From contig CANQSB010000001.1 in NCBI GenBank assembly GCA_947626435.1, positions 248,001 to 312,000 on the forward strand: a stretch of DNA of 64,000 nucleotides, in the 5' to 3' direction. The notes under the pieces were generated by a model. The model ran no database searches. It was not told the DNA's origin and worked only from the letters and a program-made list of their open reading frames with translations. The stretch is from an uncultured Lachnospiraceae bacterium. Its GTDB lineage: Bacteria; Bacillota; Clostridia; Lachnospirales; Lachnospiraceae. Shown here one piece after another: positions 1-64,000 of this stretch. The position numbers and the translations under genes are program-made. The stretch's first letter is position 1; the number at the start of each line of letters is the position of its first letter.

Positions 1-1
1 T

Positions 2-1177
2 TATAAATACACATATTTTATAATCGACAATTTAAACAAATATGCAGGTCTTTCATTTTCAATTGATACCATCCTAGTTCCTGCCGGAATCAGTTTTATC
101 ACATTTCAGCAGATTGCTTTTTTAGTTGACATATACAGGGGAAAAATAACAGAGCTTTCTTTGGGAGATTATCTATTTTATATCAGCTATTTCCCAAAGC
201 TGCTTCAAGGCCCAATTACGGGCTATAGCGTATTGGTATCACAAATCAATGAACCCCAAAATAAAAAAATCAACACAGAAAACCTTTCTTACGGATTATG
301 GCTGTTTGCGACCGGACTGGTCAGGAAAATACTTCTGTCAGACGTATTATCCAAGGCTGTGGCGTGGGGATACGGCATGTCTGTCAGTGACATGACCTTT
401 GCCGACACATTATTAGTGTCCGTATGCTTTACTCTCCAAATTTATTTTGATTTCAGCGGTTACAGCCACATGGCGCTTGGCATTTCAAAAATGCTGAATC
501 TTAATCTGCCTGACAACTTCGATACGCCATACATAAGCACTTCCATAATTGAATTTTGGAAAAAGTGGCATATATCACTGACTAGCTTTCTCAGAGAATA
601 TATATATTTCCCCTTAGGAGGAAGTCGAAAGGGAAAAACGAGAACGTATATTAACACAATGCTCGTATTCCTCATAAGCGGCTTATGGCATGGCGCTTCA
701 TGGAACTATGTGATTTGGGGAGGCATGCACGGACTCGCCCAATGCCTAAACAGAGCGTTTGACAGGCAATGGCAGAAAGTCCATGCTATTATACGCTGGG
801 CGTTAACCTTTTTGTTCGTAGATATCGCTTGGATATTTTTCAGAGCTTCAACGGTATCTCAAGCCTGTTCATTCGTGCAGAAAATATTTAAACCCGACAA
901 ATTAGGTATAAGCGAAGAATTTCTAAATTGTTTTGACTTGCCGGAAGTTGAGTTTTTGGCGGACAGCTTTCCTGCTTTCGGGACATTTATCGGCAGATAC
1001 CCCGCCTTTATAATGTCCGTATTTCTTATATTATGCTTCATATTATGCTTAAAAGTAAAAGATAAAGTTGGCAGCTTCAAGCCTACCATAGCTAAGTGTA
1101 TTGTCACTGTCCTGTTATTTTGCTGGTCCGTCGTATCGCTATCGACAGTTGTTGAATTTATTTATGGCGATTTCTAA
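2..1177 (+). CDS. MBOAT-family O-acyltransferase (AlgI/DltB-like), 5' end outside window
   Basis: The frame is already open at base 2 and encodes GISFITFQQIAFLVDIYRG before any start codon, so the gene is truncated by the window edge; 391 residues are visible. Motifs of membrane-bound O-acyltransferases are clear: DFSGYSHMALG, FWKKWHISLTSFLREYIYFPLGG, and the histidine motifs GLWHGASW and GGMHG that hold the proposed catalytic His. Hydrophobic segments recur through the protein, fitting a polytopic membrane enzyme. Family members move acyl (usually acetyl) groups across the membrane onto extracellular polysaccharides or teichoic acids. The next gene, 12 bp downstream behind a strong Shine-Dalgarno site, encodes an SGNH-like partner, the usual pairing. 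The polysaccharide locus converging from the right suggests exopolysaccharide as substrate, but that is inference. Confidence 0.93.
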   Translation, partial: YKYTYFIIDNLNKYAGLSFSIDTILVPAGISFITFQQIAFLVDIYRGKITELSLGDYLFYISYFPKLLQGPITGYSVLVSQINEPQNKKINTENLSYGLWLFATGLVRKILLSDVLSKAVAWGYGMSVSDMTFADTLLVSVCFTLQIYFDFSGYSHMALGISKMLNLNLPDNFDTPYISTSIIEFWKKWHISLTSFLREYIYFPLGGSRKGKTRTYINTMLVFLISGLWHGASWNYVIWGGMHGLAQCLNRAFDRQWQKVHAIIRWALTFLFVDIAWIFFRASTVSQACSFVQKIFKPDKLGISEEFLNCFDLPEVEFLADSFPAFGTFIGRYPAFIMSVFLILCFILCLKVKDKVGSFKPTIAKCIVTVLLFCWSVVSLSTVVEFIYGDF

Positions 1178-1189
1178 GGAGGTATTTTC

Positions 1190-2263
1190 ATGAAAAAAAT
1201 CAGCCATACTACCTATCTGGTCATTTCAATAGCCGGCATACTGCTGTTTTTCGCAGGCTTTGCGGGCATAACAATATTCGTGGACCCATTGTTCCACTAC
1301 CATGCACCGACAAAAAGCCTCCAGTATCCGCTTTATGACGACGTTTACATGGATGATGGCATTGTAAGAAACTTTGATTATGATGCCGTGATTACAGGCT
1401 CATCCATGGCGGCGAATTTCAGAGCGTCACAATTTGACGAACTATTCGGAACACACTCCATAAAGGTGCCTCTGTACGGCGCAAGCTATCATGAAATAAA
1501 CAATCTGCTCGAACAGGCATTTGAACACACAACTAAAATAAATTATGTCGTGCGTGGTTTGGATTCCACAATGCTTATCAATGACAAAGACATCACATAC
1601 AACGAAAACCCGCCATTGTACTTATATGACGACAACCCCTTTAATGATGTCGAATACGTACTGAATAAGGACATTTATTTCAAATTCACTTCATACGTCT
1701 TTACGTTTATGAAGCTCGGCGGCAAAACTACCAATTTTGACACCTATAAGAATTATTCCGGCAATTACGAGAATAATCCCACGAAACTGAAAAATGATTA
1801 CGTGGAAAAAAGAGAACCCAAAAATGAAAATTCTGAACAACTGACCGATTATGATATACAGATGCTTACCGAAAATCTTGAGCAAAATGTCCTTAAGCTG
1901 GTTAAGGATAATCCGGACACAGAGTTTTATCTGTTTTTTCCACCTTACAGCATACTGTGTTTCGATGACTGGAAACAGCGCGGACTACTAGACAAAACGC
2001 TTGATGCACACGAAAAAGCGATAGAACTGCTGCTGCCCTATGATAATATACACCTCTACTCTTTTTTTAATCAATTTGAGATGGTATGTGACCTTAGAAA
2101 CTATACAGACACGCTACATTACCGCCAAAATGTATGCGATATCATGTTAAATTCTATGGCAACGCAACAAGGCTTGCTTACGCAGGACAATTACATGGCT
2201 TATATGGCACAAATACGTTATTTTTATAATGAATTAGACTATGAAGGTTTCCTTTTTGACTAA
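1190..2263 (+). CDS. Membrane-anchored SGNH-hydrolase-like protein, probable acylation partner of MBOAT
   Basis: 357 residues. An N-terminal hydrophobic segment (about residues 8-30) suggests a membrane anchor with the rest outside the cell. The block DAVITGSSMAANFRASQFDE resembles the GDS/GTS nucleophile region of DltD/AlgJ-type SGNH proteins, and DTLHY near residue 308 could carry the Asp-x-x-His pair. The start is well supported by AAGGAGG ending 7 bases before ATG. Pairing with an MBOAT protein is the standard arrangement for extracytoplasmic O-acetylation systems. The assignment rests on the GSS block, topology and neighbour rather than overall recognition. The stop lies 6 bp from the stop of a convergent glycosyltransferase gene, and I see no terminator in the gap. 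Confidence 0.8.
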   Translation: MKKISHTTYLVISIAGILLFFAGFAGITIFVDPLFHYHAPTKSLQYPLYDDVYMDDGIVRNFDYDAVITGSSMAANFRASQFDELFGTHSIKVPLYGASYHEINNLLEQAFEHTTKINYVVRGLDSTMLINDKDITYNENPPLYLYDDNPFNDVEYVLNKDIYFKFTSYVFTFMKLGGKTTNFDTYKNYSGNYENNPTKLKNDYVEKREPKNENSEQLTDYDIQMLTENLEQNVLKLVKDNPDTEFYLFFPPYSILCFDDWKQRGLLDKTLDAHEKAIELLLPYDNIHLYSFFNQFEMVCDLRNYTDTLHYRQNVCDIMLNSMATQQGLLTQDNYMAYMAQIRYFYNELDYEGFLFD

Positions 2264-2269
2264 CAGCTT

Positions 2270-3478
2270 TCAAGCTTGCCTTCTGGTATATTCATATCCT
2301 TTCCTCGGAGCAATTATCGGTGCAGGGCTTAGTGGACCACTTTTTTGTACTCTAAGCTCTCCGCATAATAGCCCTTCACAAAAATTATAAAGCCGCTCCG
2401 CCGCCTCTTTTGGAGTCCATTCACCCGTTATAGTATTGTATGCGTTAACGCCAAGCCTGCGCCGTAGTTCCTCATCTCTACAAAGTTCAACCACCTGCCG
2501 CCTAAACTCAATAAAATTTCCGGTCCTATACACCACCCCATTCCGCCCATGCCTCACCAAAAACGGCACCGCCCCTATCCCATGTCCCGCAACCACCGCG
2601 CATGCACTGTTCATAGCCTCATTCAGCACTGCCCCCCAGCCTTCAAGATAATTGCTCGTAAAAAGAAAAATATCGGCATTTTCCATAAATCGCCGTACCT
2701 CACTTGGCGGCTTAAAACCATGAAAAGTGACGCAATCATCCAACCCATACTTTTCCGCCAGCCTGCAAAGCCCACCCTCAAGCTCTCCCCCGCCAACCAT
2801 ATCCAGATGAAAGCATATGCCCTTTTTCTTTAGATACTTTGCCACCCTAATCGCATATTCAGGATGCTTAAGCTTCAAAAACCTCCCCGCCCACAAAAGC
2901 CGCACCTGTACATTGCCACCACCGTCAACATGGCGCTTTTTCAAGAACAGCTCATCAAGGTCATATTCGTATGCTTCCGGAAAATACCCCCACACATATT
3001 TTTTGTTCGGATATGCCTTTACTATATTAAAATCCGATGCCACATACGCCCCATGGCAGAGCAGGTACACCTGCGCGTCGGCATACTGCGTGTGGTCTTC
3101 ATACTTCTTTTTTCTGCCGCGCGGCGATATTGATTTCCACTGACCCTCACGGTAAAGCCTCTCGCTCGCGCGTATCACTATCTTCCCTGCATTCAGCCGC
3201 GGCTTGATATAGCTCTCGTCCTCCACTCCGCCAAACACCACGACGTCACTATCCATAATCAGCTCCTTGCACGCCTTTTCGTCCTTTTGATAAAGCCTCA
3301 GATAGGGGATGTCGCTGACCTCGCTCCCCCACCCCATCTTTACCCTGTCCTCCTCCATCTCGTATATCTGGACAAACACAAATCTTTCGCCAAGCATTTT
3401 GTAAAGCTCGTTTGACATAGGTATCTGGTGATGATTTATATAATTTGACACTATCGTTAATGTAAAGCCTTTATTCAT
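2270..3478 (-). CDS. Glycosyltransferase family 4 (GT-B fold)
   Basis: 402 residues when started at the ATG at 3478, giving MNKGFTLTIVSNYINHHQIP. A longer open frame upstream runs into the preceding gene and reads as Arg/Cys-rich non-coding sequence, so it is rejected. The C-terminal half holds the GT4 nucleotide-sugar site: LLWAGRFLKLKHPEYAIRVA, the FHGF strand, and the E-x7-E motif EGWGAVLNE. No signal peptide is present, so it acts at the inner face of the membrane. The gene overlaps the stop of the preceding GT4 gene by 8 bp (ATGAATAA), implying translational coupling. It is the last gene of the polysaccharide locus. Acceptor and sugar cannot be read from sequence. Confidence 0.9.
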   Translation of the reverse strand: MNKGFTLTIVSNYINHHQIPMSNELYKMLGERFVFVQIYEMEEDRVKMGWGSEVSDIPYLRLYQKDEKACKELIMDSDVVVFGGVEDESYIKPRLNAGKIVIRASERLYREGQWKSISPRGRKKKYEDHTQYADAQVYLLCHGAYVASDFNIVKAYPNKKYVWGYFPEAYEYDLDELFLKKRHVDGGGNVQVRLLWAGRFLKLKHPEYAIRVAKYLKKKGICFHLDMVGGGELEGGLCRLAEKYGLDDCVTFHGFKPPSEVRRFMENADIFLFTSNYLEGWGAVLNEAMNSACAVVAGHGIGAVPFLVRHGRNGVVYRTGNFIEFRRQVVELCRDEELRRRLGVNAYNTITGEWTPKEAAERLYNFCEGLLCGELRVQKSGPLSPAPIIAPRKGYEYTRRQA

Positions 3479-4784
3479 TACCGCTCCTGCCCGTGAGAAT
3501 TTCATTGTAAATTTCCAGCAGCCTCCTGTAATTTTTCTCCGCATCATGCGTGCCGAGCGCGTGCTCTCTGGCGTTTGACGACATCGACATCGCAAGCTTG
3601 TCGTCCTCAAATATGCGCAAAATCGCCTCCTCAAGCTCCACAGGCTTGTTGGCGCGATACAGTATGCCGTCCCTGCGGTTTGTCAGCAGGTTGTGTATGC
3701 CGCCCACATCCGCAGCAACCGTCGGCACTCCCAAAAGCATCGCCTCACCCACGGAATTCGGCGAATTTTCTATAGCCGACGGGCATACGAAAACATGTGA
3801 CTTTAACATTCTCGCGCACATTTTGTCGGCGTTTAACCGTCCCGTAAACTTGACGTGCTTTTCGAGCTTATTGCGCTTGATTTGCCCAAGCAGATATTTG
3901 CCATAGCCTGAAAGCTTAATTTTATCCTTCAGGCTGTCATTCGCCGTAATTATGTCGCCCGCAACATAAAGCATGGCATCCTCGTGCTCTTCAATAATAT
4001 CGGGCAAAATGTCGAGCACATAGTGAAGCCCCTTTATCGGATAATTGCCCTGGCTTAAAAATAACGAGTGGTGTTCAATCTGGTCTATATTCCATGAATC
4101 CGTATAAAATTCAGCCCGCAGCGTTTCGTTCATAAAATAATATTTCGCGTTCGGCGCAAGCTTCTTTGTCATCTCCCTGTCAAAATCCGTCCTGCCCGTC
4201 ACATTTCCGACAAGCGAGAGCGCCTCCTTTTCATATTCGCCGCGCTTTCTGAATTTAGCCTGCTGTTCAAAGAGCCCGTCCTTCTTTAGTATATCCCTAA
4301 ACGTCTTTTTCTTTTGCGCCTCATAAGGCAAATCCGCCATATACACATCAGCTATCGCGCTGCAAAGCCCCTGTATGCCTATAAGCGTCCTGTCATACCT
4401 GTTAAACGCCTTGACGCATGCAAGGGTATGGGGATATTCCGTGCCAAATATATGTATAACATCCGGTATGAAATCCTTTATCACGGCATCAAGACGCCTT
4501 TCAAGCTCAACGTCATAATTTTCCGGATGTACCGTATCCTCCTTAAAAACATAGTAATCAATACCGTCCGCCTTTCCCTTTACGAAAAGAGCCTTATCTC
4601 CTTTCAAGGCATCAAGCGGCTTGTCAGTCGGGAAGCAAATAGCAAGTGTTATGTTATTTTGCTCTTTATTTTCGGACATTTTATCGGCAAGACCTGAAAT
4701 CCACCCCTCCTTTACGACTATCCTCTGTCCCAAGCTCTTTGCGATAAAAGGCAGCATAATGTTGCATAACCACAAAATTTTCAT
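3471..4784 (-). CDS. Glycosyltransferase family 4 (GT-B fold)
   Basis: 437 residues starting MKILWLCNIMLPFIAKSLGQ, a typical GT4 N-terminal beta strand followed by a loop. The donor-binding domain carries LFLSQGNYPIKGLHYVLDIL, FTGRLNADKM and the E-x7-E motif ENSPNSVGE followed by GVPTVAADVGG. It is a cytoplasmic sugar transferase that should add one residue to the lipid-linked repeat unit. It is coupled to the following GT4 gene by an 8-bp overlap. The 66-bp gap to the preceding GT2 gene holds no clear terminator, so it probably belongs to the same transcript. Donor and linkage are unknown. Confidence 0.9.
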   Translation of the reverse strand: MKILWLCNIMLPFIAKSLGQRIVVKEGWISGLADKMSENKEQNNITLAICFPTDKPLDALKGDKALFVKGKADGIDYYVFKEDTVHPENYDVELERRLDAVIKDFIPDVIHIFGTEYPHTLACVKAFNRYDRTLIGIQGLCSAIADVYMADLPYEAQKKKTFRDILKKDGLFEQQAKFRKRGEYEKEALSLVGNVTGRTDFDREMTKKLAPNAKYYFMNETLRAEFYTDSWNIDQIEHHSLFLSQGNYPIKGLHYVLDILPDIIEEHEDAMLYVAGDIITANDSLKDKIKLSGYGKYLLGQIKRNKLEKHVKFTGRLNADKMCARMLKSHVFVCPSAIENSPNSVGEAMLLGVPTVAADVGGIHNLLTNRRDGILYRANKPVELEEAILRIFEDDKLAMSMSSNAREHALGTHDAEKNYRRLLEIYNEILTGRSGNE

Positions 4785-4850
4785 TTACATTCCCCATTTC
4801 AACATATTCTACTTTTAAACATCGGCGAAAGCCCGTTCAAACCGCCACGC

Positions 4851-5720
4851 CTATTTTTTATGCTTATATATAAACGTCTTAAACTTATTATAAACTCCGG
4901 AAAAATATCTGCTCTGAGCCATGGCGCTCCTTAACGGCGACAATGTAAGCAGCATTATCAGCCTATACTTAAATACTTTGCCCCTGCCCATATACTTAAC
5001 CGTTATCTCTCTATGCTGCGCGGCAGAAAGCTTCTTATTCTGTTTAGTCTCCGAATAACCGCCGCCCTCGTATGAGGCAACTATGACCGGCACATAAGCC
5101 GTCTCCGCTTTTTTCTTATAGTAACACCACAAAAAATGCTCATAATCCGCCCTCACGTTATAAGCCGTATTATATCCCCTCTCCTCAAACATTTCCCTGC
5201 GGTAAAAACATGTCTGATGACATGGTACATTTCTATAACATGTGAAATCATTAATCTGCGGAGCTGAATAAATCACGGTTTCAAGTGCTTTATGGTACAT
5301 ATTTCCGTATACGATATCAAGAGTTTTTTTATTTTTGCCTGCCGTCGCATGCATAGAGCTCGTTATTTTATCCGTATTTTCTCTGTCCGTGCATATGCCA
5401 AGTGTTATTTTATCCAACACCGTCCTGTCATACAAGCTGTCACCCGCGTTGAGAAACAAAATATACTCCCCCGCCGCAAGTTTCACAGCCTCATTCATGG
5501 CATCATATATGCCCTTATCCTTTCGGACATATATATGAAGCCTCCCGTCAGAACACTTCTCCCTAAGTCTTTCCACGGAGCCGTCCTTTGAGCCACCGTC
5601 CTTGACAATTATCTCATATCCCCCATATTCCTGAGCCAGCACGCTCTCCACCGTGCCTATTAGCCTGTCGCCCGCATCAAGGCACACGACTATAATACTA
5701 TAAAAAACCGGATAATCCAT
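4851..5720 (-). CDS. Glycosyltransferase family 2 (GT-A fold)
   Basis: 289 residues. I start it at the ATG at 5720 because GGGGGA lies 4 bases upstream; an in-frame ATG 12 bp earlier (5732) has no usable ribosome site at the right distance. The N-terminus YSIIVVCLDAGDRLIGTVES, the VKDGGSKDGS nucleotide-binding turn and the LNAGDSL acidic motif (the DXD equivalent) are typical of GT2. The protein is cytoplasmic with a basic C-terminal tail that may touch the membrane. It probably adds a sugar to the polysaccharide repeat. Sugar specificity cannot be predicted. Confidence 0.9.
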   Translation of the reverse strand: MDYPVFYSIIVVCLDAGDRLIGTVESVLAQEYGGYEIIVKDGGSKDGSVERLREKCSDGRLHIYVRKDKGIYDAMNEAVKLAAGEYILFLNAGDSLYDRTVLDKITLGICTDRENTDKITSSMHATAGKNKKTLDIVYGNMYHKALETVIYSAPQINDFTCYRNVPCHQTCFYRREMFEERGYNTAYNVRADYEHFLWCYYKKKAETAYVPVIVASYEGGGYSETKQNKKLSAAQHREITVKYMGRGKVFKYRLIMLLTLSPLRSAMAQSRYFSGVYNKFKTFIYKHKK

Positions 5721-5777
5721 GAAATCCCCCATGCCGCCTAGCGCCTTAGAAGCATTTTTAACGCTTTCCCGTATAAT

Positions 5778-6905
5778 TTATTCATAAGTATACCTCTCAT
5801 CCGTAAACATCCAGCTCCTGTAAGGCAGCAGCCCTACGCCGTCCCTGTGCGCCTGCAGTAAAAACACTCCAAAATATGCCACGCATACGCACAACACCAC
5901 AAACTTAAACCTCCGCCTCAACGCTTCATCATCAACCATGCTTATCATCAAAGGTACCATCAAAAGCTGTGAAACGCTGAAATAATACGCTATCCTCGTC
6001 ACCACGGGCAAAAAATAGAAAAAAGTACATGCCACAAACGCTAGGATATTTAGCTGCCCGTAAAAGCGAAGCTCTTTTGTTTTCGGATTATCCTTATAAT
6101 GTTTCATAAACCATAAATAAACGCCTAACACCACGCCTATCCTAAGCACGCTTATCACATTCAGGGAATTGTCAAGATAAACCGTGTTCTTATACGAGGG
6201 ATAAAGCGCAAGGGCAATCCGCATCACAAAGCCCCTACCTGCAAGGCATGCCACGCCTAAGACAGTGCCTGCCATTATATAAATTTTTTTCCACTCAAAC
6301 GATGCCGCCCAGTACACGGGAATCACCAGAAGCACCGACTTGTGAAAGAACGAAGCCGCCACAACCACAAACACGAACTTTATCCAGTCACGCTCCAGCA
6401 CATACCTCATCGAATACAGCGCGACCGCAAGCGCCAAATAATACCTCACCGTATTATATGTTTGAAAATAAAGCCCAAGCGTCATAAACAGGAAAAACGA
6501 CTGCCCGAACGAAACGCTCTGGCGGCGCATCGCCTTTAGAAAAATGCACAGCGTAACAAACGCGAATACAGCAAACACAAGCTCGTAACATTCAAACCCG
6601 ACAAGCCCATATATTAACCTTACCAAAACATTAAATCCCGCTTCAGTTACGACATAGCCGCCCACATAAGCCTCATGCGCAGTCTGCGTATACTGCCCGT
6701 AATCGTTTCCTATCCCAAACCTAAGCGCCGAGCAGGCAAAAAGTATAGCGAATATCCCGCCCAAAAGCAGCCTGTCAAACGCGCTTTCCCTGGTGCGCCT
6801 GCCATTTACAAAATCATACTCCTCCCTCACGCCTACGCCCATCGCCATAGCGCACGTTACTGATGCAATTATCAGGTAAAAGATTATGGACAATGCTCTG
6901 CTCAA
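5778..6905 (-). CDS. EpsG-family polysaccharide polymerase (Wzy-like membrane protein)
   Basis: 375 residues, almost entirely hydrophobic, with about ten predicted membrane spans. The region SALRFGIGNDYGQYTQTAHE followed by TEAGFNVLVRLIYGLVGFEC matches the EpsG layout (a conserved polar loop after the second span), and TYNTVRYYLALAVALYSMRY is the matching central motif. EpsG/Wzy proteins join lipid-linked repeat units at the outer face of the membrane. The start is probably the TTG at 6905 behind GGAGG, with moderate certainty. With the Wzz-like gene and the initiating transferase nearby, it makes this a Wzx/Wzy-type locus, although no flippase gene is visible here. Confidence 0.85.
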   Translation of the reverse strand: MSRALSIIFYLIIASVTCAMAMGVGVREEYDFVNGRRTRESAFDRLLLGGIFAILFACSALRFGIGNDYGQYTQTAHEAYVGGYVVTEAGFNVLVRLIYGLVGFECYELVFAVFAFVTLCIFLKAMRRQSVSFGQSFFLFMTLGLYFQTYNTVRYYLALAVALYSMRYVLERDWIKFVFVVVAASFFHKSVLLVIPVYWAASFEWKKIYIMAGTVLGVACLAGRGFVMRIALALYPSYKNTVYLDNSLNVISVLRIGVVLGVYLWFMKHYKDNPKTKELRFYGQLNILAFVACTFFYFLPVVTRIAYYFSVSQLLMVPLMISMVDDEALRRRFKFVVLCVCVAYFGVFLLQAHRDGVGLLPYRSWMFTDERYTYE

Positions 6906-6920
6906 CGCGCGTCAGCCTCC

Positions 6921-7718
6921 TCATTTAAACTGCTTTACCGAATCAATCCCCTTTTTCATCAGGCGAAGCGCCGCCTTTTTAGGTATCTCCGCACACATCT
7001 CATTCCCATGTACGGCTATAAACCTCATCGCCATAGGATAAGCAAGCCTGCCATAAAGATAATGGTAAAGCACACCCCTGTCGATAAAAAATTTCTCAGT
7101 GTAGCCGTTAAACCATGTTGATTCCCTCTCCCTTTCATACCCGAGCTCGACCGGAACGGCGTACACTTTCAGCCCATGGCTTAGGCAATCCTTCAAAAAC
7201 AGGCTGTCCTCCCCGTTGCTGTATTTTGCCCCGCCGCCAAACAGGAGCGAAAAAGTGACGTTTGCCGCCACCAGCTTCTCACGCTTTACGGCAAAGGAAT
7301 ATGTCGGATAGCGCCCCGCGTTCCATATATGAACTCTGTGGTATCTTCTCGTATAGTATGTAGCGCGGCTGTCCGCCACCCTCATATTAAACAGCAGAAA
7401 ATCCGCCTCAGGATGCTCCTTAAACTGATTCAGGACCTTTTCCTCATATCCGCTGTTGTAAACTATATCCTCGTCGGCAAAAAGCACGATGTCGCCGCTT
7501 GCGCGCATGAGCGCGTTGTTCCTGCTGAGTCCCACGCCCCGCTCGTCAAAGCTGTAACACTTGACCTGCTTTCTGCCCGTCTTGCAGCTCCTCTCGTACT
7601 CCCTGTAGCCAAAATGCTCCGTCTGATTAATTATTATCGCGTCGCTCTCAAGCCCCATGCGCTCCGCCAACGTAAAAATATCCTCGTTCACAGCCGATAT
7701 CAATACCTGTAATCTCAT
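6921..7718 (-). CDS. Glycosyltransferase family 2-like protein
   Basis: 265 residues from the ATG at 7718, which sits behind GGAGGTAGGT. The open frame extends upstream into the neighbouring gene but reads as non-coding there. The N-terminus MRLQVLISAVNEDIFTLAER is a shortened GT2 nucleotide-binding strand. ERGVGLSRNNALMRASGDIV with FADEDIVY is the GT2 donor-site region, including an acidic DED in place of DXD. A later GGGAKYSNGEDSLFLKDCL matches the acceptor-side acidic motif. The gene follows the Wzz-like gene after 4 bp, so translation is probably coupled. Its exact substrate is unknown. Confidence 0.85.
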   Translation of the reverse strand: MRLQVLISAVNEDIFTLAERMGLESDAIIINQTEHFGYREYERSCKTGRKQVKCYSFDERGVGLSRNNALMRASGDIVLFADEDIVYNSGYEEKVLNQFKEHPEADFLLFNMRVADSRATYYTRRYHRVHIWNAGRYPTYSFAVKREKLVAANVTFSLLFGGGAKYSNGEDSLFLKDCLSHGLKVYAVPVELGYERERESTWFNGYTEKFFIDRGVLYHYLYGRLAYPMAMRFIAVHGNEMCAEIPKKAALRLMKKGIDSVKQFK

Positions 7719-7722
7719 CAAC

Positions 7723-8754
7723 CTACCTCCCAAAATACAATCTCGTCCATCCCTTGTCCGCCTCGGCAAGCACCGCTCCCTTAACCTTAAAGCCAAGCAG
7801 CTCAAGCTGATTGATTTCGTCCTCCACGCGCTGCCTGCAGGGCACGCCAAACGGAATGACGAATATTGTTTCCCTTACTCCGCTGCCGCTTTTCCTGTCA
7901 AACGCCTCCATGCATATTTTGTCGTCCAACAGCTTCAGCTCTCCCAGCTTAATTATAAATTCTTTCGCAATCCTGCCGTCAGAGGCATCCGCAAATACAA
8001 GCCTCCCGTCTTCCCCCGACACGCTCATAAGCGCCTCGGCAAGCATTTTTTCCTGCCGCCCGTCCGCGTCATTTTTGTCCGCATAGAGAAGCCCATATGC
8101 AGGCAGCCCAAAATACTTGCGTACATCATCCTTAGTATATACGCAGTCACCCAGGCAAAACCTAAACGCCAGACCAAATATGCCGATACTTAGAAGCGCC
8201 AACGCCCCAAGCAACGCCGCCCGCCAGTAAAAAAATCTCGCCTGCGCCTTTTTTATGCCCAAATCATCTATCAGATAAATACAGTCAAACTCGTCCATCA
8301 CAGTGCCAAAATGCTCAAGTGAAACCCTTAAAGCCTTTTGAACCTTATCCACCGTCTCAGCGTCCGCTCCCTTGACAGTGACCGTCAGATAGCGCACATC
8401 GGACAATATTTCGGCATTTATCATATTTTTGACCGTTTCCCTGTCATAGCCGTCGCCCAGCATGTCCATCACGCCGCACAGTATAAGCTTATCCGCCGCG
8501 ATGACGTCATTCCACGTATAGGCATTATAGTAATCCCTTGCCTCATACCTTCCGTCAGCAAAATCAATGTAATATTCCGTCTCTGATACATACATCGGCG
8601 ATGCCAAATCAACAAAGGCCAAGATCAAATTAAGACCGCTGCCTATTACGGCACCGGTCACAGCCAGCGTCAGCATAAGCGGCAGACGCTTTATAAAGCA
8701 GGTAAGCAGCGCCCTGCTGTCTATTCCCTCGTGCCGTATTGCCTTATCAATCAT
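7723..8754 (-). CDS. Wzz-like polysaccharide co-polymerase / chain-length protein
   Basis: 343 residues from the ATG at 8754; a TTG 24 bp upstream is the alternative. Topology is the diagnostic feature: a first span near residues 24-50 (LMLTLAVTGAVIGSGLNLIL), an extracytoplasmic stretch of about 140 residues, a second span around residues 185-205 (ALLGALALLSIGIFGLAF), then a cytoplasmic C-terminal domain of about 140 residues. This matches Wzz/CapA-type polysaccharide co-polymerases. The C-terminal part lacks a Walker motif, so it is not a fused tyrosine kinase, and no separate kinase gene is present in the window. Sequence identity to canonical Wzz is weak; the call rests on topology and position. 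Confidence 0.68.
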   Translation of the reverse strand: MIDKAIRHEGIDSRALLTCFIKRLPLMLTLAVTGAVIGSGLNLILAFVDLASPMYVSETEYYIDFADGRYEARDYYNAYTWNDVIAADKLILCGVMDMLGDGYDRETVKNMINAEILSDVRYLTVTVKGADAETVDKVQKALRVSLEHFGTVMDEFDCIYLIDDLGIKKAQARFFYWRAALLGALALLSIGIFGLAFRFCLGDCVYTKDDVRKYFGLPAYGLLYADKNDADGRQEKMLAEALMSVSGEDGRLVFADASDGRIAKEFIIKLGELKLLDDKICMEAFDRKSGSGVRETIFVIPFGVPCRQRVEDEINQLELLGFKVKGAVLAEADKGWTRLYFGR

Positions 8755-8790
8755 TTTTATACCCCTTGTCCTCCACAACGGACACCCAAA

Positions 8791-10197
8791 TCAATAGTTT
8801 GAACGCTCCTCCTCAGACTTTTCGCTGTTTCTAATCGCGGTTATCTGGTTTTCGTCTATCCCCTCCGTACTCTCCGCCCGAAAAAGAATCTTAAAGGTCA
8901 GAAGCATAAGCCTCAAATCAAGCCATACACTATAATTTTCAATATAAAAAAGGTCAAGCTTAAGCTTATCGTAAGGTGCGGTATTATATTTACCATAAAC
9001 CTGCGCATATCCCGCAAGTCCCGCCTTAACCTTTGTCCTAAACACAAACTCAGGCATGTCCTCCTGATACTGCTTAATAATTTCAGGTCTTTCCGGTCTT
9101 GGACCTATAAACGACATCTCACCCTTCAATATATTAAAAAGCTGCGGAAGCTCGTCAATCCTTACTTTCCGTATAAATCTGCCTACCGGGGTGATCCGGT
9201 CGTCATTTTTAGAGGCAAGCCTCGCGACGCCGTCCTTTTCGGCATCCGTCCTCATGCTCCTGAATTTAAGTATCTCAAACTCCTTCATGTCGCGCGTACA
9301 GCGCACCTGCTTATAAAGCACGGGACCGCCGTCATACAGCTTTATGATAACAGCCGTTATTAGCATAATGGGCGACGTCACCACAATCAATATCACCGAG
9401 CACAGTATGTCAATGACGCGCTTCACCACCCTCTGCTCGATAGTCATAGAGTATTCCCTTGTCAAAAGTATAGGCGTGTCAAACAGGTGAAGCTGATCCG
9501 AGCCCTGAATCATTATGTCAGGTATCTTTGGCATCATATAAATTCTTATACTCTTGCTGTAGCAGAACTTTAAAAGCCTGTTCCTAAGCTTTGTATTTAT
9601 ATCCCACAGCACCACGCCGTCATAGCCCTTGACAATCTCCCTCTCAAGCGCCTCCCTGCCCTCGTCCTCGCGCATACAGCGTATTATATTGTACTTGTCC
9701 TTGCGCGTGGCAAACTTCCTTAATATGTCCTCCATAGGTCTGTCGCCATTTATAAGCAGAAGCCTCTTAGGGGGAAAAAACTGTTGGTACAGCCTGTTGC
9801 TTATAAAAATCCACACTGCGGAAATCGCTATCTGCACCAAAAACATCAGCACGAGCGGATACGCCGTCACAAGTCCGAGCGACAAAAGCGCTATCTGGAA
9901 ATAAGATATGACGTTCACAAACGCGAGCGAGATGACCTGCGAAAAAAACACGTCCATCGCTTTCAGATACCCCACGCGCAAGCCGCCGTAAGTCCCCATA
10001 AAAAACAGGAGAAGCAGAAAATATACCACCGCGAGCAGCACAAAACCGTTCCTGTGGAAGCTTCTCCACATGTGCAGTTGCATGATGTCATTGTAAACCT
10101 TTATCCACACATAGACATAAGCGGCAGTATGAAAAAGCAGCCCTATCAATGACATCTGTAATATAATTGTCCTCTTTGCCGCCTCTAAACGCTTCAT
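8791..10197 (-). CDS. Undecaprenyl-phosphate sugar phosphotransferase (WbaP/CpsE type), initiates the repeat unit
   Basis: 468 residues. Four hydrophobic segments lie in the first 130 residues, then a Rossmann-like region, then a fifth hydrophobic segment (DILCSVILIVVTSPIMLI) leading into the catalytic bacterial sugar transferase domain. Hallmarks are seen: GGPVLYKQVRCTRD, FEILKFRSMRTDAEKDG, GRFIRKVRIDELPQLFNIL and MSFIGPRPERPE. The family moves a hexose-1-phosphate from its nucleotide sugar onto undecaprenyl phosphate at the inner face of the membrane, the first committed step of polysaccharide assembly. It lies between a GT2 gene and the Wzz-like gene, separated by short gaps in one apparent operon. 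Confidence 0.95.
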   Translation of the reverse strand: MKRLEAAKRTIILQMSLIGLLFHTAAYVYVWIKVYNDIMQLHMWRSFHRNGFVLLAVVYFLLLLFFMGTYGGLRVGYLKAMDVFFSQVISLAFVNVISYFQIALLSLGLVTAYPLVLMFLVQIAISAVWIFISNRLYQQFFPPKRLLLINGDRPMEDILRKFATRKDKYNIIRCMREDEGREALEREIVKGYDGVVLWDINTKLRNRLLKFCYSKSIRIYMMPKIPDIMIQGSDQLHLFDTPILLTREYSMTIEQRVVKRVIDILCSVILIVVTSPIMLITAVIIKLYDGGPVLYKQVRCTRDMKEFEILKFRSMRTDAEKDGVARLASKNDDRITPVGRFIRKVRIDELPQLFNILKGEMSFIGPRPERPEIIKQYQEDMPEFVFRTKVKAGLAGYAQVYGKYNTAPYDKLKLDLFYIENYSVWLDLRLMLLTFKILFRAESTEGIDENQITAIRNSEKSEEERSNY

Positions 10198-10218
10198 CCA
10201 TAGCCTCCGAAATCTATC

Positions 10219-10980
10219 CTAAATCCGCCTGAGCACTGCCCTGAACGCCCAAAAGCACATGCAGTAAAGGCTTTTCACAAGCGACAGTCCCTCCTGCTTC
10301 CTGTACAAATTCCAAATGCGCTTCACAGCCCTCGCCTTGTTCGATGACAAAGTGCCTGTGCTTCTTCTATATCTCACAAGCGTACTGTCCAAGCCATGGC
10401 CCGTACCGTATTTTTTGAGTATGTGCCACCAAGTCGCCGTATCCTCGCTCTCGACTTGCGGCATATATATATCTTCCCTGTCTATCTTATCCGTATCAAT
10501 CATCACAGTGGAAGTAAAAATCGTAGTATTTTTAAGCGCCTGCCCGTAAGTAATCGTAGGCGGCACATGAACTATTTTTCCAAGTCCTTTTCCCCGCTCG
10601 TCCGCAAACTCATAGCCCGTAAAGACAAAGCCCGCCCCCCGCTGCTCCATAAAGGCAAGCTCGCTTGAAAGCTTATCGCTTTCCCACAAGTCATCCGCGT
10701 CAAGAAAGCAGATATACCTCCCCCTTGCCTTTAAAACTCCCGCATTTCTTGCCGCCGCCGCACCGCCATTTTTTTCCTGCCTTATAAGCCGTATGCGGCT
10801 GTCCAAAGCCATATAACGTTCAATTACATCACAGCCGTTATCCTTAGAACAGTCGTCAACCAGCAAAAGCTCCCACTCGCCAAAGCTCTGCGCCTGTACT
10901 GTCCTGATTGTTTCTTCTATAAATTCAGCAGCGTTGTAAACGGGCACTATTACGCTTACAATACACCTGTTATTTTCCAT
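10219..10980 (-). CDS. Glycosyltransferase family 2
   Basis: 253 residues. It begins CIVSVIVPVYNAAEFIEETI, followed by LLVDDCSKDNGCDVIE, a GGAAAARNAGVLKARG stretch and the catalytic metal motif CFLDADDLW, all standard GT2. The second half carries MPQVESEDTATWWHILKKYG, the acceptor-side acidic block. It is cytoplasmic and shorter than membrane-linked processive GT2 enzymes, so it probably adds a single sugar. It sits 9 bp after the stop of the upstream GtrB-like gene. Donor unknown. Confidence 0.92.
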   Translation of the reverse strand: MENNRCIVSVIVPVYNAAEFIEETIRTVQAQSFGEWELLLVDDCSKDNGCDVIERYMALDSRIRLIRQEKNGGAAAARNAGVLKARGRYICFLDADDLWESDKLSSELAFMEQRGAGFVFTGYEFADERGKGLGKIVHVPPTITYGQALKNTTIFTSTVMIDTDKIDREDIYMPQVESEDTATWWHILKKYGTGHGLDSTLVRYRRSTGTLSSNKARAVKRIWNLYRKQEGLSLVKSLYCMCFWAFRAVLRRI

Positions 10981-10989
10981 TTCATTAAC

Positions 10990-11931
10990 CTAAAATTCTT
11001 CTTTCACAAGATATTTCGGCCTGTCCTTGACCTCCATATATAGCTTGCTCATATACTGCCCCATTATGCCAATGCACAATAGCTGCACTCCCCCGATAAG
11101 CAATATTATGCATATCGTCGAGGGCCACCCCGCCACAGGGTCGCCATATATAAGCGCCCTCACGAAAATAAACACCATAAACGCAAATGCTACCACGCAA
11201 AATAAAATTCCAAATATCGACGCTATGGAAAGCGGCGCCGTCGAAAACGCCATAATCCCGTCAAGCGAATACAAAAACAGCTTCCAAAACGACCATTTAG
11301 TTTCGCCTGCCGCCCGCTGCACATTTTCATACTCTATCCATTTAGTATTATAGCCGACCCAGCCAAATATTCCCTTTGAAAAGCGGTTGTACTCGCGCAT
11401 AGAGAGTATCGCGTCAGTCACCTGCCTCGTCATCAGGCGGTAATCCCTCGCCCCGTCGACAATCTCCGTCTTTGATATCTTACGCATAAGCCCGTAAAAA
11501 CGCCTTGCAAAAAACGAGCGTATAGGAGGCTCACCCTTTCTGTCAACGCGCCTTGTCGCTACAGAGTCATACCCTTCCTCAATATAACCGTACATTTCAG
11601 GCAGAATAGAAGGCGGGTCCTGCAAATCAGCGTCCATAAGCACCGTAAAATCGCCCGTCGCTTTTTCAAGCCCCGCGATAATTGCCGCCTCCTTGCCGAA
11701 ATTTCTTGAAAACGATACAAGATGAACCCTCTCATCCTTTTCATGGAGCAGCCGCACAGCCTCAACAGTACCGTCTTTTGAGCCGTCGTTTACGAAGATA
11801 AACTCAAATTCCACATCTTTATTGTGGAAAAAAGCCTCCTGCTTGACAGCCTCCGCATAAAAAAGCGGCACACTCTCCTCCTCATTGTAGCAGGGAACGA
11901 TAATGCTTAATGTCTTGGTATATTCTTTCAC
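10990..11931 (-). CDS. GtrB/DPM1-like polyprenyl-phosphate glycosyltransferase (GT2 with two C-terminal spans)
   Basis: 313 residues from the GTG at 11931, which overlaps the TAG stop of the preceding gene by one base (TAGTG) and has GAGG 5 bases upstream; a TTG at 11955 lacks a ribosome site. Motifs: SIIVPCYNEEESVPLFY, FVNDGSKDGT, SRNFGKEAAIIAGLEKATGD and the metal-binding DADLQDPP. Two C-terminal hydrophobic segments (from about residues 230 and 265) match GtrB-type enzymes. The family makes undecaprenyl-phosphate-linked glucose or related sugars for decoration of wall or exopolysaccharides. No GtrA flippase or GT-C partner is visible nearby, so its place in the pathway is unproven. Confidence 0.88.
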   Translation of the reverse strand: MKEYTKTLSIIVPCYNEEESVPLFYAEAVKQEAFFHNKDVEFEFIFVNDGSKDGTVEAVRLLHEKDERVHLVSFSRNFGKEAAIIAGLEKATGDFTVLMDADLQDPPSILPEMYGYIEEGYDSVATRRVDRKGEPPIRSFFARRFYGLMRKISKTEIVDGARDYRLMTRQVTDAILSMREYNRFSKGIFGWVGYNTKWIEYENVQRAAGETKWSFWKLFLYSLDGIMAFSTAPLSIASIFGILFCVVAFAFMVFIFVRALIYGDPVAGWPSTICIILLIGGVQLLCIGIMGQYMSKLYMEVKDRPKYLVKEEF

Positions 11932-12326
11932 TACTGCCTCGTTTCCGCGCCGCAACGCGCATTCTCACTTAATATAACACTTTTCACAATCGCCTCTATG
12001 ACTTCTGTATTTGTCGGTCTTTCATCAGTGTTTTTGTACATACTTCCAAATACAATCTCCATAGCTTCTTTCTTGCCTCTTGCCCAGGCTGTTTCGATTG
12101 AATTTCTGATAGCCCTTTCAATCTGCTTGTCTGTCGTATCAAATCTGCGGGCTAATTCAGGATATAAAAGCTTCGTAACTGATTCCAGCATTTCGGGCTT
12201 TAGGCATGATATGAGCACTGCTTCCCTGAGATAGCGATAACCTCTCTGTCTTGCCTGAAAGCCAAGACGCAGAAGCAGATACGTAGAATTCCTGAGAATA
12301 TCTACTCGTGAATATTCACGCTCCAT
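11931..12326 (-). CDS. Stand-alone Spo0A C-terminal DNA-binding domain protein (no receiver domain)
   Basis: 131 residues from the ATG at 12326 (GGGGGGA 6 bases upstream; a second ATG at 12341 lacks one). It aligns along its length with the effector domain of the sporulation regulator Spo0A: RGYRYLREAVLI, LESVTKLLYPELARRFDTT, the recognition helix IERAIRNSIETAWARG, and RPTNTEVIEAIV near the end. Full Spo0A is about 260 residues with an N-terminal phospho-receiver; here that half is absent and the gene is intact, so this is a dedicated short regulator rather than a fragment. It lies inside the polysaccharide operon after fcl and before the GtrB-like gene. A role in controlling the locus is inference; the DNA-contacting Glu and Arg of the recognition helix are kept. 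Confidence 0.88.
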   Translation of the reverse strand: MEREYSRVDILRNSTYLLLRLGFQARQRGYRYLREAVLISCLKPEMLESVTKLLYPELARRFDTTDKQIERAIRNSIETAWARGKKEAMEIVFGSMYKNTDERPTNTEVIEAIVKSVILSENARCGAETRQ

Positions 12327-12383
12327 TTCCAGTCCCCCCATTTAGGCACCAAAAATGTCAAAAAATTTTATACAGCTTCCGAA

Positions 12384-13325
12384 TCATAGTCGAGCGCTTT
12401 CGACATTTTCCTTAAACCAATCATACGCAAGGCGTATACCCTCGTCAAGCTCAACCTTATGCGTCCATCCCAACTTATGAAGCTTGCTGACGTCTGTAAG
12501 CTTTCTGGGCATGCCGTCCGGCATATCCTCGTTCCATATAATCTCGCCCTCATACCCAACTGTGCACTTCACAGCTTCGGCAAGCTCTTTTATTGTTACC
12601 TCTTTGCCTGTGCCTATATTGACATGCTGCTCGCCCTCATAATTTTCAAGCAGGAAGACACAGGCATCCGCCATATCGTCAACATACAGGAATTCCCTTA
12701 AAGGAGTGCCCGTCCCCCACAGCTCTACGCTTGGGCTGCCGCTAATTTTGGCATCGTGAAATTTCCTTATCATAGCAGGCATTACATGAGAGCCTGACAA
12801 ATCATAATTGTCATACGGTCCATACAGATTAGTCGGCATACAACTTATGAAATTGTCGCCATACTGGCGCTTAAAATACTTGCACATCTGCATTCCCGAA
12901 ATCTTAGCGATGGCATACGCCTCGTTTGTCTCCTCAAGAGGTCCTGTAAGAAGCGCCTCCTCAGGTATCGGCTGCGGCGCAAGCTTGGGGTAAATGCAGG
13001 TGCTCCCCAAAAACAGCAGCTTCTTTACCTTATAATCATGCGCACATTTAATGACATTACACTGAATCTGCATATTTTCATACGCAAAATCCGCGGGCGC
13101 CGTATTGTTGGCGTTTATGCCGCCTACCTTCGCCGCCGCAAGCACCACGACATCAGGACGCTCCTTTTCAAAGAAATCCCTGACCTCACGCTGATTAGTG
13201 AGGTCAAGCTCTCCATGTGTCCTTCCTATTATATTAGTATAGCCTTTCTCTTTCAAATTCCTTACTATGGCTGAGCCTACAAGCCCTCTATGCCCTGCCA
13301 CATATATTTTATCCGATTTATTCAT
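12384..13325 (-). CDS. fcl: GDP-L-fucose synthase
   Basis: 313 residues, the normal length. It is an extended short-chain dehydrogenase: NAD(P)-binding [14 protein letters not shown], the catalytic Tyr-Lys pair in [10 protein letters not shown] with the Ser/Cys region [15 protein letters not shown], and family blocks [13 protein letters not shown] and [14 protein letters not shown]. It epimerises and reduces GDP-4-keto-6-deoxymannose to GDP-L-fucose in the cytoplasm, directly after GMD in the pathway. Its start overlaps the gmd stop by 8 bp. With gmd it shows that the repeat unit contains fucose or a relative. Confidence 0.97.
12399..12405 (-). promoter_or_regulatory. Candidate 0A box (TGTCGAA) upstream of the Spo0A-like gene
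   Basis: Reading the minus strand, AATGTCGAAAG lies inside the last codons of fcl, 73 bases upstream of the Spo0A-domain gene start. TGTCGAA is the core of the Spo0A binding site. A 7-mer is expected several times per 64 kb on two strands by chance, and others occur (for example at 38375, upstream of the PucR-type gene), so position rather than sequence is what makes this one notable. Confidence 0.25.
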
Positions 13326-14403
13326 TGCTCTCTCCGCTTTTTCTCTTATTTTTATACTCCTCGCAGGACATTCCCGCTATCGCCATCAAGTCTGCGTCCA
13401 TCATCATGGCTACGAGCCGTCCAAAGTCCACCTTGCGTTTCCAGCCAAGCGTCTTTTCCGCCTTAGCGGGGTTGCCCCAGAGAAATTCGACCTCGGCAGG
13501 ACGGTAAAATTCAGGATTTACGTCAACCAAAAGCTTTCCTGTCTCCGCATCATATCCCTTTTCCTTAACACCCTCGCCCTCCCAGCGGATTTGGATGCCA
13601 AGCTCCGCAAATGCCGCCTCTACAAACTGGCGCACAGTATGCGTCTCATTTGTCGCAAGCACATAGTCGCCCGGCGATGGCTGCTGAAGCATAAGCCACA
13701 TGCCCTCCACATAATCGCCTGCAAAGCCCCAGTCTCTCTTAGCATTCATATTTCCAAGCGAGAGCTTGTCCTGCTTGCCAGCTATTATATTGGCTATCGC
13801 AAGTGTAATTTTTCTTGTAACGAAATTTTCGCCGCGTCTTGGCGATTCATGATTGAAAAGAATGCCGTTGCAGGCAAACATATTGTAAGATTCCCTGTAA
13901 TTGACTGTTATCCAGTAGGAATAAAGCTTCGCCACTCCATAAGGGCTCTTGGGATAAAACGGGGTAGCCTCACTCTGCGGCGCCGTTTCAGGAAGTCCGC
14001 CAAACAATTCGGAGGTCGACGCCTGATAATATCTACAGTTGCCGCCGTTGACTCTTATCGCCTCCAAAAGCTTCAACGTGCTTACTCCGGTAGCGTCAGC
14101 AGTGTATTCGGGCACTTCAAAGGATACTCCCACATGCGACTGCGCCGCAAGATTATACACCTCCGTCGGTCTAATCTCACCTATAATGCGCATAAGATTT
14201 GACGAATCCGTCGTATCCGCAAAATGCAGGAAAAACTTTACCTTATTATAATCTGAATTAATCAGATGGTCTATACGCATAGTATTTGATATGCTGTGCC
14301 TCCTGATAAGTCCATGTACCTCATAGCCCTTTGAAAGCAGAAACTCCGCCAGATATGAGCCATCCTGTCCTGTTATACCTGTTATCAATGCAATATTATT
14401 CAT
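13318..14403 (-). CDS. gmd: GDP-mannose 4,6-dehydratase
   Basis: 361 residues. Extended SDR features: the NADP site [15 protein letters not shown], the family block [15 protein letters not shown], the catalytic STSELFG and [12 protein letters not shown] (Tyr-x3-Lys), and [20 protein letters not shown], a GMD signature. It converts GDP-D-mannose to GDP-4-keto-6-deoxy-D-mannose. The gene directly precedes fcl with an 8-bp overlap, so the two pathway steps are translationally linked. It is slightly shorter than bacterial GMDs of 370 or more residues, without loss of a motif. Confidence 0.97.
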
Positions 14404-14477
14404 TATCTCCTCCTATTTGTCAGTACCTTTATTTATATTCTGTATTATGCCTATCAAGCTTAGTATACACTCGCTTT

Positions 14478-15335
14478 TTAATTGTTTGTTATATATTCGG
14501 CAATCGCCTTTTCCCAGTCGGCAAACATAAAGTCTGTAGTAAGCTTGAGCATATAATTTTCAAGTATTGAATATGCGGGGCGTGGGGCAGATATTCCTGA
14601 AACGTTTTTGTTGTACTCCTCCGTCGTGACAGTTTCAACTACTGTGCTCCTGCCCGCAAGCCTGTATATCTCACGCGTAAAGTCCGCCCAGTTCGTAGAG
14701 CCCTCGCAGGTGCCATGAAACAAACCAAAATTGTCAGTAGGTAAAAGATACGCAACCGCCTTTGCCAGCTCGTCCGCGCTGGTAGGCGAACCAAACTGGT
14801 CACCCACGACAGTGACCCTATCGTGGCTTTCACTCAAGCCCAGCATCGTTCTCACAAAATTTTTGCCATCACCATAAAGCCATGCTGTACGAATAATAAA
14901 ATACTCTTTTGCAAATTCCTTTACAAAATTCTCACCCGCAAGCTTTGTCTTGCCATAGACAGCCTTTGGATTGGGGGCATCAAACTCTGTATACGGTGTA
15001 CTCGCGTTTCCGTCAAAAACATAGTCTGTAGAAATATGCATCAGCTTCGCTCCGTACCGCGTTGCGGCTATGCTCAGATTCCTGGGACCTATTGCGTTTA
15101 TTTTGTAGGCGTTATCAATATCCGTCTCGCAGCCGTTGACGTTTGTATGCGCAGCGCAATTTATGATTGCATACGGCTTTACCTCGCCTACAAGCTTATT
15201 TACCGCGTCAATATCCGTTATATCAAGCTGGCCGACATCCGTATTTATGCACTCATATTCGTCATTCGCCGCATACAGCTTATTAATCGCCCGCCCAAGC
15301 TGACCGTTGCAGCCCGTCACAATAATTTTTTTCAA
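14478..15335 (-). CDS. rfbD: dTDP-4-dehydrorhamnose reductase
   Basis: 285 residues from a TTG behind a GGAGGAAGGA ribosome site. It starts KKIIVTGCNGQLGRAINKLY, the NADPH loop, followed by INCAAHTNVNGCETD, the catalytic HISTDYVFDGN with PYTEFDAPNPKAVYGKTKLAGE (Tyr-x3-Lys), and RTAWLYGDGKNFV. It reduces dTDP-4-keto-L-rhamnose to dTDP-L-rhamnose. The other three rhamnose genes (rfbA, rfbB, rfbC) are absent from the window and must lie elsewhere if the pathway works. It is followed by gmd after 74 bp. Confidence 0.96.
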   Translation of the reverse strand: MKKIIVTGCNGQLGRAINKLYAANDEYECINTDVGQLDITDIDAVNKLVGEVKPYAIINCAAHTNVNGCETDIDNAYKINAIGPRNLSIAATRYGAKLMHISTDYVFDGNASTPYTEFDAPNPKAVYGKTKLAGENFVKEFAKEYFIIRTAWLYGDGKNFVRTMLGLSESHDRVTVVGDQFGSPTSADELAKAVAYLLPTDNFGLFHGTCEGSTNWADFTREIYRLAGRSTVVETVTTEEYNKNVSGISAPRPAYSILENYMLKLTTDFMFADWEKAIAEYITNN

Positions 15336-15390
15336 AAGTCCTTCCTCCCGTTTTCAAAAATTCACTTCGTACCATCCGGTTCCGAACTTA

Positions 15391-15663
15391 TCAATTGCCC
15401 TTTTCGCCCAAGCCGTCCTCAATCAGTTTCACAAGCTTTTCCAAGGCTTCCTTCTCGTCAGGTCCCTCGCAGCAAAGCTCGATTTCATCGCCGCTCTTTA
15501 CGCAGGCGCCCAGTACGCTGAGCACGCTCTTGGCATTAGCAGTAGCCTCATTAAAGACAAACGTTATATGCGACTCAAACTGCATTGCCTCCTTGCATAA
15601 TGTCCCCGCCGGGCGCAGGTGCAGTCCTGTGGGATTCTTAATTACTACCTTTTGACTTACCAT
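15391..15663 (-). CDS. ptsH: Phosphocarrier protein HPr
   Basis: 90 residues, the usual HPr size. The phospho-acceptor histidine is His15 in NPTGLHLRPAG, and the regulatory serine is Ser46 in ANAKSVLSVL. HPr passes phosphate from enzyme I to sugar-specific EIIA proteins. In Gram-positive bacteria, phosphorylation of Ser46 by HPr kinase makes it the co-repressor for carbon catabolite control. The gene sits alone between glmM and rfbD rather than next to ptsI. A second, histidine-less HPr-like gene lies at 50395. Confidence 0.96.
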   Translation of the reverse strand: MVSQKVVIKNPTGLHLRPAGTLCKEAMQFESHITFVFNEATANAKSVLSVLGACVKSGDEIELCCEGPDEKEALEKLVKLIEDGLGEKGN

Positions 15664-15725
15664 TCGTATCCCCCGTTCTCTTATTTATACAGTTTATACA
15701 GCCATTTAGTACCTTTTATTTACGA

Positions 15726-17075
15726 CTACAGCATCACATTTTGGATAAGCTCCGCAAGCTCTCTCGCGTCTTTCTCTATCATGCTTTGGTCCTTACCTTC
15801 TATCATTACGCGGACAAGTGGCTCAGTGCCGGAGGGTCTTATGAGCACTCTGCCCTCCCCCTCGAATTTCTTACTTATGCGCTCTACCGCTTCGGCAATC
15901 TCAGGATATTCCATATAGCTGTACTTCTTGTGGTTCGGTACGCGCGCGCCTACCAACGCCTGCGGAAGCACCGTCATTATGCTTGAAAGCTCTGACAGCG
16001 TCTTGCCCGTATCCACCATTACCTCAAGCAGATGAAGCGCGCTAAGCAATCCGTCGCCTGTAGTGTTTTCATCAAGGAAAATAATATGTCCAGACTGCTC
16101 GCCGCCAAGGTTTGCGTTGATTTCAAGCATACGCTCAAGCACGTACCTATCGCCCACCTTTGTCTGCTCTATATTGATGCCCCGCTCTTTGCCCATCATG
16201 AAAAAGCCAAGGTTACTCATCACAGTGGCTACAATCGTATTATCCTTGAGCTTGCCCTTCTCCTTCATATGATTACCGATTATTGCCATAATCACGTCGC
16301 CGTCAACGCTGTGGCCGTTCTCATCAACTGCAAGCAGCCTGTCGGCATCCCCGTCAAAAGCAAGCCCGATATTCGCTTTCTCATAAACGACCCGCGCCAT
16401 AAGCTCAGCCATATGCGTAGAACCGCAGTTCGCGTTGATATTCGTACCGTCCGGTGAATTGTGGATAGCCACTACATCAGCGCCAAGCTCCCTCAGCGCC
16501 TCGACAGAGGTATAGTATGACGCTCCCTCCGCGCAGTCAACTACTATCTTCATTCCGCGAAGATTAATCGGCACAGCGCGCACAGAATGATTTATATACT
16601 CCTCACGCGCGTCTGTCCTGTATTTAATCTTTCCTACACTCGCTCCCGTAGGAAAATTTATGTCCTTCATATTGTTTTTGATAAGCGCCTCTATCTCGTC
16701 CTCAAGCGCATCAGGCAGCTTGAAACCCTTACCATTAAAAAATTTAATGCCGTTAAATTCTACCGGATTATGCGACGCAGAAATTACGACGCCCGCATCC
16801 ACCCTGTATTTCTGAGTAAGATATGCTATAGCCGGAGTAGGGATAACTCCTACATATACTACATTCGCTCCCACCGAACACGCTCCCGCCATAAGCGCGT
16901 TTGCAAGCATATCACCCGAAATGCGCGTATCACACCCAACCATGATAGTCGGCTTATGCTCGGTCTCCTTTGAAAGCACATATGCTCCCGCTTGCCCAAG
17001 CTGCATTGCAAGCATCGGCGTCAGCTCGTCATTCGCCACGCCTCTCACCCCGTCTGTGCCAAACAATCTTGCCAT
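15726..17075 (-). CDS. glmM: Phosphoglucosamine mutase
   Basis: 449 residues. Family features: the N-terminal FGTDGVRGVAN, the phospho-serine loop VISASHNPVEFNGIKFF, the metal site LAFDGDADRLLAVD and the sugar-binding GGEQSGHI, plus RPSGTEPLVRVM for phosphate binding near the C-terminus. It converts glucosamine-6-phosphate to glucosamine-1-phosphate for UDP-GlcNAc and hence wall synthesis. It directly follows cdaA and cdaR, the conserved Firmicutes arrangement in which CdaR and GlmM bind and modulate the c-di-AMP cyclase. Confidence 0.98.
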   Translation of the reverse strand: MARLFGTDGVRGVANDELTPMLAMQLGQAGAYVLSKETEHKPTIMVGCDTRISGDMLANALMAGACSVGANVVYVGVIPTPAIAYLTQKYRVDAGVVISASHNPVEFNGIKFFNGKGFKLPDALEDEIEALIKNNMKDINFPTGASVGKIKYRTDAREEYINHSVRAVPINLRGMKIVVDCAEGASYYTSVEALRELGADVVAIHNSPDGTNINANCGSTHMAELMARVVYEKANIGLAFDGDADRLLAVDENGHSVDGDVIMAIIGNHMKEKGKLKDNTIVATVMSNLGFFMMGKERGINIEQTKVGDRYVLERMLEINANLGGEQSGHIIFLDENTTGDGLLSALHLLEVMVDTGKTLSELSSIMTVLPQALVGARVPNHKKYSYMEYPEIAEAVERISKKFEGEGRVLIRPSGTEPLVRVMIEGKDQSMIEKDARELAELIQNVML

Positions 17076-17097
17076 ATGTCAAATCCTCCATATTTTA

Positions 17098-18423
17098 TTA
17101 TTCATTGCTTTCATCGTCAATTTCCGGCTCCAAAATCACAGCGAGCGAATATGTCCGCGCAAGCTTCACATCTTCAGGCAGATTAAATATAATGTCGCCC
17201 TGATATGCGCCCTCCGTCCATTCATTCAGTCCGAGCCTGCCAAGCAGCAAATCCATGTCAACTACGCCTACTATAGTATTCGCATCTATAGCGCTTATCA
17301 CCGATTCTATACCTGATACCTCTATGCTATAGGTCGCATGAGCGCCCTCGGGAAGCTCCGGTGTTACCGCCTTATAGCCGGCAGGCACCTTATCCACTAC
17401 AATATTTGAAGCGGGTATGCGCAGTGTCCTTTTTACCACGCCTTCAATATTTACCGTAACATTTATATTGCCGTCAAAACTGCTGTCCGCAAACTGCGTA
17501 TTAGCAGGCAGATACTTGCGTATATTGACCGCTGCCGTAAAGCTTTCGCTCTTGTCAGTAAGGTCCAGCGCAGAATCAGACACTGAAAGCTTCGTTATAT
17601 TGTCCAGTGTTGATTTTCTTCCCGCAAGCATAACAGTCGCAGGGTCTGACGTAATATCGCCGCTCACCATATAATCGTCAGCAAGCGTGCCCGTCGCCGT
17701 AAAGCTCAAAGGCACTTCCTTTGTCGCGAGTATGCTGGCAGCTATATTGACCGTTGATATATTCATGCTTATGGAATTATTTTTTATTTCCTTGTCATCC
17801 GCGTCATAAAGCTTCAGCTCCACGCTCGTATTGATATCAGCAGAAAAGTCGTCAACGCTCGTTACCGCCCTGACGCTCTTTATATTGCTTATAACCGATG
17901 CCGGTCCGGACAGCCGCACAATGTTGGGGCTTGGCGTAACCTGACCTACGACATAGCCCTCGGCAGGCTCGCCGGTGACGGAAGCCTCTATGCGCATGTC
18001 AACACGCTTCATGTCCTCTATCTCAAGCTGTACGCTCTCTATGCTGCTCTTGAAATTCAGCTCAGAATTGTTCCGCGTACTTGAAATCTTGATTCCCACC
18101 CTATTCATGGCATTTCGCTCAGATACGTCCGCAACAGCCTTTATGTCGTCCTTAGTCAGCTCGTCAAGGACCTTGCTTCTTCCCTCCACTACCACGTTTA
18201 CAGTATCCACGCCGTCCTCTATGTCATATACCTTGCCCTCGCTCGTGATAGAGCTCGCATTTATAATCTCCAACGGCACATTATAAAAATTCTTCGTTTC
18301 CAGAGGGTTGTTGATATTGTTTATCACAATCCACAGACCGCAGGAAAAAGCAACAGCCAAAAATTTAAGTCCGATATTATTCGTAAAAAGATTTAACACT
18401 CTTTTCCAAAAATTATTTTTCAT
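17098..18423 (-). CDS. cdaR: YbbR-domain protein CdaR, regulator of the c-di-AMP cyclase
   Basis: 441 residues with one N-terminal membrane anchor (GLKFLAVAFSCGLWIVINNI) and a long extracytoplasmic part containing about four YbbR repeats. Each repeat ends in a recognisable stretch such as KVYDIEDGVDTVNVVVEGRS, VSGDITSDPATVMLAGRKST or NVNIEGVVKRTLRIPA. Its start lies inside the end of cdaA (11-bp overlap), so the two are translationally coupled. In Firmicutes this protein binds CdaA and tunes c-di-AMP production. Sequence conservation is lower than in its neighbours, normal for this family. Confidence 0.93.
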   Translation of the reverse strand: MKNNFWKRVLNLFTNNIGLKFLAVAFSCGLWIVINNINNPLETKNFYNVPLEIINASSITSEGKVYDIEDGVDTVNVVVEGRSKVLDELTKDDIKAVADVSERNAMNRVGIKISSTRNNSELNFKSSIESVQLEIEDMKRVDMRIEASVTGEPAEGYVVGQVTPSPNIVRLSGPASVISNIKSVRAVTSVDDFSADINTSVELKLYDADDKEIKNNSISMNISTVNIAASILATKEVPLSFTATGTLADDYMVSGDITSDPATVMLAGRKSTLDNITKLSVSDSALDLTDKSESFTAAVNIRKYLPANTQFADSSFDGNINVTVNIEGVVKRTLRIPASNIVVDKVPAGYKAVTPELPEGAHATYSIEVSGIESVISAIDANTIVGVVDMDLLLGRLGLNEWTEGAYQGDIIFNLPEDVKLARTYSLAVILEPEIDDESNE

Positions 18424-19282
18424 CCCTAGCCCTACCTTTCCAGAGCCCGCGCTTCTTTTCCTCCACTTCTTTATTCTGTATCATGACAAGCTTCTCCCTA
18501 AGACCGTTAGCGTCAAGATTCCTGTAGAGCTCGCCCTCGTAAGTAACGCTCACGTTTCCCGTCTCCTCAGACACGATAATAGTAAGCGCATCCGTCACCT
18601 CGGATATGCCTACTCCCGCACGATGGCGCGTACCGAGCTCCTTGCTTATCTGCATATTGTCTGAAAGCGGCAGATAACAGGTCGCCGATACCACCCTGTT
18701 GCCGCGTATAATTACGGCGCCGTCATGCAGCGGCGTATTATGCTCAAAAATATTGATTAAAAGCTGGCTCGAAATAAGCCCGTCAACCTCTATGCCCGTT
18801 CGCTCGTATTCCGTCAGCGACACATCCTGCTCTATAACCATAAGCGCACCGGTCTTCACCTTGCCCATCTCAAAGCTCGCCTTAATAAGGTCGTTCACAG
18901 TCTTATCAGAAAAACGCTCGTCAGAGGGCTTATCAAAAGATACAATATTCGTAAGAATGTTCTTCCTGCCCAGTTCCTCCAACGCGCGCCTAAGCTCAGG
19001 CTGTAGTATGACCACAATCGCGATGACCGCTATGCTGAACACGTTCTCCACTATCCATATTATAGTGTGCATGTTAAACAGAATGGCAAGCAGAATAAAT
19101 ACCAAAATAATGACAAGCCCCTTCATAAGCTGCCATACCTTTGTATGCTTCGCCCACGCCATAATATGGTACACCAAAAAGGATATAATGATTATTTCCA
19201 CTATATCCTCCCATCTGATGCTGAATCTGTGCAAAGACAGAGATTCAATATATGAATCAAAAAAATCCATAATTCTATTCAT
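18413..19282 (-). CDS. cdaA: Diadenylate cyclase CdaA (c-di-AMP synthase)
   Basis: 289 residues: three hydrophobic spans in the first 90 residues, then the DAC catalytic domain. The catalytic motifs are present: LHDGAVIIRG (DGA) and GTRHRAGVGISE (RHR), with the conserved cyclase-fold stretches GALMVIEQDVSL and TIIVSEETGNVSV. It joins two ATP molecules into c-di-AMP, the second messenger controlling potassium transport and wall homeostasis. It is the first gene of the cdaA-cdaR-glmM unit, 47 bp after a gene for an uncharacterised membrane protein. Confidence 0.98.
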   Translation of the reverse strand: MNRIMDFFDSYIESLSLHRFSIRWEDIVEIIIISFLVYHIMAWAKHTKVWQLMKGLVIILVFILLAILFNMHTIIWIVENVFSIAVIAIVVILQPELRRALEELGRKNILTNIVSFDKPSDERFSDKTVNDLIKASFEMGKVKTGALMVIEQDVSLTEYERTGIEVDGLISSQLLINIFEHNTPLHDGAVIIRGNRVVSATCYLPLSDNMQISKELGTRHRAGVGISEVTDALTIIVSEETGNVSVTYEGELYRNLDANGLREKLVMIQNKEVEEKKRGLWKGRARDEK

Positions 19283-19329
19283 TTAACGCAAATCTCCATT
19301 CCGCCGCTTTTAATAATGCCCTGTCACAA

Positions 19330-20277
19330 TCAATGCTTTTTTACCGCCTTGTCGGGCACCCTTATCGTTTTAACCCGCTTTTGCGGCGTAGCTACTGTAT
19401 TTTTAGGCACTGCCTTTACATAGTAATAATACTCGTCGTCCTCAAACTGCACAAGCTCCGTCCTCGAATAATCCACATTAAATACAAAAAACTCCAAAAC
19501 CTTGGCAATCGCAACCGCCGCGATGCTTCCCAGTATGACCTCCAAAATAGGCATCTCCGTATTGTACATTAAATCGCCAAAAAGCAATATGAGTATATTC
19601 AAAAGCGCTCCCGTAATCATGGCGATAGTCCAAGCGTAATCTATACTGAGCCTTCTTATAAAATATACCACCAACAGCGTAAGCACAAAGCCCACTATCG
19701 CGATAAACATTTCCTTATTCTTCATCAGTCCGTCTATGACATACTTAAATTTTTCCAGCGAGCCGTCCTCCTCAAAGGTGCTGAGCATTGACGCGCTGTT
19801 AGCCATGTAGCCCACAGTATAATAAACTATCACGCCGCTTGCCACAGATACGGCGGACACCGGAGTGCCGACCAGCCCCACCACGATTGGCATGACATAT
19901 GGTATTTTTAGTATAAAGCATATCGGCGTAAGAAGTATTGCAAGCGTATCTCTAGGTGAAAATCTGATATACAGTACGAACAGCAGAAGAAACACCGCAA
20001 GCGCCACAAGCGCACATTCCGCTGAAAGCTCATACAGATGTCCAAGCGTAACCGCCGCCGCCACAAATACGATAAAATTCATTGGCAAAAACGAGCAGAC
20101 AAGCGACAAAACCAGTACCACCACACCGTTTTTGAGTCTGCCCATATAGCCTATCTCCCCGTTAATCAGAAGCAGCGCAGCCGCCGCAAGCAGAAATTTA
20201 CATACCGGGGTGATAAACGCCTCATATCTACTGTAAAACCTCTTCAGGTGCTCACGCAAAACCAATAGGTCAGTCAT
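19330..20277 (-). CDS. Uncharacterised polytopic membrane protein
   Basis: 315 residues; I do not recognise a named family. About eight or nine hydrophobic segments fill residues 22-262 (for example KFLLAAAALLLING and VVVLVLSLVCSFLPMNFIVF), with a Gly/Val-rich re-entrant-looking stretch VMPIVVGLVGTPVSAVSVA. The soluble C-terminal tail has an acidic-aromatic patch, EDDEYYYYVKAVPK, followed by a strongly basic end (KRVKTIRVPDKAVKKH). It lies directly upstream of cdaA and 24 bp after another small membrane protein gene, so the two may be co-transcribed with the c-di-AMP genes. A link to c-di-AMP or wall growth is only suggested by position. Confidence 0.8.
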   Translation of the reverse strand: MTDLLVLREHLKRFYSRYEAFITPVCKFLLAAAALLLINGEIGYMGRLKNGVVVLVLSLVCSFLPMNFIVFVAAAVTLGHLYELSAECALVALAVFLLLFVLYIRFSPRDTLAILLTPICFILKIPYVMPIVVGLVGTPVSAVSVASGVIVYYTVGYMANSASMLSTFEEDGSLEKFKYVIDGLMKNKEMFIAIVGFVLTLLVVYFIRRLSIDYAWTIAMITGALLNILILLFGDLMYNTEMPILEVILGSIAAVAIAKVLEFFVFNVDYSRTELVQFEDDEYYYYVKAVPKNTVATPQKRVKTIRVPDKAVKKH

Positions 20278-20301
20278 AACAAATTCCTTTCCGATAAGAC
20301 A

Positions 20302-20700
20302 CTACCGTTTCGTCTCCTTATCATAAAGATAGGAAAGCTTTTTCAGATTGTTGTAGTATCTTTTTAAGCTTTTTTTAGCCCTCGTATAGCGATATGTATA
20401 TATTCCGTAGGAAACTGCCGCATAAAGCACAATATAAACAAGATATATTATTATAACTCTTCTGCCAAATTTAAGCAAATCCATCTTGTAAATATCCGCC
20501 ATAAGCGTTTCAAAATTATATAATATATACATTCCAAAGACAATAAAAAAACCAACCGTACCGCTGATTACCGCTCTGATTACCTGCAGTCCGATATAAT
20601 CGCCTCTAAAGTAGCTTCCTATGGACACGTTTTTCTTGCCCTCGTTTGCCTCATAGGAAGCCATCTTTGTCATCAGTTTTATTCTTTCCTCATTTAACAT
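20302..20700 (-). CDS. Uncharacterised small membrane protein with two spans
   Basis: 132 residues, no family recognised. Two hydrophobic segments (about residues 38-58, AVISGTVGFFIVFGMYILY, and 82-103, VIIIYLVYIVLYAAVSYGIY) are flanked by charged stretches; both ends are predicted cytoplasmic, and the C-terminus is rich in Lys, Arg and Tyr (AKKSLKRYYNNLKKLSYLYD). It lies between the flagellar-type zinc protein gene and the larger membrane protein gene, with gaps of about 24 bp on each side, implying one transcript. Function unknown; a complex with the following membrane protein is possible. Confidence 0.75.
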   Translation of the reverse strand: MLNEERIKLMTKMASYEANEGKKNVSIGSYFRGDYIGLQVIRAVISGTVGFFIVFGMYILYNFETLMADIYKMDLLKFGRRVIIIYLVYIVLYAAVSYGIYTYRYTRAKKSLKRYYNNLKKLSYLYDKETKR

Positions 20701-20724
20701 ATCAATGCCCCATGCCGCCTGTCT

Positions 20725-21141
20725 CTATCTGTCCAAAAATCTCATCTTATTGCCGTCGCTGCCTCTTTTCTTTACAGGCTCCTCAATAACGCGCTTAGGC
20801 TTCTCAATGGCATGCGAGAGGTTTGACGCAAGCTGGTTCTTGCACTTCTCGCACAGCTTGCCGGAGCGAATCATAGTGCCGCAGTTCTCGCATGGAAGCT
20901 TCACAGGAGAATCCGCCGTAAACTCAAGACGCTCCTCCCTAATCCACTGCTGAATCTGCCCTGCCTCGACCTCGCAGGCTTCCGCGACCTCTTTTATATC
21001 TGTATGAGGATTCTCGCGTATATATTTCTTTACCGCCTGAAATGTTTCCTCCAGTTTTGCCCTGCACGCCGGACAAATCGGCATCCCCGAAATGTGGTTA
21101 AAAAGTTTTCCGCATTTTCTGCAATTTCTTACGTCGCTCAT
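20725..21141 (-). CDS. Flagellar operon protein, YvyF-like zinc-binding regulator
   Basis: 138 residues from the ATG at 21141 (GGAGG 10 bases upstream); an ATG at 21156 overlapping the comF stop is the alternative. Two zinc-knuckle pairs frame the protein: CRKCGKLF..CPACRAKL at the N-terminus and CENCGTMI..CEKCKNQL further on. Between them is a helical segment with a MerR-like helix-turn-helix look (DIKEVAEACEVEAGQIQQWI). This matches the TIGR03826/YvyF family that sits beside comF and flagellar genes in Bacillus and Clostridia. A role in flagellar gene control is expected from the family but not shown here. Confidence 0.82.
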   Translation of the reverse strand: MSDVRNCRKCGKLFNHISGMPICPACRAKLEETFQAVKKYIRENPHTDIKEVAEACEVEAGQIQQWIREERLEFTADSPVKLPCENCGTMIRSGKLCEKCKNQLASNLSHAIEKPKRVIEEPVKKRGSDGNKMRFLDR

Positions 21142-21155
21142 CCGCTTTTCCTCCA

Positions 21156-21866
21156 TTAAATTCCCTCTCCTATGCAGAGAGTAATAAAATAAATTTTTTC
21201 CACACCATGACGCTTTAACTCCGACGCTACCGCATCCAGTGTGCTTCCAGTCGTGTAAATGTCATCGATGAGTATGGTTTTATTTAATTTTACAACATCT
21301 GAGCCAATATTAAAAGCTTTTTTCAAATTATTTTGTCTGGATATTGCATTTAATTGTTTTTGAGGCAGGGTTTTTTTAGTTCTTTTTACCAAATCAGCCC
21401 TTGTAGGAATGCCGGAGAGCTTAGAAAGCTCCCTCGCCACAAGCTCCGCCTGATTATACCCCCGCTTATCCTGGCGCGTCCTGTAAAGCGGCACCGGAAT
21501 AAGGGCATCCGCCTCCATCGCGCGTATTTCGCGCTTAAAATGTTTGTATACATCCCTTGCGTAAAACTGCGCATACTCGCCTCTGTGCCTGTATTTAAAG
21601 CGGTATATGCTCTTACGCATACTCTGGTAATCGTAAAGCGCGATTCCATAATCAAACACATGTCTGCGCCGCACGCAGTCGCCGCAGTATACCTGTCCGT
21701 CGTCATGAAGCTGCTTTCCGCATTTCCTGCATGTGGGCGGCTTTACATACTGGATTTTGGCAGCGCACCCATCGCATACCAAATTATCTCCAAACGGCAA
21801 AATGTCATCACACACCGGACAATGGCGTGGAAAGAGCAAATCCTTCAGCCTTTCACCCAAACTCAT
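21156..21866 (-). CDS. comF: ComF-family phosphoribosyltransferase-like protein
   Basis: 236 residues from the ATG at 21866, which overlaps the recD2 stop as ATGA. An N-terminal zinc site (CPVC..CDGC) is followed by a second Cys cluster (CRKCG..CGDC), then the phosphoribosyltransferase fold with the PRPP loop KTILIDDIYTTGSTLDAVA. The block VPLYRTRQDKRGYNQAELVA is typical of ComFC. Family members help natural DNA uptake in competent species, though many carriers are not known to be competent. The tight coupling to recD2 here (a DNA helicase) fits a DNA-processing role. Confidence 0.93.
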   Translation of the reverse strand: MSLGERLKDLLFPRHCPVCDDILPFGDNLVCDGCAAKIQYVKPPTCRKCGKQLHDDGQVYCGDCVRRRHVFDYGIALYDYQSMRKSIYRFKYRHRGEYAQFYARDVYKHFKREIRAMEADALIPVPLYRTRQDKRGYNQAELVARELSKLSGIPTRADLVKRTKKTLPQKQLNAISRQNNLKKAFNIGSDVVKLNKTILIDDIYTTGSTLDAVASELKRHGVEKIYFITLCIGEGI

Positions 21867-24106
21867 TCTGTTATCTCGCATATTCTGTCCTTTAGTCCCG
21901 TAAATCTTTTCTGTTCGCTTTCATTTTCTATCATCTGTCTTATCGTCTCGCTGCTGCCGAGAATGACCAGACAATTTTTTGCCCTCGTCACCCCGGTATA
22001 AAGGAGATTTCTATTGAAAAGCAGCCTCGGTCCCGTCAAAAGCGGCATAATCACCGCGGGATATTCGCTCCCCTGCGACTTATGTATCGTAATGGCATAG
22101 GCAAGCTCTATCTCGTCAAGTCCACCGAACGGATACGTCACCCTGCGCATATCGTCATACTCTACCACAACTGTTTTCGCCGTCTCGTTTATTTCGCGCA
22201 CAATGCCTATATCGCCGTTAAATACGCCCTGCCCGCTGTCAACAGTTATACCATATTTGCTTAATATCTCCCACTCCAACTGGTAATTGTTCTTTATCTG
22301 CATCACCTTGTCCCCGGTACGCAGGACGCCATCACCAACGACCAACTCCGCTTTCAGGCTTGACGGCGGATTTAACCGGCTCTGCAATATTTTATTGAGC
22401 GTTTCCACGCCAAGCGCTCCGCGACGCATAGGCGTAAGCACCTGTATGTCATATATTCCCGCATTCACGTATTTAGGCAGTTTTTCAGTCGCCAGTATAA
22501 TCATATGCTTGTATATGGCATTTATATTATCTCTTTTCAAAAAGAAAAAATCCTTACTTTTATTGTCAAGCGCAATCTGTCGTCCTTCATTTATGAGGTG
22601 GGCGTTCACGACAATGTCGCTCTCGTCCGACTGGCGGAAGATTTTCGACAGCGAAACGCTCGCAAAGCGCCCGCTCTCCAGTATATCCTTCAGCACCTGC
22701 CCGGCTCCCACTGATGGAAGCTGATTTCTGTCGCCCACCAGTATAAGCCTTGTCCCGGGCAGGACAGCCTTCAAAAGCGCCTGAAAAAGATATATGTCGA
22801 CCATCGACATTTCATCTATAATTATAACGTCCGCCTCCAGAGGATTAAACTCATTTTTTTCAAAATGAACTCCCGAAAAGCCGTTTTCATCATCTGAAAC
22901 CGCCCCATTAATTTCAAGCAGCCGATGTATCGTCCTCGCCTCAAACCCGGTCGCTTCAGTCATTCGTTTAGCCGCACGCCCTGTCGGCGCGGCAAGGAAT
23001 ATGTCCAGTCCTTCACTTTCAAAGTAACGCAAAATCATGTTTATTGTCGTGGTTTTTCCGGTACCCGGACCTCCCGACAATATAAATATTCCGTTTTGGA
23101 CTGCCTCAATGACCGCAGTCCTCTGCTGCTCGTCAAGCCGTATGTTGTTGGCCTCCTCAAGTCCTTTAAGCTTATCCGTAAGCCTGCCAAGCTCAATCTC
23201 CGTAAGCCTGTCCGCCCCATCAAACGCCTGCTGCAGCTCATGCAGAAGTTTCGCACAGTTAAGTTCGGCATAATAAGCACTCACACTGTAAACGCATTTG
23301 CCGCCGTTTTCCTTTATCACGATTTTCCTGTCTACCGCCAGATTGGAAATTTGCGGCTCAATCTGTTCCGCTGTAATGCCAAGCATATCAGACGAACGCT
23401 CAAGCAAAAGCTCTGCCGGCAGATATGTATGTCCCTCCGCGCCCGCCTGAGAAAGAATATACGTCAATCCACTGCGTATTCTGTACTCCGAATCTACATG
23501 TATGCCAATCTTGGACGCAATTTCATCAGCCGTCCTAAATCCTACACCCGTTATGTCTTCCGCAAGCTTATATGGATTTTCCTTCATTATGTTGTATAAG
23601 CCCATCCCATAGCGCTTATAAATCTTTGCCGCAAGAGTATTTGATATGCCGTATTTCTGTAGGAAGACCATCGCTGCCCGCGCGTCCTTCTTATCCTCCA
23701 CCTGCTCCGCTATCTCGCGCGCTTTTTTGTCGCTTATACCCTTGACCTCAGCCAGCCTATGCGGCTCCTCCTCTATCACGCGAAACGTATCGCTGCCAAA
23801 GCGCCGCACTATACGCGCCGCGAGCGCTGCGCCTACTCCCTTTATCGCTCCCGAACCCAGATAATGCTCTATCGCGTCCGAATCCTCCGGAACCGTCACG
23901 CGAAAATCCCTTGCCGCAAACTGCCTCCCATATGCGGCATGTTCTACATACTCTCCGTCAAGCTCAACGCACTCGCCCTCGTCAAGCCGGGCAAATACGC
24001 CGGTACAGGTTATATTCTGTCCACCCGATTCAAGCCTTAAAACCGTATATCCGTTTTGTGGGTTTTTAAATATTATATGCTCCACGAATCCCTTGATAGT
24101 TTCCAA
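21863..24106 (-). CDS. recD2: RecD2-type 5'-3' DNA helicase
   Basis: About 747 residues. I favour the TTG at 24106 (GGGGGA upstream, giving METIKGFVEHIIF); the ATG at 24139 lies inside a terminator hairpin and the ATG at 24124 lacks a ribosome site. The N-terminal part holds the helix-hairpin-helix repeats (IKGVGAALAARIVRRF, AEVKGISDKKAREIAE, ITGVGFRTADEIA) that mark RecD2 rather than RecBCD RecD. Superfamily 1 motifs follow: Walker A SGGPGTGKTTT, DEMSMVD (motif II), GDRNQLPSVGAGQVL (motif III) and AYAITIHKSQGSEYP (motif V). It is a repair or recombination helicase in organisms without RecBC partners. Confidence 0.95.
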   Translation of the reverse strand: METIKGFVEHIIFKNPQNGYTVLRLESGGQNITCTGVFARLDEGECVELDGEYVEHAAYGRQFAARDFRVTVPEDSDAIEHYLGSGAIKGVGAALAARIVRRFGSDTFRVIEEEPHRLAEVKGISDKKAREIAEQVEDKKDARAAMVFLQKYGISNTLAAKIYKRYGMGLYNIMKENPYKLAEDITGVGFRTADEIASKIGIHVDSEYRIRSGLTYILSQAGAEGHTYLPAELLLERSSDMLGITAEQIEPQISNLAVDRKIVIKENGGKCVYSVSAYYAELNCAKLLHELQQAFDGADRLTEIELGRLTDKLKGLEEANNIRLDEQQRTAVIEAVQNGIFILSGGPGTGKTTTINMILRYFESEGLDIFLAAPTGRAAKRMTEATGFEARTIHRLLEINGAVSDDENGFSGVHFEKNEFNPLEADVIIIDEMSMVDIYLFQALLKAVLPGTRLILVGDRNQLPSVGAGQVLKDILESGRFASVSLSKIFRQSDESDIVVNAHLINEGRQIALDNKSKDFFFLKRDNINAIYKHMIILATEKLPKYVNAGIYDIQVLTPMRRGALGVETLNKILQSRLNPPSSLKAELVVGDGVLRTGDKVMQIKNNYQLEWEILSKYGITVDSGQGVFNGDIGIVREINETAKTVVVEYDDMRRVTYPFGGLDEIELAYAITIHKSQGSEYPAVIMPLLTGPRLLFNRNLLYTGVTRAKNCLVILGSSETIRQMIENESEQKRFTGLKDRICEITE

Positions 24107-24120
24107 CCAGAATCCCCCAA

Positions 24121-24164
24121 ACATTAAAAGCCAACTCATTTATGATAATATAACGAGTTGGCTT
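24121..24164 (-). terminator. Rho-independent terminator after the flagellar rod cluster
   Basis: On the minus strand, AAGCCAACTC pairs with GAGTTGGCTT (10 bp, 17-base loop) and is followed by TTTTAATGT. It lies 24 bp after the stop of the FlgJ-like gene and contains the first ATG of the long recD2 open frame, which argues for a later recD2 start. Confidence 0.7.
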
Positions 24165-24187
24165 CATCCTTTTGATATTTGCCTCAA

Positions 24188-24592
24188 CTATTCAGCGTCT
24201 TCACAGTTATCATCACCGGGCTGTATTTTCTTTGCTTCATTCTGACGCTTCATCTGCTCATATAACGTCCTCGCCAAACCTATGCTGCCACTGTCCGCGA
24301 CCTGGCTGCCAAGCTGCTGAAGCGCCGTTTCCTTAAAAACGCCTACCATCTTATTGCCATATGAATTTTCGTCCTTATCGTCCGAAAACATTTTTGTCGA
24401 TTCGAGCATCGTGTCAAAAATCTTCTCAACAAAATACGCTTCAAACTCCTTGCACGCATCCATGAGCTCCTCATCCGACTCGCCGCTTGCGCTGTTTTCA
24501 AGCTTGCTTTGAAGCGCCGATGCCTTATTGCTCTGCGCCGTCTGAGCAGACAAATAATCCGAATAAGCCGTACCCATTCCGCCAATATCCAT
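24188..24592 (-). CDS. FlgJ N-terminal-type rod-binding protein
   Basis: 134 residues. The central block EELMDACKEFEAYFVEKIFDTMLES with NKMVGVFKETALQQLGSQVADSG matches the rod-binding domain of FlgJ (Rod-binding family). The muramidase domain of proteobacterial FlgJ is absent, as usual in Firmicutes. The protein should cap or chaperone flagellar rod assembly. It follows two rod genes at the end of the mbl cluster and is followed by a terminator. The highly charged C-terminus (PGDDNCEDAE) is unremarkable. Confidence 0.87.
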   Translation of the reverse strand: MDIGGMGTAYSDYLSAQTAQSNKASALQSKLENSASGESDEELMDACKEFEAYFVEKIFDTMLESTKMFSDDKDENSYGNKMVGVFKETALQQLGSQVADSGSIGLARTLYEQMKRQNEAKKIQPGDDNCEDAE

Positions 24593-24734
24593 ACTAATCC
24601 CCCATTCTTAATAAGCCTGCGAACTTGTTCCTTAAGCACAAATTCATGTGTGAAAAATTTATTTTTCAAACTATCCTTCACGCTGACATTATCTGCTTAA
24701 ATAACCCGAAAAATGAATGAACCTTAAATGCATC

Positions 24735-24821
24735 GGAAAAACGCCGTCCCTGCGTTTTTCCTAAACATTTAGGAAATCTTAGGCAGCGTACTTTGCTGCC
24801 TTAGAGTTCCTTAATGTTTTA
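24735..24821. repeat. R2 palindromic repeat, copy 1
   Basis: The element starts with a hairpin (GAAAAACGC..GCGTTTTTC), continues with TAAACATTTAGGAA, has an inner hairpin (CTTAGGCAG..CTGCCTTAG) and closes with TTCCTTAATGTTTTA, the complement of the earlier block. A second copy lies at 61717 with the same order of parts and a different inner sequence. It occupies most of the 229-bp gap between two flagellar genes. Confidence 0.7.
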
Positions 24822-25637
24822 TTAACGCTTTAACTGGTTTGCCTGCTGCAGCATCTCGTCTGAGGTAGTGATAACCTTTGAATTCATCTCATATGCGCGC
24901 TGCGCTATAATCATATTTACCATCTCGTCAGCCACCTGCACGTTTGAGCCTTCAAGATATCCCTGCACCAACGCACTTTTCTCCAAATCATCAGTGTCAG
25001 CCTCGTTCATCGACGCGCCGCTTGCCTCCGTTTCCTGATACATGCTGTTGCCGACCTTATCCAGACCCGCCGGATTATTAAACTGCCACAGACCGATGGC
25101 TACGTCAAGGCTCTGCGCATGCCCCTCCTCATCGGGATAAAAAAGCTCTCCGCCATCGCCTACAGTAATCTTATTGACCTTCGTATCGCCGTCAACTATT
25201 ATGGGCTCGCCCTCAGTACTGAGCACCGGAAGACCGTCTTTGTCAGTGAGCATCAGGTCGTCGCCGTATATGGCAAACACAAACTCACCGTTCCTCGTAT
25301 AATATGTATTGCCGTCCGTACCGCGGATGCCAAAAAAGCCGTCGCCGTCAATGGCAAAATTCGTAGCGCCGGGAGTTTCCAAAAAGCTGCCCGTAGTGAA
25401 TATGGAAGTGACTGCCGTATTCCTCGTGCCAAGACCCACCTCAGCGCCCACAGGCTTATTTACCACATTCGCCGTAGTCGTCTTTGTCTGTATCGTCTGG
25501 TAAAGAAGCGATTTGAACTCCATTACCTCTTTCTTGTAACCCGTAGTGTTTACGTTTGAAAGATTGTGCGCCACATTGTCAAGATTCAACTGCTGTGCAA
25601 TCATGCCCGTCGCACCCGTCCATAATGACCTTACCAT
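24822..25637 (-). CDS. flhP: Flagellar hook-basal body protein FlhP (FlgG family)
   Basis: 271 residues from the ATG at 25637 behind AGGAGG; further in-frame sequence upstream is not coding-like. The N-terminus MVRSLWTGATGMIAQQLNLD with NVAHNLSNVNTTGYKKE is the universal rod/hook signature, and the C-terminus VADEMVNMIIAQRAYEMNSK with TTSDEMLQQANQLKR is the matching helix. Such proteins are exported by the flagellar type III system and polymerise into the distal rod. The order mbl-rod-rod matches Bacillus mbl-flhO-flhP, so I use that name. It may serve as FlgG if no other copy exists in the genome. Confidence 0.92.
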   Translation of the reverse strand: MVRSLWTGATGMIAQQLNLDNVAHNLSNVNTTGYKKEVMEFKSLLYQTIQTKTTTANVVNKPVGAEVGLGTRNTAVTSIFTTGSFLETPGATNFAIDGDGFFGIRGTDGNTYYTRNGEFVFAIYGDDLMLTDKDGLPVLSTEGEPIIVDGDTKVNKITVGDGGELFYPDEEGHAQSLDVAIGLWQFNNPAGLDKVGNSMYQETEASGASMNEADTDDLEKSALVQGYLEGSNVQVADEMVNMIIAQRAYEMNSKVITTSDEMLQQANQLKR

Positions 25638-25752
25638 ATTAAACCTCCTATTACTCTGTCTATGCCAAGCCCGCATAAAGCGCCGCCCTTTGCGGTTTTG
25701 CCTTATCGTATTGAATAACCATCGTCAAGAACGCTTAGAACTTCTTAACATT

Positions 25753-26532
25753 TTATATCCTGCTAAGCTCCATTGACTTCTCCAAGCTCTCGTCATAGCT
25801 TGTTATGAACTTCTGGTTTGCCTCGTACTGCCTTGAAATCGTAATCATATTTACCATTTCCTTGACTACGGAAACATTCGACATTTCAAGCCAGCCCTGA
25901 TATATATTGGGATACTCTACATCTACGGCTTCCGCGCCCTCCTTGGCGTCCCACATGGTCTCGCCATAATGCGTGAGATAATTCGTGTCCGTAAAGTTCG
26001 TAACCTTGATGCTGCCCACGAGTGCGTCATCCTGATATATGTTTCCCTGCGAATCTATTTCCGTCTTCGCCGCCGTAGTGGAAATCTGTATCCTGTTGCC
26101 ATCTTTTCCAAGCAGATAATCGCCGTCCTTCGTCACAATATATCCGTCTCTCGTGAGGTTGAACTCGCCGTTTCTCGTATACTTGGTAGATACCTCGCCC
26201 GACTTGCTCGTAAACTCTATGTTAAAAAAGCCCTCGCTGCCAATCGTCAAATCAAAAGGATTATCCGTGTTCCTAAGCGAACCCTGTGAAAAATCCGTGT
26301 ATGTCTCGCCAATCTTTACCCCAAGGCTCATGCCGCCAAGACGCTTCGGAACATTGGGGTTTTCCGTAAGATCCTTAATTTTTACCGCCATGACCTCGTC
26401 ATATGCCTGGCTTGTAGAACCTTCCTTTTTAAAGCCCGTAGTGTCCGCATTGGCAAGATTGTTCGCCATAATGTCCATTCTGTATTGTTCGTTCAGCATA
26501 CCGGTATAAGCCGTGTATAAACCTCTAAGCAT
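25753..26532 (-). CDS. flhO: Flagellar hook-basal body protein FlhO (FlgF/FlgG family)
   Basis: 259 residues. It begins MLRGLYTAYTGMLNEQYRMD with IMANNLANADTTGFKKEG, and ends VVKEMVNMITISRQYEANQK, both parts of the coiled-coil D0 domain shared by rod proteins. The middle (FDLTIGSEGFFNIE, RNGEFNLTRDGYIVTKDG) is the D1 domain. It follows mbl after 26 bp and precedes the FlgG-like gene, as in Bacillus. It is exported through the flagellar secretion channel to build the rod. The 115-bp gap that follows contains a weak remnant resembling the end of repeat R2. Confidence 0.92.
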   Translation of the reverse strand: MLRGLYTAYTGMLNEQYRMDIMANNLANADTTGFKKEGSTSQAYDEVMAVKIKDLTENPNVPKRLGGMSLGVKIGETYTDFSQGSLRNTDNPFDLTIGSEGFFNIEFTSKSGEVSTKYTRNGEFNLTRDGYIVTKDGDYLLGKDGNRIQISTTAAKTEIDSQGNIYQDDALVGSIKVTNFTDTNYLTHYGETMWDAKEGAEAVDVEYPNIYQGWLEMSNVSVVKEMVNMITISRQYEANQKFITSYDESLEKSMELSRI

Positions 26533-26558
26533 ACCACCTGACCTCCGTTTTATAAAGC

Positions 26559-27554
26559 TTAAATATCATCCCTATAGCCCGCAAGGAACTCCACATACTT
26601 ACCCGTGCCTATCGCCACCGCCGTCATGGGGTCCTCCGCCGTCATCGTATTTATGCCTGTCCGCGATTCTATCAAATCCTCAAGCCCACGCAAAAGGCTG
26701 CCGCCTCCCGTGAGGACTATGCCTCTGTCCGCTATATCCGCCGCAAGCTCGGGCGGCGTCTTTTCAAGGACGCTGTGTATCGTGTCTATAATCTGTGACG
26801 TCGTTTCCTTGAGCGCTTCCTCCGTCTCATCCGAAGATACGCGTATCGTCTTTGGAAGTCCGGTGACAAGGTTGCGCCCCCTCACGTCCATATAATCAAC
26901 CTCCGCGCGCTTAAACGCGGAACCAATCTTAATCTTTATATCCTCCGCCGTCCGCTCGCCAATCAGCAGATTGTGCTTTTTCCTCATGTAACGCACAAGA
27001 GCCTCATCAAAATCGTCACCCGCTATCTTGATAGACGCGCTGACTACCGTACCGCCAAGCGATATGACGGCTATATCCGAAGTGCCGCCGCCTATGTCAA
27101 CTATCATATTGCCGCAGGGCTTTGAAATATCAATGCCCGCTCCTATCGCCGCCGCAATAGGCTCCTCTATAATATTGACGCTCCTTGCTCCCGCCTGATA
27201 TGTCGCGTCCTCAACCGCTTTTTTCTCGACCTCGGTGACGCCGCTCGGCACGCATACGGCTATTCTCGGCTTCCTGAAGGTCTTCCTGCCAAGAGCCTTC
27301 TGTATGAAGTGCTGCATCATCTGCTCCGTAACCTTGTAATCAGAGATGACGCCCTGGCGCAGCGGTCTGACCGCCACTATATTGCCCGGCGTCCTGCCAA
27401 GCATAAGTCTTGCATCCTCCCCTATAGCCTTAATCGTATCCGAATCCCTGTCGAACGCCACTACCGACGGCTCTTTCAACACGACGCCCTTTCCTCTTAT
27501 ATAAACCAATATGCTCGCGGTTCCAAGGTCAATTCCAATATCTGTGTACTGCAT
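26559..27554 (-). CDS. mbl: Actin-like cell-shape protein Mbl/MreB
   Basis: 331 residues. Actin-fold motifs: TDIGIDLGTASILVYIRGKG (phosphate 1), NMIVDIGGGTSDIAVISLGG (phosphate 2), LTGGGSLLRGLEDLIESRTG (adenosine), and PRIAVCVPSGVTEVEKKAVE. It forms membrane-bound filaments that guide lateral wall synthesis. MreB and Mbl are hard to tell apart by sequence; the flagellar neighbours flhO and flhP match the Bacillus mbl locus, which decides the symbol. The 251-bp gap upstream is AT-rich with a TATAAT box on the coding strand (about 27675) but no good -35. Confidence 0.93.
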   Translation of the reverse strand: MQYTDIGIDLGTASILVYIRGKGVVLKEPSVVAFDRDSDTIKAIGEDARLMLGRTPGNIVAVRPLRQGVISDYKVTEQMMQHFIQKALGRKTFRKPRIAVCVPSGVTEVEKKAVEDATYQAGARSVNIIEEPIAAAIGAGIDISKPCGNMIVDIGGGTSDIAVISLGGTVVSASIKIAGDDFDEALVRYMRKKHNLLIGERTAEDIKIKIGSAFKRAEVDYMDVRGRNLVTGLPKTIRVSSDETEEALKETTSQIIDTIHSVLEKTPPELAADIADRGIVLTGGGSLLRGLEDLIESRTGINTMTAEDPMTAVAIGTGKYVEFLAGYRDDI

Positions 27555-27805
27555 GGCTCTGTGCCCCTTTCTATATTAAATGGCGACTTTATATCATAAA
27601 TAACTCATTAAAAAATAGTTTACCCAATAAGAATATAACTATTAACTAAACAAATAAAGCATACTAAGTCATTATAACCTAATTCAGCCATTTTTTAAAG
27701 GGGGTTCACACTTTTTTTTGATTTTTTCACAAAAGAGAGCCAATCCGCCTATATCTGTATAGTATATCGGTAATTCTCAGCAAATACTTTAGCGCCGCGT
27801 TTTAT

Positions 27806-30685
27806 TTATTTGGACATTTTATGCTTCTTTGCCTTTTCAAGCATCTTTTTCACATAAATTCCCGTATATGATTTTTTATTTTTGGCAACCTCCTCCGGCG
27901 TCCCTTCCGCTATCACCGTACCTCCTCCGTCACCGCCTTCAGGTCCCATATCTATAATATAATCCGCAGTCTTTATCACATCAAGATTATGCTCGATAAC
28001 AACTACCGTATTTCCTCCCTCCGCAAGGCGCTGCAGTATGTCTACAAGCTTATGCACGTCGGCAAAATGAAGCCCTGTGGTCGGCTCGTCCAATATATAA
28101 ATAGTCTTGCCCGTACTCCTGCGGCTAAGCTCAGTGGCAAGCTTTATGCGCTGTGCCTCACCGCCCGAAAGTGTAGTGGACGGCTGACCCAGCTTAATAT
28201 ACGAAAGCCCCACATCATGCAGCGTTTCTATCTTTCTTTTTATAGAAGGTATCGCGTCAAAAAATGGCAACGCCTCCTCGACCGTCATGTCAAGCACGTC
28301 AAATATGCTTTTTCCCTTATATTTGACGTCAAGCGTCTCACGATTGTAGCGCTTGCCCTGGCATACCTCGCATGGCACATAGACATCCGGCAAAAAGTGC
28401 ATTTCTATCTTTATTATGCCGTCACCGCCGCACGCCTCGCACCGTCCGCCCTTTACATTGAAGCTAAAGCGCCCCTTTGAATAGCCCTTCGCCTTCGCGT
28501 CTGTAGTCGCCGCAAATAAATCCCTTATCTGGTCAAACACGCCGGTATACGTCGCGGGATTTGAGCGCGGAGTCCTGCCTATGGGCGACTGATCTATATT
28601 GATGACCTTGTCAAGCTGCTCTATGCCCTCTATGCTTTTGTGCGCACCCGCTATTGTGCGCGCCCTGTTCAGCTCCCGCGCCAGATGCTTGTACAGTATC
28701 TCATTTACAAGCGAGGACTTTCCCGAGCCCGATACTCCGGTTACGCAGGTAAATACGCCCAATGGAAATTTTACATTTATATTTTTTAGGTTGTTTTCCG
28801 ACGCGCCCTTTACCGTCAGCCAGCCTGCAGGCTTGCGCCGCGCCTCCGGCACTGGTATGAAAAGCCTGCCGCTAAGATACTGCCCTGTAACCGACTCAGG
28901 AATTTTCATTATCTCCTCCGCGGTTCCTTGCGCAATGACCTCGCCGCCATGCTCACCCGCCCCCGGTCCTATGTCCACAATATGATCCGCCGCAAACATA
29001 GTGTCTTCATCATGCTCTACCACAATCAGCGTATTTCCCAAATCACGCAGCTCTTTGAGCGCGTTCAGCAGCTTGTCATTATCTCTCTGGTGAAGCCCTA
29101 TGCTCGGCTCGTCAAGTATATAGCACACACCCACAAGTCCCGATCCAATCTGCGTAGCAAGTCTGATACGCTGCGCCTCGCCGCCCGAAAGCGACGACGT
29201 GGCTCTTGAAAGGCTGAGGTATTCAAGACCGACATTCTCGAGGAAACCGACGCGCGCCTTTATCTCTTTTAATATGCGCCTGCCGATAAGCTGCTGCTGT
29301 TTCGTCAGCTCCAAAGTATCAAGGAACTGATAAAGTCTGCCGATTGACATCGACGTAATCTCATGAATGTTTTTACCGCATATAGTGACGGCAAGCGAGC
29401 TTTTTTTGAGACGCTTGCCTCCGCACTCCGTACACGGCGTAATGCGCATAAAGGTCTCATACTCCTGCTTCATTATCTCCGATGCCGTTTCCTTATACCG
29501 CCGCTCCACATTTTTTATCAGTCCCTCAAATGCTACCGGATATTTTCCTTCCCCGCGCTGCCCTTTGTAATAGACAATGACCTCCCTGCCGCCTGTGCCG
29601 TAGATAATCACGTCCTGCACTTCCTTTGACAGCTCCTCAAACGGCGTATCAAGTGAAAAATCATATTCCTTGCAGAGCGCCTGCAAAATCGCATTGGTAA
29701 AGCTCGTCTTGTCCGTACATGACTGCCAGCCCATTGCCGTTATCGCGCCCTCGTTTATACTCAGTCTCCTGTCAGGTATCATAAGGTCGGCATCAAACTC
29801 CATTTTATATCCAAGTCCCAGACATTGGGGGCAAGCACCAAACGGATTGTTGAACGAAAAACTCCTCGGCTCTATCTCCTCTATGCTTATGCCGCAGTCA
29901 GGACACGCAAAGCTCTGTGAAAAATTCATCGGTTCGCCGCCTATTACGTCCACCGTAAGCAGTCCGTCAGAAAGTGCCATGACGTTTTCTATGGAATCGG
30001 TCAGCCGCCTTGTAATGCCGTCCTTTACCACCAGACGGTCAACTATTATCTCTATATTGTGCTTTATATTTTTTTCAAGCTTTATCTCCTCGGAAAGCTC
30101 GTATATGCTGCCGTCAATCCGCACACGCACATAGCCTGCGCGCTTTGCCCGCTCAAGCACCTTTGCGTGTTCGCCCTTGCGCCCTCTCACCACCGGCGCA
30201 AGAAGCTGGAGCTTCGTCCCTTCCGGCATGTCCATTATCTGGTCAACCATCTGGTCTATCGTCTGCCGCTTTATTTCACGCCCGCAGTTCGGGCAGTGGG
30301 GAGTCCCTATGCGCGCGTATAAAAGCCTGAAATAATCATATACCTCCGTAACCGTACCTACCGTAGAGCGCGGATTCCGATTGGTTGATTTCTGGTCTAT
30401 GGAAATAGCGGGCGAAAGCCCTTCTATGCTCTCCACATTTGGCTTTTCCATCTGTCCCAAAAACATCCGCGCGTATGATGAGAGCGATTCCATGTACCGC
30501 CGCTGTCCTTCCGCATAAATCGTGTCAAACGCAAGCGATGATTTGCCCGAACCCGACAAGCCGGTTAAAACAACAAATTTATTTCTGGGTATGTCAAGGC
30601 TTATGTTTTTAAGGTTGTGTTCGTTTGCGCCCCTTATTTTTATAAGCTCGCTTTTGGGGAGCATTTTCAACTGTTTTTCGTCCAT
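27806..30685 (-). CDS. uvrA: Excinuclease ABC subunit A
   Basis: 959 residues, normal for UvrA. Two ABC ATPase halves are seen: Walker [21 protein letters not shown] and later [18 protein letters not shown], signatures [15 protein letters not shown] and [15 protein letters not shown], and Walker [13 protein letters not shown] and [12 protein letters not shown]. Zinc motifs ([33 protein letters not shown]) are present. UvrA finds bulky DNA lesions and loads UvrB. The gene follows uvrB by 71 bp, so both should share the uvrB promoter and its LexA-type box. Confidence 0.99.
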
Positions 30686-30756
30686 TTCTTACTCCATTTC
30701 TGCAATGACCCGCGCATTATGGCTGCGGTTCATGCCTTATTCCTTATGGAATGGCG

Positions 30757-32784
30757 CTAGATGCCTCCCGTTATGTCATTCAGCATTTTCTTTAGCTGCA
30801 TCATTTTGTCGCGCAGCTCCATAGCCGCCTCAAAGTTAAGGTCGGCTGCCGCCCTGCGCATGTTCTTTTCAAGAGAGGCGATAAGCTTTTTAAGCTCTTT
30901 CTCATCCATAGACTCAGGATCCTTTGCAAATTCCTGTTCTTCTTTGGCTACTGCCTTTGATATGCTGATAAGGTCACGCACAGCCTTCTTTATCGTCTGA
31001 GGCGTGATGCCGTTTTCCTCATTGTACTTCTGCTGTATCGCGCGCCGTCTTGCCGTCTCGTCAAGCGTCACCTGCATCGAATCAGTAATCATGTCGGCAT
31101 ACATGACGACATGCCCCTCGGCGTTTCTCGCCGCGCGGCCTACCGTCTGTATTAGCGAGGTCGCCGAGCGCAGGAATCCTTCCTTGTCAGCGTCAATGAT
31201 TGCGACAAGCGAAATTTCAGGGATGTCAAGACCCTCACGCAAAAGATTGATGCCGACAAGCACGTCAAACACGTCAAGGCGCATGTCGCGTATTATCTCG
31301 GCGCGTTCAAGCGTGTCTATGTCGGAATGAAGATACCTCACGCGCACTCCGGCTTCACTCATGTATTTTGTCAGATCTTCAGCCATGCGCTTTGTCAGCG
31401 TGGTGACGAGCACTTTGTTGTGCTTTGCCGTCTCGGCGTTTATCCTTGATATGAGATCGTCTATCTGCCCCTCAACAGGATGTATCTCAATATCGGGATC
31501 AAGCAGCCCGGTCGGCCTTATAATCTGCTCGGCCCGCAAAAGCTCATGCTCCTCCTCATATATGCCGGGAGTCGCCGACACAAAAAGCATCTGGTCTATC
31601 TTCTGCTCAAATTCCTCAAACCGGAGCGGCCTGTTGTCAAGCGCTGACGGCAGGCGGAAACCATACTCGACGAGCGTAGTCTTGCGCGAACGGTCTCCCG
31701 CGTACATCCCCCTGATTTGCGGTATCGTCATATGCGATTCATCTATTATAATAAGGAAGTCATCTTTAAAAAAATCCAACAGACAGTATGGCGGATCTCC
31801 CTCCGCCGTACCGTTTAAATGGCGTGAATAATTCTCAATGCCCGAACAAAAGCCTGTCTCCCTAAGCATCTCCACGTCAAAGTTCGTCCTCTCCGAAATG
31901 CGCTGCGCTTCAAGAAGCTTATCTTCGCCCTTGAAATAGCTCACCCTCTCCTTAAGCTCCGCCTCTATGTCACGACACGCCTGCGCTATCCTCTCAGGCG
32001 CCACTACATAGTGCGACGCGGGGAAAATAGTGATATGCTCAAGCAAGGCGTTTACCTTGTTTGTCACCGCGTCCACTTCGGCTATGCGGTCTATCTCGTC
32101 GCCAAAAAATTCTACGCGGATAAGATATTCGCCGCCCTGCGCAGGATTAATTTCCAGCACATCGCCATGAACCCGAAAACGCCCCCGCTCCAAATCTATG
32201 TCGTTCCTGTCATACTGCATCTCCACAAGCGCCTTTATTACCTCGTCCCTGTCCTTTATCATATGGGGGCGCAGCGAAAGCATCATCCCCTGATACTCGT
32301 CAGGACTTCCCAAACCGTATATGCATGATACGCTTGCCACGACGACCACGTCCCTGCGCTCGGTCAACGAGGCGGTCGCGGACAGGCGCAGCTTGTCTAT
32401 CTCCTCATTCACTGCGGAATCCTTTGCAATATACGTGTCGGAAGACGGTATATATGCCTCCGGCTGATAATAGTCATAGTAGGATACAAAATACTCTACG
32501 GCGTTTTCAGGAAAGAATTCTTTAAACTCACCATAAAGCTGTCCCGCCAGCGTCTTGTTGTGGGCTATCACAAGCGTCGGCTTATTCAGCGCGGCTATTA
32601 TGTTTGCCATTGTGAACGTCTTGCCCGATCCCGTCACGCCAAGCAATGTCTGAAACTGATTGCCCGCCTTAAAGCCCTTGACGAGCTCCTCTATCGCCTG
32701 CGGTTGGTCGCCTGTGGGCCGGTACTCGCTGTGCAATTTAAAAATTCCTTCCGTATTCAAAGACTTCGCGTCAGCAAACTGCAC
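30757..32784 (-). CDS. uvrB: Excinuclease ABC subunit B
   Basis: 675 residues from the GTG at 32784, which has GGGAGG 8 bases upstream (a GTG three codons earlier is too close to it). Helicase motifs include [15 protein letters not shown] (Walker A), the beta-hairpin region [27 protein letters not shown] (motif II) and QTVGRAARN (motif VI); the C-terminal UvrB/UvrC domain begins about [20 protein letters not shown]. UvrB verifies damage and hands over to UvrC. It heads the uvrBA unit. Confidence 0.99.
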
Positions 32785-32875
32785 CGCCGCCACCTCCCAA
32801 TCTTATGCCTGCTTTTATTTCTGTTTTTACAGATATTTTAACCTTATATTTAATTTACTCATCGCTGCGTTTTTG

Positions 32876-32904
32876 ATTATAACATATACTTTTCCATTTG
32901 TACA
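32876..32904 (-). promoter_or_regulatory. Sigma-A-type promoter of uvrBA
   Basis: Reading the minus strand: TGTACA, 17-base spacer, perfect TATAAT. It lies 92 bases upstream of the uvrB start and just downstream of a LexA-type palindrome. Confidence 0.65.
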
Positions 32905-32912
32905 GTATTATG

Positions 32913-32926
32913 CGAATATTTGTTCG
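32913..32926 (-). promoter_or_regulatory. LexA (DinR)-type SOS box upstream of uvrBA
   Basis: CGAACAAATATTCG on the minus strand matches the Gram-positive LexA consensus CGAACRNRYGTTYG at all but one base and lies 8 bp upstream of the -35 hexamer. uvrBA operons are classical SOS targets in Firmicutes, so motif and gene support each other. Confidence 0.72.
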
Positions 32927-32963
32927 TTTTATTTTAAACAGACTCCTCAACGCCCATTCAAGC

Positions 32964-33002
32964 AAAACGGACATTGACAAGCCCTCAACCTGTCAATGTC
33001 CG
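32964..33002 (-). terminator. Rho-independent terminator after the S41 protease gene
   Basis: On the minus strand CGGACATTGACA and TGTCAATGTCCG form a perfect 12-bp stem with an 11-base loop, followed by TTTTG. It lies 17 bp after the stop of the protease gene and ends the ftsEX unit. Confidence 0.85.
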
Positions 33003-33019
33003 ATCTATAAACAAGCTTT

Positions 33020-34309
33020 TTATCCTTCAAGCTTCTGCGCCAGCACTTCCTTTGCCTTCTCAAGCTGATTGTCAACTCCGTTTTTGTACTGCTCCGCGTC
33101 AAACGGCACTTCTATATCCGGCTCTATGCCTATGCCATGTATATTGTTGCCGTTCGGCGTATAATACGTACTGACCGTAAGCTTCAGCGCCGAGCCGTCC
33201 GAAAGGTTTATCACCTTCTGGACTATGCCCTTGCCATAGGTAGTAGTGCCTACTATCGTGCCTATGCCATAATCCTTTACCGCGCCCGTAAGTATCTCCG
33301 ACGCGCTTGCGCTGTATCCGTCCGCCAGTATCACAAGCGGCACGTCTATCTCATTCTTGCCGTCGCACTTGTATTCTTCTCGCTCGCCGTATTTGTCTTC
33401 AGTATACACAATCAGTCCTTTTGGCAGAAGCATCCGCGCTATGTCGCATACTGTAGAGAGGTTGCCTCCCGGATTACTGCGCAGGTCGATTATGAGTCCC
33501 TTCATGCCGTCCGCTCTTGCCTGCCCATATGCCTCCTCAAACTGACCCGTCGTAACCAAATCAAACTCCGTTATCTGTATATACGCCACGCCGTTGTCGT
33601 ACATTTCGTACTCGACAGTCGGGCTTTCTATCTTGCGCCGCTCCACATCTATATCAATGGGATCCGCCTCGCCCTCCCGCAAGACAGTGATTGTGACAAA
33701 AGTGCCTTCTTCACCTTTTATCTTGCTGACTACATAATCACTTTCCTTGCCATACATGCTCTCGCCCTCTATGGCATAAATATAATCGCCTTGCTCGAGG
33801 TTGCTCTCCTCGGCGGGAGTATTCTTTATAATTTTGCTTATTTGAACATAGCCCGTATCTAAATCCTTGCTGATATACGCGCCTATTCCATAATAAATTC
33901 CTTCCGTCTGCTGCTGTAAATCGATAAGCTCCTCTTTGGTATAATAAACACTATACGGGTCATCAAGCGCCGCCAGCATCCCCTTATAAATACCATTCTG
34001 AAGCGTATCACCCTCGACGTCCTTCCAAAAGTATTTATCCACAGTTTCCTCAAGCACACCGAGCTTTTCCACTACCGTATCGTCAGTCACGCTCTCAACC
34101 GCATCAGCCTGCTCCCTGCCGCGCACTATCTGTATATTTCTGTAAAACCTTATGACGCTGACAGTCATAAGCATAACTATCATTGACAATACCAAACCGG
34201 TCACAAGTCCCAACAGGTAATACCTTGTTTTCTTTTCACTGCCGCCGTTTCTTGGCGGATACCCGCCCATCGCATTGTTATAACCGTTAAAGTTGCCTTG
34301 ATTTTGCAT
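33020..34309 (-). CDS. S41-family C-terminal processing peptidase (CtpA/CtpB-like)
   Basis: 429 residues. An N-terminal span (about residues 30-52, YLLGLVTGLVLSMIVMLMTV) anchors it with the catalytic part outside. A PDZ domain follows (about 140-225, including KNTPAEESNLEQGDYIYAI). The catalytic domain shows MKGLIIDLRSNPGGNLSTV, LADGYSASASEILTGAVKDY with the nucleophile Ser, and TTYGKGIVQ with the catalytic Lys. The protease cuts extracytoplasmic proteins from their C-terminus. It is the last gene of the ftsE-ftsX-M23-ctp unit; co-location suggests it matures or turns over the wall hydrolase machinery, which is inference. Confidence 0.95.
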   Translation of the reverse strand: MQNQGNFNGYNNAMGGYPPRNGGSEKKTRYYLLGLVTGLVLSMIVMLMTVSVIRFYRNIQIVRGREQADAVESVTDDTVVEKLGVLEETVDKYFWKDVEGDTLQNGIYKGMLAALDDPYSVYYTKEELIDLQQQTEGIYYGIGAYISKDLDTGYVQISKIIKNTPAEESNLEQGDYIYAIEGESMYGKESDYVVSKIKGEEGTFVTITVLREGEADPIDIDVERRKIESPTVEYEMYDNGVAYIQITEFDLVTTGQFEEAYGQARADGMKGLIIDLRSNPGGNLSTVCDIARMLLPKGLIVYTEDKYGEREEYKCDGKNEIDVPLVILADGYSASASEILTGAVKDYGIGTIVGTTTYGKGIVQKVINLSDGSALKLTVSTYYTPNGNNIHGIGIEPDIEVPFDAEQYKNGVDNQLEKAKEVLAQKLEG

Positions 34310-34333
34310 TTATAAGCCATTTCCTTCCTGTTA

Positions 34334-35575
34334 CTACTTTAAATAATTCCAAGGATTTACATATGTCCCGTTTAGTCTCACGCCAAAGTGAAGATGATTG
34401 CCGGTCGAATTGCCGGTAGTGCCTACAGCCGCTATCTTTTCGCCCTTTGCTACGTTTTGACCGCTTTTCACATACAGCGCGGAGGCATGCATATATATGG
34501 TGGTAAGACCGTCGCCATGGTCTATCATAATATAGTTGCCCATGCTGGAGCTGTACGCCGCCGCTATCACAGTACCGTCATACGCCGCAAGTATCGGAGA
34601 GCCTCCCGGCGCAGCCATATCGACACCGTTGTGCATTTTCTGTACTTTATATATCGGGTGAACCTCGCGCATCCCAAAATCATCTGAAATACGCGTATAC
34701 GACGGAGCAGGCCACGCGAACATGCCGCCGTCATATGTATTCTTTTTGTTGTTTGCCTTTTCAAGTGCCTCCTGCTGCTCCTTCATAGCCTTTTCAAGAG
34801 CCTTTATCTCGGCATCCCGCGCCGCCATTTCATCCTCATACGCCTTCAAAACCTGCTCCTGATTATTGATGTCAGCCTGATATGCCGCCATCTGCTGCTC
34901 CTTCTCGGCAATCAAAAGCTCCAATGACTGCTGCTCCGCCTCGGCGTCGCTTTTTGCCTCCTCCAAGAGCTCCTGCTCCGCTTCAAGCTGCTGTTTGCAG
35001 GTTTCCACATATTCCCGCGTCGTCCTGAACTTATCGAGAAGGCGTTTGTCTGCCGCGGTAAGGCGTTCGACATAATCGGCGCGGTTAAGCATATCGCCAA
35101 ATGATTTTGCCGAAAATACAACCTCAAAATAAAAGCTGTCGCCTCTCTCGTACATGCTCTTTATTCTGTCCTTCATAGCCGCATACTGCTGCAGCTCCGT
35201 CCTCTGCGCCTCTTCAAGCTCCGCCTTTGTCTTTGTGATCTCCGTTTCCTTTTCAGTTATCATATCGGCAAGCTCATTTATCTTTGCCTGCGCGGCCGAC
35301 AACGTAACATCAAGCTCGCTTACATATGCCGCGAGGTCATTCTTGCTCTTTTCAAGACCTGCGATGACGCTCTTCACGTCTGTAAGCCCCGATTGAAGCT
35401 CCTTTTTCTGCCCCTGAGCCTCCTCTATCTCCTTTTTCTTTTGGCTTATGCTGTCCTGAAGCTCGGAAATCTCATCTGCCCGGCTTATAAGCGGACGCAT
35501 ATATGCCGCCAATGTCGCCATCAACACAATCAAGGCAAGCGCAATTGCTCTTTGTTTTTTCTTATGTTGCCGCAT
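34334..35575 (-). CDS. Coiled-coil M23 (LytM-domain) peptidoglycan hydrolase, EnvC-like
   Basis: 413 residues. A signal-anchor (ALALIVLMATLAAYMRPLI) is followed by a coiled coil from about residue 33 to 275, rich in Glu, Lys, Ala and Gln heptads, and a C-terminal LytM/M23 domain. Zinc ligands are intact: HNGVDMAAPGG (His and Asp) and GNHLHFGV (HxH), with GYTIYMH-type loop GLTTIYMH before it, so it is predicted to be active as an endopeptidase. Its place directly after ftsX suggests it is the hydrolase that FtsEX opens during division, as with PcsB or CwlO in other Firmicutes. Confidence 0.95.
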   Translation of the reverse strand: MRQHKKKQRAIALALIVLMATLAAYMRPLISRADEISELQDSISQKKKEIEEAQGQKKELQSGLTDVKSVIAGLEKSKNDLAAYVSELDVTLSAAQAKINELADMITEKETEITKTKAELEEAQRTELQQYAAMKDRIKSMYERGDSFYFEVVFSAKSFGDMLNRADYVERLTAADKRLLDKFRTTREYVETCKQQLEAEQELLEEAKSDAEAEQQSLELLIAEKEQQMAAYQADINNQEQVLKAYEDEMAARDAEIKALEKAMKEQQEALEKANNKKNTYDGGMFAWPAPSYTRISDDFGMREVHPIYKVQKMHNGVDMAAPGGSPILAAYDGTVIAAAYSSSMGNYIMIDHGDGLTTIYMHASALYVKSGQNVAKGEKIAAVGTTGNSTGNHLHFGVRLNGTYVNPWNYLK

Positions 35576-35587
35576 ATTTCTGCCTTT

Positions 35588-36484
35588 CTATACGCTCAGA
35601 TGCTTTCTTACTGTCGTGTAACTGCCTATAAAGCCTATGCCTACCCCAATGCCTATACAAATGGGCAAAAGCGTCTCAAACACTTCCTGCACTGGCAGGA
35701 ACTGGATAATCGACGACATAAAGGAATAGCTGGTCGCCGCGTAAATCACCGCCTCATTGTACAGAAAATATATGACCGTCAGCGGTATTAGCGAGCCGAT
35801 AAAGCCTATGATTATTCCCTCAATGACAAAGGGCGCCCTCGCGAAAAAGTCTGTAGCGCCTATATACTTCATTATCTGAATCTCGCCCTTGCGCATCTGT
35901 ATTCCTATCGTAACGGTATTGCTTATGAGGAAAATCGACACCAAAAACAAAACCAGTATAATGCCTATCGACACATAGCCTATTATTGAGTTTACTCCCG
36001 TAAGCACCCTCGCCGTAAGCGCCGACTGGTTTACCTTCCTTATGCCATCAACCGACTCCAGAAAGGAAACAAGCTCGGACTGCTTTGAAACGTCATTCAT
36101 ATATATGTCAAAATGAGCGCAGTCCTCAAGCGGATTCTCAGTAAATATGCTTATATCTCCAAAATCATTTTCCTCAGCGAACTTTTCCCATGTCTCATCC
36201 GCCGATAAATATGTTACCTCCTTTACCTCGTCGCGACTCTCAATCATAGACCTTATCTCGCTGACGCGTTCGTCGGAAACCCCAAGCTCCAAAAGCGCCG
36301 TCACCGCAACACGCTGCTCCGCGCTTTTTACCATATGGTTAAAATTCACGAGTATCGAATAAAACAGACCGAACAAAAACAGACACGCCGATATCGTGGC
36401 AACCGTCGCAAGAGTAACCCACTTATTTCTGAAAATGTTTTTCAAGCCCTGCAGCATACAATAAAAAAGCGTATTAATCCTCAT
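35588..36484 (-). CDS. ftsX: Cell division protein FtsX
   Basis: 298 residues with four spans: one near residues 22-42 (TLATVATISACLFLFGLFYS) and three after residue 165 (GYVSIGIILVLFLVSIFLIS; FVIEGIIIGFIGSLIPLTVI; LLPICIGIGVGIGFIGSY). A large extracellular loop between spans 1 and 2 (about 120 residues) is where partner hydrolases bind in characterised FtsX proteins. It overlaps the ftsE stop by 11 bp. With FtsE it forms the ABC-type complex that transmits ATP hydrolysis to wall hydrolases. Confidence 0.97.
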   Translation of the reverse strand: MRINTLFYCMLQGLKNIFRNKWVTLATVATISACLFLFGLFYSILVNFNHMVKSAEQRVAVTALLELGVSDERVSEIRSMIESRDEVKEVTYLSADETWEKFAEENDFGDISIFTENPLEDCAHFDIYMNDVSKQSELVSFLESVDGIRKVNQSALTARVLTGVNSIIGYVSIGIILVLFLVSIFLISNTVTIGIQMRKGEIQIMKYIGATDFFARAPFVIEGIIIGFIGSLIPLTVIYFLYNEAVIYAATSYSFMSSIIQFLPVQEVFETLLPICIGIGVGIGFIGSYTTVRKHLSV

Positions 36485-37205
36485 CTATATAGCCACCCTT
36501 CTCCTCGTCGCTCACAATAACGCCCTTTCTCATAGTGACAACACGCTTCTGCATGTCGTTTACAATCTCGCGGTTATGCGTCACCACGATTACGGTAGTA
36601 CCGTTATTGTTTATCTTTTCAAGCAGATTCATAATGTCCCATGTGATCTTCGGATCAAGATTGCCTGTCGGCTCGTCGGCAAGCAGAATCTGCGGCTTGT
36701 TTACCAGCGCGCGCGCAATGGCAACCCTCTGCTGCTCGCCGCCTGAAAGCTGCTTTGGCTTTGCCTTGTATTTGCCCGCCAAGCCCACTGTTGAGAGAAT
36801 GGAAGGGACATTTTTACGGATTTCCCTGCCCGACTTCTGCACAATGCGCTGCGCAAACGCCACATTCTCATATACATTTCTGTCGTTCAGAAGGCGGAAG
36901 TCCTGAAATACCACGCCCAGATTTCTCCTGAACTTAGGTATCTGGCGCCGCTTAAGCTTCGCCACGTCCGTACCGTTTACGACGATACGCCCCGATGATG
37001 GCAAAAGCTCGCGGAGCAAAAGCTTTATGAGCGTCGACTTACCCGAACCGCTGTCGCCTACTATGAATACAAATTCTCCTTTATTTATATGCAGATTTAC
37101 ATCATTTAATGCCGGAGCGCCCGCGGAATAAGCCTTGCTCACATGCTCCAGCGAAATAATGGGCGCGTTTGAACCCACGCGCTTTCTAGCCGTCGTATTT
37201 CTCAA
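36474..37205 (-). CDS. ftsE: Cell division ATP-binding protein FtsE
   Basis: 243 residues from a TTG behind GAGGTG. ABC ATPase motifs are all present: Walker [17 protein letters not shown]-loop VFQDFRLL, signature [16 protein letters not shown] and Walker [13 protein letters not shown] with the switch His in [10 protein letters not shown]. The N-terminal 14 residues (ARKRVGSN) are an extra basic extension compared with typical FtsE. It is the ATPase that drives FtsX. The gene follows the PucR-type regulator gene after 33 bp and is probably co-transcribed with it. Confidence 0.97.
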
Positions 37206-37238
37206 AATTTCACCTCATAAATAATTATTATAACCCCA

Positions 37239-38327
37239 TCAATACTCAAATGATTCCATATACTTCATATAGCGCACCACCATAAGCGCTATCTTAAACG
37301 TAATCGCGTCCTCAAATACACGCAAATCAAGCCCTGTGCTCTTTTGAAGCTTGTCAAGACGATATACGAGCGTATTTCTGTGTATGAAAAGCTGCCTTGA
37401 TGTCTCTGATACATTCAGAGAATTTTCAAAAAACTTATTTATGGTAACAAGCGTCTCCTCATCAAAATCGTCGGGGCTCTTTCCGCCAAAAATTTCCTTG
37501 ATGAACATTTTGCAAAGCGGTATCGGAAGCTGATATATAAGTCTGCCGATGCCAAGCTCGCTGTAAGCGATTATCTGCCTTTCAGCGAAGAAAATCTTGC
37601 CGACGTCAAGCGCCATTTTCGCTTCTTTATAAGAGCGGCTTACCTCCTTTATCTCCTTCACGTTAGTGCCGTAAGAGATACGCACGCTCTTTATGCCTTC
37701 TTTGACAAGGCAGTCCTCTATCGCCCTGGCATATTTGTCAATATCGCGGTTGCTCTCATTGTCCGCAATCTCTTTTACTACTATGACATTGTTTTCATCG
37801 ACCGCTGTGACAAAATCCCTGCCGTTTTTTCCAAAATTCTCACGAACCTTTTCAAGGATGTTGGTGTCCTTGCCGTTTGGCGCTTCAACTATGAGTACAG
37901 CACGCTTTACGTCCGTTGGAATGTGCAGCTTCTTAGAACGACTGTATATATCAACCAACAGCAGGTTGTCAAGCAGCAGATTTTTGATAAAATTGTCCTT
38001 GTCAAAACGCTCCTTGTATGCCACCATAAGATTTTGGATTTGAAATGCCGCCATCTTGCCGACCATATAGGCGTTATCGTTTGGTCCGCTGGCAATAAGT
38101 ATGTACTCAAGCTGCTGTTCGTCATAGATTTTAAAGAACTGGCTCGACTGGATTTCCTGGCTGTCCGCTGCGGATTTTACAAACTCGAGCACTGAATTTT
38201 CAAAGCTTGCTCCGCTGTTTTTGGTAGACGCCACAAGCTTGCCATCCACGTCAGCCACAAACAGCTCGACCCTCGTTATGGCTTTAATCCCTTCAATCGT
38301 GTTCTGCATAATCTGATTTGAAATCAT
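37239..38327 (-). CDS. PucR/CdaR-type transcriptional regulator
   Basis: 362 residues. The N-terminal half resembles a sugar-diacid-recognition/PAS-like sensor (ITRVELFVADVDGKLVAS). The middle is a GGDEF-like fold without catalytic residues (residues about 140-280). The C-terminus is the PucR helix-turn-helix: NVSETSRQLFIHRNTLVYRLDKLQKSTGLDLR. Such proteins regulate sugar-acid or purine use in several bacteria, but the Lachnospiraceae type next to ftsEX has no established target that I know. It is the first gene of the ftsEX unit; a TGTCGAA motif lies 48 bases upstream of the start. Confidence 0.88.
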   Translation of the reverse strand: MISNQIMQNTIEGIKAITRVELFVADVDGKLVASTKNSGASFENSVLEFVKSAADSQEIQSSQFFKIYDEQQLEYILIASGPNDNAYMVGKMAAFQIQNLMVAYKERFDKDNFIKNLLLDNLLLVDIYSRSKKLHIPTDVKRAVLIVEAPNGKDTNILEKVRENFGKNGRDFVTAVDENNVIVVKEIADNESNRDIDKYARAIEDCLVKEGIKSVRISYGTNVKEIKEVSRSYKEAKMALDVGKIFFAERQIIAYSELGIGRLIYQLPIPLCKMFIKEIFGGKSPDDFDEETLVTINKFFENSLNVSETSRQLFIHRNTLVYRLDKLQKSTGLDLRVFEDAITFKIALMVVRYMKYMESFEY

Positions 38328-38630
38328 AAGTCCCTCTCCTTCTCATCGCCAAACGCTTACCCCAATATAAAGCGTGTCGAAATATTTCCTTATACAATAT
38401 AGACAAAAGAATGCCGATACAAGCCTGTCGTTTTGTCACATTACTGTTTTATTTTAATATATTTTCACAAATAAATCTATAGAAAGCGCCAACTTTTTTA
38501 TGCAATTTTTGAAATTTTTAAATAAAACAGTATTTTTTCATCAGTTATGCAAGATACGCAAATTATTTTTATTTATTTTTTATAAATTTTCGTCAAATAA
38601 TAGTTTGCCAAAGGTTATTCGTTATTGTTA
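38328..38630. other. AT-rich divergent intergenic region
   Basis: Between the divergent PucR-type and YjfB genes. It is very AT-rich with runs of A and T, contains a TGTCGAA on the plus strand at 38375-38381, and no plausible coding sequence. It must carry the promoter of the minus-strand unit, but I could not pick a convincing -35/-10 pair. Confidence 0.5.
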
Positions 38631-38657
38631 TAATATTTTTAGTTTCAAAGCCGATAT
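38631..38657 (+). promoter_or_regulatory. Sigma-D (sigma-28)-type flagellar promoter
   Basis: TAAT, 15-base spacer, GCCGATAT. The Bacillus sigma-D consensus is TAAA-N15-GCCGATAT, so the -10 element is perfect and the -35 differs by one base. It drives toward the YjfB motility gene about 107 bases downstream, a family under sigma-D control in Bacillus. Confidence 0.75.
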
Positions 38658-38685
38658 ACTAATTGAGGAACAATACACAACATAT

Positions 38686-38739
38686 TAATTGTAAAACGTG
38701 TTCTAAACCGTCCGAATTTAGTTTTGCAAACACCTATAT
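38686..38739. repeat. R1 palindromic repeat, internally deleted copy (E)
   Basis: The left end TAATTGTAAAACGTGTTC and the stretch CTAAACCGTCCGAATTTAG match the outer left part of R1 copies; the last 18 bases (TTTTGCAAACACCTATAT) match the outer right end. The whole central palindrome is missing. It lies in the leader between the sigma-D promoter and the YjfB start. Confidence 0.65.
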
Positions 38740-38763
38740 TTATGCGAAGAAAGGAGTATGCAT

Positions 38764-38955
38764 ATGGATATTGCCGGTTTATCAATGGGTATGGCTCAAT
38801 CAAGGCTTATGGGCGATGTCGGCATAGCTGTACTTGCGAAGTCAATTGATACAGCGCAGAGTACAGGCGCTATGCTTACCGATTTGATTGACTCAGCCGC
38901 GCTTGAACGCTCTGTCAATCCCGATGTCGGCGGCAACATTGACATACGTATTTGA
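38764..38955 (+). CDS. YjfB-family putative motility protein
   Basis: 63 residues from the ATG at 38764, 7 bases after AAGGAG; the ATG at 38758 is too close to it. The sequence MDIAGLSMGMAQSRLMGDVG with IAVLAKSIDTAQSTGAMLTD matches the YjfB_motility family (small helical proteins of unknown action under sigma-D control). A sigma-D-type promoter lies upstream and a strong terminator downstream, so it is a one-gene transcript. It is one of two plus-strand genes in an otherwise minus-strand stretch. Confidence 0.88.
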   Translation: MDIAGLSMGMAQSRLMGDVGIAVLAKSIDTAQSTGAMLTDLIDSAALERSVNPDVGGNIDIRI

Positions 38956-38964
38956 GTCTTCCTT

Positions 38965-39003
38965 AAAACAGCACGCCTACCGATTGGACGGCGTGCTGTT
39001 TTT
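38965..39003 (+). terminator. Rho-independent terminator after the YjfB gene
   Basis: AAAACAGCACGCC and GGCGTGCTGTTTT form a 13-bp stem with a 12-base loop and end in a T run. It starts 10 bp after the stop codon. Confidence 0.92.
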
Positions 39004-39061
39004 GTGTTTCTATTTCCTAATTACTGAATTATGATGTTCTGATTTCAAGCATAATTCATAT

Positions 39062-39201
39062 AGGCATTTGTGAAACTCTATTCGACAACATAGAATTTAG
39101 GCAAAATATATAAAATAAGCGGCGTCTCGCGGAGCACCCAGCCGCGTTTTTATATATTTTAACTAAATTCGGACAGTTTGGAACACATTTCGCAATTACC
39201 T
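39062..39201. repeat. R1 palindromic repeat, copy A
   Basis: About 140 bp. Outer ends AGGCATTTGTGAAA and TTTCGCAATTACCT are imperfect inverted repeats; inside are GAATTTAG..CTAAATTC, AAAATATATAAAA..TTTTATATATTTT and a GC-rich core AGCGGC..GCCGCG around CGGAGCAC. It lies between the YjfB terminator and the end of cvfB and could also act as a terminator (the core is followed by TTTTT). Confidence 0.85.
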
Positions 39202-39207
39202 AATAAT

Positions 39208-40062
39208 TTATAAATCAGAGGGAACCATCTTCCTTATGCAGTCGTGGTCTATCATTACCATATTGTTTTTCAGCAGATTGCCGATGGCGCGCTTAAATTC
39301 ATTTTTGCTCATACCTGTTTCGCGCTTTATAAGCTCAGGCGACGCCTTGTCCGTAAACGGCAGTTTCCCGTCATATTTGTCAAACAGCTCCATAATACGA
39401 TCTGCGTCTTTTTTCATTTGGATATGCGCTTTCTCGCGCACGCTTAAGTCAAGCTTTCCGTCAGGCTTTACGTTTGCAACTCTCGCCTCTATAGTATCGC
39501 CAACGGATATATCGCCAAACATTTCCCTCGTCGGTATCAGCGCTGAGTATTTGTTGTCTACAGCGACAAACGCGCCGAAATTGTCGATTATCTGGTATAC
39601 TATGCCGCTTACCCTGTCGTCTTTTTGGTAGCCGCTTTCGCATGACAGACGCTCGTAAACGTTCATTGTGGCTGCAAGGCGGCTGCTCTTGTCTATGTAT
39701 ATCGTGACAAGTATTTCTTCCCCTTCTTTGACGCGCCTTGTCTGCTCCTTGTACGGAAGCAGTATGTCCTTTTCAAGCCCCCAGTCGAGGAACGCGCCAA
39801 TCGGCGTGACCTGCGAAACCTTCAGCATGCCTACCTCTCCGACACTCAAAAGCGGTGAATTGGTGGTAGCTATCAGCCTGTCTTTGGAATCCTTGTAAAG
39901 AAATACCTCCAGCTCATCTCCTATGCCCTTGCCCTCTGGAATCTGTTTCTTGGGCAGCAGCACCCTCTCCTCGGCATTGATGTCGGGCTTGTCCGCCAGA
40001 TATACGCCGAAATCAACTTCTTTCACTATAAACAGTGACTGTTTTTTTCCAAGCTCAAACAT
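39208..40062 (-). CDS. cvfB: S1-domain RNA-binding protein CvfB (YitL)
   Basis: 284 residues. An N-terminal OB-like domain (KKQSLFIVKEVDFGVYLADK), two S1-type domains (VGEVGMLKVSQVTPIGAFLD; VSGIVYQIIDNFGAFVAVDN) and a C-terminal winged helix (ELIKRETGMSKNEFKRAIGN) follow the CvfB layout. In staphylococci CvfB binds RNA and affects virulence gene expression; the general role here is unknown. It has its own transcript, bounded by R1 copy A downstream and a tRNA gene upstream in the minus-strand direction. Confidence 0.93.
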   Translation of the reverse strand: MFELGKKQSLFIVKEVDFGVYLADKPDINAEERVLLPKKQIPEGKGIGDELEVFLYKDSKDRLIATTNSPLLSVGEVGMLKVSQVTPIGAFLDWGLEKDILLPYKEQTRRVKEGEEILVTIYIDKSSRLAATMNVYERLSCESGYQKDDRVSGIVYQIIDNFGAFVAVDNKYSALIPTREMFGDISVGDTIEARVANVKPDGKLDLSVREKAHIQMKKDADRIMELFDKYDGKLPFTDKASPELIKRETGMSKNEFKRAIGNLLKNNMVMIDHDCIRKMVPSDL

Positions 40063-40152
40063 TTTTTATCTCCCCTAAAATGTCGTGAAACTCATTTAAA
40101 AAGTAAATTAGCTCTCCGCCCTGTCGCACAATATACTGTTATGCGGAAAAGC

Positions 40153-40187
40153 AAAAAAGCAACGGCATACACATAAACCGTTGCTTT
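40153..40187 (-). terminator. Rho-independent terminator after tRNA-Gln
   Basis: On the minus strand AAAGCAACGG and CCGTTGCTTT form a 10-bp stem with a 12-base loop followed by TTTTGC. It begins 3 bases after the tRNA 3' end. Confidence 0.85.
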
Positions 40188-40189
40188 AG

Positions 40190-40261
40190 CAGCGCTACAA
40201 GGATTCGAACCTTGAAATGACGGAGTCAGAGTCCGTTGCCTTACCGTTTGGCGATAGCGCT
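40190..40261 (-). tRNA. tRNA-Gln (anticodon CUG)
   Basis: 72 bases on the minus strand. Acceptor stem AGCGCTA/TAGCGCT, D arm GCCAAACGGTAAGGC, anticodon stem ACGGA/TCCGT enclosing CTCTGAC (anticodon CTG), and T arm CAAGG-TTCGAAT-CCTTG. The discriminator is G and no CCA is encoded. The CUG anticodon is the rarer glutamine isoacceptor, reading CAG codons. It has its own promoter and terminator. Confidence 0.96.
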
Positions 40262-40294
40262 ATTTATTGTCGTGCTCTGTGTGGCACATTTGAT

Positions 40295-40323
40295 AGTATA
40301 TAACACTTTGGGGCAAAATGCAA
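40295..40323 (-). promoter_or_regulatory. Promoter of tRNA-Gln
   Basis: Minus strand: TTGCAT, 17-base spacer, TATACT, located 34 bases upstream of the mature tRNA 5' end. Confidence 0.65.
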
Positions 40324-40437
40324 GCATTTTTTTAGGGAATTTTTCAAGTTTTTTCAAAGCAGATTTTTCAAATTTTTTTCATCAGTATTTTGAATGGCAA
40401 AGAATTTTTGACAAATCTTTACAAGTTGACAAAATAC

Positions 40438-40473
40438 GGGGAGAAAGCAGTCATTAACGACTATTTTCTCCCC
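40438..40473 (-). terminator. Terminator after glutamine synthetase
   Basis: Minus strand: GGGGAGAAA pairs with TTTCTCCCC, with an inner TAGTC/GACT extension, followed by GTATTTTG. It begins 35 bases after the glnN stop. The U tract is poor, so strength is uncertain. Confidence 0.6.
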
Positions 40474-40507
40474 TAAACATTTCCCTTATACGAAATCCGG
40501 CGAATTT

Positions 40508-42628
40508 TTATACTTCAAACATCAAATCGCCATATGTAGGTATAGGCCATACTGAGCCGTCCACGAGCATTTCAAGCTTATCAATGGGCGCTCTGAGGGC
40601 ATCCATTGCGGTCTTTACGACATCTTTATAATAGAATGCCTGCTCTTTTACGTCTGATATCGCCGCTGCCTTTGCCTCCTCGGCAATGAGCTTGTTGAGC
40701 GCACCCTTTGCCTCGGCGAGAAGTGAATCTACCTCGTTTAATATCTCTACCTGAGCCGCCGCAGTAGCGCCCGCCTCTTTGATGGCGATTACTGAATTTG
40801 CAAGGTCGCCTGCGTATGACGCAACGGCGGGAATAATGTCCTTGCTCGCCATGTCAACCATTGTAAGCGCCTCGATGTTTATTGTCTTGGCGTAGGTTTC
40901 ATATATAATCTCCTCGCGCGACTCAAGCTCTACGCGTGTGAAGATACCGAACTTCTCAAACAGGGCTACAGCTTTCTCTGTGGTAATTGTAGACGCAGCC
41001 TCAATCATTGACTTAATATTGGGAAGCCCTCTCCTTGCTGCCTCCTCAACCCACTTGTCGGAATATCCGTCACCGTTGAATACTATTCTCTGGTGCTTTG
41101 TCATGTACTCCTTAATCAAATCATGCACTGCATTGTCAAAGCTGCCCTCTGCCTTTGCCTTTTCAAGGACATCTGCCGCCTCGCAGAACGCCTCGGCTAC
41201 TATGGCGTTCAAGGTCGTGTTCGGGCTTGCGATAGAGTCCGCCGAGCCTACCATACGGAACTCAAACTTGTTGCCTGTAAATGCAAACGGTGATGTCCTG
41301 TTTCTGTCCGTAGCGTCCTTTTCAAACTTAGGAAGCGTGGAAACGCCTGCCTCGAGCTTGCCGCCCGCAAGAACTCTCGACGCGTCGCCCGTCTCTACAA
41401 GCTGCTTTACCACGTCCTCAAGCTGGTTGCCAAGGAAGATTGAAATAATAGCCGGAGGCGCCTCATTTGCTCCAAGCCTGTGGTCATTTCCTACGTCCGA
41501 TGCAGACTGACGCAGCAAATCGGCATGTACGTCAACCGCCTTCATAATGCACGCAAGCACAAGCAGGAACTGGATATTTTTGTTTGGCGTATCGCCGGGG
41601 TCGAGAAGATTTACGCCGTTATCCGTAGTGATTGACCAGTTGTTGTGTTTGCCCGAGCCATTTACGCCCGCATATGGCTTTTCGTGAAGCAGACATCTGA
41701 GGTCGTGCTTGTAAGCTACGCGCTTCATGGCCTCCATTACAAGCTGATTGTGATCTACGGCGATATTTGCCGTCTCATATATCGGCGCGAGCTCGTGCTG
41801 CGCGGGAGCAACCTCATTGTGCTGTGTCTTGGCTGTAACACCCAGCTTCCAAAGCTCCTCGTTTAAGTCCTTCATGTATGCGCCTACGCGCTCCTTGATA
41901 ACGCCGAAGTAATGATCCTCCATCTCCTGCCCCTTGGGCGCGGGAGCTCCAAAAAGCGTGCGGCCTGCAAACATAAGATCCTTTCTCTGAAAAAACAAAT
42001 CCTTGTCAACAAGGAAATACTCCTGCTCGGGACCTACAGACGCCGTTACCTTTGTCGCCTCTGTGTTGCCGAACAGCCTTACTATACGCAGCGCCTGCTC
42101 ACTCAGCGCCTCCATCGAACGCAGAAGCGGTGTCTTCTTGTCAAGCGCCTCGCCTGTGTATGAGCAGAAAGCTGTGGGTATGCAGAGGATTGTGCCGCAG
42201 CCTGATTCCTTTAAAAAGCAGGGTGAAGTGATGTCCCACGCCGTATAGCCTCTCGCCTCGAAAGTAGCGCGAAGTCCGCCTGATGGGAATGATGACGCGT
42301 CAGGCTCGCCCTTGATAAGCTCCTTGCCTGAAAACTCCATCAGCATTCTACCCTCCTCGTCGGGATGCGATACGAAAGAGTCATGCTTTTCAGCTGTAAT
42401 ACCTGTAAGCGGCTGGAACCAGTGCGTGAAATGCGTAGCTCCGTTTTCTACCGCCCAGTCCTTCATTGCCTTTGCGACTACGTCCGCTGTCGCCATTTTC
42501 AGCTCGCCGCCCTGGTTCATTACTCTCATTACTTCCTGAAATACCTTTTTAGGAAGTCTTTCCTTCATTTTTGCCACAGTAAATACCTTTTCGGCAAAAA
42601 TTTTTTCCACATTTAATGCCTCGCTCAT
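40508..42628 (-). CDS. glnN: Glutamine synthetase type III (GlnN)
   Basis: 706 residues, the length of the large type III enzymes rather than the roughly 450 of GlnA. Features: the N-terminal [22 protein letters not shown] and glutamate-site blocks [34 protein letters not shown] and [20 protein letters not shown] with GKHNNWSI, then [19 protein letters not shown]. It condenses ammonia with glutamate using ATP. It stands alone; the leader contains a terminator-like hairpin 66 bases before the start that may serve attenuation. A terminator follows. Confidence 0.98.
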
Positions 42629-42694
42629 GTTTTTACCTCTCTTTCAATATGTACCATAACACTCATTCTGTGCGCTATAATAGCTTGCGCTTAC

Positions 42695-42736
42695 AAAAAA
42701 AATGTTCCAAAAAAAGATTATATTCTTTTTGGAACA
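42695..42736 (-). promoter_or_regulatory. Candidate transcription attenuator in the glnN leader
   Basis: Minus strand: TGTTCCAAAAA and TTTTTGGAACA form an 11-bp stem with a 12-base loop, followed directly by eight T. This is a complete intrinsic terminator placed 66 bases before the glnN start, with no gene ending upstream of it within 280 bp that would need it. A TATAAT lies about 40 bases upstream of the hairpin. An antiterminator pairing was not identified. Confidence 0.55.
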
Positions 42737-42965
42737 CCGTTGTTCATGATACCTAATTATAAATTTTTTAAAGCAAATCAGCGATTGGCTTTTGCTATAA
42801 TCTAAGATAATATATCTGAGTGAAAAAATCAATGGTTTTTTGTAAATTTTATAAAATTTGAGTGGTTTTCTGCATTTTGCATAGATTTATGGCGGAAATA
42901 GGGCTTTGTTTTTGTGGTTTTTGACTACTATAGTGTGTCGGTTTGTGCGTTTTTAGGGAGTTTAA
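42737..42965. other. Intergenic region upstream of glnN
   Basis: 229 bp between the attenuator hairpin and the terminator that ends the trhP gene. AT-rich. It contains TATAAT on the minus strand at about 42765 without a good -35, and nothing that looks coding. Confidence 0.4.
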
Positions 42966-43011
42966 ATCAAAAAAGCAACCTAACTTTGGTCGGAGCGGTT
43001 GCTTTTTTGAT
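42966..43011 (-). terminator. Terminator after the U32 gene (symmetrical)
   Basis: ATCAAAAAAGCAACC and GGTTGCTTTTTTGAT form a perfect 15-bp stem with a 16-base loop. The A/T runs on both sides make it able to work on either strand. It starts 7 bases after the stop of the U32 gene. Confidence 0.88.
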
Positions 43012-43017
43012 GTTCTT

Positions 43018-44307
43018 TCACACCCATGTATACTGTATCCCGCTTTCCTTGACTTTTACGCGCATCAGGTCATAGGGCTGGGCTTTGGCGGACAGTTCTG
43101 CGTACAGTATCTGTTTTGAGTGCGGGCAGCTTTCGACGCTTTCGCCGTCTTCATTGTACATGGAAAGCACTTGTGCCGCGATATTTTCGCCGTTTGGCTT
43201 CATGAGCTCGATTGTGTCGCCTACAGAAAATTTATTTCTCTGCTCGAATTTAGCAAAGCCTCTTTTGTCTATCATTTCCACTGTGCCAAGGTATGTGTAT
43301 TCGTTTACATACGTGCTGTTGTCGTAAATCTGCGAGGTTTCGTCGGGGCGGCCGAAGTAAAAGCCTGTGGTGAACTGCCTGTAGGTGCATTTGGCTATTT
43401 CCTGACGATACCACTCCATATTTTCATAGTATTTGTCCTTGCTTTCAAAGAAATCGTCTATCGCGCGCCTGTATGTCCTTGCCACGCATGCGACGTAGAG
43501 CGCCGTCTTCATTCTGCCTTCTATCTTAAAGCTGTCTATGCCTGCCGCCACAAGCTCGGGGATATGCTCTATCATGCACAGGTCTTTTGAGTTGAAAATA
43601 TATGTGCCGCGCTCGTTTTCGTAGACTGGCATGTATTCGTTGGGGCGAGTTTCCTCCACTACTGAATATTTCCAGCGGCATGGGTGGGCGCATTCGCCTT
43701 GGTTTGCGTCTCTGCCTGTGAGATAATTTGACATTAAACAACGGCCTGAATATGATATGCACATTGCACCGTGAACGAAGCTTTCTATTTCCATTTGGGG
43801 CGGGATTTTGTCCCTTATTTCGCGTATTTCCACCAATGAGAGCTCGCGCGCCGACACTACGCGCTTTGCGCCCTGCTGCCACCAGAAAAGGTATGTCTGA
43901 TAGTTTGTGTTGTTTGCCTGTGTGGAAATGTGTATTTCTATTTCGGGACAGACTTGTTTTGCTATCATGAACATTCCTGGATCTGATATTATGAGGGCGT
44001 CGGGTTTGATTTTTTTGAGTTCTGTAAAATATTCTCGTGCTCCGTCGAGGTCGTAATTATGCGCTAGGATGTTGGCGGTCACGTATACTTTTACGCCGCG
44101 TTTGTGGGCAAATTCTATTCCTTGATTCATTTCTTCGATGGAAAAGTTTTTGGCGTTGGCTCTCAGACCAAACGCCTCGCCGCCGATATAGACGGCGTCC
44201 GCCCCGAATATTACGGCGGTTTTGAGCACTTCAAGGCTGCTTGCGGGTACAAGAAGCTCGGGTTTTTTTATGCTTGTATTGTCGGTGTTTTGCACGGTGG
44301 TCTCCAT
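43018..44307 (-). CDS. trhP: U32-family peptidase-like tRNA hydroxylation protein (TrhP/YrrO-like)
   Basis: 429 residues from the ATG at 44307; the open frame continues upstream into repeat R3 but is not coding there. The start PELLVPASSLEVLKTAVIFG with ADAVYIGGEAFGLRANAKNF and the U32 signature ESFVHGAMCISYSGRCLMSN identify the family; the Cys cluster (C..GRC..GECAHPCRW) matches proteins needed for 5-hydroxyuridine at tRNA position 34. It sits next to trmR, which methylates that product, as in Bacillus yrrMNO. The ribosome site is weak. Repeat R3 copy 1 separates it from trmR. Despite the family name, peptidase activity is doubtful. Confidence 0.9.
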   Translation of the reverse strand: METTVQNTDNTSIKKPELLVPASSLEVLKTAVIFGADAVYIGGEAFGLRANAKNFSIEEMNQGIEFAHKRGVKVYVTANILAHNYDLDGAREYFTELKKIKPDALIISDPGMFMIAKQVCPEIEIHISTQANNTNYQTYLFWWQQGAKRVVSARELSLVEIREIRDKIPPQMEIESFVHGAMCISYSGRCLMSNYLTGRDANQGECAHPCRWKYSVVEETRPNEYMPVYENERGTYIFNSKDLCMIEHIPELVAAGIDSFKIEGRMKTALYVACVARTYRRAIDDFFESKDKYYENMEWYRQEIAKCTYRQFTTGFYFGRPDETSQIYDNSTYVNEYTYLGTVEMIDKRGFAKFEQRNKFSVGDTIELMKPNGENIAAQVLSMYNEDGESVESCPHSKQILYAELSAKAQPYDLMRVKVKESGIQYTWV

Positions 44308-44391
44308 TCTGCCGCACTGTGAGATGTGGGGAAATAGCGGCTTGTAATTGGTTCGTTTATATAAAAGTTTTTTGTTCTTTGTTCTCAGTCC

Positions 44392-44559
44392 GCCCGGACA
44401 GGACAATTCACCCCATTCAGACAACGCTTGCGCTCAGTGAAAAGCGTAGCGGACACTAAGCTCGGCGGCGCGTTAAAAGGAGCTGCGCTTTTAACGCTTG
44501 CTTCGCTAAGTGCCGACGCTTTTCAATGGTCTTCATGGGGTGAATTGTCCTGTCCGGGC
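44392..44559. repeat. R3 multi-stem palindromic element, copy 1 (reverse orientation)
   Basis: 168 bp. The two ends form a perfect 25-bp inverted repeat beginning GCCCGGACAGG. Inside are a tandem G-A mismatch followed by a short helix (AGAC/GTCT), TGAAAAGCG/CGCTTTTCA, CACTTAGC/GCTTAGTG with one mismatch, and the hairpin GCGTTAAAAG/CTTTTAACGC. It is in the opposite orientation to copies at 48631 and 58313. It lies between trmR and trhP and contains no open frame of interest. Confidence 0.93.
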
Positions 44560-44618
44560 TAGTGTTTTGGTATGCTGTGTTGACTTATTTACGTTTGTTA
44601 TTTGTTTCAATTTATTAT

Positions 44619-45263
44619 TTATTTCCGCACTGAGAGTGTTATTCCGTCTGCTATGGGCAGGATTAGGGTTTCTAAGCGGGCGTCGTGCGTGAGGGCATAG
44701 ATGTACTCGCGCATTCTGTTGTGGATTGTGCGGTTGCGGCGGGTTATGGCGTATTTTGATTCCAGAAGCTCGCCTTCTTGAAGGATATTGTCTGAGACAA
44801 TTATGCCGTTTGGCGAAAGCAGACGTATTATGTTTTCCAGAAAGTGTATATACTGCCCTTTTGCCGCGTCCATAAAAATCAGGTCAAAGCCTTCGTCGAA
44901 GGAAAGGCTTGAAAGTATGTCGGCGGCATCGCCTTCAAGCAGAGTGATGATATCCTCTTTTCCAGCTTTTGAAAAATTCTCCCTGGCAAGCGGTATGCGT
45001 TTTTCGTATTTTTCTATTGTGGTGATGTGACAGTCCTTGGGGGCGTATTCGCTCATAAACAGCGCTGAAAAGCCTATTGCTGTACCTACCTCCAATATCC
45101 TCAAAGGTTTTTTCCATGTAATTAAGAAACGCAACAGGTTTTGCATTTGGGGGCGTATTATGGGCACGTCTGTTTCTTTTGCGTATTTTTCAAGCTTTCT
45201 GAGGTACTCGGGCAGCTCCTTGTCAAATGAATGGAGGAAGGTCTGCAGCCTTTCGTCTGTCAC
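44619..45263 (-). CDS. trmR: tRNA 5-hydroxyuridine methyltransferase (TrmR/YrrM-like O-methyltransferase)
   Basis: 214 residues from the GTG at 45263, which overlaps the preceding stop as GTGA and has GGAGGA 7 bases upstream. SAM-binding motif I is RILEVGTAIGFSALFMSEY; the metal-dependent O-methyltransferase motif DLIFMDAAKGQYIHFLE and VSDNILQEGE follow. The type belongs to the small class I catechol-OMT-like family; the neighbour trhP and the upstream mltG-like gene reproduce the Bacillus yrrL-yrrM-yrrN order, which supports tRNA as substrate. It should make 5-methoxyuridine at tRNA position 34. Confidence 0.9.
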   Translation of the reverse strand: MTDERLQTFLHSFDKELPEYLRKLEKYAKETDVPIIRPQMQNLLRFLITWKKPLRILEVGTAIGFSALFMSEYAPKDCHITTIEKYEKRIPLARENFSKAGKEDIITLLEGDAADILSSLSFDEGFDLIFMDAAKGQYIHFLENIIRLLSPNGIIVSDNILQEGELLESKYAITRRNRTIHNRMREYIYALTHDARLETLILPIADGITLSVRK

Positions 45264-45640
45264 TGTTCTTCCTCCGCGTCGGCTCCGCACATTATTGCAA
45301 GCATTTCCTCCGCTGTCATGGCGGTGCTAAGTTCATACGTGCCTGCCTTTAGCTTGCCCTTGTAATCCGAAAGGCGGTCGTGCGCATAAAATACATTGGC
45401 GTCCTTTATAAGCCCTTTCTGTTCAAGTATTTTGGAAAGCTCCTTTTCGTCCTGGTTTTCCGCCACTGACACGCTTACTGTCCTGCCCTCGCCCGAAGAT
45501 ACTGGGATATCTGCAAATATACTGTACCCGAAATTGTATGCGCCTATCGCGAGCCGAAATACTACCACTATAACTGCCGCCGCAACAGCTATTTTTACTA
45601 TTGTGGCGACTATCGCGCCTAATAACTGCTTTGTGTCCAT
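45260..45640 (-). CDS. Short MltG-like membrane protein lacking the transglycosylase domain
   Basis: 126 residues. An N-terminal span (about 8-32, IVATIVKIAVAAAVIVVVFR) precedes a LysM-like module: VSVSVAENQDEKELSKILEQ, KGLIKDANVFYAHDRLSDYK and LKAGTYELSTAMTAEEMLAI. That is the substrate-side domain found just before the catalytic domain in MltG/YceG. Full MltG is about 330 residues; here the gene stops before any catalytic Glu. Position matches yrrL (mltG) of Bacillus. The reading frame is intact, so it is a shortened form rather than a visible pseudogene. It starts 13 bp after rnj and is coupled to trmR. Confidence 0.82.
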   Translation of the reverse strand: MDTKQLLGAIVATIVKIAVAAAVIVVVFRLAIGAYNFGYSIFADIPVSSGEGRTVSVSVAENQDEKELSKILEQKGLIKDANVFYAHDRLSDYKGKLKAGTYELSTAMTAEEMLAIMCGADAEEEQ

Positions 45641-45653
45641 TTCTCCACCAACC

Positions 45654-47327
45654 TTATATTTCCATTATTATAGGTAAAATCATCGGACGTCTCTTAGTCT
45701 TTTTCCATACAAAGTCGCTCAGAGTATCTTTTATTGTCCCCTTTATCTTTCCCCAGTCGGTCACGTTTTTCTTCAGGCAGCCAAGCACTGCCTTTTCTAT
45801 AAGCTTGCGCGCCTCCTCCATAAGCTCGTCGGATTCTTTTACATAGACAAAGCCCCGCGATACGATATCAGGTCCTGCAAGCAGCTCGCCGCTCGCCCCG
45901 TCAAGCGAGAGCACTGCTATAATAATGCCGTCCTCCGCAAGATGCTGTCTGTCGCGCAGCACGACGTTGCCCACGTCGCCTACGCCAAGTCCGTCTACCA
46001 GCACTGTGCCTACGGGCACTTTGCCTGTGATTCCCGCGCTTTCCTCATCAAGCTCAAGCACGTCGCCCGACTGCAGGATAAACACGTCTTCCTTGTCAAT
46101 GCCAAGCTCCATTGCAAGCTTTGCCTGCGCCATCAGGTGCTTATACTCGCCGTGCACGGGGATAGAATATTTAGGCTTTGTGAGCGTGTATATAAGCTTA
46201 ATTTCCTCCTGGCAGGCATGACCTGAAACGTGAGTGTCCTGAAAAATAACGTCGGCGCCTTTTTTGAAAAGCTCGTTTATTATCCTTGTGACAGCTTTTT
46301 CGTTGCCAGGAATTGGATTTGACGAAAAGATGACTGTGTCGCCTTTTCCGATTGTGATTTTCTTATGCATATTGTTTGCCATGCGGCTGAGAGCGGCCAT
46401 GCTCTCGCCCTGGCTTCCCGTAGTGATTATGACTGTCTTGTCCCTTGGGTAATTTTTTAGCTTTTCTATATCTATAAGCGTATTGTCGGGTATGCTTATG
46501 CGGTTCAGGTTTGATGCAGTTTCTATGATGTTTACCATGCTCCTGCCCTCGACAACCACTTTTCTTCCAAATTTATATGCCGTGTTTATAATCTGCTGCA
46601 CTCTGTCCACATTTGACGCAAATGTGGCTATTATAATCCTTGTCTTTTTGTGTTCCTCAAATATGGCATCGAATACGGGGCCAAGCTTTTTCTCGCTAGG
46701 CGTAAATCCCGGGCGCTCGGCGTTGGTGCTGTCGCACATGAGGGCAAGCACGCCCTTTTTCCCAAGCTCCGCAAAACGCTGTAAATCTATCGCATCGCCG
46801 TACACGGGCGTGTAATCCACCTTGAAATCGCCTGTGTGCACTACGATTCCTGCGGGTGAATAAATCGCAAGCGCCGCGGCGTCAACTATGCTGTGGTTCG
46901 TCTTGATAAATTCTATCCTAAAGCAGCCCAGATTAATATTCTGCCCGAATTTTACGACTTTTCTTCTGACATTGTGTATGAGATTATGCTCCGTGAGTTT
47001 GTTTTCAATAATGCCCATTGTGAGCTTTGTGGCGTAAATCGGCACGTTCAGCTCCTTCAACACATACGGCAACGCTCCGATGTGGTCCTCGTGGCCATGC
47101 GTGATGACAAAGCCTTTTACTTTATCCTGATTGTTTTTGAGATATGTCACGTCGGGTATGACAAGATCCACTCCAAGCATATCGTCTGCTGGAAAGCTCA
47201 GACCGCAATCCACCACAATAATACTGTCTTCGTATTCAAAGGCAGTAATGTTCATACCAATCTGCTCAAGCCCGCCTAAGGGTATAATCTTGAGCTTTGA
47301 AGTATTTTGTTGTTTGCTATTTTTCAA
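45654..47327 (-). CDS. rnj: Ribonuclease J
   Basis: 557 residues from the TTG at 47327, which is preceded by AAGGAGG at 6 bases; an upstream in-frame ATG (47360) precedes that ribosome site and is rejected. Metallo-beta-lactamase motifs: VITHGHEDHIGALPYVL, the beta-CASP region with GDFKVDYTP and CDSTNAERPGFT, ITTGSQGESMAALSRMAN and VHVSGHACQEE-type TDTHVSGHACQEE. RNase J combines 5'-3' exo- and endonuclease activity in mRNA decay and rRNA maturation. It sits between DUF1292 and the mltG-like gene, an insertion relative to the Bacillus order. Confidence 0.98.
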   Translation of the reverse strand: MKNSKQQNTSKLKIIPLGGLEQIGMNITAFEYEDSIIVVDCGLSFPADDMLGVDLVIPDVTYLKNNQDKVKGFVITHGHEDHIGALPYVLKELNVPIYATKLTMGIIENKLTEHNLIHNVRRKVVKFGQNINLGCFRIEFIKTNHSIVDAAALAIYSPAGIVVHTGDFKVDYTPVYGDAIDLQRFAELGKKGVLALMCDSTNAERPGFTPSEKKLGPVFDAIFEEHKKTRIIIATFASNVDRVQQIINTAYKFGRKVVVEGRSMVNIIETASNLNRISIPDNTLIDIEKLKNYPRDKTVIITTGSQGESMAALSRMANNMHKKITIGKGDTVIFSSNPIPGNEKAVTRIINELFKKGADVIFQDTHVSGHACQEEIKLIYTLTKPKYSIPVHGEYKHLMAQAKLAMELGIDKEDVFILQSGDVLELDEESAGITGKVPVGTVLVDGLGVGDVGNVVLRDRQHLAEDGIIIAVLSLDGASGELLAGPDIVSRGFVYVKESDELMEEARKLIEKAVLGCLKKNVTDWGKIKGTIKDTLSDFVWKKTKRRPMILPIIMEI

Positions 47328-47407
47328 AATAGTCCTCCTTATTTTTGTTTTTTGGAGCAAAATACGACTGTCATTGTAAAAACAGAGGATTTTCCTCCTT
47401 AAATTTT

Positions 47408-47668
47408 TTATTTAATAAGGTCAACGTCGTCAAGCATGCTTTCAAAAACTCCCGATACAGCCGCAAGCTCATCATCGTCTTCAACGATACTGTAAATCTG
47501 CTCGCCGTTCTCTGCGTCGGAAACAGCCTTTAAAATATAAGCCTCGCCGTCTTCCTCCTCCTGCGCATCTGTCACAAGAATATAATTAACCCCGCCCAGA
47601 GTCGTCTGCTCCAGAACATAAAATTCAACAGCTTCTCCCCCATCGGGCATAAAGGTAATTTTTTCCAT
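47408..47668 (-). CDS. DUF1292-family small acidic protein
   Basis: 86 residues from the ATG at 47668. The sequence MEKITFMPDGGEAVEFYVLE with GGVNYILVTDA and GEAYILKAV is the DUF1292 (YrzB) pattern: a short beta-rich protein. It is strongly acidic towards the C-terminus (EDDDELAAVSGVFESMLDDV). Function unknown. It is conserved between ruvX and mltG in many Firmicutes; the same order is seen here with rnj added. The ribosome site is not ideal: GGAGG lies 14 bases upstream. Confidence 0.85.
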   Translation of the reverse strand: MEKITFMPDGGEAVEFYVLEQTTLGGVNYILVTDAQEEEDGEAYILKAVSDAENGEQIYSIVEDDDELAAVSGVFESMLDDVDLIK

Positions 47669-47712
47669 AATAAATCCGAAAGCCTCCAATCACTTTGGCT
47701 TTAATCAAGCCG

Positions 47713-48162
47713 TTACTGCTCGCCTGCCGCGCCGCTCTGCCTGTTCCTGCAAAAATCAAGGTATCCCTGCAAAATAAAAACTGCCGCTACTTTGTCAACG
47801 TGTTCTTTCCGCTCCTCACGTCGCATACCGGCCTCTATCATGGCTTTATCCGCCGCAACTGTTGTCAGGCGCTCGTCCCAAAGCTCCACATTGAGCCCTG
47901 TCCTGCGCTCAAGCATCTCCTTAAAGGCAAGCGTTTTCTCGACGCGCTCGCCCAGCGTATCATTCATATTCTTAGGATATCCAAGAATTATCTCATCTAC
48001 CTCGTATTCAAGGATAAGCTCCTCAATTCTCGCAAGTGTCCTGCGCAGCTTGTCCTCGCGCTCGCGCCGTATAATCTCGACTCCCTGAGCCGTAACCAGC
48101 AGCGGATCGCTTACCGCCACGCCTACCGTCTTTGAGCCGAAGTCAAGCCCCATCTTTCTCAA
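47713..48162 (-). CDS. ruvX: Pre-16S rRNA nuclease / Holliday-junction resolvase-like RuvX (YqgF)
   Basis: 149 residues. The start is probably TTG at 48162, overlapping the ireB stop as TTGA; ATG at 48153 is the alternative. RNase H-fold motifs: [36 protein letters not shown] and the acidic C-terminal [17 protein letters not shown], with [11 protein letters not shown]. The family is thought to process the 5' end of 16S rRNA. Its position between ireB and DUF1292 is conserved. Confidence 0.96.
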
Positions 48163-48440
48163 TCCTGCTCCCTCCAGCCTTCGTTCTTAATGTAGAATTT
48201 GAGCATCTCCTCTACCAGCTCGTCGCGCTCAGCCTTCATAATCATCGCCCTCGCGCCCTTGTGGCTCGTAATATAAGTAGGATCTCCCGACATTATATAG
48301 CCCACTATCTGGTTTACGGGATTATACCCCTTCTCGGTAAGAGCAGCATACACGGAGGCAAGCACATCCTTTACGGAGCTTATCTCCTTGAGATTTTCCT
48401 GTGTAAGCTGTATATATTGTGTACGTGATAAATCTGCCAT
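48159..48440 (-). CDS. ireB: IreB-family regulatory phosphoprotein (DUF965)
   Basis: 93 residues. The sequence [20 protein letters not shown] with [20 protein letters not shown] and [20 protein letters not shown] matches IreB. In enterococci it is phosphorylated by the PASTA kinase IreK and controls cephalosporin resistance and wall stress; the Thr residues at the N-terminus (TQYIQLT) are the likely phosphorylation region. It heads the ireB-ruvX-DUF1292-rnj-mltG-like-trmR-trhP unit, with a promoter about 95 bases upstream. GGGGAG precedes the ATG. Confidence 0.93.
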
Positions 48441-48534
48441 TTTTCTCCCCTTTTCCGCGCCGCCTTAACACAAAACCGCAGCCTTTTACATCCCGCTGCC
48501 GCAGCGCCAGCCTGTCGTTCACATTATTATCTAT

Positions 48535-48563
48535 ATAATAACTTAATTTGTTTGAAAATTCAA
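48535..48563 (-). promoter_or_regulatory. Sigma-A-type promoter of the ireB unit
   Basis: Minus strand: TTGAAT, 17-base spacer, TATTAT. It lies 95 bases upstream of ireB, between it and R3 copy 2. Confidence 0.6.
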
Positions 48564-48630
48564 TAAATTATTTATTATATTCCATATGAAATAATTAAAA
48601 AAAGAAACCTCTAAAAACGCCAATACACCA

Positions 48631-48797
48631 GCCCGCACAGGATTGTACACCCTATGAAGCCCTTCGGAAAGCGCCGGCACTTAGCGAAACAAGCTGTAAA
48701 AGCGAAGCTCCTTTTACAGCGCCGTTGAGCTTAGTGTCCGCTACGCTTTCCGCCAAGCGGGAGCGGGGCTGAATAGGGTGTACAATCCTGTGCGGGC
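48631..48797. repeat. R3 multi-stem palindromic element, copy 2
   Basis: 167 bp. Perfect 25-bp outer inverted repeat beginning GCCCGCACAGG, then the tandem G-A mismatch and AGCCC/GGGCT, CGGAAAGCG/CGCTTTCCG, CACTTAGC/GCTTAGTG and the hairpin GCTGTAAAAG/CTTTTACAGC; a further small hairpin CCGC-CAA-GCGG. It occupies the space between the mtaB stop and the ireB promoter region. Confidence 0.93.
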
Positions 48798-48809
48798 GGA
48801 CTCATTATA

Positions 48810-50111
48810 CTACACAGAAAGCAACATCGTCTCCCCGTCAAGCTGTGACACAATCATGCCTGTCATAAGCTTATTGGAAAAGTCCACACTCCCGTCTGAC
48901 AAAACTGCCGCTTTCACATACTCTTTTGTATGCCCTACCCAGTATTTCGCACCGTTTATCTCCTTTTCCTCCTCAAAAAGCACGTCTGCCGTTTTTCCAA
49001 TATAATACCTCCTAAAGCGCTCCGAATCCTTCTTTTTTATCTCCTCCAGCACATCGCTGCGCCTTGCCTTCTCCGCCTCAGAAAGCTGATTCTCCATAAC
49101 TGCCGCCTTCGTGCCCTTCCGCTTTGAATACTTAAATATATGCATCTCATAAAATCCGACCGTTTCCACAAAGCGCGCCGTTTCCTCAAATTCCGCGTCC
49201 GTTTCTCCCGGAAAACCGACTATTACGTCTGTGGTAATTACAGGGTGCTCAAATACGCTCCTAAGCATTTCCACGCTCTCCATAAACTGCTGCGGCGTAT
49301 AATGTCGATTCATGCGTTTAAGCACCTCCTCACAGCCACTCTGCATGGAAAGATGAAAGTGCGGGCATATATGCTCTATCCCTGCAAGCGCTCCGGCAAA
49401 TTCAGGCGTGACTATGCGCGGTTCAAGCGAGCCAAGCCTTATGCGCTTTACGCCGTCTACTACGTCTATCGCCCGCATGAGCTCCAAAAGCTCATCACTC
49501 CCGTAAGAGCTGATATGTATTCCCGTAAGCACAAACTCCTGATAGCCTTTTCGGGCAAGCCCTTTTATTTCTTCAAGTATATCCTCCTGCCTGCGGCACC
49601 TTACGCGTCCTCTGGCATAAGGGATTATACAGTATGTGCAGAACTGATTGCAGCCGTCCTGAATTTTTATGTAGGCGCGCGTATGCTCCTGCGTGCCTGT
49701 AAGCTGCATTTCCTCGTACTCGTCGGTATGGTTTATGTCTATTACCGTTTCCGTTTGAGCCTCCAGCCCTGCCATATAATTTTCCAGTATGCTGACTAAA
49801 TCCTTCTTTTTATTGTTGCCAATCACAAGGTCAACAGCATCATCTGCCTCCGCCGCATCCTTATCCGACTGAACATAGCAGCCTGCCGCCACGACTACCG
49901 CGTTTGGGTTCATCTTTCTTGCGCGGTGGAGCATCTGCCTGCTTTTGCGGTCGGCTATATTTGTCACAGTGCAGGTATTCACTATGTAAATGTCCGCTTT
50001 TTCCTCAAAAGGAACTATTTTATAGCCTTTAGCCTTCAGCGCTTCAAGCATCGCGTCCATTTCGTAGGAGTTTACTTTGCAGCCTAAATTGTGGTATGCC
50101 ACTGTTTTCAT
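48810..50111 (-). CDS. mtaB: tRNA (t6A37) methylthiotransferase MtaB
   Basis: 433 residues. An N-terminal MTTase domain with cluster cysteines (LGCKVNSYE, NTCTVTN, AAGCYVQ), then the radical-SAM CxxxCxxC motif DGCNQFCTYCIIPYARGRVR, and a C-terminal TRAM domain (about residues 370-433). It adds a methylthio group to N6-threonylcarbamoyl-adenosine 37 in tRNA. In Bacillus the gene follows rsmE directly; here the MCP, cysteine desulfurase, thiI and HPr-like genes intervene. R3 copy 2 follows its stop. Confidence 0.97.
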   Translation of the reverse strand: MKTVAYHNLGCKVNSYEMDAMLEALKAKGYKIVPFEEKADIYIVNTCTVTNIADRKSRQMLHRARKMNPNAVVVAAGCYVQSDKDAAEADDAVDLVIGNNKKKDLVSILENYMAGLEAQTETVIDINHTDEYEEMQLTGTQEHTRAYIKIQDGCNQFCTYCIIPYARGRVRCRRQEDILEEIKGLARKGYQEFVLTGIHISSYGSDELLELMRAIDVVDGVKRIRLGSLEPRIVTPEFAGALAGIEHICPHFHLSMQSGCEEVLKRMNRHYTPQQFMESVEMLRSVFEHPVITTDVIVGFPGETDAEFEETARFVETVGFYEMHIFKYSKRKGTKAAVMENQLSEAEKARRSDVLEEIKKKDSERFRRYYIGKTADVLFEEEKEINGAKYWVGHTKEYVKAAVLSDGSVDFSNKLMTGMIVSQLDGETMLLSV

Positions 50112-50329
50112 AACTCATTATCCTCTTAGCATTAATGCATTGATTACGTCAATCGTTCGTGAAATTCTGTCCGACAGCCCAGCCTTTGAGCCGAATGCAT
50201 AAAACAAGTAATCATCTGTTTAGCTGCCATTTTGGGCAAATTGACATTTTTTGCTGTTCATAAAGTCAATTTGTACATATTTTTAGTTTTTTTTCGTCAT
50301 TTTTCATTAGAACTGTTTTTTATCTTTGG

Positions 50330-50358
50330 TTGACTTTTCAGCGGTTTACCTTTATTAT
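50330..50358 (+). promoter_or_regulatory. Sigma-A-type promoter of the HPr-like gene
   Basis: TTGACT, 17-base spacer, TATTAT, about 37 bases before the start. Two ribosome-site-like stretches (AAAGGAGGAAGG and AAAAAGGAGG) lie between the promoter and the ATG; the second one serves the gene. The remaining 218 bp toward mtaB hold only the upstream region of mtaB. Confidence 0.72.
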
Positions 50359-50394
50359 AAAGGAGGAAGGTATATTAAAAAGGAGGTAGTCAGA

Positions 50395-50625
50395 ATGAAG
50401 ACTGTTCAAATTTCTTTAAACTCAATTGACAAGGTTAAATCTTTTGTCAACGATATTACAAAGTTCGATTATGATTTCGACCTTGTTTCAGGAAGATATG
50501 TAATTGATGCGAAATCAATTATGGGTATCTTCAGCTTGGATTTATCTAAGCCCATTGATTTGAACATTCATGCTGAGGGCAACACGGACGAGATTATGGA
50601 CGTATTAAAGCCTTACTTAATCTAG
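50395..50625 (+). CDS. HPr-like protein lacking the phospho-histidine (Crh-like)
   Basis: 76 residues from the ATG behind AAGGAGG. The fold matches HPr along its length, ending EGNTDEIMDVLKPYL, but the active-site loop that holds His15 in true HPr reads NSIDKVKSFVNDI and contains no histidine. The serine that corresponds to Ser46 is kept (VIDAKSIMGIFSLDL). It therefore cannot carry phosphate between enzyme I and EIIA, yet could be phosphorylated by HPr kinase, as Bacillus Crh is. It has its own promoter and a strong terminator, and sits between mtaB and thiI. Regulatory role is inference. Confidence 0.83.
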   Translation: MKTVQISLNSIDKVKSFVNDITKFDYDFDLVSGRYVIDAKSIMGIFSLDLSKPIDLNIHAEGNTDEIMDVLKPYLI

Positions 50626-50670
50626 TCCTTTATTACTTATTTCAGCAATTTAGAAAACAAAATCAAAACT

Positions 50671-50709
50671 CACGGGATACTGTTTATCGTATCCCGTGTT
50701 TTATTTTTT
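50671..50709 (+). terminator. Rho-independent terminator after the HPr-like gene
   Basis: CACGGGATAC and GTATCCCGTG form a 10-bp stem with an 8-base loop followed by TTTTATTTTTT. Very strong. Confidence 0.95.
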
Positions 50710-50925
50710 GTCCGCTACACCTTGCTTCTTGTCTGTCTCCTCTTACAGACACTTAAATCATTTAATGAAACTCCACACAACAGAGCTGCGGAGTATCAGC
50801 CCGAAACTCGCTCCGCTCGTCATTAATTTGTTTCGCAACAGAGCTGCGGGAAATTTACCCTGAGGTTAAAAATATCATTATCGCGTTTTCTTATACTTAT
50901 AGAAAGCCTGAACGATTTTGCATTT
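50710..50925. other. Intergenic region after the HPr-like gene
   Basis: 216 bp with a 14-bp direct repeat (CAACAGAGCTGCGG at 50778 and 50836). No gene, promoter or terminator for thiI could be identified. Confidence 0.4.
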
Positions 50926-52104
50926 TCACTCTACCACAATTACCTCGTCCGTATCAAGCGCCGTCTGCACCAGAGCATCTATCCCCTCGGAAAGATTAGT
51001 CTCGTGCTTTCGTATCACGTTTAAATTCGGCTTTGTGACAGGGTGCTTTGCGACAAAAATCGTACAGCAATCCTCGTAAGGCAGGATAGACGTCTCATAA
51101 GTATTGATTTTTTCTGAAACCTCCACTATCTCCTGCTTGTCAAAGCCGATAAGCGGCCTGTATACAGGCATTGTGCACACCTCGTTTGTTGCCGCAAGCG
51201 ACTGCATAGTCTGCGACGCCACCTGTCCTATACTCTCGCCCGTAATAAGCCCCAGACACCCGCTCTGCAGCGCGATATGCTCCGCTATGCGCATCATGTA
51301 GCGGCGCATTATTATCGTAAGCTCGTCGTGCGGGCATTTTTCATAGATGTAAAGCTGTATATCCGTAAAATTTATTACATGCAGCGTGATAGGTCCGCTG
51401 TAGCGCGACACAAGCTTTGCCAAGTCAACTACCTTCTGCTTTGCCCTGTCGCTCGTGTACGGCGGAGCATGAAAATATACCGCATCAATTTTTACTCCGC
51501 GCTTTGAAATCATATACCCCGCCACAGGAGAATCTATCCCTCCCGAAAGCAAAAGCATACCTTTTCCATTCGTGCCAATCGGAAGTCCCCCGGGGCCGTC
51601 TATCACTACTGAATAAACATATATCATCTCGCGTATTTCTATATGCAGCATCACATCAGGATTGTGTACATCAACCCGCGTCTGTGGAAACGCGTTTAAC
51701 ACCGCTTCCCCTATATCGCAGTTTATCTCCATTGAACACTTGGGATAATTCTTTCTGGCTCTGCGTGCATCCACCTTAAAATTAAAGCTTTTATCAGAAT
51801 AAACCTTATCTATATAATCAATCACATCTGCACAAAGCTTGTCAAAACCCTCATCCTCCAGCTTCACCACAGGACATATGGCGGAAATTCCAAAAACAGT
51901 CTTAAGATTTTCTACCACCTCATCAAAATCAAAATCAGTAAGCGCATTCACAAAAATCCTGCCCTGCGTCTTTGCCACCTCAAACCCACCGTCGCACCGC
52001 TTCAACGCATACCGTATCTGCTCACAGAGACGGTCCTCAAAAATATATCTGTTTTTACCCTTTATGCCTATTTCGGCGTATTTTATTAAGAATGATTTGT
52101 ACAT
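50926..52104 (-). CDS. thiI: tRNA 4-thiouridine synthase ThiI
   Basis: 392 residues: a ferredoxin-like N-terminal part, the THUMP domain (about 55-165, including KSFNFKVDARRARKNYPKCS) and the PP-loop ATPase with LLLSGGIDSPVAGYMISKRG. Cys residues in SQTMQSLAATNEVC and YEDCCTIF are near the catalytic region. The rhodanese domain of E. coli ThiI is missing, as in most Firmicutes. It adenylates uridine 8 of tRNA and replaces the oxygen by sulfur from a cysteine desulfurase, whose gene lies just upstream. Two R1 repeats separate them. Confidence 0.97.
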   Translation of the reverse strand: MYKSFLIKYAEIGIKGKNRYIFEDRLCEQIRYALKRCDGGFEVAKTQGRIFVNALTDFDFDEVVENLKTVFGISAICPVVKLEDEGFDKLCADVIDYIDKVYSDKSFNFKVDARRARKNYPKCSMEINCDIGEAVLNAFPQTRVDVHNPDVMLHIEIREMIYVYSVVIDGPGGLPIGTNGKGMLLLSGGIDSPVAGYMISKRGVKIDAVYFHAPPYTSDRAKQKVVDLAKLVSRYSGPITLHVINFTDIQLYIYEKCPHDELTIIMRRYMMRIAEHIALQSGCLGLITGESIGQVASQTMQSLAATNEVCTMPVYRPLIGFDKQEIVEVSEKINTYETSILPYEDCCTIFVAKHPVTKPNLNVIRKHETNLSEGIDALVQTALDTDEVIVVE

Positions 52105-52129
52105 TTTTATCTTCCTACTCTTACAATAA

Positions 52130-52273
52130 TCACATTAGCGCATCAGTCAACATTTTTTCTATCATAGATTCCAAATCAGAAAATTCCTCACATACCGTCC
52201 CCGAAGGATTATCTAATTCATAATACTTTTCATCAATACAGTCATATACATACCAACCAGTAATTGCAAAGAA
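52130..52273 (-). pseudogene. Remnant 3' end of a gene cut by repeat R1
   Basis: 47 codons read WYVYDCIDEKYYELDNPSG and on to LESMIEKMLTDALM before a TGA, with balanced, protein-like composition and no start codon. An in-frame TAG lies just upstream, where R1 copy C begins. I read it as the tail of a small gene truncated by the element. Family unknown. It could be chance, since the stretch is short. Confidence 0.35.
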
Positions 52274-52412
52274 CTATTCGATAACGTAGAATTTAGTCAA
52301 AATATATAAAATCAGCAACGATTCGCCACGTAACTTGTTACGTTGAGCACCAAGTCGCGATTTTATATATTTTGACTAAATTCGGACTGTTTAGAAAACC
52401 TTTAGCATCAGC
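52259..52412. repeat. R1 palindromic repeat, copy C
   Basis: AATTTAGTCAAAATATATAA and its continuation form a perfect 23-bp inverted repeat with TATATATTTTGACTAAATT and preceding bases. The loop holds its own palindrome ACGTAAC-TT-GTTACGT and the GAGCACC core shared with other copies. The right end (GGACTGTTTAGAAAACC) is degenerate. Confidence 0.85.
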
Positions 52413-52424
52413 GTTTTAACATTT

Positions 52425-52541
52425 ACAAGCATTATCCAACAACGTAGAGTTTGAGTGAAATATACAAAATAAGCGGTGCCTTACGGAGCACTGCACCGCG
52501 TTTTTGTATATTTCGCGCAAACTCGGACGGCAGAGAAACCT
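52425..52541. repeat. R1 palindromic repeat, copy D
   Basis: GAGTTTGAG..CGCAAACTC and AAATATACAAAA..TTTTGTATATTT are complementary within the copy but differ from copies A-C at both arms. The core GCGGTG..CACCGC surrounds CGGAGCAC. It ends 3 bases before the stop of the cysteine desulfurase gene. Confidence 0.82.
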
Positions 52542-52543
52542 TC

Positions 52544-53713
52544 TCACACTCCCTCACACCAATACCTAGTATATCTCCTCAACATCGGCACCAGCTCCTT
52601 CAAAACACGCAAAGTATAATCCATATCCTCCTCCGTATTCAATACACTCATACTAAACCGAATCGTCGAATCCAAATACTGCTTCTCAACCCCAATCGCC
52701 TTCAAAGTCACCGAAGCCGACGGCTTATTCGACGAGCACGCACTGCCTGCCGAAACATAAATCCCCTTATCCTCCAGCGCATGCAACATAACCTCACTCC
52801 GCACCCCCTGTATTGACACACTGACCACATTAGGCGCGCCATCCCTACCAAGCGGACCATTTATCCTTATCCCGTCAAGCCCTGCCAGCCCATCCGTAAA
52901 CCTATCCTTTAACGCATACAGATAATTTCTCTTACCCTCCAAATCACTATATGCCTCCTCAGCCGCAAGCGCCATCCCCGCTATCCCCGGGACATTCTCC
53001 GTACCAGAGCGCATCCCTTTCTGCTGCCCCCCGCCAAAAATAATCGGTCTTACCTTCGCCTTTTCATTGACATAAAGAAACCCCACTCCCTTAGGTCCAT
53101 GAATTTTGTGAGCGCTCACAGAAAGCATATCAATATGCATCCGCTTGGGATATATTGCAAACTTGCCAAAACTCTGCACCGCATCAACATGAAACAGCGT
53201 ATTGGGATTAAGGCGCTTTATCAGCTCGCCCGCCTGCTCAATCGGCTCTATCGTGCCTATCTCATTGTTTACATGCATAATAGACACTAAAATCGTACCG
53301 CGCGTCATAGCCTTTTCCAAATCATAAAGACTCACCGCGCCGCTCCTGTCAACAGGCAGGTATGTAACCTGAAAGCCCTGTTCCTCAAGATAAGCGCAGG
53401 TCTGCAGCACTGCGGGGTGTTCTATCCTCGTAGTTATGATATGCCTGCCCGCCCTGTGGTTTGCGTATGCCGCCCCGATAAGCGCTATGTTGTCCGACTC
53501 CGTGCCGCCCGAAGTAAATATTATTTCCTTCTCCTGAACCTTCAAAAGCTTTGCTATCGTCTCTTTCGCATAGCGGATATATTTTTCGCTCTCAACGCCT
53601 TTTCTGTGCATGCTTGACGGGTTTCCGTAGTCCTCGCACATAATCTTTGTCATAAGCGCCGCCACATTCGGCAGGCATCTTGTGGTCGCCGAATTGTCCA
53701 AATAAACTTCCAT
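52544..53713 (-). CDS. Cysteine desulfurase (NifS/IscS family), sulfur donor for ThiI
   Basis: 389 residues from the ATG at 53713; a GTG 9 bases earlier is too near the AAGGG site. PLP-enzyme features: YLDNSATTR at the start, the TSGGTESDNIALIGAA loop, the Schiff-base Lys in SVSAHKIHGPKGVGF and the catalytic Cys in SAGSACSSNKPS. The layout corresponds to class I (IscS-like) desulfurases. It releases sulfur from cysteine as persulfide for thiouridine or Fe-S assembly. The thiI gene follows after two R1 repeats, as in the Bacillus nifZ-thiI pair. Confidence 0.95.
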   Translation of the reverse strand: MEVYLDNSATTRCLPNVAALMTKIMCEDYGNPSSMHRKGVESEKYIRYAKETIAKLLKVQEKEIIFTSGGTESDNIALIGAAYANHRAGRHIITTRIEHPAVLQTCAYLEEQGFQVTYLPVDRSGAVSLYDLEKAMTRGTILVSIMHVNNEIGTIEPIEQAGELIKRLNPNTLFHVDAVQSFGKFAIYPKRMHIDMLSVSAHKIHGPKGVGFLYVNEKAKVRPIIFGGGQQKGMRSGTENVPGIAGMALAAEEAYSDLEGKRNYLYALKDRFTDGLAGLDGIRINGPLGRDGAPNVVSVSIQGVRSEVMLHALEDKGIYVSAGSACSSNKPSASVTLKAIGVEKQYLDSTIRFSMSVLNTEEDMDYTLRVLKELVPMLRRYTRYWCEGV

Positions 53714-53829
53714 AATCTTCACACCCTTAAACGTATCGGATTTTCAGTAATATTTCCCCTGAAAATGAGTACATTGTCTATTTTATCTTATTTTAAAATA
53801 TGCGTCAAATAAGATTTTGGTGTTATTCC

Positions 53830-55929
53830 TTATTCTTTATAATTCTCTTTTATGTATTCAAGCAGCTCCCTGCTGTCCTCAGGCATGCGGCAGCCTACTA
53901 TGTACTCTCCGTCATTGTTTGACGAGCGTATAATAATCCCCTCAAGCCGATTAACGTTTGGCACCTCAAAGCGCGGTATCGTTATTGTTACCTGCTTTCC
54001 CGCCGCATCAGCAAATTTTTTGTCCTTTACCGCAAAGGCAAAGCCATTCGCGCTGACGTTTACCATTTTTCCGTCGTAAGTTCCCGCGCCTTTCAGCTCT
54101 ATTGTACATTCGCTTGAAACAGGTATTCTGGGATATTTTCTCCTGTTCATGACAGACGGCGACGTATTCAACGCTATCTGATAGCAGCCCGCGCCTTTAT
54201 CCTTGGCAGGCATCATACTTACGCCAGTCCAATTGTATAATACATTATCTACAGCTATGCGAAGGTTGAAAGTCTGACGTTTAAGCTGGCTGTCCTGCAA
54301 AGCCTCTGCGCCGCTTAACCTGATTGTAATGCCGTTTCCACTCTGCTCTACAATCTCGCCGTGGTATTCCGCAGCCTCCTGGGCGGTACTTACAACAGAC
54401 ACCTTCATTCCTGCCGTTAAGTCCTGTACGCCCATAAATCCGCCTGCGCCAAGCTCCTCCATAAGCTTTCCGACAACACTCTCGATTTTGTTGACATTTA
54501 CCGAGCTCTCCTCATATTTGCTGAGCATTGTCTTTGTAGTCGTATCGGCATCGCTTACACATTCCGTCATTATCTGCATGACATCGCATATCTGCTGCAT
54601 ATTCTCCACCATGCTCTGATTAGATGCCTCCACCTCTTTCATCGCCGAATCTATGACGCCTATATGCTCGCCCATCTGCGTAGAATCATCTATGATAGTG
54701 CCTACGCTCTGGGATACCTGATTTACATGGTTTGAGGTTTCCTGTATAAGCTCTATTGTCCTTGTGATGGACTGTGTCATCTTGTCGGCGGTTTCCTCCA
54801 GATGATTAAGCGCGGCAAGTATGCGGCTCGACGAGTTCTGGGTACCCATGCTCAAGTTGCGTATTTCATCAGCCACCACCGCAAAACCTTTTCCGGCGTC
54901 GCCCGCGCGCGCTGCCTCTATTGACGCGTTGAGCGCAAGCAGATTTGTCTGGCTCGTTATTCCCTCTATAGTGCCCGTTTCCTCTTTAACCATCACAAAC
55001 TCAGACCTGAACTCACTTAAGACCTTCTCAACCTCCGCCGAAAGCGACGCCATCATATTTGCGGAATCAACTACACCCTCCAACGCGCTTGAACTGTCCT
55101 TTGCATGTGATACCGATTCTCCGACAAGCTTCGTCATCTGCTCCACAAGTCCCGCGACATTTTGAACCTGCGTATTTATGTCCTCGGTCATATCCATCGA
55201 CGACATAGTCTTTTGATAAAGCACACCGTTGTTATTTGAAAGCTCAGTCATGCTCGCGACAACATTGTTTGCGCCTTGCTTATTTTCGTCTGAAAGCTCG
55301 CGCACCACAGTCACGCCGTCAACAATGGAATTGCTCGCGCCCTTTACCTTTGAGATTGTTTCTATAACGCGGTTTAGGTTGTCCTTTATCGAATCAGTAA
55401 GGGCGCCGTCCGACTTAACCATATGGTCAATGGAAAGAACATAGCAGCCATAGCAGAGTATGATGCAGAAAAATTCAAGCACATAATCCTTAATATTGTC
55501 ACCGCTGTTCATGCCCTGAAAATAATGGTATACTATGCTGACTATGATGACAATGGCGTTTGTGACTGCGCAGCGGAGCATGTACCCCTTGTCCTTGAAC
55601 AGAATGAGCATGCTCGTCAGGGGGAGAATATATGCAAAGGTAAGCCCTGACTCCGAGGTGCATATCGTATATGTGTAAAAAATCCCATAGCCTACGGCAA
55701 GCACGTCTTTATATACCGGCGCCGCCAATCCCTTGATTTTTAACACCGCAAGGCCGACAAAAAACGGCAGCCAGCACACGCTGAAATAAGTTATAAGATA
55801 TATTGTCGAGTGTTTTCCCTGGACAGCCTCAAATATGCATAGCGCCGATAACAATACATTAAGTATCAGCCATACCGTCATTGCCTTCCGGTTTGCGCTT
55901 TTCTTGAAAATTTCCTCATTGTACTCCAT
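53830..55929 (-). CDS. Chemoreceptor fused to a YcgR-like PilZ (c-di-GMP) module
   Basis: 699 residues in three parts. Residues 17-167 hold six spans and no extracellular ligand domain. Residues about 190-500 are the MCP signalling hairpin, tip [20 protein letters not shown] and [14 protein letters not shown]. Residues about 510-590 resemble the YcgR N-terminal domain, and the C-terminal about 105 residues are a PilZ domain with both c-di-GMP motifs: [10 protein letters not shown] (RxxxR) and [10 protein letters not shown] (the N/DxSxxG motif). Kinase control through CheA/CheW is expected of the first part and c-di-GMP binding of the last; the fusion implies that c-di-GMP changes chemotactic signalling. 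It lies between rsmE and the cysteine desulfurase gene, bounded by R1 copy B upstream. Confidence 0.95.
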
Positions 55930-55963
55930 TGTTGTTTGTCTCCTTTCATAATATAATCAATTT

Positions 55964-56131
55964 AGGCATTTGCGAAATGTGTTCTAAGCCATCCGAATCT
56001 AGTCAAAATATATAAAAATCGCGTCAATGAACTGTATCTCAGATACAGTTCATAGGCGCTCCGCGAAACGCCGCTTATTTTATATATCTTGCCTAAATTC
56101 TATGATGTTGAATAGGGTTTTGCAAGTGCCT
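55964..56131. repeat. R1 palindromic repeat, copy B (reverse orientation)
   Basis: 168 bp. Ends AGGCATTTGCGAAA and TTTTGCAAGTGCCT. The sequence between, read on the opposite strand, matches copy A closely. The loop contains an extra perfect palindrome (13-bp arms, ATGAACTGTATCT). A 13-bp direct repeat, ATATAATCAATTT, flanks it on both sides. Confidence 0.87.
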
Positions 56132-56147
56132 ATATAATCAATTTTTT

Positions 56148-56187
56148 AGGTAACTGCGAAATGTTTTCTAAACCGTTTGAATTTAAT
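56148..56187. repeat. R1 half-copy (B') reaching the rsmE stop
   Basis: AGGTAACTGCGAAATGTTTT followed by CTAAACCGTTTGAATTTA repeats the outer left half of R1 again, 16 bp after copy B. Its last bases run into the stop codon of rsmE. Confidence 0.65.
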
Positions 56188-56941
56188 CCTCAAGCTGATA
56201 CATTATCCACGCCATAACCGTCATTCCTGCGGTTTCTGTGCGCAATATGCGCTTTCCAAGGGTTATCGGCATCATACCTGCTGAAATTGCAGCGTTTATC
56301 TCGCTTTCGTCAAAGCCTCCCTCGGGGCCTATAAAGACTGCAATTGTCTGTCCCCCCTTTAGGCTGCCTATTATTTTTTTTGTGCCTGCCATTCCCGATG
56401 AGCCTTCCAAAATATTTTCCATTTCATATGGGACAAGCTTAATATCCATTTGTGAGGCATATGAAATCGCCTCGCTGTATGTCATCACGTCATGGATTTG
56501 CGGAACTATCGCGCGCCTGCTCTGCTTTGCCGCCGCCTCCGCTATACCCTGCCAGCGCGCAAGCTTGGACTTTGCTTTTTTGTCGTCGAGCTTTACCACA
56601 CACCTTTTCATCGCAACAGGAATTATCTCATATACGCCAAGTTCAACTGTCTTTTGTATGATAAGCTCCATTTTATCCCCTTTGGGAAGCCCTTGGAAAA
56701 GATATACTTTAGATGGCAGCTCTACTCCGTCCTCCTTTATAAAGATAAGTTCGCACAAAACCTCCCTATCACCTATGCTGCTGATAATACAGCGGTAATC
56801 CCTGCCGTCTATTCCGTTGCTTACGCTTATCTCATCGCCCTGTTTCAGCCTGATGACATTTTTAATATGATTCACGTCCTGCCCCGTGATGATTATTGTC
56901 TTTTCAGCTATCTGACTTGGCTCGACAAAAAAATGATACAT
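56183..56941 (-). CDS. rsmE: 16S rRNA m3U1498 methyltransferase RsmE
   Basis: 252 residues with the two-domain RsmE layout: a PUA-like N-terminal part (MYHFFVEPSQ, ITGQDVNHIKNVIRLKQGDE) and a SPOUT domain with YLFQGLPKGDKMELIIQKTV, the SAM-binding knot IAVFIGPEGGFDESEINAA and ITLGKRILRTETAGMTVMAW. It methylates U1498 in the decoding site of 16S rRNA. It follows prmA in the conserved dnaJ-prmA-rsmE order, 34 bp after its stop. Its stop codon lies within an R1 half-copy, so the last residues may have been altered by the element. Confidence 0.97.
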   Translation of the reverse strand: MYHFFVEPSQIAEKTIIITGQDVNHIKNVIRLKQGDEISVSNGIDGRDYRCIISSIGDREVLCELIFIKEDGVELPSKVYLFQGLPKGDKMELIIQKTVELGVYEIIPVAMKRCVVKLDDKKAKSKLARWQGIAEAAAKQSRRAIVPQIHDVMTYSEAISYASQMDIKLVPYEMENILEGSSGMAGTKKIIGSLKGGQTIAVFIGPEGGFDESEINAAISAGMMPITLGKRILRTETAGMTVMAWIMYQLED

Positions 56942-56975
56942 ATCTTCCTCATTCCCACAATCATAGACTTATATC

Positions 56976-57941
56976 TCAAAGCTTCCTCGCCGTAACACTC
57001 ACCCATTCGCCCTGGTATGTAACATCAATAACCTCAAAGCCTGCTGCCGTGACCGCATCTCTTACTGTCTGCTCCTTATTGTCTATAATGCCTGATGTTA
57101 TGTATATACCGCCCTTTTTGAGCTGATTGTATATCACAGGCGTGAGCGGCACTAATACGTCCGCCAGAATATTCGCCACCACAATATCATATTTTTCATA
57201 GCCAACCCTGTCCTGAACAGCCTTATCCGTAATAATATTTCCTATCAAAAGCTCAAATTTGTCCGCTGGAATGTTGTTTGACTCCATATTTTCACGCACC
57301 GCGTCCACCGCGCATGGATCAAGGTCTGTACCCACTGCCCCTTTTATGCCATACATAATCGAAATTATCGACAATATACCGCTGCCCGTACCCACATCAA
57401 GCAGCAAAGTTTCAGGAATAATATACTTTTTCAGCTGGCGTATGCAAAGCTGCGTCGTCTCATGCATACCCGTACCGAAAGCTGTACCTGGATCTATGTG
57501 GAGGATTTTCTTATCCCTGTCCTCGTCCTTTACCTTTTCCCACGATGGTATCACAAGCAAATCGTCAATATAAAACTGATGAAAATACTGCTTCCAGTTG
57601 TTGATCCAGTCAATATCCTCCGTCTCAGATACCATAATCGAGCACTCACCTATATCCATAAAACCGCGCAAAGCATTAAGCTCATTATTTATATTCTCTA
57701 TAATTTCATCTGTATTTACCGAATTATCCTCATTTTCCTCAACAAAAAAGCTCAAATACGCAATTCCGTCATCCTTCGGCGCATCAGGCAGAATATCCAC
57801 AAACATCTGCTCCTTTTCAAGCGGCGTAAGCGGTATCTTGTCCTCAATCTGCGCCCCCTCCAAGCCTATATCATACAAAGCGCTGATTATTATATCTTCA
57901 GCGTCAGTGATTGTCTTTATCGTGAATTTTTTCCATTTCAT
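56976..57941 (-). CDS. prmA: Ribosomal protein L11 methyltransferase
   Basis: 321 residues. The N-terminal substrate domain is followed by a class I SAM fold with LLDVGTGSGILSIISIMYG (motif I), TDLDPCAVDAVRENM and DIVVANILADVLVPLTPVI, the NPxY-like NILAD motif of PrmA. The family signature HIDPGTAFGTGMHETTQLC is present. It trimethylates L11 (Lys and N-terminus). It is separated from dnaJ by 622 bp that hold a degenerate tandem repeat and R3 copy 3; in many Firmicutes the two genes are adjacent. Confidence 0.97.
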   Translation of the reverse strand: MKWKKFTIKTITDAEDIIISALYDIGLEGAQIEDKIPLTPLEKEQMFVDILPDAPKDDGIAYLSFFVEENEDNSVNTDEIIENINNELNALRGFMDIGECSIMVSETEDIDWINNWKQYFHQFYIDDLLVIPSWEKVKDEDRDKKILHIDPGTAFGTGMHETTQLCIRQLKKYIIPETLLLDVGTGSGILSIISIMYGIKGAVGTDLDPCAVDAVRENMESNNIPADKFELLIGNIITDKAVQDRVGYEKYDIVVANILADVLVPLTPVIYNQLKKGGIYITSGIIDNKEQTVRDAVTAAGFEVIDVTYQGEWVSVTARKL

Positions 57942-58133
57942 AACTTATCCTCTTTTTATATTTTTATCGAATTACCAAACATTCTAACCGTTTCCGCAAT
58001 TTTTATAAAATTATCACACAATTGCAATCTATTTTAACTCAGCAAACCGCCATTCCATCTAAAAATCCTTCCATAAAATCCTAATAAACAAAATAATTGT
58101 AGCATACTTAAATTACCGTGGCAACCACCTAAA

Positions 58134-58300
58134 AGTACAAACTTACAGACAAACTCACAATATCAAGCACATAATAACAAATTGAACACAAGTCCTAAAA
58201 TCATATCAAAAATAACAAACTTACAACAACAAACACACTATAACAAATCAGCACAAATTCCAAAATCACATTCAAAAAGAACAAACCCACAATAACAGCC
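58134..58300. repeat. Degenerate tandem repeat, G-poor on the plus strand
   Basis: Three imperfect units starting at about 58134, 58211 and 58277 share ACAAACTTACA-, ATAACAAAT- and CAAAATCA-like stretches, with a period of roughly 66-77 bp. G is nearly absent on the plus strand, so the transcript of the operon would be a G/U-rich tract. The remaining AT-rich sequence from 57942 to 58133 holds nothing I can name. Confidence 0.5.
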
Positions 58301-58312
58301 TACGATACACTA

Positions 58313-58479
58313 GCCCGAGCAGGGGCATATATCCCATAAGGACCTTGGGAAGCGTCGGCACTTAGCGAAGCAAGCTGTAAAAGCGTAGCTCCTTTTACAG
58401 CGCCGCTGAGCTTAGTGACCGCTACGCTTCCCACTGAGCGCAAGCGATGTCCGCATGGGATATATGCCCCTGCTCGGGC
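58313..58479. repeat. R3 multi-stem palindromic element, copy 3
   Basis: 167 bp. Perfect 25-bp outer inverted repeat beginning GCCCGAGCAGG, GGAC/GTCC, TGGGAAGCG/CGCTTCCCA, CACTTAGC/GCTTAGTG and GCTGTAAAAG/CTTTTACAGC, in the same order as the other copies. It lies between dnaJ and prmA, inside a normally continuous operon. Confidence 0.93.
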
Positions 58480-58563
58480 GACCTCTTACCAACAAAAAAA
58501 ACACCTGCAACAGCCTCCCTTTCTCCAAAAGCTATTGCAGATGTCCAATCTAACCTCTACATA

Positions 58564-59739
58564 TCACAAAAACTTCCGCTTCTTCTTCTTCTTATCATCC
58601 CCAGCATCACTACCGTCGCCATTCTCCATATTCTTCACAGCCTCAAGCGTATTCCCCGTCTCACCATCAAACTGGCGAAGCAAATCCCTCGCCTCATTCG
58701 AAAGCTTATCAGGCACCTGCACAACAAGCGTGACATAATGGTCTCCGCGCACTTCCTTATTCCTAAGCGACGGCACACCCTTACCGCGCAATCTCACACG
58801 CGTATCCGTCTGCGTCCCCGCCTTTACATCATATACCACCTTGCCGTCAACCGTATCTATCAGTATCTCGCCGCCAAGCGCCGCCACAGCAAACGACATC
58901 GGCACTGTAGAGAATATGTTCATATCCTGACGCTGGAATATCGGATGCCTGTCAACTACAACCTCAACAAGCAAATCTCCTCTCGGTCCGCCGTTCACGC
59001 CCGGCTCGCCCTTATCCCGTATGCGCACGCTCTGCCCGTTGTCAATGCCCGCAGGAATAGATACCTGTATTTTCTTTCTGCCCGAAATATATCCCGTACC
59101 ATGACAGTCAGGACACTTATCCTTTATCGTCTTGCCTGTACCGTTGCAGTCAGGGCATACCTGTGAATTGCGTATCGTGCCAAAAGGCGTCTGATGCTGC
59201 GTCACTACCTGCCCGCGCCCGCCGCAGCGGCGGCAAGTCTCAGGCGAAGTGCCGGGCTTTGCTCCTGTGCCGTTACAAGTCTTACAGGTATCTTTGAGAT
59301 TTAATTCAAGCTCCTTCTCCACGCCGAAAACCGCCTCGCTGAAGCTTATGCGCACGCTGGTGCGGAGATTGGCGCCCTTCATTGGTCCGTTGCTGCCCCT
59401 CGAGCTTCTGCTGCCGCCGCCAAAGAAATCGCCAAAAATATCGCCGAAAATATCAGAGAAATCAGCACCGCCAAAGTCAAAGCCGCTAAAACCGCCAGCT
59501 CCGCCGCCCTCAAAGGCAGCGTGCCCGAACTGGTCATACTGGCGCCTTTTTTCAGGATCACTCAAAACAGCATAAGCCTCTGATGCTTCCTTGAACTTCT
59601 TTTCAGCTTCCTCGTCACCGGGATTCATATCAGGATGATACTTTTTCGCAAGCTGTCTGTATGCCTTTTTTATGCTGGCGTCGTCAGCTCCCCTGTCGAC
59701 GCCCAGCACCTCATAATAATCTCTTTTCTGCTCAGCCAT
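58564..59739 (-). CDS. dnaJ: Chaperone protein DnaJ
   Basis: 391 residues: J domain (1-70) with the [12 protein letters not shown] motif, a Gly/Phe-rich linker with repeated DFGG, FGGG-type stretches, four zinc repeats ([36 protein letters not shown]) and the C-terminal substrate domain. The tail ends in a Lys/Asp-rich extension ([13 protein letters not shown]), unusual in length but not in kind. DnaJ brings unfolded proteins to DnaK and stimulates its ATPase. It follows dnaK by 41 bp. Confidence 0.99.
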
Positions 59740-59780
59740 AATATCCTATGCCTCTCTAAATCCTGTATATTTCCATATAT

Positions 59781-61670
<1,890 letters not shown>

Positions 61671-61716
61671 CTATTAATTAAAAAACCTTTATTAAACCTC
61701 TTTATTTATTATTTAT

Positions 61717-61816
61717 GAAAAACGCTGTCATCGCGTTTTTCTAAACATTTCAGAAACTTTAAATGCTTTGGCATTTTGCGGCATATTTTTACTGCCTTGT
61801 GTTTCTTAATGTTTTT
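61717..61816. repeat. R2 palindromic repeat, copy 2
   Basis: Begins GAAAAACGCTGTCATCGCG, then TTTTTCTAAACATTTCAGAAA, an inner part unlike copy 1, and ends TTTCTTAATGTTTT. Order of parts matches the copy at 24735. It fills much of the gap between grpE and dnaK. Confidence 0.7.
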
Positions 61817-61886
61817 TCGTTTTTATATGCGAGACTTGAAAATTCTTCGCGGAGCGCCCCTTGGCGCAAGTGATTAGAATTTTTTC

Positions 61887-62600
61887 TCACTGTACTACGG
61901 CTACCATGCTGTGCCTTACTACGCTGTCGCGGTAGGTGTAGCCTTTTTGGAGCTCCTGCGCTACCACTCCCGACTCATACTCCTCGCTCTCCACCTGCAT
62001 TACTGCATTGTGGAGCTCGGGATTAAACTCACAGCCTACTGCCTCTATCGGCTTGACGTCAAGCTTTTCAAGCTCGGTCATCAGCTGCTTGTAAACCATA
62101 TTCATGCCCTCGGCAAACGGCTGCTTCATTTCCTCCTCGCTAAGCCCCGCAAGCCCGCGCTCAAAATTGTCCACTACGGGAAGGATTTTTTCTATCACGC
62201 TCTTTGCGCCTGTCTCAAACATTGCGGACTTTTCTTTTTCGGTGCGCTTTCTGAAATTGTCAAATTCCGCCATCTGGCGCTTTACCCTGTCCTCAAGCTC
62301 ATCAACCTTTTCCTGAAGCTTATTGGATTTTTTATCCTTGCCCAAAAAAGACTTTTTCTTTTTGCTGTCTGGTTCCTGCGCCCCTTCCGCTTCATCAGCT
62401 GATTCTGTTTCCGCTGCACTGTCCGTCTCATCTGATGCAGCGCTGTCTGCCGCGTCTGCCTTATTTTCGTTTTCAGCGCTTTCGGTATTTTGAGCGGAGC
62501 CATTATTTTCAGCCGCGTCAGCGTCTTTGGCGTTTTTTTCTGTATCCAGCTCCTCGGAATTTCCCGTCTGCTGATTTTCGTCTAACTGCTTTTCTTCCAC
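61887..62600 (-). CDS. grpE: Nucleotide exchange factor GrpE
   Basis: 237 residues from a GTG behind GGGAG. The N-terminal 90 residues are an extended low-complexity acidic tail (E, D, A, S, N-rich, for example DETDSAAETESADEAEGAQE), longer than in most GrpE proteins, followed by a long dimerisation coiled coil and the C-terminal beta domain with FDNFRKRTEKEKSAMF, LPVVDNFERGL and VQELQKGYTYRDSVVRHSMV-type VAQELQKGYTYRDSVVRHSM. It releases ADP from DnaK. It lies 38 bp after hrcA. Confidence 0.98.
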   Translation of the reverse strand: MEEKQLDENQQTGNSEELDTEKNAKDADAAENNGSAQNTESAENENKADAADSAASDETDSAAETESADEAEGAQEPDSKKKKSFLGKDKKSNKLQEKVDELEDRVKRQMAEFDNFRKRTEKEKSAMFETGAKSVIEKILPVVDNFERGLAGLSEEEMKQPFAEGMNMVYKQLMTELEKLDVKPIEAVGCEFNPELHNAVMQVESEEYESGVVAQELQKGYTYRDSVVRHSMVAVVQ

Positions 62601-62638
62601 TATATCTCGTCTCCCTTTCTCAATGCTTTATATTTTTA

Positions 62639-63697
62639 TCACCCTTTATCATCTTTTTTATAGATGGTGTCAAGCTGGCTTTTCAGCGTCTTAAGGGTGC
62701 TTATTACCTTGTCGTAGTCCATGCGCCTCGGCCCGATAATGCCTATCGTGCCTTTCATGCCCTCCTCGAGCTCATATGTCGCGGTCACTACGCTGCAGTC
62801 CTTCATGGTCTTTACAGGAGTTTCATTTCCTATATATACCTGTATGCCTGTGCCGTTGTCGTCTGTGAGACTGCCCTGCACAAGCTCGGTCAGCAGCTGC
62901 TTTTCCTCAAATGTGGTAATCAGCTCGCTTGCCCGCTGGTTGTCGGCAAGCTCGGGATATTTGAAAATATTGTTTGCTCCGCTTGTGTAAATCTCAATAT
63001 TTTCGTCTTCCTTTATCACCTCGGCAACCGCGTCCATAACCTCCGCGATTATTCCGTCGTAAATACCTGCCTGCTGCTTGAGCTTGGAAATCATCGCGAG
63101 GTTTATCTCCTCGATTGGCAGACCGTTCAGGTTGGTGTTAAGCAGGATATTCAGCTTTAACAGCGTCTCGTCGTCGAGTGGCTCATCTACTGTAATCATT
63201 GTGTTTTTGATTACGTTGCCCTCGACTACTATTGTGGTCAAGAGCTGTGTCGCCTCCACTCTGGAAAGCTGTATGAATTTGAGCTTATTGCCTCTCACCT
63301 GCGGGGCGGAAATCATTGTCGCGTAGTTTGTGTTGGTCGCGAGCATTTTCGCCATCTGCTTGAGTATGGACTCCATCTTGTCCTCGCGCTCGAGAAGCAG
63401 CTCACGCATTTCCTTTACTTCCTTGGTCGCCTGATTGAGCTGTTCTTCCTTTTCGAGCATCATCTGGTCTACATACAGTCTATAGCCTTTATCTGAAGGG
63501 ATGCGCCCGGCAGAGGTGTGGGGCTGTATTATCAGTCCAAGCTCCTCCAAGTCGGACATTTCATTTCGGATTGTGGCTGAGCTTAGGTTCAGGTCTGTGT
63601 ACTTGGAAATAGTTCTGCTGCCTACCGGCTCGCCTGTCTCTAAATAATTTTGGATAATCGCTTTGAGTATTTTAAGCTTTCGCTCGTCTAAATCCAA
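62639..63697 (-). CDS. hrcA: Heat-inducible transcription repressor HrcA
   Basis: 352 residues from the TTG at 63697, 9 bases after AAGGAG; the longer frame from 63757 starts inside the CIRCE operator and is rejected. The N-terminus LDERKLKILKAIIQNYLETG begins the winged helix, with SSATIRNEMSDLEELGLIIQ as the recognition region, and the C-terminal domain carries IIGPRRMDYDKVISTLKTLK. HrcA binds CIRCE and represses the heat-shock operon until chaperone demand titrates GroEL. It is the first gene of the class I operon. Confidence 0.97.
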   Translation of the reverse strand: MDLDERKLKILKAIIQNYLETGEPVGSRTISKYTDLNLSSATIRNEMSDLEELGLIIQPHTSAGRIPSDKGYRLYVDQMMLEKEEQLNQATKEVKEMRELLLEREDKMESILKQMAKMLATNTNYATMISAPQVRGNKLKFIQLSRVEATQLLTTIVVEGNVIKNTMITVDEPLDDETLLKLNILLNTNLNGLPIEEINLAMISKLKQQAGIYDGIIAEVMDAVAEVIKEDENIEIYTSGANNIFKYPELADNQRASELITTFEEKQLLTELVQGSLTDDNGTGIQVYIGNETPVKTMKDCSVVTATYELEEGMKGTIGIIGPRRMDYDKVISTLKTLKSQLDTIYKKDDKG

Positions 63698-63750
63698 AAT
63701 GCCACGCTCCTTTCCGCCTGCGCCTGCGAAGCTGTCTGGTTTGAGATTTA

Positions 63751-63777
63751 TTAGCACTCGTTTTAATGGAGTGCTAA
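63751..63777 (-). promoter_or_regulatory. CIRCE operator (HrcA binding site)
   Basis: TTAGCACTC, 9-base spacer, GAGTGCTAA: a perfect CIRCE inverted repeat. It lies 54 bases upstream of the hrcA start codon, in the leader downstream of the promoter, so HrcA should regulate the whole operon including itself. Confidence 0.98.
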
Positions 63778-63791
63778 TATCTTCATATAAT

Positions 63792-63820
63792 AAATTACTA
63801 CTTTAGTATTTTATTGTCAA
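63792..63820 (-). promoter_or_regulatory. Promoter of the hrcA heat-shock operon
   Basis: Minus strand: perfect TTGACA at 63815-63820, 17-base spacer, weak TAATTT at the -10 position. The match at -10 is poor and a TATTAT-like stretch lies slightly downstream, so the exact start is uncertain. Confidence 0.55.
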
Positions 63821-63898
63821 CATTCTTTTTGATATTATTTATAAATAAATTCTAAAAATGTGGGAAAAGGCAGGATGGAATGTTAGTGGCATGAGGAC

Positions 63899-64000
63899 GC
63901 CCGAGAGGAGAAATATATCCCATTCAGACCCGAGGATTTGGCGTAAGCACAAATCCGAAAACGGAACTTAGATTTTCTTAGGCGTTGTTCTTTAACGCCT
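63899..64000. repeat. R3-like element, copy 4, cut by the window end
   Basis: Begins GCCCGAGAGGAG and continues to ATATCCCATTCAGA, the same layout and conserved ends as copy 1, then a hairpin GGATTTG..CAAATCC, GAACTTAG, and a last hairpin AGGCGTT..AACGCCT ending at base 64000. The second half of the outer stem lies beyond the window. It lies upstream of the hrcA promoter. Confidence 0.6.

Follow-up and report, generated by a model that had tools for sequence, protein, structure and literature searches.

We interpret, with moderate confidence, three multi-helix copies in the window (the 64,000-nucleotide stretch of an uncultured Lachnospiraceae genome that was analysed) as members of a palindromic repeat family that is non-autonomous and probably mobile, with template switching making the two arms evolve together round a constrained folded core. 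Under this model, replication would expose the repeat as single-stranded DNA, a hairpin would form, and the polymerase would switch template between the two arms, so that a mutation in one arm would be either removed or copied into the other. Such quasi-palindrome correction could make much of the covariation described below. The inner core and the flanks mostly escape this levelling, which suggests that a factor responsible for spreading or maintaining the repeat probably recognises the folded form, be it a strand of DNA or of RNA. On this reading, the family preserves quasi-palindrome correction as it happened in nature, since dozens of copies and a set of orthologous pairs display both states, and very strong covariation, which counts as strong evidence of a functional RNA in RNA discovery, can arise at least partly by DNA copying.

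The three copies lie at 44392–44559 on the minus strand (168 bp) and at 48631–48797 and 58313–58479 on the plus strand (167 bp each). When the window was re-read directly, the 25-bp outer arms of all three were free of mismatches, and comparison by eye bore out the observation of the earlier note that the arms differ between copies at ten of 25 positions, each change being matched in the opposite arm. The covarying inner helices and the invariant segments were also as first described. In copy 3 (all coordinates on the plus strand), the outer part of the fold consists of a 25-bp stem, H1 (58313–58337 with 58455–58479), a 2 × 2 internal loop, a 4-bp helix, H2 (left side GGAC, 58340–58343, pairing with 58449–58452), and a three-way junction. 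The junction emits a long arm composed of H3 (left side TGGGAAGCG, 58346–58354, pairing with 58425–58433), the core helix H4 with a T·T mismatch, H5, and the apical hairpin H6 (58374–58401), which is the portion varying among genera. The second branch is a mini-hairpin, GC-GNRA-GC in general and GC-GCAA-GC in this copy (58438–58445). The conserved core has its left part, GGCACTTAGCGA, at 58357–58368 and its right part, GAGCTTAGTG, at 58408–58417. The inner core in the wider sense comprises CTTAG/CTTAG containing the T·T mismatch, the GA/GA internal loop, the GNRA mini-hairpin at the junction and the flanks. In a profile of 51 places, conserved letters extend into the unpaired flanks for about 12 nt on each side of the element (58301–58312 in copy 3, family consensus approximately GCCAAYAACCTA, and 58480–58492, approximately GACCTSTTGCCA), and the mobile unit may therefore be about 190 bp long. 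The folding energy of copy 3 was −111.8 kcal/mol compared with a shuffled mean of −57.5 (z = −12.8), and none of 200 shuffles folded as well. No Rfam family reached its gathering score over an element in the window, where a tRNA was the sole match. In a permissive Rfam scan of six loci, the elements gave just a match to MIR2950 on the L115 element (both strands), which was sub-threshold (28.4 bits versus the 76 needed) and was taken as generic hairpin likeness.

DNA search and a covariance model built from 37 copies located the element at 51 places in its own genome, G000 (3.7 Mb in 98 contigs, 95.8% complete); two module-carrying places among them were lengthened by hand from partial matches. 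The sister species, G017, has the element at no fewer than 43 places, namely 35 of full length, 6 with an extra hairpin and 2 partial. Two further genomes of the same genus, G002 and G004, gave a single distant match apiece, and none was found in the remaining 20 of the 23 other genomes of the genus when 71 candidates were scored per genome. Across the family, the element keeps a core of the form ACTTAGCGA...GAGCTTAGT, and the apical hairpin and the arms vary. As an exact pattern, GGYACTTAGCGA-N(9-39)-GAGCTTAGTR, this core was found in 21 of 299 family genomes and 4 of 398 phylum genomes (the own genome being included in both counts), and the reversed control pattern had no match among the matches listed. 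The named records with a similar pattern (at least 120 stretches) were, among the matches listed, mostly labelled Lachnospiraceae, together with [Clostridium] symbiosum, Butyrivibrio, Mogibacterium, Anaerovibrio and a few others, some of which are perhaps misbinned. Among the copies listed for a comparison between genera, the arms and the apical hairpin diverge widely, and the core is alike, as are the letters around H2 and around the mini-hairpin. Together these matches document a superfamily of repeats in Lachnospiraceae and in some of their relatives. The palindromic arms of L089 and L111 are far longer than those of the window family and reach the edge of the stretch printed.

We aligned 79 rows from the two species (76 distinct; one G017 copy was entered twice via two loci) to the covariance model, so the alignment leans towards the structure of the model. 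Paired cells amounted to 99.0%, compared with 87.8% in column shuffles. Cells changed on both sides numbered 541; shuffles gave 110, and slid controls no more than 98. A change on both sides was seen in 45 of 63 pairs. The covariation score was 0.349, compared with 0.123 for shuffled columns and 0.043–0.100 with the partners slid. The outer stem was perfectly Watson–Crick in 56 of the 79 rows, among which there were 64 distinct left arms. The pairing is real and maintained, and the covariation is far beyond chance. Covariation by itself is no proof of a working RNA, and RNA-level selection does not follow from it here.

To see how the arms change in place, we compared orthologous copies of G000 and G017. 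At 23 filled sites, 42 pairs had changed on both sides with pairing kept, 27 had changed on one side and 1 had changed otherwise. This count leaves out five further filled sites with modules or deletions, as well as the pair L010/L053, in which the G017 element is inverted relative to its flanks; with that pair included, there were 45 both-side and 29 one-side changes, and 10 of 25 compensated changes, corresponding to the 9 of 22 below, lacked a wobble intermediate. The ratio of 42 kept to 27 one-sided indicates that the element is not simply a decayed transposon, and it goes some way against a possibility raised in the earlier note, that changed arms lose their pairing as often as they retain it; one-sided changes in the arms are not rare. 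At two of the sites, L016/L084 and L006/L231, the orthologous copies belong to different element types, 10 pairs being changed on both sides at either site, and the element looks as though another copy had taken its place. The other 21 sites had 22 compensated and 25 one-sided changes, and by hand count no wobble intermediate was present in 9 of these 22 in-place compensated changes. One-sided changes are therefore close to or above compensated ones in number, and selection for pairing could also serve as an explanation.

More direct evidence of arm-to-arm copying came from single copies. The inner left arm of L074 in G000 is the reverse complement of its right arm, bar one later difference, and the internal loop between H1 and H2 is closed, GA having become TC; in its G017 ortholog L236, for which both flanks are orthologous, the inner left arm is canonical. 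The inner arm of L239 in G017 is rewritten likewise and that of L019 in G000 is canonical, the orthology here being supported by the right flank only. A third rewritten case, L073, carries its own arm-specific letters, and no ortholog of it was seen; its inner tract fits its own opposite arm and not those of L074 and L239. Over the 79 rows, the H1/H2 loop was GA/GA in 56, GA/TC in 6 and fully complementary in 10, and the state differs within four orthologous pairs (L237/L017, L240/L036, L074/L236 and L238/L081). When stretches of one arm, normally unpaired bases among them, take on the reverse complement of its partner, they bear the footprint of template switching at a quasi-palindrome, and RNA selection gives no evident reason for turning conserved unpaired bases into exact complements. 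An inverted apical loop, which is a possible but not required footprint of template switching, was found in none of the 79 rows. Assembly or library artefacts at hairpins may be a source of rewritten arms.

Where pairing fails, the kind of exception bears on whether the strand is kept as RNA. In the outer stem, 1972 cells contained 8 G·U, 9 A·C and 5 other exceptions; a tRNA control of 204 cells had 14 G·U exceptions and lacked A·C ones (Fisher p 0.0013). The control is small, with 17 sequences and short helices, and its register was picked by Watson–Crick pairs. The outer arms of the superfamily gave 23 G·U versus 42 A·C, or 32 versus 46 in another extraction. H3 behaved otherwise in the two species, with 20 G·U versus 2 A·C among related copies (16 versus 1 in an alternative count, p 0.0003, not corrected for relatedness); in H3 of the superfamily the numbers were 15 and 10. 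All stems of the two species taken together gave 40 and 27. Judged from ORFs by a simple rule, the orientation to flanking genes is neutral (20 ++ and 14 −− in G000; 29 and 35 in the superfamily). Of 192 elements, 179 had the mini-hairpin GC-G..A-GC or a variant in which one pair is compensated, and 13 had neither; the third loop base was a purine in 178 of the 179; since the search required the outer G and A, only this third base is a test. Loops of the G..A type are very stable in DNA also, and the purine bias therefore does not decide between RNA and DNA. Nearly all copies retain the mismatches of the core, although rewriting is able to remove them, so these mismatches are probably under selection; the loop purine bias together with the G·U excess in H3 points to an RNA role for the core. 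These counts suggest simple controls for other cases of strong covariation, namely the ratio of G·U to A·C exceptions and the share of double changes without a wobble step.

Presence and absence of the element were then compared between the two species. Both flanks of 35 G000 places were found in the G017 sequence examined; 28 of these places were filled in the same orientation, 1 was inverted and 6 were empty, including those of window copies 1 and 2 (copy 3 has a filled counterpart). The other empty places correspond to C6:80437, C43:16578, C1:35999 and C1:37246, the last two of which carry identical copies in G000. Conversely, the G017 places C2:25644 and C2:34667 are empty in G000. Such a comparison does not tell insertion from deletion, and deletion could partly mimic the pattern. 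ATTAT bounds the extra DNA on both sides at window copy 2 only, the other empty sites being too diverged to read, and no clear target duplication was readable at the empty sites of either species. Half-elements and distant inverted ends were inspected for an autonomous copy over 3.1 Mb (overlaps included), and none carried a gene. A partner of the REP/RAYT kind was rejected, as the Y1 transposase profile PF01797 had no match in G000, while 5 of 14 control genomes were positive. The reverse transcriptase profile RVT_1 had one match in G000 and one in G017; it also matched in two of three same-genus genomes without the repeat, G009 and G010 (not in G012), and had none in the core carrier G122, and a reverse transcriptase was likewise not retained as partner. 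Phage carriage was dismissed as well, because the two matches in viral_contigs lacked paired arms and were judged by eye to be chance. With no Y1 transposase, autonomous copy or clear duplication found, mobility is argued from copy number and from presence and absence; a trait in common with MITEs is the presence of many dispersed intergenic copies without a gene. Two loci are unusual in arrangement. At L053:1181-1683, which matches L010 and lies in G017, the element runs opposite to its flanks and adjoins a partial second copy, perhaps through palindrome-mediated inversion or a separate insertion. At L031:2000-2164 and L031:3247-3411, two identical direct copies lie 1.25 kb apart in G000 and are absent in G017.

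The earlier note had offered two options: the element is a structured RNA, or it is a hairpin of DNA that is copied by way of its folded state. Of these, the DNA side is better supported, by in-place arm rewriting, strand-symmetric exceptions, changes without a wobble step and copies in both gene orientations, and some of the core data favour RNA. A functional structured RNA that selection keeps paired, and whose copies spread because they are useful or are retrocopied, would account for the purine in the third position of nearly every G..A mini-hairpin loop, the conserved internal loops, the strong folding and the G·U excess of H3 in the two species, and the single reverse transcriptase gene in each of them would suit retrocopying. 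We nevertheless consider it unlikely, because G·U is not in excess in the outer 25 bp or in the superfamily arms, nor clearly so in superfamily H3, orientation shows no preference, normally unpaired loops have been rewritten into perfect pairs, and no Rfam family reaches its gathering score. It also seems doubtful that the repeat is in the first place, like attC sites or REP/RAYT pairs, a single-stranded DNA hairpin serving as substrate for a shape-recognising recombinase or nuclease. Arms and tip that vary round a conserved core, conserved flank letters on both sides and strand-symmetric arm exceptions would all fit such a substrate; the lack of a PF01797 match in G000 and of a gene-bearing copy in the sequence examined argues against it, the enzyme search having covered Y1 transposases and reverse transcriptases.

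Copy-to-copy gene conversion or decaying transposon ends could in principle leave covariation as a by-product with no arm-to-arm process, and the seemingly replaced elements of L016/L084 and L006/L231, like the inverted element with its partial extra copy at L010/L053, look like events of that sort. We regard this as quite improbable for the family as a whole, since the rewritten inner tracts fit their own opposite arms when donors are checked among the aligned rows, 22 compensated changes are left at the other 21 sites, and so many of the left arms are distinct. Very unlikely, finally, is a role as transcription terminators or mRNA 3′ ends between genes: the copies are intergenic, tandem and convergent sites outnumber divergent ones, and copies 1 and 2 each have one terminator-like match inside the apical hairpin, but the 51-place profile has no T tract beyond the right end, terminator-like matches are near the shuffle expectation, and the element occurs in both orientations and is present or absent between sister species. 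Template switching between the arms of a probably mobile repeat thus remains our preferred reading. A bolder extension of it, to which we attach a low probability, is that spreading takes place in the form of a folded single strand, and that an enzyme new to such repeats picks this strand out by its shape (the conserved flanks and the GNRA-capped three-way junction). If this were true, arm sequence would be free to drift, with arm-to-arm copying keeping the arms pairable. Lachnospiraceae and their relatives would then possess a mobile element addressed by shape and distinct from the RAYT/REP and integron/attC systems known so far.

Several known repeats resemble the element in part. The bcr1 repeats are non-autonomous and intergenic, RU-1 and RU-2 are palindromic, and attC sites have variable paired arms, conserved unpaired bases and a variable terminal structure. 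The arms, unpaired bases and tip of the present element are attC-like, but there is no cassette array, and the copies stand singly between genes. According to the accessible part of the source, bcr1 of the Bacillus cereus group is dispersed, 167 bp long and predicted to have a conserved secondary structure (PMC2267715, which cites a title on the mobile element characteristics of bcr1). The present repeat is likewise dispersed, structured and of similar length, a likeness in kind that is drawn from description and not from sequence comparison; it differs in that bcr1 is reported as specific to the B. cereus group and in that the same accessible text does not mention arm rewriting (PMC2267715). 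RU-1 (127 bp) and RU-2 (168 bp) are described, in the available portions of two papers, as small mobile sequences of enterobacteria that belong to the ERIC class, are intergenic and are MITE-like (PMC2759123, PMC2229807). They share size class and intergenic position with our element, again by description and not by sequence or fold, and come from another lineage. The GTAG and CGTC REPs are 20–40 bp long with stems of 5–13 bp and high copy number; the CGTC type, defined in the accessible text by a length of 20–40 bp, an 8–9 bp stem and an unpaired CGTC tag, is reported there from five phyla, Firmicutes not among them, and has no known dedicated transposase (PMC3733652). The present element is also palindromic, of high copy number and without a known transposase, and the letters CGTC precede its core. 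Membership in the CGTC REPs was rejected, as the element is 167 bp long and its CGTC lies inside the fold with paired surroundings; unlike REPs in general, it has a 25-bp variable outer stem round a multi-helix core. Hairpin maintenance by template switching has been proposed, on the basis of ancestral reconstruction, for RNA genes and microRNA loci (PMC8794818, accessible part). The process proposed here is the same, in that reverse-complement copying makes or mends pairing and produces multibase compensatory changes, whereas the present case concerns a bacterial repeat that is scattered in many parallel copies and can be compared between orthologous pairs. No description of this repeat was found in the literature searched, in which subscription papers were covered incompletely; as far as that search reaches, the family, its breadth in Lachnospiraceae and the record of in-place arm rewriting look new.

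Some copies carry additional modules. An extra hairpin is inserted within the mini-hairpin of L033, L037, L065–L070 and L080, as a palindromic module starting with approximately ATCAAAACGGAAAGATTTTC, and is missing in the orthologs L084 (of L033), L008 (of L068) and L013 (of L065). A start resembling that of the ATCAAAACGGAAAGATTTTC module adjoins L081 in its right flank. A short hairpin precedes H6 in L076, L077, L078 and L080. A NiCo riboswitch matched above the gathering score at L076:3333-3425. In the window, a separate terminator-like hairpin lies on the minus strand at 58499–58546, in the space that separates dnaJ from element copy 3. The window also contains another family of dispersed repeats, at 38686–38723, 39058–39203, 52274–52548 and 55962–56135; it has perfect 25-bp arms at 52289–52313 and 52359–52383, and related copies occur in G017 and elsewhere in G000.

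What the first reader, a model, noticed from the sequence alone, without database searches (positions are those of the whole stretch)
44392..44559. R3: a multi-helix 167-bp element in three full copies whose helices co-vary
Seen in the sequence: copies at 44392-44559 (reverse orientation), 48631-48797 and 58313-58479 share length, ends and internal order. The 25-bp outer arms are perfect in each copy yet differ between copies at ten of 25 positions; each change is matched in the opposite arm. The same holds for a short inner helix (AGAC/GTCT, AGCCC/GGGCT, GGAC/GTCC), a 9-bp helix (TGAAAAGCG, CGGAAAGCG, TGGGAAGCG with their complements) and a hairpin stem (GCGTTAAAAG versus GCTGTAAAAG with complements). 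In total about 15 or more compensated base pairs are seen across only three copies. Loops and junction segments such as CACTTAGC, GCTTAGTG and AGCTCCTTTT are invariant. Known families with this layout do not come to mind. Inference: a structured RNA, or a DNA hairpin element that is copied through a folded form.
Basis: partly seen in the sequence, partly recalled or inferred. Interest (0 to 1): 0.93.

Follow-up and report, generated by a model that had tools for sequence, protein, structure and literature searches.

The report
Widespread gut-bacterial mobile hairpin element
The three matching hairpins are copies of a small mobile DNA element, about 50 per genome here and with relatives in many other genera of a large family of gut bacteria, whose folded shape is kept while its sequence drifts and whose surroundings carry an unexplained one-strand imprint.

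Summary
The own genome holds 50 catalogued copies; three congeners give 30, 44 and 47 matches. In 31 own copies 99.3% of cells pair and 38 of 64 pairs show two-sided changes. The covariance model matches 81 of 299 genomes of the family, own included. The 38 elements I read, from 35 other genomes, show a recognisable three-way-junction core with a tiny side hairpin (GNRA loop in 132 of 136 clade and distant elements, six sequences), inside closing arms that share little sequence between genera. No Rfam family matches.
The element is mobile. In one genus it sits inside a miniature transposon with IS66-type ends; other genera show other ends.
Arms co-vary within orthologous copies, partly by copying one arm from the other.
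In this clade the flanks are G-poor on the folding strand, 22 of 23 copies, fading by 1-2 kb. Seven occupied-versus-empty comparisons support the element as cause, three do not, one is unclear.
A new family of a known kind, with one odd property.

The parts
44392..44559 (-). copy c1 of the hairpin element (sense strand is minus); outer arms 44535-44559 and 44392-44416
   Evidence: 182.6 bits
44426..44433 (-). side hairpin GC[GCAA]GC of c1
   Evidence: read on the minus strand; columns 145-152
48631..48797 (+). copy c2; outer arms 48631-48655 and 48773-48797
   Evidence: 186.8 bits; no element at the matching site in G028, G017 and G026
48757..48764 (+). side hairpin GC[GGGA]GC of c2
58313..58479 (+). 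copy c3; outer arms 58313-58337 and 58455-58479
   Evidence: 187.8 bits; same site occupied in G017 (element identical over 167 bases) and G028
58374..58401 (+). apical hairpin GCTGTAAAAG-CGTAGCTC-CTTTTACAGC of c3 (form typical of this clade)
58438..58445 (+). side hairpin GC[GCAA]GC of c3
58302..58312 (+). weakly conserved left flank (consensus about CCAAWAMMCTA)
   Evidence: profile of 92 copies
58480..58492 (+). weakly conserved right flank (consensus about GRCCTSTTRCCAA)
   Evidence: profile of 92 copies
63997..64000 (-). first bases of a fourth, damaged copy (own genome C1:311997-312170) that leaves the window
   Evidence: L088

Best explanation
R3 is this clade's form of a structured module, about 130-190 nt, found across Lachnospiraceae and carried by small non-autonomous mobile elements. 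The functional form is one folded strand (sense). It is a long imperfect hairpin with a three-way junction: a closing helix of free sequence, an inner helix with a recurring pattern of bulges, a U.U mismatch and usually a tandem G.A, with a variable tip, and a 2-bp side hairpin capped by a GNRA loop. Shown: structure, distribution, copy number, mobility by presence/absence, transposon ends in one genus. Complementarity is kept while sequence drifts because (i) replication template switches copy one arm into the other (signature seen in several copies) and (ii) copies with the folded core are the ones that spread or are retained (inferred). Inferred and least certain: in this clade the fold is processed as single-stranded DNA. 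The sense strand around each copy is repeatedly removed and rewritten from the antisense strand, which would give both the arm-to-arm copying and the one-strand imprint in the flanks.
For: High copy number and dispersal: 50 catalogued own copies; G028, G017, G026. Homologues: 81 of 299 genomes at E<=1e-4, own included. 38 elements read from 35 genomes (34 in other genera, one in a congener): 31 of 37 pass a strict three-signature test, the six misses are variants, and L267 was read by eye. GNRA in 132 of 136 elements, six loop sequences, counted by a pattern that looks for GNRA first; many clade copies are orthologous and not independent. Mobility: empty sites; IS66-type ends, target repeats at 3 of 7 copies read, and an autonomous candidate in G110. 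Template switching: L078 vs L192; L080 and L118 vs L097; GA to TC in L128, L095 and L080. In-situ compensation: 19 two-sided against 12 one-sided outer-arm changes in 30 ortholog comparisons of 24 own copies (site identity, one pair by one flank only). Flank imprint: skew shift -0.27 +- 0.024, 22 of 23 copies, similar for either sign of background skew; control palindrome family -0.05 +- 0.035, 7 of 11. Derived changes within 500 bp at four occupied loci: 65 with the imprint, 6 against.
Against: The flank imprint is weak or absent in other genera: -0.05 +- 0.05 near 13 copies, about -0.08 +- 0.04 near 20 copies, and of opposite sign in G110 (+0.10, 1 of 7 negative). At two reciprocal sites (G028 occupied, G000 empty) the occupied lineage shows 8:16 and 14:24, the wrong direction, and at one of them the empty lineage shows 36:16; c2 shows 7:4; L028 shows no clear shift. 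At six sites occupied in all three species recent changes are balanced (60:68, 56:74, 109:110), which equilibrium predicts but which does not support a cause. No nuclease or transposase for this clade was found: no Y1 transposase match in G000 or G026, no RVT_1 match in G028 or G026, no IS66 in G000, G028, G017 or G026; other transposase families were not searched. In the distant set G.U exceeds A.C, as an RNA function predicts. 19 against 12 alone is not different from 1:1 (p 0.28), though one-sided changes would be expected to dominate without correction or selection.
Confidence: 0.6

Rival explanations
1. A structured RNA function: the elements are transcribed and the folded sense RNA acts (mRNA processing or stability, protein binding, or a catalytic core); pairing is kept by selection on the RNA.
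For: Loops vary within GNRA in 132 of 136 elements; tandem G.A, U.U mismatch and bulges recur across genera; in 37 distant elements outer-arm G.U exceeds A.C 23 to 5 and the sense fold is the more stable in 35 of 37.
Against: In this clade outer-arm G.U and A.C are equal, 10 and 10. Intermediates are rare: 194 two-sided cells against 20 one-sided and 14 unpaired (summed). Copies lie in both orientations next to unrelated genes. Arm copies that destroy the conserved mismatches are found.
Confidence: 0.3
2. An ordinary MITE whose palindrome is kept neat only by neutral quasipalindrome correction; the core is conserved by recent descent, not by function.
For: Arm-to-arm copying signatures in situ; quasipalindrome correction is an established E. 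coli process (PMC7202029, abstract and start of introduction) and can maintain hairpins (PMC8794818, abstract and start of introduction).
Against: The core's irregularities and GNRA loop persist across genera while the arms lose resemblance: mean identity 0.31 over the first 20 nt in 666 pairs of 37 elements. Neutral correction would erase the mismatches first.
Confidence: 0.15
3. The flank imprint is not caused by the element: copies insert into, or survive in, intergenic stretches that are already G-poor on one strand.
For: Two reciprocal sites and c2 show no imprint in the occupied lineage, and one empty lineage shows it; L028 is unclear; other genera show little imprint.
Against: The shift reaches 1-1.5 kb on both sides with one polarity; four occupied loci show 65 to 6 derived changes and c1 shows 16 to 4; a second palindromic family in the same genome lacks it.
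Confidence: 0.4

Closest known systems
YPAL/RU-2 (Yersinia palindromic sequence; PMC2229807, abstract and one section read)
   Same: about 168 bp, intergenic, many copies, internal inverted repeats, not A+T-rich, recent mobility from empty and filled sites
   Different: different host; the section read mentions no three-way-junction core, GNRA side hairpin, arm turnover between genera or flank strand asymmetry; sequences were not compared
REP/REPIN elements with RAYT (Y1) transposases (PMC2817692, PMC3116915: search listing only)
   Same: palindromic, dispersed, non-autonomous, mobile
   Different: no Y1 transposase match in G000 or G026; one large asymmetric hairpin rather than paired short palindromes (definition recalled)
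IS66-derived MITEs
   Same: in G110 the module lies between 25-bp IS66-type inverted ends, with 8-10-bp target repeats at 3 of 7 copies read
   Different: no IS66 in the own clade, nor in G106, which carries the module between other ends
Integron attC sites (recalled)
   Same: a folded single strand with conserved shape and free arm sequence
   Different: no conserved recombination ends seen at the base of the stem; the conserved part is internal

Membership tests
MITE / small non-autonomous mobile element | dispersed repeats without coding capacity | tested here: met
   50 own copies of 143-225 bp; 6 of 50 lie inside a mechanical stop-to-stop frame, the rest between frames
MITE / small non-autonomous mobile element | presence/absence at orthologous sites | tested here: met
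   c2 absent in G028, G017 and G026; flanks 98.9% and 92.7% identical to G028
MITE / small non-autonomous mobile element | terminal inverted repeats and target duplications | tested here: inconclusive
   inverted ends in 7 of 8 G110 copies read, target repeats at 3 of those 7; neither identified in the own clade
MITE / small non-autonomous mobile element | autonomous relative supplying the transposase | tested here: inconclusive
   IS66-family gene between matching ends in G110, over Pfam's cut-off but under NCBIfam's; none found for the own clade
Structured RNA family | covarying helices with conserved unpaired positions | tested here: met
Structured RNA family | transcription | not testable with these tools
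   no expression data
Any Rfam 15 family | match at gathering score | tested here: not met
   one match in the window, a tRNA elsewhere; six loci to E<=1 gave only matches far below gathering scores
REP/RAYT system | Y1 transposase in the genome | tested here: not met
   no PF01797 match in G000 or G026; one with an internal stop in G017 and two partial ones in G028
Retroelement | reverse transcriptase in all host genomes | tested here: not met
   no PF00078 match in G028 or G026; one each in G000 and G017

The most novel reading that the evidence does not exclude
A mobile single-strand hairpin that makes its host rewrite one particular DNA strand around it, cell cycle after cell cycle. New mismatches within about 1 kb are then resolved toward the other strand (A>G and C>T on the sense strand nearly vanish, G>A and T>C rise, total rate unchanged), and the element's own arms are kept complementary by the same resynthesis through the fold. 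The genome would carry about 50 islands of strand-polarised evolution that reach into neighbouring genes.
Probability: 0.25. Interest if true: 0.92.

Novelty: new variant of a known kind. Interest (0 to 1): 0.72.

Why it matters
It defines a structured mobile element found in many genera of a major family of gut bacteria that the current RNA library does not contain. It separates two explanations of helix covariation that are easily confused: selection on RNA, and template switching in DNA. If the flank imprint proves to be caused by the element, small repeats would be shown to set the substitution pattern of neighbouring genes on one strand only, and dozens of natural copies would make it measurable.

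Tried and rejected
Rejected: reverse-transcription or Y1-type copying as the mechanism in this clade. Rejected: replication direction as the source of the flank skew; the shift is similar for either sign of the background skew. Rejected: a general effect of palindromes in this genome (one control family of 11 copies). Led nowhere: no recurring gene beside the elements in other genera (20 of 28 neighbouring proteins scanned); no clean target duplication in the own clade.
Corrected: I first judged L267 (G155) spurious from a wrongly placed printout; read at its true place it is a good member.
Rows dropped: six decayed or outlying copies (L088, L053, L129, L132, L135, L104) were left out of the 99-copy counts; with all 105 copies the outer-arm mismatch types were 19 G.U and 21 A.C. 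The profile used 92 copies of G000, G028 and G017. One search has an outgroup for 4 of the 5 loci. The 30 comparisons use 24 own copies; without the five pairs that were first matched by eye the counts are 17 to 9 in 25, and one search then supported those five sites (L004/L093 by one flank only).

Full report
WHAT WAS CHECKED. The window is part of a 3.70-Mb, 98-contig genome. A covariance model built from 31 own rows finds 49 full-length sense copies and one damaged copy there (150 of 1,327 first-look candidates scored). I catalogued these 50. Counting on the 31 rows gives 99.3% paired cells, 38 of 64 pairs with two-sided changes and 0 of 500 shuffles reaching the observed values. A core fragment and a short derivative are also present.

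DISTRIBUTION. In 60 genomes drawn as relatives, 5 match at E<=0.001: the own genome (47), G028 (47), G017 (44), G026 (30) and G002 (1); at most 47 candidates were scored in each and at least one listed match is an antisense reading. A pattern scan of named genomes returned 46 stretches, all from three assemblies titled uncultured Lachnospiraceae, isolates Lapin-012, Lapin-028 and Lapin-024; their contig lengths equal those of G028, G017 and G026, and 'Lapin' suggests rabbit gut (inference). One genome per genus over the family: 81 of 299 match at E<=1e-4, own included, with nine candidates scored in each. Antisense strands of true copies score about 48-93 bits, so such scores alone do not prove membership. 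I therefore read 38 elements from 35 genomes, 34 of them in other genera and one (G002) a congener. Each shows a recognisable core; 31 of 37 pass a strict test of three sequence signatures, and the six misses differ by small or compensated changes, for example CATCAG..CTGCTATG in L327 for the usual CGTCGG..CCGCTACG; L267 was read by eye. None of the window copies matches Rfam. Six loci searched to E<=1 gave only matches far below their families' gathering scores.

ANATOMY. Sense strand: closing helix (about 20-25 bp, free sequence), a short helix, then a three-way junction. One branch is a long inner helix with recurring irregularities (a CU bulge, a U bulge, a U.U mismatch, usually a tandem G.A next to the tip; L332 and L333 lack the last) and a variable tip. 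The other is a 2-bp hairpin with a four-base loop. The loop is GNRA in 132 of 136 elements (99 of the clade, 37 distant), with GCAA 85, GAAA 18, GAGA 15, GGGA 7, GCGA 5 and GGAA 2; the count came from a pattern that looks for GNRA first. The closing arms of the 37 distant elements have a mean pairwise identity of 0.31 over 20 nt, yet 29 of 37 pair with at most two mismatches. Two copies side by side in G106 share 93 of 110 inner alignment columns but only 36% of their arm; arm replacement or core conversion would each explain this.

MOBILITY. No element stands at the c2 site in G028, G017 and G026, with left and right flanks 98.9% and 92.7% identical to G028, so c2 is probably a recent insertion. 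Other sites are empty or carry deletion remnants in G028. In G110, 7 of 8 copies read form the centre of a roughly 260-bp element with 25-bp inverted ends. There are 94 such ends (up to three mismatches) in that genome and none for the reversed control pattern. Target repeats of 8-10 bp were read at 3 of these 7 copies. One pair of ends encloses a 581-aa protein that passes Pfam's DDE_Tnp_IS66 cut-off but not NCBIfam's IS66 equivalog cut-off (137 against 180 bits). G106 and G160 copies have other ends, and the own clade has no IS66 match. The module is therefore found between different transposon ends. What moves it in the own clade is unknown; only Y1, RVT_1 and IS66 families were searched.

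WHY THE ARMS STAY COMPLEMENTARY. Orthologous copies in G000, G028 and G017 were compared at the same sites. In 30 comparisons of 24 own copies the outer 24 bp show 19 two-sided and 12 one-sided differences. Several differences are one-step copies of one arm into the other that turn a conserved mismatched stretch into a paired one: the whole inner arm in L078 against L192, and in L080 and L118 against L097; and GA to TC in L128 against L006, in L095 against L022 and in L080 against L118 and L097 (L128 also gained an A.A mismatch next to it). This is the signature of quasipalindrome template switching (PMC7202029 and PMC8794818, abstracts and starts of introductions read; PMC8604942, search listing only). 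Outer-arm mismatches in 99 clade copies are 10 G.U and 10 A.C; in the 37 distant elements they are 23 and 5. Correction at DNA level and selection for the fold of one strand therefore both seem to act. RNA or single-stranded DNA as the acting form is not decided.

FLANKS. On the sense strand the first 150 bp on either side are G-poor (0.10-0.13) and A-rich, and C exceeds G in 43 of 50 copies between 150 and 700 bp. In 20 copies the GC-skew shift against each copy's own 4-8-kb background is -0.27 (left) and -0.46 (right) in the first 100 bp. It keeps one polarity on both sides and fades by 1.5-2 kb. Over 23 copies it is negative in 22 and similar for either sign of the background skew; a second palindromic family gives 7 of 11 and -0.05 +- 0.035. 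G028 shows it near 12 of 14 copies on large contigs; G028 (15 copies), G017 (13) and, over a short range, G026 (7) show it in pooled counts. Other genera show little: -0.05 +- 0.05 (13 copies), about -0.08 +- 0.04 (20 copies), and G110 has the opposite sign.

CAUSE OR PREFERENCE. Five occupied (G000) against empty (G028) sites show G>A plus T>C against the reverse at 88 to 15 within 200 bp, 161 to 53 at 200-500 bp, 261 to 124 at 500-1000 bp, 367 to 274 at 1-2 kb and near parity beyond. Polarised with G026 at four of them, the occupied lineage shows 65 to 6 within 500 bp against 263 to 222 at 2-8 kb. The total rate is about 4% in both zones, because A>G and C>T nearly vanish. That sum rule suggests biased resolution of mismatches rather than extra mutation, as if the sense strand were rewritten from the antisense strand (inference). 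c1 (16 to 4) and c3 against G026 (40 to 10, unpolarised) agree. Against it: c2 (7 to 4) and two reciprocal sites with G028 occupied (8 to 16 and 14 to 24) do not show it, and at the first of these the empty lineage does (36 to 16); L028 is unclear. In one search the empty lineage shows an excess the other way (21 to 47), which may be relaxation after loss or mis-polarisation by a distant outgroup. Sites occupied in all three species are balanced, as equilibrium predicts. I hold 'caused by the element' at somewhat better than even for this clade, and the strand-rewriting mechanism lower. SbcCD is a known hairpin nuclease in E. coli (PMC4245961, abstract read) and a candidate; SbcD is present in G000, G017 and G026 and was not found in G028.

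VERDICT. A real and large family of structured mobile elements that I found no description of. Seven searches of the held library listed no paper that I recognised as describing it; that library lacks most subscription journals. The covariation is partly a DNA process. The one-strand flank imprint is the surprising part and needs an experiment.

Noticed in passing
window 39058-39203, 52274-52548, 55962-56135: A second dispersed palindromic family (arms like GAATTTAGNCAAAATATATAAAA) with further copies in fetched own-genome stretches; used as the control family.
   Followed up: partly
L086 and L088 (own genome C36:6739-6963, C1:311997-312170); also G017 copies L132, L135: A third small hairpin element (AAAACGGAAAGATTTTCTAAGG...) appears nested inside copies of R3.
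   Followed up: no
L027, L084, L085, L088, L172: An 18-nt or similar extra hairpin (GCTAC-AAAGAAC-GTAGC and covarying forms) at one spot of the inner stem is present in one ortholog and absent in the other (L172 vs L015, L085 vs L104), suggesting exchange of cores between copies.
   Followed up: no
L376 (G028 C18:6333-6644) and L375 (G000 C32): SbcD stands beside an SbcC-like frame in G000; in G028 only a different MRE11-type protein of 366 aa was found, so SbcD may be missing from that assembly.
   Followed up: partly
L178 (G028, site of own copy L014): A short derivative keeps only the outer arms, changed in sequence but still complementary (GCCCTCGCAGG...CCTGCGAGGGC).
   Followed up: no
L364 and L366 (G110): Miniature elements of about 85-110 bp with the same IS66-type ends but without the R3 module, apparently hairpin-deletion derivatives.
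   Followed up: no
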